From positions 1 through 20,031 of the IMG/VR virus record IMGVR_UViG_3300006802_000808: a stretch of DNA of 20,031 bases, one strand, 5' to 3'. Of the stretch, positions 1 to 20,031 are shown piece by piece. Both the position numbers and the translations under genes were made by a program. The stretch is from a virus. Below the pieces are notes generated by a model, which saw only the letters and a program-made list of their open reading frames with translations, was not told the origin of the DNA and did no database searches. Within the stretch, counting starts at the first letter, position 1, and each line of letters opens with the position of its first letter.

Positions 1-29
1 ATAGCCTTGAAACGGTCTATCTGACTCAT
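1..29 (-). CDS. Start of a further minus-strand gene (partial, leaves window)
   Basis: Reading leftwards from an ATG at 29-27, the frame opens as MSQIDRFKA and is still open at base 1. A purine-rich GAGAAAGAAGA sits immediately upstream and could serve as a weak ribosome binding site. The start lies directly after the T-run of the terminator at 43-67, so this gene is next in line on the same strand, expressed by readthrough or from its own promoter. Nine residues are too few to name a product. Gene density and the good start context make a real gene more likely than chance. Confidence 0.45.
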
Positions 30-42
30 TCTTCTTTCTCAG

Positions 43-67
43 TAAAAAGGGGGCCTTACGGCCCCCT
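43..67 (-). terminator. Rho-independent terminator after the SSB-like gene
   Basis: GGGGGCC at 49-55 pairs perfectly with GGCCCCC at 60-66 around a 4-base loop, and the A48/T67 pair adds an eighth pair. On the minus strand the hairpin is followed by TTTTTACT (48 down to 41), the layout of an intrinsic terminator. It lies 9 bases past the stop codon of the gene at 76-837 and so marks the end of that three-gene run. Confidence 0.85.
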
Positions 68-75
68 GTGAAACA

Positions 76-837
76 TCAAAAGGGAGCGTCTTCCGAAGAA
101 GGAGCAGTGCCTTCGTGCTTGACCTTCACGTCACCAGCTTTGATCGACTGAGCAAAGGCCTTAGCCGTTTGGTATACCCCCACATCTTCAACAGAGCCTA
201 CCCGCTCGACTTCCCAGCCGTACCACTTGCCCTTGTCATTGGACTCGCTGACGGTGGTGAGGCGGTAGACCTGACTGTACATCGGAGGCGTGTACAGGCC
301 TGACTTACCATTCAATTTAACACTCATCATCATGCTGTTCCACTTCCTGCTTTTCTTAAGCTGAGTGGACTTCATGACGATCAACGCAGGACTCGGGACC
401 CCTGCATCGTCCAACACCATCACGTAGTGATTGGCGGTGTTCTCGATGTAGTTGCCGTTGTCCAGATAGTCGCGGTTGTCACCGGGCTCGCGGTGCGTCT
501 TCGACAGGATGTCACTGGTCGCCGGGTGCATCGCAATAGGCGCGCCGCTGCCGCTGCCACGCGGTGCCCATTCGATGTACTGGCGCAAGTAAGAACACGG
601 AACCACGAGAATTCCCTTCTTACCGTCGTACAGTTGTCCCGTCACGGTGTTGTAAATCATGCCCGGCATCGCGCCCTCAACATCGCCCACTTCAGGGCTG
701 GTGGCGGTTAGCAGTCTCAGGAACGGAAGAGCAAAGTCCTCCTGCCCCATCGAGTCAAACCCATCAAATGAATCCTCTTCAAACACGGAGAGGACGGCAA
801 GTGACTTCTCTTTCGTTGCAGCTACTTCTTTAGTCAT
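76..837 (-). CDS. Putative phage ssDNA-binding-type protein with SSB-like acidic C-terminal tip
   Basis: The product is 253 aa. I do not recognise the fold from sequence. The core from about residue 35 to 100 (DFALPFLRLLTATSPEV, then NTVTG and KGILVVPC) looks like a conserved domain of phage hypothetical proteins encoded near replication genes. The C-terminus is Ser/Glu/Asp-rich and ends SSEDAPF, closely resembling the acidic D-x-P-F tip that bacterial and phage SSBs use to dock partner proteins. The site AAAGGA overlaps the TAA stop of the upstream Gp157-like gene, with 12 bases between the two coding regions, so translational coupling is likely. It is last before the terminator. ssDNA binding or recombination mediation is an inference from the tail and the location beside helicase and nuclease genes. 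Confidence 0.6.
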   Translation of the reverse strand: MTKEVAATKEKSLAVLSVFEEDSFDGFDSMGQEDFALPFLRLLTATSPEVGDVEGAMPGMIYNTVTGQLYDGKKGILVVPCSYLRQYIEWAPRGSGSGAPIAMHPATSDILSKTHREPGDNRDYLDNGNYIENTANHYVMVLDDAGVPSPALIVMKSTQLKKSRKWNSMMMSVKLNGKSGLYTPPMYSQVYRLTTVSESNDKGKWYGWEVERVGSVEDVGVYQTAKAFAQSIKAGDVKVKHEGTAPSSEDAPF

Positions 838-849
838 GTGTAGTTTCCT

Positions 850-1401
850 TTAAGATTTAATTACGGCCTTCTGGCCCGTGTAGGCACCAAAAAGCTCGCT
901 GGGGAACTCGTTGCCGCGTTCCACCTGCTCACGAACCCATGCCTTCAAGGTCATGGGCTCTACCTTCTCCGTCTGTTCGACTGGATAGCCGTTCTGACGA
1001 AGATTCTCCAACAACCCCGAGCAAAGTTCATCTTCACCGCGCCCGAAGCGCACGCTGACGATGTTCTTGATGAGGTCATCATGTCCGTGGTCCCTGAGCC
1101 ATTGGAAGGCTTCCGCTCGCCGTGCTTCTGAGATCGACGCACTGTAGTACGCCTTAATCTCAATCTGCGAGCCATCGTCCATCTTCAGTGAACGCACACC
1201 GAATGAGGCTAGCGCCTCCGGGATGGCTTCTTCAAGCAGTTTGCGATACTGCTCCTTGCGTTCCTTCACAACCGACTCTAAGTCTTCCAGCTCTTTCTCA
1301 AGTTCTTTGGCACGTTTGGCAAGCTTAGCTACGCCTTCGATGCCTTCATCTTCCATCACAAAGATGGAAGCTTCCTTCTCAAACAGTTCGTTGAGTTTCA
1401 T
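850..1401 (-). CDS. Gp157-like phage protein with N-terminal coiled coil
   Basis: The product is 183 aa from the ATG at 1401. A longer frame from 1476 exists, but the internal Met has a strong AAAGGAG seven bases upstream and forms a TAATG junction with the preceding gene, so I choose 1401. Residues about 20-60 are a charged Leu/Lys/Glu-rich coiled coil. The middle (FGVRSLKMDDGSQIEIKAYYSA region) and the C-terminal segment ending FGAYTGQKAVIKS look like a globular domain. The architecture resembles Gp157-type phage proteins, whose biochemical role is not established; some members are associated with altered phage resistance. Co-translation with its neighbours suggests a function in replication or recombination. 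The family assignment is moderate and the function is unknown. Confidence 0.6.
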   Translation of the reverse strand: MKLNELFEKEASIFVMEDEGIEGVAKLAKRAKELEKELEDLESVVKERKEQYRKLLEEAIPEALASFGVRSLKMDDGSQIEIKAYYSASISEARRAEAFQWLRDHGHDDLIKNIVSVRFGRGEDELCSGLLENLRQNGYPVEQTEKVEPMTLKAWVREQVERGNEFPSELFGAYTGQKAVIKS

Positions 1402-1724
1402 TAGCTTTCTCCTTTCTGAAACAGGTCGACTTGGATAGGGATGTAGCGTCTTTCGAGCTTGTCCCATTTCAAGCACTTGAACCGTCCTTTGTTCTTGTAG
1501 GCCGCATACGCACTGATGATGCCTATGGCGGTAGGGTCTCCAATGAACAGCAGATAGTCCTCGTCCGTGAAATTCTCCAGTTTCCTGCGGATACGAGCAA
1601 CAGTTGGTCCTATCGAAAAAGCCACCTGCGAGTTAGGGGGCAGGATGGTTTCGATGTTGCCGTAGTTCAATGCGCTAGTGATGTTATGCCGGTCTGTTTC
1701 AGACACGACGTAGACAGTTGGCAC
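1401..1724 (-). CDS. Hypothetical phage protein, 107 aa, GTG start
   Basis: This is the first gene of the leftward early-type operon. The frame can be extended to 1784, but that extension runs through the divergent promoter region. A GTG at 1724 has AAAGGAG exactly seven bases upstream, the same site and spacing as the next gene, so I take GTG as the start (mature order V-P-T-V-Y-V-V-S). The protein is small, soluble-looking and mixed alpha/beta, with no signal peptide or membrane segment. A LLFIGDPTAIGIISAYAA stretch around residues 64-81 is the most hydrophobic part and looks like a buried strand-helix. The stop TAA overlaps the ATG of the Gp157-like gene (TAATG). I do not recognise the family. 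Confidence 0.65.
   Translation of the reverse strand: MPTVYVVSETDRHNITSALNYGNIETILPPNSQVAFSIGPTVARIRRKLENFTDEDYLLFIGDPTAIGIISAYAAYKNKGRFKCLKWDKLERRYIPIQVDLFQKGES
1409..1415 (-). promoter_or_regulatory. Ribosome binding site deciding the Gp157-like start
   Basis: AAAGGAG on the minus strand, seven bases before the ATG at 1401. It lies inside the last codons of the upstream gene and supports the internal start over the longer frame from 1476. Confidence 0.8.
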
Positions 1725-1731
1725 CTGATTT

Positions 1732-1738
1732 CTCCTTT
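1732..1738 (-). promoter_or_regulatory. Ribosome binding site deciding the GTG start at 1724
   Basis: AAAGGAG on the minus strand with a seven-base spacer to GTG. It is identical in sequence and spacing to the site of the following gene, which argues that this GTG rather than an upstream ATG is used. It abuts the palindrome at 1739-1751. Confidence 0.8.
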
Positions 1739-1765
1739 CTTCGTGACGAAGCCGAGTGTACACTC
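1739..1765. promoter_or_regulatory. Two adjacent perfect palindromes, candidate operators
   Basis: CTTCGT-G-ACGAAG at 1739-1751 is a perfect 6+1+6 inverted repeat. GAGTGTACACTC at 1754-1765 is a perfect 12-base palindrome. They are two bases apart and lie between divergent genes, the usual place for a dimeric repressor site. An alternative for the first is an RNA hairpin next to the leftward ribosome binding site. Confidence 0.45.
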
Positions 1766-1804
1766 CCAATCGCGGCAGATGCAAGCCGTCAGAAAGAGAG
1801 ATAT

Positions 1805-3280
1805 ATGAATACCGAATTTTATGAATTTTATGAATTTTTAGCCAATTATCCCTTCAAGAACAAGCCTTTCCTACATCAGAAAGCCTACCTAAGTAGGTTC
1901 TGGGACAGGGAGGTTGGTGCTCTGTTCGCAGACATGGGCACTGGCAAATCCTTCATGGTCATCAACAACATCGCGATGTTGTATGACTTGGGGAAGGTCA
2001 CTGCCGCCCTGATTGTAGCGCCGAAAGGTGTCTACCGGAACTGGGTCGACAGTGAACTGCCCAAGCATCTGCCTTCACACATTGTCCATCGTATAGCGCT
2101 TTGGTCGCCCAGTCCACGCAAAGCTGAGGCAGATGCGTTGAACAAGGTGATGGAGGTGACCGAAGACCTGAAGATACTGGTCATGAACATTGAGGCGTTG
2201 TCCACGGTCAAGGGAATGAAGTTCGCGCAGCTTTTCCTGCAGTGCTTCCCTGCCCTGATGGCGATTGACGAAAGTACGACGATCAAGACGCCGTCCGCCC
2301 AACGTGCAAAAAACGCCGTAAAAATAGGCAAATACGCCAAGTATCGCCGCATCATGACAGGCTCCCCGGTCACCAAAAGTCCGATGGACCTGTACCAGCA
2401 ATGCCTGTTCCTGTCCGAAGAGTGCCTGAACCTCGCCAGCTACTATGCGTTCCAGTCCCGGTATGCAGTGACCATTGAGCGCAACATGGCGCGGCACAGC
2501 TTCAAGCAGATAGTGGGCTACCGCAAACTGGATGAGCTGCAAGAGAAGCTGGATGAGTTCAGTTTCCGAGTGACCAAGGCCGAATGCTTGGACTTGCCAG
2601 ACAAACTGTACACGAAACGCGAAGTGGACCTGACAGAAGAGCAAGGCAAAGCGTACATGGAGATGAAGAACATGGCGTTGGCCTTGTTCGAAGACGGTCA
2701 GATGACCAGTACGATCAATGCACTCACCCAGCTGATGCGACTGCATCAGATTGTGTGTGGGCACATCAAGCTGGACAACGGCGAAGTGCGGGAAATCCCC
2801 AGTAACCGTATCAAAGAGCTGATAAGCCTGACTGAGGAGTTCGAAGGCAAGGCAATCATCTGGGCGACGTACCGACACGACATTGAGGCGATCAAACTAG
2901 AGCTTCAGAAGATATACGGCATGAACAGTGTCGGGACGTACTACGGGGACACAGAAGAAGAGGACCGGCAGGCGGCTGTCCGCAACTTCCAAGACCCTGA
3001 CAGCGAGATGCGGTTCTTCGTAGGCAACCCTCGGACAGGCGGCTACGGTCTCACGCTCACTGCTGCCAGTGTCGTCATCTACTACAGCAATTCCTTTGAC
3101 TTGGAAGTGCGGATGCAGTCGGAAGACCGTGCTCACCGCATCGGACAGACCAAGAACGTGACCTATGTGGACCTGATTGCGCCGAAGACGGTGGACGAGA
3201 AGATAGTGCAGGCCCTCAGGAACAAGATCGACATCGCCAATCAGGTGCTAGGGGAGGAAATCAAAGCATGGTTAGTCTGA
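1805..3280 (+). CDS. SNF2-family superfamily 2 helicase/DNA translocase
   Basis: The product is 491 aa. The ATG at 1805 is chosen because it follows AAAGAGAG, whereas the frame upstream runs into the divergent promoter. Two RecA-like lobes are clear: Walker A DMGTGKS at residues 43-49, motif Ia VAPKGVYRNW at 71-80, a DEST box (DEAH-type motif II) at 155-158, motif III TGSP at 185-188, the second lobe from about 340, motif V GGYGLTLTAAS at 412-422, and motif VI QSEDRAHRIGQ at 438-448. This motif set is typical of SNF2 ATPases, which translocate on or remodel dsDNA using ATP. The stop overlaps the next gene by 13 bases. In phages such enzymes sit with replication and recombination genes. Which step it serves here (replication, fork processing or nuclease loading) is inferred from the nuclease partner. 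Confidence 0.93.
   Translation: MNTEFYEFYEFLANYPFKNKPFLHQKAYLSRFWDREVGALFADMGTGKSFMVINNIAMLYDLGKVTAALIVAPKGVYRNWVDSELPKHLPSHIVHRIALWSPSPRKAEADALNKVMEVTEDLKILVMNIEALSTVKGMKFAQLFLQCFPALMAIDESTTIKTPSAQRAKNAVKIGKYAKYRRIMTGSPVTKSPMDLYQQCLFLSEECLNLASYYAFQSRYAVTIERNMARHSFKQIVGYRKLDELQEKLDEFSFRVTKAECLDLPDKLYTKREVDLTEEQGKAYMEMKNMALALFEDGQMTSTINALTQLMRLHQIVCGHIKLDNGEVREIPSNRIKELISLTEEFEGKAIIWATYRHDIEAIKLELQKIYGMNSVGTYYGDTEEEDRQAAVRNFQDPDSEMRFFVGNPRTGGYGLTLTAASVVIYYSNSFDLEVRMQSEDRAHRIGQTKNVTYVDLIAPKTVDEKIVQALRNKIDIANQVLGEEIKAWLV
1814..1840 (+). repeat. Three tandem 9-mers at the helicase N-terminus
   Basis: GAATTTTAT at 1814-1822 and 1823-1831, followed by GAATTTTTA at 1832-1840. In frame it encodes Glu-Phe-Tyr twice and then Glu-Phe-Leu. 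The stretch is strikingly AT-rich compared with its surroundings. Confidence 0.9.
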
Positions 3281-3954
3281 TTCCATGGAATAAGTTGTAC
3301 AAGTATGAGGCGCTTGAACGGATAGACTCGACCGAGGGCCGGAAGTACGTCTATGGCGACCAGCGCCTGCCCAGCGTGACCACCATTCTGTCGGCTACAG
3401 GCGACAAGTCGTCCCTTGAGGCGTGGGCCGCGAGGGTTGGGCCAGAGAACGCGGAGAATATCAAAAACGAGGCGTCCACTATCGGGACGCATATGCACAC
3501 GGTGATGGAGCGGCTGCTCGCGCACAAGGACCTGCCCCGCCCGACCAACTGGCTGATGACGCAAGGCTATGAAATGGGATACCGCCTTGTGAATCAATAT
3601 TTTAAACACTTGGAATGCGTGTTCGGCTCAGAAGTGCCGCTGTTCTACCCGGAGAAGTACGCTGGAACAGCGGATTTGGTAGGGGTCTATCGAGGCAGGC
3701 AGGCCATCATAGACTTCAAGCAGTCAAACAAGCCGAAGAAAAAAGAATGGATTCAAAACTACTTCCACCAGCTTGCTGCATATGCCATGGCTCATGATCA
3801 AGTCCACGGCACCTCGATTGACTACGGGGTGATTCTAATGGCCGTCAGGGATGGCACCACTGCGGAGTTCACCACAGTGGGCCATGAGTTCAAGTCGTAT
3901 AAAGAGACGTGGATGCGCCGCGTAGAGCAGTACTACGCGGGCATCGGAGGTTGA
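3268..3954 (+). CDS. PD-(D/E)XK nuclease (RecB/Cas4-like phage exonuclease)
   Basis: The product is 228 aa. The ATG lies inside the last codons of the helicase gene, with GGGAGG about ten bases upstream, so the pair is translationally coupled. The catalytic core is readable in order: GTHMH at residues 73-77 (metal-ligand His), GTAD with Asp136, the DxK signature IDFK with Asp149 and Lys151, then QLAAY with Gln168 and Tyr172. That order (H, D, DxK, QxxxY) matches RecB-type PD-(D/E)XK nucleases, including Cas4 and phage exonucleases. There is no Cys cluster for the Fe-S centre found in many Cas4 proteins. It probably resects or trims DNA ends together with the helicase. Its last codons overlap the 3' end of the convergent gene at 3933-7085 by 22 bases. 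Confidence 0.88.
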   Translation: MVSLIPWNKLYKYEALERIDSTEGRKYVYGDQRLPSVTTILSATGDKSSLEAWAARVGPENAENIKNEASTIGTHMHTVMERLLAHKDLPRPTNWLMTQGYEMGYRLVNQYFKHLECVFGSEVPLFYPEKYAGTADLVGVYRGRQAIIDFKQSNKPKKKEWIQNYFHQLAAYAMAHDQVHGTSIDYGVILMAVRDGTTAEFTTVGHEFKSYKETWMRRVEQYYAGIGG

Positions 3955-6900
3955 GGCGGCGGCATCTGCAGCGTCGTGTCGTTAGGGAACAACGACTGCA
4001 GCATCATCCGCGACTGCGTGTTGGGCGGACCTCCCGGAGGGGGACCGCCAGCAGGCGGCTGGGGGCCTGCGCCTTGGCCCGGGGGCAACGTCCCACGGGT
4101 CTGCACTCCCGGAGGGAGCGTGCGCCTCTGCGGACCCTGCATTTCCCTGAGCTGCTCCTCCGCTTCCTCAGGAAGTACGTCTGGAATCTGCGGGCTCATT
4201 GCGGTGTAGCCTGCGGAATACAGATAGGCTCCCATTTGGCGCAGGAACAATGCCTTTTCTTTTGCCGTTTTACCTTTTCGCAAAAGAAGAAAGGTCAACT
4301 GAGGGTCAATAGCAGCCTCTTCCAAAATCGTTCTGACCTGTGTAGCAGGCATCTTGTCAAAAAGCTGTTCTGCATATCTCGCGGTTTGACCTGCAATGAC
4401 CAAGGACCCCGGTCCTTTGGGGGCAAACAGGGATGCCGCTTTTGCACCAAATAACCTAGCTGCAAAGCCGGACATAGCCTCTGATAGCTCTTCATCAACC
4501 GGCACATCCGCCCGGCCCTTAATGGCTTTCTCAATCCGCTCCATAGGGGCAAGGAGCTTGGAAAGGTTTTTATATTCCGAAAGCGACATCACTTTGTTGC
4601 TGGACAGTACCCGCGCAAGAGAAGGCCCATCTGGCGTGATGCCCTTGTAAAAGAAATCCTTGTACTTCTGGGGACTGAAATTATTTGCCCCACCAGCTTT
4701 TTCATAAGCAAGTGAATAGAGGCTTGATTTCAAACCATTGAGAGCAGAAGGCCCTGCGGTTTTCGCTGTACGAATAATCCTCTGTAGCTGGAGAACAGGG
4801 GACTTGCTGTTCAGCGCAGTAGAAAGAGCATCAGCGGGACTTGCGCCATTCAGTACTGCGGAAAAGTCCTGCTCATTAAGTAGCCGTCGTCCCTCTACGC
4901 TCGCTGGGTCGGTGATAGACCGCACGGCATTCTCTGCCTTAAGGGCGTCAGTAAGGTCGTCTGTCAGCCCTACTTTATCCAATACATCCTTGTTCTCTGT
5001 GATGAATCGAGAAAGCCTGTTCGGGTCAAGAGTTTCCGCGCCTGTGATCGGATTACGAGTGATTGCGTTGTTCGCAGCAGTCAACATGAAGGCTTTTTGC
5101 GCCTCACGTATGGTCACCGCTCTGTCTTGCGCAATATCCGCAAAAGGCGCGAGGGCAAGTGCCTCCTTGCTTCGTTTTCCTCCTTTTGCAACCGCTTCTC
5201 GATACAGTTGGGACATCATACCTACCGCATTTTCAACATCTGAAAACCGCTTGGCAGTAACGTCTCCAGCTTTTGCAAAAGCTTTAGCCACTAAAAGCTC
5301 TGCAGGTATTTTTTCTCCGCCTTTTTTGTTGACAGCTCCTACATCTCCCGCAAAAGTACGAGTGTAGTAGTCATTAAACTTACGTGAAAAAGTACGGGCC
5401 TTGTCATAAGCGGAAATGTTCAATGTCTCAAGGTCATTAAGCGCCGCAGACGCCATCTTCCCATAAAGATTGGCCATGGCCATGTTGCCCGCTCCAGCGG
5501 CCTCTCGTGCATACGCCAACATGTCGCCTCGAATGCGAATGAGGTCTGGGACTTCCGTTTCTTTCACAATTGGGGCAAACGTAGCAGGAGCCGTAAGCGT
5601 GTCAGGCATGCCCGCCTTTGTCTTTTTCCCCTGTAAAGGAGCGGACAAGAACTCCTGAGGAACCTTCCCTGTCTCAAGGTACTCTCTAGTTTTTTTACCC
5701 GCTTCGTAACGAGCAAGGGCCTTGTCGTCGACGCCAAGTCTAGTCATTATTTTCTTGATTTCTGTTGGCACTTGCGCCTGATAACGCTCCGGCGTCATGG
5801 TGCTGACGAAATCCATAAACGTCTCGCCCAAGCTAGAGGGGCGGACCTTCTTTGCCTGAACGCCTTTTGCGCCTATCTTGAAGGACTTCCTGTACGCCTC
5901 TTCCCAAAGTGCACTTTCGTACTGTCGCGCATCTGCCAAGGCTTCCATCTGGGTATCATGGACGATACGCCCAATCTGTCTCCTAGTGGCCGGGCTGTCT
6001 ACCCGAATAGCGGCTATCCGACTTGCCGCTTCGGATTGAGCCTGAAGGCGGCTGGCTTCAAGCATAGAGGTGTATAGGTTTTCCTGCATTTTGGCCGCGG
6101 CAGTAAGAAGCTCCGGGTCTCCAATGGCTCGGAGGGAATCAATCACCCCTTGATAGGCTCTAAAGGAATCGCGGCCTTTCTGATCAATCCTTGAAAGAAA
6201 TGTGGGATTTTTAGACGCGAGTGATTTTTCAAGTCCAATAAGGATAGGGCTACCCGTTGCTTGTGCAGCAGTAGGATCAGCTCCAACTGCCCGTTGTATT
6301 TTTTGCAATTGCTTCTGCAGCTCTATGGGGTCTTCCCCGCTCCTCTGCAGAACGTCAACAAGAAGAGTGGCGGCACGTTCTTCCCTGCCTCCTTTTGAGA
6401 GAGACTTAATTCGGTTCTTGATGAACGTAGTCAACGGACCTACCTGTCCAATAACGAACTTAAATGGAGAAACGGCTCCTCCCACAACTTCTGCTCCGAA
6501 ACGAGTAACAGCATCGCCCGGATCGTAGCTCTCGGCCACCGCAGCCCCTACACCTGCACCTGCTGCGCTAGAAGCTTCTGTCAGAAGATAAGACTTAGGA
6601 AACTTACGGGCTTTCATCCCAAGTTCAGAAATGAACCTGCCAAGAAGCGAGTTTCCGTAAGAAGCGGGAAGGAAAAAGGCAGCAGGAGCCATCGCGATGC
6701 CCGTGCCAAAGGTCTTTCCCCCCTCTCGATAAGGGACGGTCGCCTCGTCTTCCTCCTCTGGAACTATATACTTAAAAGCGAAGTCTCCTGCCAGTCCCCC
6801 TAAAAAACCTCCGGTAATTGCTCCAAGTCCCCCTCCAGCCATTGCTCCCGGAGGACCTGCCGCAGCCACTCCAATTAGCGCGCCTGCTTTTGCGCCTCCA

Positions 6901-7085
6901 ATCATCCCCGTAAGAGCAGTACCGCCGGTATAAGCACCTTCCTCAATCCCTCGAAGGATTGCCGCCCTTTTTTCCTCAGCCGTAGCGCCATCTGAGACTT
7001 GAACAAGTCTGCGTCCACGGTCCCCAGAGGGTTTTTCAAATGCCACCGTTTCATCAACGGGAACAAGTCGGCGGGTGTTGGCCAT
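3933..7085 (-). CDS. Large putative internal virion/DNA-ejection protein (1050 aa)
   Basis: The protein opens with a doubled motif, RRLVPVDE near residue 5 and RRLVQVSD near residue 25. A glycine-zipper segment at about 54-100 (GGTALTG, GGAKAGALIG, GGFLGGLAG) could cross or insert into a membrane. Further hydrophobic Gly/Ala patches lie at 125-145 and 170-185. The long middle, about 230-970, is helical and charged. The last 75 residues are Pro/Gly-rich, then carry SRMMLQSLFPND, a tail I associate with environmental phage virion proteins. Size, position in the structural block and membrane-active segments suggest an ejection protein comparable in role to T7 gp15/gp16. No transglycosylase or protease motif is visible. 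The start has AAGGA overlapping the upstream stop. The role is inferred. Confidence 0.6.
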   Translation of the reverse strand: MANTRRLVPVDETVAFEKPSGDRGRRLVQVSDGATAEEKRAAILRGIEEGAYTGGTALTGMIGGAKAGALIGVAAAGPPGAMAGGGLGAITGGFLGGLAGDFAFKYIVPEEEDEATVPYREGGKTFGTGIAMAPAAFFLPASYGNSLLGRFISELGMKARKFPKSYLLTEASSAAGAGVGAAVAESYDPGDAVTRFGAEVVGGAVSPFKFVIGQVGPLTTFIKNRIKSLSKGGREERAATLLVDVLQRSGEDPIELQKQLQKIQRAVGADPTAAQATGSPILIGLEKSLASKNPTFLSRIDQKGRDSFRAYQGVIDSLRAIGDPELLTAAAKMQENLYTSMLEASRLQAQSEAASRIAAIRVDSPATRRQIGRIVHDTQMEALADARQYESALWEEAYRKSFKIGAKGVQAKKVRPSSLGETFMDFVSTMTPERYQAQVPTEIKKIMTRLGVDDKALARYEAGKKTREYLETGKVPQEFLSAPLQGKKTKAGMPDTLTAPATFAPIVKETEVPDLIRIRGDMLAYAREAAGAGNMAMANLYGKMASAALNDLETLNISAYDKARTFSRKFNDYYTRTFAGDVGAVNKKGGEKIPAELLVAKAFAKAGDVTAKRFSDVENAVGMMSQLYREAVAKGGKRSKEALALAPFADIAQDRAVTIREAQKAFMLTAANNAITRNPITGAETLDPNRLSRFITENKDVLDKVGLTDDLTDALKAENAVRSITDPASVEGRRLLNEQDFSAVLNGASPADALSTALNSKSPVLQLQRIIRTAKTAGPSALNGLKSSLYSLAYEKAGGANNFSPQKYKDFFYKGITPDGPSLARVLSSNKVMSLSEYKNLSKLLAPMERIEKAIKGRADVPVDEELSEAMSGFAARLFGAKAASLFAPKGPGSLVIAGQTARYAEQLFDKMPATQVRTILEEAAIDPQLTFLLLRKGKTAKEKALFLRQMGAYLYSAGYTAMSPQIPDVLPEEAEEQLREMQGPQRRTLPPGVQTRGTLPPGQGAGPQPPAGGPPPGGPPNTQSRMMLQSLFPNDTTLQMPPPQPPMPA

Positions 7086-7094
7086 TCCTTTTCC

Positions 7095-9215
7095 TTACTC
7101 TTGTATCTGAAAAATAGTATCAGAGGCCTTGTCATACACCATTGAGCCTACAGGCAACTTATCCAATATAGGATCTCCTTCTCCCTCGATTGTTATTGGG
7201 GCGCCCAACCATGCGCGCGCATCTTGCAAACTCTTAAGAGAGTCACGAATGTTCCTTTGCGTCTCAACGGTAAGATTGGGATTTCCCAAGTTTGCTAAGT
7301 CTTGTTCTTGAGCTTTTCGCAACTGTTCATCTAAGCTAATAACCCTATTCCTATAAGATCCGGGGCGATCAAAAAAGGAAGGCCCCAAATCAAGTTCCTT
7401 CATGATTTCCTGTCGCTCTTTGTCTACATTACGAGGGTTACTTCGCATTCCGTTGACAATCTCACGCATGCTGTTAGACAAAAGCAGTTTCTTTGCTTCC
7501 ATCTCCTCAGCCATCTCAGGAGCGAGTTCTCCTAATCCCGGAATTCTATTCAAAGTTGACATAAACATTGCTACGGGGCCAGTTCCGCTAGCCGCGTTAT
7601 ACATGCTCAACGCCTGAGGAGAGTAATAGCTACTATACAAGGCTTCTTTACTCAAAGGATTCAACTTCTCAGTGGAAGGAACTGGCAAATAAGATTCTTC
7701 TGCAGCGGGCGGTTGTCCTGCCGACTCAGGCGCAGGGCCTCCTTCCATTTCAGGGGAAGAAGGAGATATGGAAGCCTCTCCTTCCGGAGAAGTCACATTG
7801 CCTTCCTCGTCCAAACTAATATTCGGACGACTTATTGAAACAGGCGCTCCCGTCTCTTCTGCAACATCCGCAAGTCGACCACGGGCTTTAATTGCATCCT
7901 CTGCCCACGTCAATTTCAATCCCGGGATAATTATTTTCCTCGGTTGCCCCGTTACAGGGTCCTGAGAGATGTAATAACTATCCCTAGTAAGCTTGTAAAC
8001 AAGTCCTTCAAAGGTTCTTGAAACATCATCAGGCGCAGTTCCTGCAGAATAGGCAGGGGCGACACGTGCCAACCATTGAATAACTTGGTTATCCTTAGAA
8101 GGGACTTGAAAGGGGTCATCATCTTCCTGCGTTGCCCTATAGGTCTTCAGCCACTCGCCTGTGTCTTTCCCGATAAGGTCTGCGTTCTGCTTACGGATGG
8201 TGTCAATATATCGCTCAGCCGATTCAAGCGCGGCCATTTTAATGCCGAGGTCCTGTTTCCGTCGGGCTTGGTCAATCGCCGCAATCTTACTGGGCGTACC
8301 TTTGAAGGACCCACCAAGCTTCGACAAGAATCCGCCGCGCATGGGCTTTCCGGTTGTTGGATCAGTGTTAGACGCCAGATTAAGGAATGCCTCCGTCAAC
8401 GCCCAATACTTTTCTTTTTCCGCTGCCCCTGCGTCTTCTCCAATCAAGGATTGGTAAACGGATTTTCTCCGCTCAAACTCGTCTTCAAGCTTGGGCTCAG
8501 GGACTTCACTTCCTCTAGTCAACTCAGAGTTAAGGATTTTGTTGACAGCCACGCTGCGAAGCAACATGCGCTCTGTTACAGGATCAAGAACCTCAGCGCG
8601 ATTAGCAGAAGGAGGGGTCACGCCGCGCTCATCGGACCCATCCTTAAAATTTTGGACATAGCCTCCGTTACGGAAGCGCTGGACATAGCCGCCCGCCGCC
8701 ATCTGAACAGGCGGTGCCATCGCTGGCCCTTGGGCCATGGGCAGTCCACCGATACCCGCTGCCTCTGGTCCCGGAGGAGGCATTGGGGGCATACCGGGCG
8801 GCGCTCCCGGAGGTGCGCCAGCGGCACCCGGAGGCATACCGGGCGGCATTGGGGGCATGGGCGGCGCTCCCGGAGGTGCGCCAGCGGCACCCGGAGGCAG
8901 GCCCGCGATACCAGCGGCCTGCTGTTCCTTGAAGATAGGCTGGAGGAGCGTCAGCACTTCCGGAGGCGTTTGATAGGCTGCTTCCTCGCCGACGAGGTCG
9001 ATCAGCTCATTCATTCGCTCGTCGACGGAGCGCATGTCACCACGAAGATTATTCATAAGGATTTCCGGTGAACGGGGCGTGCGGGAGATCATCTTACCAC
9101 TGTCGTAGTCACTGTCGTCCGCCGCCAACGTGTCATCAAGCTCCTGCATGATGCCGACGTTTCTGGCATTTGCAGACTTCTTGAACATAGGCCTATCAAG
9201 GACTTTAGATTTCAT
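7095..9215 (-). CDS. Putative virion protein with Pro/Gly-rich hinge and GGYVQ motifs (706 aa)
   Basis: Residues about 48-92 (PEILMNNLRGDMRSVDER and the following helix ending TPPEVLTLLQP) form a segment I recall from many environmental phage virion proteins. Residues 106-150 are almost entirely Pro, Gly, Ala and Met, encoded by near-perfect DNA repeats. Two copies of a short motif follow at about 174-190 (GGYVQRFRNGG, then GGYVQNFKDG). Residues about 240-480 are helical, with a PMRGGFLSKLGGSFKGTPSKI region. The 480-520 stretch is acidic and Ser/Pro-rich, and the C-terminal 200 residues are helical. No enzyme motif is seen. AAGG in the stop of the preceding gene serves the ATG at 9215. A structural or ejection role is likely from context, but the precise function is unknown. 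Confidence 0.6.
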   Translation of the reverse strand: MKSKVLDRPMFKKSANARNVGIMQELDDTLAADDSDYDSGKMISRTPRSPEILMNNLRGDMRSVDERMNELIDLVGEEAAYQTPPEVLTLLQPIFKEQQAAGIAGLPPGAAGAPPGAPPMPPMPPGMPPGAAGAPPGAPPGMPPMPPPGPEAAGIGGLPMAQGPAMAPPVQMAAGGYVQRFRNGGYVQNFKDGSDERGVTPPSANRAEVLDPVTERMLLRSVAVNKILNSELTRGSEVPEPKLEDEFERRKSVYQSLIGEDAGAAEKEKYWALTEAFLNLASNTDPTTGKPMRGGFLSKLGGSFKGTPSKIAAIDQARRKQDLGIKMAALESAERYIDTIRKQNADLIGKDTGEWLKTYRATQEDDDPFQVPSKDNQVIQWLARVAPAYSAGTAPDDVSRTFEGLVYKLTRDSYYISQDPVTGQPRKIIIPGLKLTWAEDAIKARGRLADVAEETGAPVSISRPNISLDEEGNVTSPEGEASISPSSPEMEGGPAPESAGQPPAAEESYLPVPSTEKLNPLSKEALYSSYYSPQALSMYNAASGTGPVAMFMSTLNRIPGLGELAPEMAEEMEAKKLLLSNSMREIVNGMRSNPRNVDKERQEIMKELDLGPSFFDRPGSYRNRVISLDEQLRKAQEQDLANLGNPNLTVETQRNIRDSLKSLQDARAWLGAPITIEGEGDPILDKLPVGSMVYDKASDTIFQIQE
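8796..8899. repeat. 41-bp perfect direct repeat, 63-bp period, Pro-rich hinge
   Basis: Bases 8796-8836 recur unchanged at 8859-8899. The 63-base offset equals 21 codons, so the duplication keeps frame and lengthens the Pro/Gly-rich hinge of the 706-aa protein. It is flanked by further related GGAGGCAT-type units, giving a recombination-prone low-complexity patch. Confidence 0.9.
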
Positions 9216-9224
9216 AGAAGTACC

Positions 9225-11261
9225 TTAAATAACATTCATGGCTTTTGCGCCAGATACCGCTGCTCCAGCAAGACCAGTGATCTGCTGCAATGCACTAGGC
9301 TGCGGCGCGCTGGCAGAAGTCAACGACATTTGAGAGGACGGCGCGTTCTTGTAGATGTCGGACAAGAATCCGTACTGTTGGAACGGTGCCATCATCTGCT
9401 GCGTCAGGGTGCTGTATTGGGCAGCGACTTCGCCCTGCTTGTTGGCCTGCTGAATCTGGCCCAACTGCGCCATTGCGTTGATATCGCCCAACGCGGCCTG
9501 CTGCTGTAGCTGCGCAAGTTGTGCCTGCTGCATGCCCATCTGGCCCATTTGCGTTCCAAGCTGCCCCATAAGCTGCTGTTGTTGCAGTTCCTGAGCCGTC
9601 TGGTTCTGGGCCAACGAACCAAGGCCAAGGCCGAGCTGGTTGTACAACTGTGCCTGTTGACTGCCGATGTTCGCCTGCTGACTCGCGACGTTTGCCGGAA
9701 GCAGTCCCAACTGCGCCAACTGCGCATTGATATTCGCTTCCATCCCCGCCAGCTGCCCCGGAAGCAATCCCAACTGCGCCTCTTGTGCGCTCAATTGCCC
9801 CTGCAGCTGCGTTCCCTGCAGGCCCAACTGCGCTTGCTGGACGCCCTGCTGGCCAAACTGCTGACCAATTGCCGCCAACTGCTGTGCACGCTGCAGATCG
9901 AGAGCGGTCTCTTGCCCTTCCAAGGCACCAAACTGCTGGCCAAACTGACTCTGTAGTGCCGCCTGCTGCGCCAGAAGGTTCGCCATTTGCGAACCGACCT
10001 GACTTTGCAGCCCGCCCACCTGAGACATGGCCTGCCCTGCGCCCAGTTCGCGACCCTGCTGCGCCTCGAAAGCCTGCATTGCCGCCTGTTGGGCCTGCCC
10101 GTAATTCTGAGCGTAGTCCTGAAAGATACGTTGAGACATCAGGTCCTGAACATTGCGCTCCTGCTCTGCGCGCTGCACGCCTTCGCGAGTACCACCAAAT
10201 GCACCTGATCGAACAGCCTGCGCCGCCGACTGATTCTCAGCAATATCTGCCTGACGGCGCATTTCTCTCAGCGCCTGCTGCGTTACTTCCTGCTGATAAG
10301 GATTCATGAACTGCGCGGCGCGGTTCGGGTTGTACCCCTCAGTAGCCCCGGTCAACGTCCCAAGGCCCATTTGCAAAGTGGACTGCGCCTGCTGCTGTCC
10401 GGGAAGCCCTGATTGTGCTACCTGCGTGGCGGTGCCGAGGCCCCCGCCAAGGACATTTCTAGCTTGCGAAAAATCAGAGGTAGCTCCGCTGGTGGCCTGT
10501 GCCCCTTGACCCATCAGGTCCTGAGAACGGCCAAGATCGGCCTGAAGGAACTGGCCTGCTTGATCAGCCGCTGCGCCTACGCCCTGAGTGCCTTCAGCAA
10601 TCGACCCGAGTCCCTGACGAACGAGACCAGCAGCTTGGCTAACGCCCTGAGTGCCTTCAGCAATAGTTCCCAGCCCGGAGCCCGCAGCAGTTTGATACTG
10701 CTGAAGCTGCTCCGCCTCGGTCAGGCCGCGTTGAAGCGCCTGATTGCCCTGCTGATAGGCCTCCGCCGGAGAAAGCGCTGATACGTTTGCCGCCGCGCCT
10801 CCAACAAACCCTTGGCCCTGCTCAATAGCCTGTCCCGCCCCTTCCATGTAGGGCTGATAGCCGCCAATGCCTTCTCCTGCGCGGATATCAGCATTGACCT
10901 CACTAATCGCTTTCTTCTGAAGCGGGGAAAGGCCTGCAGTAAGTCGGGGAAGCTCAATATTTCCAGCGAGATACTCCCCCATGGTCTGATTGACCCCCTG
11001 CATTTCTGCAGCGAGGTCATATCCGGGGGCTTTGGAGACGGTCGCAGAACTGACTACATCAGCGGGGACTTCTGCGCCGGTGTTTGAGTACCGCCACTTT
11101 CCGTCCATGCCCTGATAGGCAGGGATGGCGCGGCCTTGCGCATCGGTAAGGGTGGGAGCGCCAAGCAAGAAGTCCCTCGCCCCCGTCATGAGGCCGAGTT
11201 TAGCGGCCTCGATCTCAGGAGCTTCTCGTATAATCTGGCCGGTATACTCCATGGTGCTCAT
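9225..11261 (-). CDS. Gln/Ala-rich virion protein (678 aa), putative ejection or tail protein
   Basis: The ATG at 11261 forms a TGATG junction with the preceding gene. The protein has a mixed N-terminal part with a duplicated SIAEGTQGV unit at about 199-207 and 220-228. The most conserved-looking block is at 318-370 (FMNPYQQEVTQQALREM, then SGAFGGTREGVQRAEQERN), a pattern I have seen repeatedly in aquatic phage structural proteins. From about 385 to 600 the sequence is nearly pure Gln, Ala, Leu and Gly, built of degenerate helical repeats such as QAQLGL and QANIGSQQAQL, probably a very long coiled coil or helical bundle. The tail (YSTLTQQMMAPFQQYGFLSDI) is less biased. No catalytic motif is seen. 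Length and position suggest an elongated internal virion or tail component. Confidence 0.6.
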   Translation of the reverse strand: MSTMEYTGQIIREAPEIEAAKLGLMTGARDFLLGAPTLTDAQGRAIPAYQGMDGKWRYSNTGAEVPADVVSSATVSKAPGYDLAAEMQGVNQTMGEYLAGNIELPRLTAGLSPLQKKAISEVNADIRAGEGIGGYQPYMEGAGQAIEQGQGFVGGAAANVSALSPAEAYQQGNQALQRGLTEAEQLQQYQTAAGSGLGTIAEGTQGVSQAAGLVRQGLGSIAEGTQGVGAAADQAGQFLQADLGRSQDLMGQGAQATSGATSDFSQARNVLGGGLGTATQVAQSGLPGQQQAQSTLQMGLGTLTGATEGYNPNRAAQFMNPYQQEVTQQALREMRRQADIAENQSAAQAVRSGAFGGTREGVQRAEQERNVQDLMSQRIFQDYAQNYGQAQQAAMQAFEAQQGRELGAGQAMSQVGGLQSQVGSQMANLLAQQAALQSQFGQQFGALEGQETALDLQRAQQLAAIGQQFGQQGVQQAQLGLQGTQLQGQLSAQEAQLGLLPGQLAGMEANINAQLAQLGLLPANVASQQANIGSQQAQLYNQLGLGLGSLAQNQTAQELQQQQLMGQLGTQMGQMGMQQAQLAQLQQQAALGDINAMAQLGQIQQANKQGEVAAQYSTLTQQMMAPFQQYGFLSDIYKNAPSSQMSLTSASAPQPSALQQITGLAGAAVSGAKAMNVI
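10579..10664. repeat. 23-bp direct repeat, 63-bp period
   Basis: Bases 10579-10601 recur exactly at 10642-10664. The 21-codon period duplicates the IAEGTQGV unit in the Gln/Ala-rich protein. Confidence 0.85.
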
Positions 11262-13180
11262 CAGGAGAGGTCCTCAAGCGTTTTCATCAGATCATACATT
11301 TGACGTGCTCCATCTTTCCGCGCTTTTTGCGGATGAAGAGGGGAGCCTCCGTTCGCAAGCTTTGCCGCGCCGTCCACCGCTTTTTTGGTAAACACGAATT
11401 CGCCGTCCGACAGCATTGCAGGGATGGAGTCGGAAGTCGGAGTGCCCGGACCCTGTATTTGACCCGTGCGCCGTGGGAAATTGGACGGGTCTCGCGGATC
11501 AGGGACATTGCCTCCCTTCGCAAAGGCAAAGGGTGTCTGCAAGTCCATGCCGCCATACGTGCTCATCGCATTTGGAGAGTAGGACAGCGGGGTTTCCGGG
11601 AAAGCCGGTCCACCAATGTTGTACTCCTGCACGTAGCCACCATCCGCATACCCGGAATACGGGTCTCTCCGTCTTTCTCCTTCAACGGGCGTGCCCTTGA
11701 ACGCGCCCGTTCTCTGCATGTCGACCTTGTACAGGCCCGGACTTTCGGACAGGAGTTGAACGCCAGTCTTGCCATCACCTTGCGCCAGCCCCTCAAGACC
11801 CGGGGGAACCTCCGCAGGCTCTCCTTCGGTCAACGAGCCGTCTGACAAGGCATTGGCGAGAAGCAGCGCTCCTCCGCCATAGAGAGCAGCACGAGGCGGA
11901 TTCTCTTTCACCCAGTCCCATGCCTTTGAGAACAGATTTCCGCCCGCTTCCTTACTGGAGGAAGCCAAAGAGGAGACAGCGCTTCCACCTCCCCCTGCTC
12001 CGCCAGCTGCCGACATGTCAACTGAAGAGGGGTTGTACAAGGAAGCTTCCATCTTTGTGAGCGCTTCGGCGGACATTCCGCCGCTATCAGCTAGCCCACC
12101 GCCCTCTGTCATCGCTCCTTCAGGAGAGATTCCCGCTGCAGCGTCCACGGCCCCCGCAACGTCAGGTGTCCCGTAGGCACTCTGGTAGGACTCAGGTGCC
12201 CAGCCAGTCAGTTTGGATGCGCCACCCGCCAGTACGCCAGCAATTGCGCCATTCTTGACGGCATCACCAAGGTCTTGCCCGCCTGCCAGATTGACCACGG
12301 TGTTCGCCGCAAAGGTATTGATGCCCATGGCCAGTGCTGGCGTCATGGAAATCCCCAGTGCGCTGCCTACGCCACCTGCGAGGTTTAGCCCGGCAGGGCC
12401 AAGTGCCCAAATTCCTGCCGCAGTCAGTGCAATCTTGCCAATTGAACTCTTGGCAACCTTCTTCACGACGTTGACAACGCCTTTTACAGCCTTGCCCGCG
12501 AACTTAAAGACGCCTTTTACAGCCTTGCCAATGCCCTTGATGACTTTGCCGAGGAAAAATTCAGGCAGTCCGGTGTAGGGGTTGACGGTCCCTGACCCTC
12601 CCCGGCGACGAAGCAGCCGAGCCTCTGATGGGGTGATGTGTGCCAACATGGAGTCGCCATTGCGGCCCATGTTAGACATCGCCGCAGCCATCGGCTTCAG
12701 CTCCGCAATGCCGCCTTCCGCACGATTGATGGGAAACGGCTCAAATTCCTCTTCCCCGCCGCCCATTTCTCCCGGAAGAGCCATCGAAAGCTGGTCAAGG
12801 GCAATGTTCATGGCCGTGAAGAAGGCCAAATCGAACTCTTCTGGCAGGAGGTCTTCTGGAACACCTTCCTGAATCAGGCCCTGACGGATTTCCGCGTAGT
12901 TTTCGGGCTCGTCAAGGATGAGATCGACCATCTGACCAAGGGCATCAATGGCTTCCGCAGGCAGGGACAGCCTTGCGAGCTGGTCACGGAACTCTCGAAC
13001 CATCCCGGGGTCGGCTTCTTCCATCCCCTTAAGAATATTTTCGCCAAATTCAACGGGATTGTTGCGGGCGTAGGAGCTTACTTCAGGCGTGAAGAACTCA
13101 GGGTCTACCTGCATTCGCCCTTGCTCTCGCTGGTCCTCCCCCGGAAGGGACATAATTCCGCTCATCGCGTTCTCTGCCAT
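11261..13180 (-). CDS. Putative ejection/tail protein with Lys-rich amphipathic segment (639 aa)
   Basis: Residues 1-150 form an acidic helical domain. A linker with GGIAELKPMAAAM and GDSMLAHITPSEARLL follows at about 156-190; this and GGSGTVNPYTGLPEFF (194-209) are motifs common in environmental phage virion proteins. Residues 212-244 are a strongly cationic amphipathic stretch with Lys every three to four positions (KGIGKAVKGV, GKAVKGVVNVVKK). A Gly/Ala-rich hydrophobic region at 248-320 could insert into membranes. The C-terminal third holds DGGYVQEYNIGG at 513-524 and GPGTPTSDSIPAMLSDGEF at 577-595, a signature I associate with tail or neck proteins in many phages. The start uses AAAGG. 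Cationic helix plus hydrophobic segment fits membrane penetration during DNA entry, which is an inference. Confidence 0.62.
   Translation of the reverse strand: MAENAMSGIMSLPGEDQREQGRMQVDPEFFTPEVSSYARNNPVEFGENILKGMEEADPGMVREFRDQLARLSLPAEAIDALGQMVDLILDEPENYAEIRQGLIQEGVPEDLLPEEFDLAFFTAMNIALDQLSMALPGEMGGGEEEFEPFPINRAEGGIAELKPMAAAMSNMGRNGDSMLAHITPSEARLLRRRGGSGTVNPYTGLPEFFLGKVIKGIGKAVKGVFKFAGKAVKGVVNVVKKVAKSSIGKIALTAAGIWALGPAGLNLAGGVGSALGISMTPALAMGINTFAANTVVNLAGGQDLGDAVKNGAIAGVLAGGASKLTGWAPESYQSAYGTPDVAGAVDAAAGISPEGAMTEGGGLADSGGMSAEALTKMEASLYNPSSVDMSAAGGAGGGGSAVSSLASSSKEAGGNLFSKAWDWVKENPPRAALYGGGALLLANALSDGSLTEGEPAEVPPGLEGLAQGDGKTGVQLLSESPGLYKVDMQRTGAFKGTPVEGERRRDPYSGYADGGYVQEYNIGGPAFPETPLSYSPNAMSTYGGMDLQTPFAFAKGGNVPDPRDPSNFPRRTGQIQGPGTPTSDSIPAMLSDGEFVFTKKAVDGAAKLANGGSPLHPQKARKDGARQMYDLMKTLEDLS
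12477..12529. repeat. 20-bp direct repeat, 33-bp period, in the Lys-rich helix
   Basis: Bases 12477-12496 recur exactly at 12510-12529. The 33-base offset is 11 codons, and it duplicates GKAVKGV in the cationic helix. Eleven residues is close to three helical turns, so the repeat preserves the amphipathic face. Confidence 0.85.
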
Positions 13181-13267
13181 GCGTATTACCTTTCCTTTGA
13201 TGGCCCGTGGGCCGTGGGCAGCGCGTCGGGAAAGGACGCGAAATTACCCTTAATAATGCGTCAAACC
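13181..13267 (-). promoter_or_regulatory. Intergenic leader with two small inverted repeats
   Basis: This 87-base gap is the largest in the minus-strand structural block. CGCGTC (13222-13227) pairs with GACGCG (13235-13240) across a 7-base loop, and GGCCC/GGGCC (13202-13213) form a second short inverted repeat just before the AAAGG site of the 639-aa gene. No T-run follows either, so these are not standard terminators. A promoter or processed leader for the four downstream genes is possible. No clear -35/-10 pair is seen. Confidence 0.35.
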
Positions 13268-13597
13268 CTATGTTCTGTCTACTTCAAGATAGGACAAATA
13301 AAAATGAACCGTGGCCACGGAAGCTTCCACAGTGAGCTTGTCCCCCGCCTCAAGGATGCATGGAACCCCGTTAAAAACGTCTACGGTGGCGTCCGGTCCA
13401 ACCGAGTAGCCTTTAAGCAGATAGCGCTCTGAGCCCCCGTCGTCGTACTGGGACACCGTGATCGAGGCGGAAGAGGCATTAGCATTCGTGACCCGCAAGG
13501 ACCTTAGTACGCCTGTGTTGGCCGCAGGAACAACATAAAGGTCCGTTTCAGTGGTGGCAGAAGGGACAATATGTTTTCTAAAGTACTTATTAGACAT
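13268..13597 (-). CDS. Small beta-rich phage structural protein (109 aa)
   Basis: The sequence alternates short strands and turns (DLYVVPAANTGVLRSLRVTNA, SITVSQYDDG, DKLTVEASVATVHFYLSYLEV), the pattern of a compact beta-sandwich. I associate similar small proteins in aquatic phage genomes, encoded among tail genes, with a decoration, adaptor or tail-attachment role, but no specific family can be named. The ATG at 13597 follows the TAG stop of the upstream gene by one base. The ribosome binding site is weak (TAGGT), so coupling to the upstream gene is likely. It has no signal peptide and no membrane segment. Confidence 0.6.
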   Translation of the reverse strand: MSNKYFRKHIVPSATTETDLYVVPAANTGVLRSLRVTNANASSASITVSQYDDGGSERYLLKGYSVGPDATVDVFNGVPCILEAGDKLTVEASVATVHFYLSYLEVDRT

Positions 13598-13598
13598 A

Positions 13599-14261
13599 CT
13601 AAATACCTATAACCACTAGCGTTACAGAGGGGGCAGCGGGACAGAACGCCGTTGCAGCAAGCCCATGGAGATCTGCATCCAAAGCATCTACTGCAAACAT
13701 GGCCTCTAGGTAGTCCCCTCGATTGATTTGAAAGAGGGCTCCTCTGGAAGTCAACGACCTCTGGTCGTTGTTATGAAGGGTATCAACCATCGTCGATCCT
13801 GTGATGTCTACGCCATTCAACCTCGGCCAAAAGTAAAATCTTTTTGTGTTCGCGCTTTCTGAATGAAGCTCTGCTGTGAAATAAATAAAGTATTTGCCAC
13901 TTCTAGCAAAATTAACCCTGCTCGGATAAGTGCCATCAATCTCGACGTTTCTTGAGTAAGCAGTTGTCCCCCACGTAATAGCGGTAGGGGTATCCACTGT
14001 ATCCGCAGACTGAATGTCGAAATCCAAAAACTCCCCATAAGCGAAGGGTTCTCCGGACTGTAGCGCCCCTTGAAACAATGGGCCTAGAGCCCCGCTATAC
14101 CAGTCAAGCGTAGTTTGGTTATTCTCAGTTGCCTGAGGGGTATAAGAGTTATTCAACTGAAAAATAACCTGTTCCAGTGAGCGAACAAGTTGATTAAAGT
14201 TTTGAGGGCTATATGCCTGCGCATCCGCGTTGGGAAGACGCACGTTGAGTATCTTACTCAT
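13599..14261 (-). CDS. Phage virion protein with jelly-roll-like C-terminal domain (220 aa)
   Basis: The N-terminal 45 residues (MSKILNVRLPNADAQAYSP, then FNQLVRSLEQVIFQLNNSYTP) form a helix-containing anchor that I recall from aquatic phage tail-region proteins. The C-terminal 130 residues contain RVNFARSGKYFIYFTAELHS, FYFWPRLNGVDITGS and GDYLEAMFAVDA, resembling the C1q/TNF-like jelly-roll domains common at tips of phage fibres and spikes. The probable role is a short fibre or an adaptor on the tail. The ATG overlaps the stop of the stabilisation-protein gene as ATGA. The ribosome binding site is weak, so translational coupling probably sets its level. The domain call rests on pattern only. 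Confidence 0.58.
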   Translation of the reverse strand: MSKILNVRLPNADAQAYSPQNFNQLVRSLEQVIFQLNNSYTPQATENNQTTLDWYSGALGPLFQGALQSGEPFAYGEFLDFDIQSADTVDTPTAITWGTTAYSRNVEIDGTYPSRVNFARSGKYFIYFTAELHSESANTKRFYFWPRLNGVDITGSTMVDTLHNNDQRSLTSRGALFQINRGDYLEAMFAVDALDADLHGLAATAFCPAAPSVTLVVIGI

Positions 14262-16123
14262 CTAAGCCCGTCCGGTTGTACGTCGACACGAAGCGTGCCG
14301 TAGCGCCAATGCGTGCCCGTCGCCGTGCTTTCAATCTTCAACGCAATCTGCCTGCCTCGTGCTCTGGTGTCCACTTTTTGTGTACTTGTGGTCACCGTAT
14401 AAGGGTCCAATGAACTCGGGGTAGCCGTTGCCTGAGGATAAGCGCGCAGTAACAGGTGCACGGAGAGGTCCCCCTGCTGGTCACTGAAATCCGGGATGAA
14501 CCGCTTCATGAACATCATGTTGTCGCCGTCGCCAAGGTCAAAATACCCGGATGTGATGTATGCCGGAAGCGGCTCGCCGTTAGCGTCAGTCCCTTCCTCT
14601 TGGCTGTACATCAAGGTCCGACCAGCAGTCAGGCCATAAACGGGGACCAATGGTTCCCCTGTGCTGTTGGGGAGATACACTGCAGCAAGGGGCTTGCTGT
14701 AGATAGTCGCGTCCGACCACGCCGTGCGTGAAAGGGTCCCAATATGCCATGTTTGTTCGAGGTAGTTCAACGTCACGCAGCGATCAATAAAGTCACTGCC
14801 TGTTGAACAATAGAACCACGTGACTTCGTTGAACTGAGAGTTCAATCCGGCATATACCTTAATCCCTTGAACAAGGTTTATGTCTTTGAATACATAATCT
14901 TGAACAGTGCACGGCATTTTTTTAACCGTACCATCAAACATGTAGAACGCTTCTTGGCCCATCCAAAAGGTCAGGCCGTTAACGTCTACCGAAGCATGCG
15001 CCCCAACGCACCCGCAGTTACTTCCTAACTGTTGGAAGCCGAAAGTGAAAGGGGGACCTATGTACTGCATGGCATGCAGCGACTTATCTGTATGAATAAG
15101 TATCTGGCCCCTAGAACGGACAGCTGTAATAACCTTGGAACCGTCAGACAGCCGTTGCCCGCCCGCTGTGTTGGTGGCGGTTTCTGTAAATTCTTCGATG
15201 TTTTCTTGGTCGGAGAAACGAACAAACATCGGGTCCTGAGTCACCGGGTCACCGATAGTCGTTTCCGTTCCAAACAAAACCAGATGCCGATCTGGAGTAG
15301 ACACCAACGCATACGCGCTTTTTGTCGGAGCGCCCGAGAGAAGAGTTGCGGGCACAGTTACGCCAGCGCTCAAATCCCAATAGTAGGTCTCGCCATTCAC
15401 TAATTGGCAAACGACATCTTCGCCATACGCATCAAATGCCCAGATTCGAGGATAGAGGACAAGTGCTTCTGTCTGGGGGCGAGGAGTGCCCCACGTAGAC
15501 TGCCCCCAAACGCCAATGCCCCAGCCATAGTCAAAGTAACTGATGTCTTGGCCCACGCTTATCTGATAAGCGCCGACGACTGCCGCTCCCCCATCCCCGC
15601 TGTCAGAGGAGTTTGCGGCGACAGGAGCAAGGATGGTGTAGGTATCTGAGGTCAATACTTCTTGGATCTCATATTCACTGTTCAAAATAGGAGCGGTGAT
15701 GTTTCCGCCAAGGGACGATGCCCCACTAAACGTCACAAAATCCCCAGCTATCGCTCCATGGTCGGTATTGGTGACCGTAATGATCGCGCTTCCATCCGTC
15801 GCAGCGAAAGTCACATCGCCCGGATCGGTGGTAAGACGAATAGGCGTGATGTCATTCCATTTGCCACCAGTAAAAACGTAAAGCTTCCTGTTAGTGCCCG
15901 TAATTGCATAGGCCACCCCGTTCAAGGACGCCCATGTAAACACATCTGAAACAGCCCCAATTAAGTATTGGCCGCCTGACCCAAAGGAGGTCCATCCTCC
16001 TATCTTTTCGGGAAGACCGTAACGAAAACGAATATTGTCACAGTCCACCCAGCCACCCTCAGCGCCGTATTCGGTGTTCTGTTTATCTATTCCGGGCTTG
16101 AGCGCGAGTCTGAGAAGTGGCAC
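14258..16123 (-). CDS. Putative DNA-stabilisation/tail hub protein, P22 gp10-like (621 aa)
   Basis: The start is a GTG at 16123 with GAGGT seven bases upstream. The N-terminus (LALKPGIDKQNTEYGAEGGW, then DNIRFRYGLPEKIGGW at about 29-44) is a signature I associate with phage tail-accessory or stabilisation proteins of the P22 gp10 type, which sit below the portal and hold packaged DNA in place. The rest is beta-rich, with repeated Trp/Phe-Gly blades (AYAITGTNRKLYVFTGG, HLVLFGTE, ILIHTDKSLHAMQYIG, LTFWMGQEAFYMFDG), consistent with a propeller-like fold. Residues about 103-190 look like an inserted beta domain (TNTDHGAIAGDFVTFSGA). Length is somewhat above gp10 (about 470 aa), which the insert would explain. 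It is upstream of the small virion proteins and downstream of the adhesin genes on the same strand. Confidence 0.68.
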   Translation of the reverse strand: MPLLRLALKPGIDKQNTEYGAEGGWVDCDNIRFRYGLPEKIGGWTSFGSGGQYLIGAVSDVFTWASLNGVAYAITGTNRKLYVFTGGKWNDITPIRLTTDPGDVTFAATDGSAIITVTNTDHGAIAGDFVTFSGASSLGGNITAPILNSEYEIQEVLTSDTYTILAPVAANSSDSGDGGAAVVGAYQISVGQDISYFDYGWGIGVWGQSTWGTPRPQTEALVLYPRIWAFDAYGEDVVCQLVNGETYYWDLSAGVTVPATLLSGAPTKSAYALVSTPDRHLVLFGTETTIGDPVTQDPMFVRFSDQENIEEFTETATNTAGGQRLSDGSKVITAVRSRGQILIHTDKSLHAMQYIGPPFTFGFQQLGSNCGCVGAHASVDVNGLTFWMGQEAFYMFDGTVKKMPCTVQDYVFKDINLVQGIKVYAGLNSQFNEVTWFYCSTGSDFIDRCVTLNYLEQTWHIGTLSRTAWSDATIYSKPLAAVYLPNSTGEPLVPVYGLTAGRTLMYSQEEGTDANGEPLPAYITSGYFDLGDGDNMMFMKRFIPDFSDQQGDLSVHLLLRAYPQATATPSSLDPYTVTTSTQKVDTRARGRQIALKIESTATGTHWRYGTLRVDVQPDGLR

Positions 16124-16130
16124 TTGGATT

Positions 16131-16135
16131 ACCTC
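16131..16135 (-). promoter_or_regulatory. Ribosome binding site for the GTG start at 16123
   Basis: GAGGT on the minus strand, seven bases before GTG, inside the 21-base gap after the preceding gene. It supports the GTG as the real start of the hub protein. Confidence 0.75.
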
Positions 16136-16144
16136 ACTAGCACA

Positions 16145-16864
16145 TTAGTAAGAAAACTCAACCACAAGACCGTCGGCCTTGAGGGACCACGCTGTTACCT
16201 TGTGCCGGTATTCAAAGTTTCTAAGCGCGACCTTCATTGAAGGAGGAACACTTTCGAATCCTCCAAAACGAGTGATCGTAGGCTCCAATGCCTCCGGACC
16301 TACTTTTACAAGACCTCTTTGGTCGAAGGTATACCGGTCAAGCACCCGCCCATTTGTAAGATTTTTGGAGACATAGGCGTACTTAGTCGCCCCTACCGTA
16401 ACTCCCTCCTCATACCACTCGGTGACAGCGCCGTTAAGAACCTTGACCAACTGCTCGTCGCAGCCGAAGAGGTTAGCGAGAAGTTGATCGGTAGAGACGT
16501 TATACATAGTAACTATATATTCCGACTCTTTATTTATGCCTTTGGACGCTAGAAAAGAATCTACGGCAAGTTTGTCGGCGGAATAACCGTCGTAGTTTGC
16601 GGGTTCGGGTGGGGCAGGGGGCGCTACTGGAGTGGTATCTACTTCCCCCGAAAGTCCGGGGTTGGGGGGTACAACTTGTTTTTCTTGCTCCTGCCAATAT
16701 GCCACGGGGGCATACGCACGGATAACGTCTTCAACAGTTTCTCCCTCATATGGGAGCCGCGTGCCGATATGAAGAGTCTGTCTATTGTTACTGGAATACA
16801 CAACTTCCATGCAACGGGCGGCTTCGTCTACATTGATAATTTCATAGGTATATTTGATGCTCAT
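16145..16864 (-). CDS. Hypothetical tail-region protein (239 aa)
   Basis: The start is taken as the ATG at 16864, which has AGGGG seven bases upstream and an ATGA overlap with the adhesin gene; the frame could be extended to 16900 but only without a good site. The N-terminal 70 residues (IKYTYEIINVDEAARCMEVVYSS and following) form a small alpha/beta unit. A Pro-rich linker of about 25 residues (PPNPGLSGEVDTTPVAPPAPPEP region) separates it from a C-terminal domain containing VSTDQLLANLFGCDEQLVKVLNG and a beta-rich end. I do not recognise the family. Its place between the hub and adhesin genes suggests a tail component or an assembly factor for the adhesin. Confidence 0.6.
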   Translation of the reverse strand: MSIKYTYEIINVDEAARCMEVVYSSNNRQTLHIGTRLPYEGETVEDVIRAYAPVAYWQEQEKQVVPPNPGLSGEVDTTPVAPPAPPEPANYDGYSADKLAVDSFLASKGINKESEYIVTMYNVSTDQLLANLFGCDEQLVKVLNGAVTEWYEEGVTVGATKYAYVSKNLTNGRVLDRYTFDQRGLVKVGPEALEPTITRFGGFESVPPSMKVALRNFEYRHKVTAWSLKADGLVVEFSY

Positions 16865-17622
16865 GAGATTGCCCCTAATCGTGTGCCTGTCGCTATCCAA
16901 GTAATGTTGCTATTTCCAGTGACTGCTCCACCCGCAGCGCCCCCGGAACCGCCAGCGTATGGAGTAGCACCCGCAGAGGCGGTAACACCTGTAGCTCCTG
17001 CGCTGCCCCAGCCTCCGCCATCTCCGCCATTCCCAGTAGTGTATATATTTGGGTAACCCCCAGTGCTACCGGCTCCTCCAGTGCCTGCCGCCGAAGAAGT
17101 ACCCGCATCCCCCGCAGATCCTCCAGTGCCTGCTGTTCCACCCGCCGAATTCGTAGTGCCAGTACGCCCTCCTCCCCCTCCTCCTCCGGAATAAGAAGTC
17201 CCGGTGGAAGCAGTAGCTCCGCCGCCACCGCCACCGCCACCGCCACCGCCACCGATAGTGCCGGAAGTGTTATCAATCGACACGGCGGTAGAAACCGACA
17301 ACGCCAAGCCCCCAGCGGAACCCGCTAACCCCGTATTACCTACTCTCCCATTCCCTCCAGCGCCCCCCATTCCAGCGATGAACCCGTTGTTTATGAGTGT
17401 TACATCGTTAGGGAACGACCCGGAAATAGTGAGGGCGGGGGTGCCTGTAGCGTTACTACTGATATAAACGCCAGAATCAATAGTGGCTTTTACTTCGATA
17501 TCTTCATCCCATCCAGCATTGACGGCGAGAGTCCTAAGATTCGCGTTTGTCTGATTCGAAGAGATAGTAAAGGTAAAGGGTCCTCCACCTCCCGCAACCA
17601 GCATATTGAGAATGCCGCTCAT
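16861..17622 (-). CDS. Polyglycine-rich putative receptor-binding adhesin (253 aa)
   Basis: The start is the ATG at 17622, joined to the fibre gene by TAATG; an upstream in-frame start at 17652 would overlap that gene by 31 bases. Residues 15-82 are beta-rich (FTFTISSNQTNANLRTLAV, ALTISGSF, VTLINNGFIAGMGG), like the end domain of phage tail-tip adhesins. From about 82 to 235 the chain is mostly Gly, Ala, Ser and Thr, with a run of 12 Gly at 124-135 and 7 Gly at 146-152. Gly-rich blocks of this kind form the polyglycine-II sandwich that carries the receptor-binding loops in T-even type gp38 adhesins. The short non-Gly stretches between them would then be the specificity loops. It lies directly after the long fibre gene, as tip adhesins often do. 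Confidence 0.62.
   Translation of the reverse strand: MSGILNMLVAGGGGPFTFTISSNQTNANLRTLAVNAGWDEDIEVKATIDSGVYISSNATGTPALTISGSFPNDVTLINNGFIAGMGGAGGNGRVGNTGLAGSAGGLALSVSTAVSIDNTSGTIGGGGGGGGGGGGATASTGTSYSGGGGGGGRTGTTNSAGGTAGTGGSAGDAGTSSAAGTGGAGSTGGYPNIYTTGNGGDGGGWGSAGATGVTASAGATPYAGGSGGAAGGAVTGNSNITWIATGTRLGAIS
17222..17254. repeat. Hexanucleotide microsatellite (CCGCCA)5 encoding polyglycine
   Basis: Five perfect CCGCCA units at 17222-17251 plus CCG at 17252-17254. On the coding strand this is alternating GGT-GGC, giving ten of the twelve consecutive glycines. Slippage by whole units would add or remove Gly pairs without changing frame. Confidence 0.95.
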
Positions 17623-19601
17623 TAGGTGAGCCCCGTGCCCGAGAGGATCCACGTAGTAGAAGCCGTCTTAAGTGCAGTGGCTACGCCCCATTGAGCGAGT
17701 GTTTTTGTGCCCGTGGCCCCCGTTCCAGCGAGACGTAGGGTATTTACACAAGCAATACTAAGAGGATCAGCACTGTAATTAACGAAAGTAATCGCCGTTC
17801 CAATCGGGTAAGGAACGTTGCCATTTGTCGGAATGGTGAAAGTCCTCGCTCCTGTATCTGAACTAGGTCTATAAATATGCTTTCCTGAATCGGACAGCAC
17901 CAGCGTATAGTCAGCGGATTGGGAGTTCTGGGGGACGTTTCTAAACCCAACAGACGCGCTCTCATCGGGGAACGTCATCGTGGTCGAATCGGTCCCTGAG
18001 AACGTAATACTGTTGTCTACCGTCGCGGTCTTGCCATCAGCGATAGTCAAAGTTGCAGAGGAAGCAGGGGCAGTAATTGTTACTTTGTTAATGCTGGTAG
18101 CAGTGGCCGCGCCAAGAACAGGGGCAGTAAAGGTTTTATTAGAAAGAGTCTGCGTATCAGTAGTTCCAACAAGGGCCCCAGACGGCGCTGTCAATGACGT
18201 AGTCCACGCCGACCCCGTAGAAACGGCAACGCCTGCCGCAGGATAAACTTGAGAGGGTGTAGTGGAAGCAATTGTGATGCTCCCCGAGCCGTTGGTGATC
18301 GCAATTCCGGAGCCTGCCGTCAGGGTGGACTTGGTCAAAGTGTTTCCGGTGGTATTGCCGATCAACAGTTGGCCATTCGTATACGACGTTTGGCCCGTAC
18401 CTCCATTGGTCACAGCCAAGCTGCCCGTAATGCCGGTGGACAATGGGAGTCCTGTGCAGTTTGTGAGCGTTCCGGAAGATGGCGTGCCCAGAACGGGGGT
18501 TGTCAACGTAGGAGACGCCAGCGTGGGGCTGGTTCCAAATACCAGCGCGCCACTTCCAGTCTCTCCTGTTACCGCTGCGGCAAGGTTAGAGGAAGAAGGG
18601 GTCGCCAAAAACGTCGCAACACCCGTTCCCAGCCCTGAAACTCCGGTGGAAACAGGAAGCCCTGTGCAGTTGGTAAGCGTTCCAGATGCGGGTGTTCCCA
18701 AAACGGGAGAAGTCAGGGTGGGAGACGCAATCGTAGGGCTTGTGCCAAACACCAAAGCACCGCTTCCGGTTTCGCCCGTGACTGCTGCGGCAAGGTTAGA
18801 GGAAGAAGGGGTCGCCAAAAACGTCGCAACACCCGTTCCCAACCCAGAAACGCCCGTTGAGACAGGGAGTCCTGTGCAGTTGGTAAGCGTTCCGGAAGAG
18901 GGGGTTCCCAAAACAGGCGTAGTCAGTGTCGGAGAGGCAAGAGTAGGGCTCGTTCCAAACACCAGCGCGCCACTTCCAGTCTCTCCTGTTACCGCTGCGG
19001 CAAGGTTAGAGGAAGAAGGGGTCGCCAAAAATGTGGCAACGCCGGTGCCCAGCCCTGAAACTCCGGTGGAAACAGGAAGCCCTGTGCAGTTGGTAAGCGT
19101 TCCGGAAGAGGGGGTTCCCAAAATAGGGGTCGAAAAGGTCGGGGAAGTAAATACGGGGTTTTCTAGTATGCTGCCGACCACCGCCGCAGTAGAGCCGCCC
19201 CCGTCGCAACGGATGACGAGGTCTTTCCCGTTCGGGACCTCTATATCCTTGGTGGCATCGTAAGAATCGGTCTGAAAAATAAAGACAGAGTACCCACCCG
19301 CGACAGAGTTCCGTACAAAATAGTACCCCTCGAAATCGTTTGGAGTAATCTGGACGTAAGTGGCCACCCCGGGAGTTCCAGTGAACTCGATCACACGGTT
19401 ACGGCCATTGGATGCAGCAAAATCCGCCACATTCAGGGCATAAGGAGCGCCTGACGTATAGCTATTTGTCATTGCGATGCTGACATAGCCAACAATCGCC
19501 GTGTCAAAGTAGTCGAAATTTGTATTAGTAGAGTCGCCCCACGTTTCCGCCTCGTCTCCGGTGGCGATCTTCTTGATACCGAGGTTTGTATACGTTGCCA
19601 T
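17622..19601 (-). CDS. Long tail fibre with 70-residue tandem repeats (659 aa)
   Basis: The start is the ATG at 19601 with AGGA upstream. The N-terminus (MATYTNLGIKKIATGDEAETWGDSTNTNFD) resembles the virion-attachment segment of fibres in aquatic phages. Residues 1-140 form that attachment domain. From 161 to about 390 there are four copies of LGTPSSGTLTNCTGLP (at 161, 231, 301 and 371), three full 70-residue periods rich in Ser, Thr, Gly and Pro, presumably a beta-rich shaft. Each unit has one Cys in the same place. The C-terminal 250 residues include SLAVTNGGTGQTSYTNGQLL, TDTQTLSNKTFTAPVLG and a final beta domain, all common in phage fibres. Its stop overlaps the adhesin start, so the two are probably made together as fibre and tip. 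Confidence 0.8.
   Translation of the reverse strand: MATYTNLGIKKIATGDEAETWGDSTNTNFDYFDTAIVGYVSIAMTNSYTSGAPYALNVADFAASNGRNRVIEFTGTPGVATYVQITPNDFEGYYFVRNSVAGGYSVFIFQTDSYDATKDIEVPNGKDLVIRCDGGGSTAAVVGSILENPVFTSPTFSTPILGTPSSGTLTNCTGLPVSTGVSGLGTGVATFLATPSSSNLAAAVTGETGSGALVFGTSPTLASPTLTTPVLGTPSSGTLTNCTGLPVSTGVSGLGTGVATFLATPSSSNLAAAVTGETGSGALVFGTSPTIASPTLTSPVLGTPASGTLTNCTGLPVSTGVSGLGTGVATFLATPSSSNLAAAVTGETGSGALVFGTSPTLASPTLTTPVLGTPSSGTLTNCTGLPLSTGITGSLAVTNGGTGQTSYTNGQLLIGNTTGNTLTKSTLTAGSGIAITNGSGSITIASTTPSQVYPAAGVAVSTGSAWTTSLTAPSGALVGTTDTQTLSNKTFTAPVLGAATATSINKVTITAPASSATLTIADGKTATVDNSITFSGTDSTTMTFPDESASVGFRNVPQNSQSADYTLVLSDSGKHIYRPSSDTGARTFTIPTNGNVPYPIGTAITFVNYSADPLSIACVNTLRLAGTGATGTKTLAQWGVATALKTASTTWILSGTGLT
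18432..19121. repeat. 210-bp tandem repeats in the tail fibre gene
   Basis: The period is 210 bases: the GCTGCGGCAAGGTTAGAGG block starts at 18574, 18784 and 18994. Identical blocks are shared in different pairings: 18541-18611 equals 18961-19031, 18574-18631 equals 18784-18841, and 18628-18693 equals 19048-19113. The fourth, outer copy toward 18432 is more diverged. Confidence 0.93.
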
Positions 19602-19616
19602 GCTTTTTTCCTGTTC

Positions 19617-20031
19617 TTAGGCTACTTTGAGCCATGAAACCGTGTTGGAGTCGTCTACTGGAGTCCAGTCCGTCGCCTGAGAATCGTCTACTGGAGTCCA
19701 GCCGGGATTCTGGTCAGGGGAAACGGGCGTCCACACAATTACCTGCCCCACGGCCCCTATAGCATACACCGACGGGACAGGAGTCAGTATCTCCGGGGTG
19801 CCCACCGCACCGGTGGAGGCCACTCCGGAGGGCAGTACTGTAAGACTTAGCTCAACAGTAGGGGTGCCAACAGCACCGGTGGCTGACTGGCCGGTTACCG
19901 TATAGTCAACATTCTGGGCTGTGGTGACGGTCCCTACCGCACCGGTGGCTGACTGGCCGGTGACCGTATAGTCGACATTCTGGACTGTGGTGACGGTCCC
20001 TACCGCACCGGTGGCTGACTGGCCGGTGACC
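19617..20031 (-). CDS. Repeat-rich virion protein, C-terminal part only (N-terminus outside window)
   Basis: The frame ending at the TAA at 19617 stays open to base 20031, so the GTG at 19823 is an internal codon and not a start. The visible part is 137 codons. It begins with about two and a half units of a 22-residue repeat (VTGQSATGAVGTVTTVQNVD, then Y-T), followed by a looser region with STGAVGTPEI, then a C-terminal segment with WTPVDDSQ, TDWTPVDDS and WLKVA. ATGAVG-type repeats and Trp-containing C-termini of this sort occur in structural proteins of aquatic phages; the function is not established. The Val/Thr/Gly alternation suggests stacked beta strands. It is upstream of the fibre gene by 15 bases and may be a fibre or surface-display protein. 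Confidence 0.65.
   Translation of the reverse strand, partial: VTGQSATGAVGTVTTVQNVDYTVTGQSATGAVGTVTTAQNVDYTVTGQSATGAVGTPTVELSLTVLPSGVASTGAVGTPEILTPVPSVYAIGAVGQVIVWTPVSPDQNPGWTPVDDSQATDWTPVDDSNTVSWLKVA
19651..19701. repeat. 18-bp direct repeat, 33-bp period
   Basis: Bases 19651-19668 recur exactly at 19684-19701. The 11-codon offset duplicates WTPVDDS at the C-terminus of the partial repeat protein. Confidence 0.85.
19867..20031. repeat. 66-bp tandem repeats running off the right edge
   Basis: Units start near 19867, 19933 and 19999, each 66 bases or 22 codons. The second and third copies are almost identical over the visible part. The first differs at a few positions, for example GTTACC versus GTGACC near 19894-19899 and 19960-19965. 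The array is cut by the window end, so the total copy number is unknown. Confidence 0.92.

Follow-up and report, generated by a model that had tools for sequence, protein, structure and literature searches.

The window, i.e., the whole stretch of DNA analyzed here, is an IMG/VR virus record of 20,031 bases and is a fragment. The genes considered are:

17622..19601, minus strand: tail-fibre (shaft) gene, identified by its ORF and PHROG matches; 659 aa, consisting of an N-terminal part, a module array, and a C-terminal part
16861..17652, minus strand: Gly-rich Gp38-like adhesin gene, directly downstream of the fibre gene (PF05268 GP38, 36.2 bits against a cut-off of 25)
14258-16123: virion structural protein gene, neighbour of the fibre gene (phrog_3287, E 5.1e-95)
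3268..3954, plus strand: PD-(D/E)XK exonuclease gene (phrog_298 exonuclease, E 6.6e-51; PF12705)

A tail-fibre family match together with virion gene neighbours identifies the 659-aa product as a tail-fibre protein. It matches phrog_31660 tail fiber protein (E 2.9e-18) and the virion families phrog_31104 and phrog_6002, and has no Pfam match at E <= 0.001; the adhesin also matches phrog_2056 (tail fiber protein; host specificity). Comparison of the fibre with solved structures yields a single, chance-level match (E 0.45). The AlphaFold2 monomer model of the array is of low confidence overall (pLDDT 58, pTM 0.26), its confident part being only a short helix pair per unit, at approximately residues 25-45.

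A further repeat array (19797-20031), with a 66-bp unit (22 aa, SATGAVGT type), lies in the next ORF and is cut by the end of the record. The ORF at 76-837 encodes a Pam3 gp34-like protein (PF23977; phrog_2402, function unknown), which has no match among solved structures and ends in an acidic tail with terminal Pro-Phe, which we take to resemble the tails of single-strand DNA-binding proteins. The closest match to the neighbouring gene 16145-16900 is found in L244 (IMGVR_UViG_3300021961_000383), with 556 bases at 96.6% identity (window 16154-16709); nothing else is shared in the 6.5 kb compared, and the L244 contig ends inside that gene. In L245, a Gp38-family adhesin locus has the same order as in the window, but a different kind of shaft repeat.

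Repeat units and codon mosaic

A repeat with a period of 210 bp was detected over 18433-19123 both by Tandem Repeats Finder and by a repeat finder; three copies are complete and a fourth is partial. Codons are numbered 0-69 within a unit, and the order from U1 to U3 follows the direction of translation. The units, as delimited by the codon table (for U3, also by the clustering tests), and the exact blocks found by in-register comparison are:

18909..19118, minus strand: unit U1, 70 codons
18699..18908, minus strand: unit U2, 70 codons
18489..18698, minus strand: unit U3, 70 codons, chimeric copy
18429..18488, minus strand: partial unit U4, approximately the first 20 codons
18541..18611 = 18961-19031, minus strand: 71-base block, U3 = U1 (outer copies)
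18574..18631 = 18784-18841, minus strand: 58-base block, U3 = U2 (adjacent copies)
18628..18683 = 19048-19103, minus strand: 56-base block, U3 = U1 (outer copies)
18871..18913 = 19081-19123, minus strand: 43-base block, U2 = U1
18574-18611, 18784-18821, and 18994-19031, minus strand: 38-base core, identical in U1, U2, and U3

The original prediction described three near-identical copies with synonymous differences elsewhere. Indeed, the same residue is seen at 68/70 codons for U1-U2, 69/70 for U1-U3, and 67/70 for U2-U3, the differences being nearly all synonymous. The predicted 71-base and 58-base blocks are exact; the second block between the outer copies exists as well, but is 56 bases long, not 66 as had been claimed. 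The 43-base block and the 38-base core come in addition to those predicted.

A site-by-site alignment, proposed in the original prediction as a search for conversion tracts, reveals tracts with changing partners. U1 is identical to U2 over codons 0-11 and to U3 over codons 5-22 and again 29-51; U2 is identical to U3 over codons 23-40; all three units coincide over codons 29-40, and beyond codon 51 the agreement is mixed. U3 is thus composed of U1-like codons 5-22, U2-like codons 23-28, common codons 29-40, and U1-like codons 41-51. The codon table places the first change in U3, from likeness to U1 to likeness to U2, at the boundary of codons 22 and 23; the change back to likeness to U1 lies at some point within codons 29-40, a stretch in which the copies do not differ. 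With a, b, and c standing for the pair that agrees, the informative columns form the string aaabbbbbbbbcccccbbbbbbbbbbabaccaaca.

When columns are shuffled, state changes as few as those of the three-way pattern arise with P = 8e-5. For the pairs, the permutation analysis of how identical codons cluster gives P = 3.5e-4 for U1-U2, 5e-5 for U1-U3 (the lowest value that 20,000 shuffles allow), and 1e-4 for U2-U3. Simple tandem duplication in one order, followed by point mutation, predicts exchangeable codon columns, which the permutations reject; point mutation alone is insufficient, as had been stated. The perfect 210-bp register and a five-residue insert common to all units (see below) indicate that duplication of one unit is part of the history; however, the succession U1 = U3, U2 = U3, all equal, U1 = U3 along the unit requires at least two switches in U3, so that a single simple duplication order, named beforehand as an observation that would refute the recombination reading, does not fit. 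As the whole explanation, we regard it as very unlikely.

Synonymous codons are found in two states, identical inside the tracts and saturated outside. The tract limits were drawn from the same data, hence the following counts are descriptive, the permutation being the test: inside the tracts, 18/18, 23/23, 12/12, 12/12, 7/7, and 18/18 codons are identical; outside, identity compares with that expected from random use of the phage's own codons as 4/17 vs 4.3 (codons 12-28) and 10/27 vs 7.3 (41-69) for U1-U2, 1/6 vs 1.6 (23-28) and 5/18 vs 4.8 (52-69) for U1-U3, and 2/4 vs 1.0 (0-4), 3/11 vs 2.7 (12-22), and 8/27 vs 7.3 (41-69) for U2-U3. The window pairs have synonymous codon identities of 0.55, 0.75, and 0.57, while the mean to other contigs is 0.28. 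The simplest reading of identity inside the tracts and saturation outside is that the copies are old and the exchanges recent and short. The predicted "homogenization" thus holds for the short tracts, but is only partial for the array, the copies being saturated at synonymous sites elsewhere.

We also considered selection against codon identity between copies, which would shield the array from recombination, and rejected it, as identity outside the tracts equals the codon-use expectation and does not fall below it.

The shaft module in other phages

The unit belongs to what we descriptively name here the 65-aa LGTP..SGTLTNCTGLP shaft module. Fibre relatives are encoded by at least 562 of the 599 candidate stretches listed in the first scan, and by at least 511 of the 599 listed in a scan with one unit; in many records, module relatives have up to 92% protein identity to U2. 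Judging by these matches, the module is very common in environmental phages, and the window unit is its variant. A near-identical relative of the window array was not found in these scans. No literature match was found for the NCTGLP string, and no account of this module in the literature on phage-fibre gene conversion, concerted evolution, and intragenic repeats or unequal crossing, in a library with few subscription journals.

Among 264 sources (repeated loci not removed), 91 of the 124 motif-to-motif spacings up to 130 aa equal 65. A spacing of 70 is seen in 3/3 cases in the window and in 0/121 of the other motif spacings up to 130 aa. The window's 70 aa represent the 65-aa module with a five-residue linker insert in all three units. 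The same 264 sources contain this insert once more, in L168, whose unit agrees with the window units in 9, 9, and 11 of 57 same-residue codons. Given its presence in all three units and the low codon agreement with L168, we infer that the insert was present in, or had spread to, all three copies before the linker became saturated.

Comparison with these modules bears on whether the identical blocks might be conserved at the DNA level through a second function, as the 38-base core common to all three units could suggest. Over the 12 codons of the common core, the mean between-phage codon identity is 0.30, against 0.29 in other columns; of the 257 modules compared, taken from 129 other contigs, the closest shares 7/12 core codons; and an IMG/VR search with 36 bases of the core gave 0 other exact matches. 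The blocks are not conserved between phages, and DNA-level constraint is therefore hardly probable.

The analysis of within-array identity was performed on 44 contigs with testable pairs (158 pairs), after seven repeated loci and L001 had been dropped. Codon identity within arrays averages 0.47, whereas the codon use of each contig predicts 0.33; it exceeds the prediction in 38 of the 44 contigs (Wilcoxon P 7.5e-10). In a larger set (243 sources, of which 159 have a full module; 29 dropped as sharing an identical module, 130 kept), clustered identity uncorrected for multiple testing is seen at P<=0.05 in 36/191 same-frame within-array pairs and 82/1870 sampled between-contig pairs, and at P<=0.01 in 14/191 and 10/1870, respectively. 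A three-way mosaic at P<=0.01, again uncorrected for multiple testing, is present in 7/101 triples, and in 4 of the 35 arrays with three testable modules, namely the window, L008, L015, and L047. Since only these four show it, the window is an extreme case, with the clearest mosaic among the arrays tested.

In a further set, comprising 18 loci from prokaryote genome contigs and two phage records, a clustered pair is found in two MAG arrays, L247 (P 0.0017) and L248 (P 0.0003). Three of the four isolate-derived arrays are testable and show no clustering: Pseudomonas phage PfAn1 L162 (P 0.23) and the two Bradyrhizobium arrays L254 (P 0.79) and L260 (P 0.20); the fourth, L256, has no testable pair. 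In L248 (JAHFKW010000004.1), module pairs lie 605 aa apart in one open frame, with one pair identical over 50 codons and another being the mosaic one (P 0.0003), which suggests that a long internal segment of a large protein was duplicated.

Module number and probable module exchange among kin

The loci L003 and L150 come from different metagenomes. Their flanks are 93.3% and 95.3% identical, and their arrays differ by exactly one 195-bp module (regions compared, L003:4055-5800 and L150:5620-7150); the remaining module of L150 is a hybrid, with one part like one L003 module and another part like another. Copy number thus varies among close relatives. The claim that the shaft can change in length is supported by this pair rather than by the window itself, but not that it does so quickly, as other close pairs, e.g., L043-L045, L193-L224, and L235-L243, have arrays of equal length.

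In L012:5984-6726 and L003:4644-5386 the module arrays are 87% alike, and one module of each shares 98% of synonymous codons; other aligned stretches are approximately 73-74% alike and in another order. Sharing of modules against such a background points to exchange of arrays between these phages.

As modules do move between phages, as in this pair, the window array might be a young duplication, its divergent tracts having been brought into single units, as short imports, from modules of other phages. Two of the divergent tracts, 33 and 27 bases long, gave no donor in IMG/VR searches, although these find exact matches only and may leave out near records. Furthermore, the tract in which U2 is the odd copy meets the one in which U1 is the odd copy exactly at codons 22/23, which would be a coincidence for independent imports, but a single switch point under exchange within the array. 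Import is, in our estimate, quite improbable.

The source being a metagenome record, repeat collapse, misjoining, or strain mixing during assembly might also be invoked, all the more so as an assembler working with short words can change path at shared blocks of 56-71 bases. Such blocks are, however, shorter than a usual short read. A wrong path reorders segments or alters copy number, but would not make saturated segments identical over 56-71 bases, and module indels as well as clustering of identical codons are seen again in other, independent records. We assign only a slim chance to an assembly artefact.

Probable recombination among old repeats, and known systems

Taken together, the record does contain the mosaic, and the reading that accounts for it best, which we consider likely, is recent recombination in short tracts between old repeats, accompanied by module gain and loss. 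Repeat-to-repeat recombination or gene conversion, as originally predicted, is well supported by the codon table, the permutations, the two-state identity, and the lack of DNA-level constraint. The array would have started as tandem copies, now old, of the widespread shaft module, in which selection keeps the protein nearly identical while synonymous codons drifted to saturation between copies; short recent recombination tracts, approximately 18 to 70 bases long, would then have patched the copies. The within-array synonymous likeness, the conversion-like tracts with changing partners, and, in kin, the difference in copy number between close relatives are features of concerted evolution, and on this basis the array is a clear new example of concertedly evolving intragenic repeats, a known kind of behaviour.

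While the phage replicates, misaligned repeats may exchange sequence by homologous recombination or single-strand annealing, a reasonable route for which we infer the enzyme. Misaligned pairing would lead to copying of a tract (gene conversion), and units out of step to gain or loss of a whole module. The PD-(D/E)XK exonuclease is a possible candidate for a recombination nuclease; the record also encodes an SNF2-type helicase, whereas none of its ORFs that were scanned was recognized as encoding an annealing protein. Beneath the adhesin, the shaft could, through such exchange, vary in length, which might affect its reach or its contact with the host.

The locus resembles the T-even distal tail-fibre locus (gp37 fibre, gp38 adhesin) in that a fibre gene is followed by a Gly-rich adhesin of the Gp38 family, and in having repeated fibre segments that change in number. 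In T4, duplications of a small adhesin domain are reported to expand the host range (Tetart et al., 1996, as cited in PMC6957217). However, the window repeats are 70-aa shaft modules, in a different phage type, and the locus is not classed as T-even-like, as homology of the fibre to gp37 is not seen, no Pfam family matching it at E <= 0.001. Compared with the widespread 65-aa module, the window unit is the same module, distinguished by the insert that makes it 70 aa and by its clear mosaic. Collagen-like or other repeats in phage tail proteins act as recombination sites. Like those repeats, the window repeats are located in a host-contact gene and allow in-frame length change; unlike them, the window modules are long and their codons saturated, which limits exchange to short tracts.

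A wider, speculative reading, which we consider unlikely as a whole, is that the shaft module might be a shared currency of environmental phages, with the protein nearly constant, codons scrambled, and whole-module loss rare. Exchange of short tracts and, occasionally, of whole modules would take place inside an array as well as between phages that are unrelated, and would thereby adjust shaft length and combine different adhesins.

In this array, a host-contact gene of an uncultured phage bears a clean trace of exchange between repeats; the finding would gain weight if variation appeared within a single read population. With the codon-based test, selection on the protein and recombination can be told apart in any fibre array. 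Given how common the module is in environmental phages, its gain, loss, and exchange may be a general means to vary fibre length.
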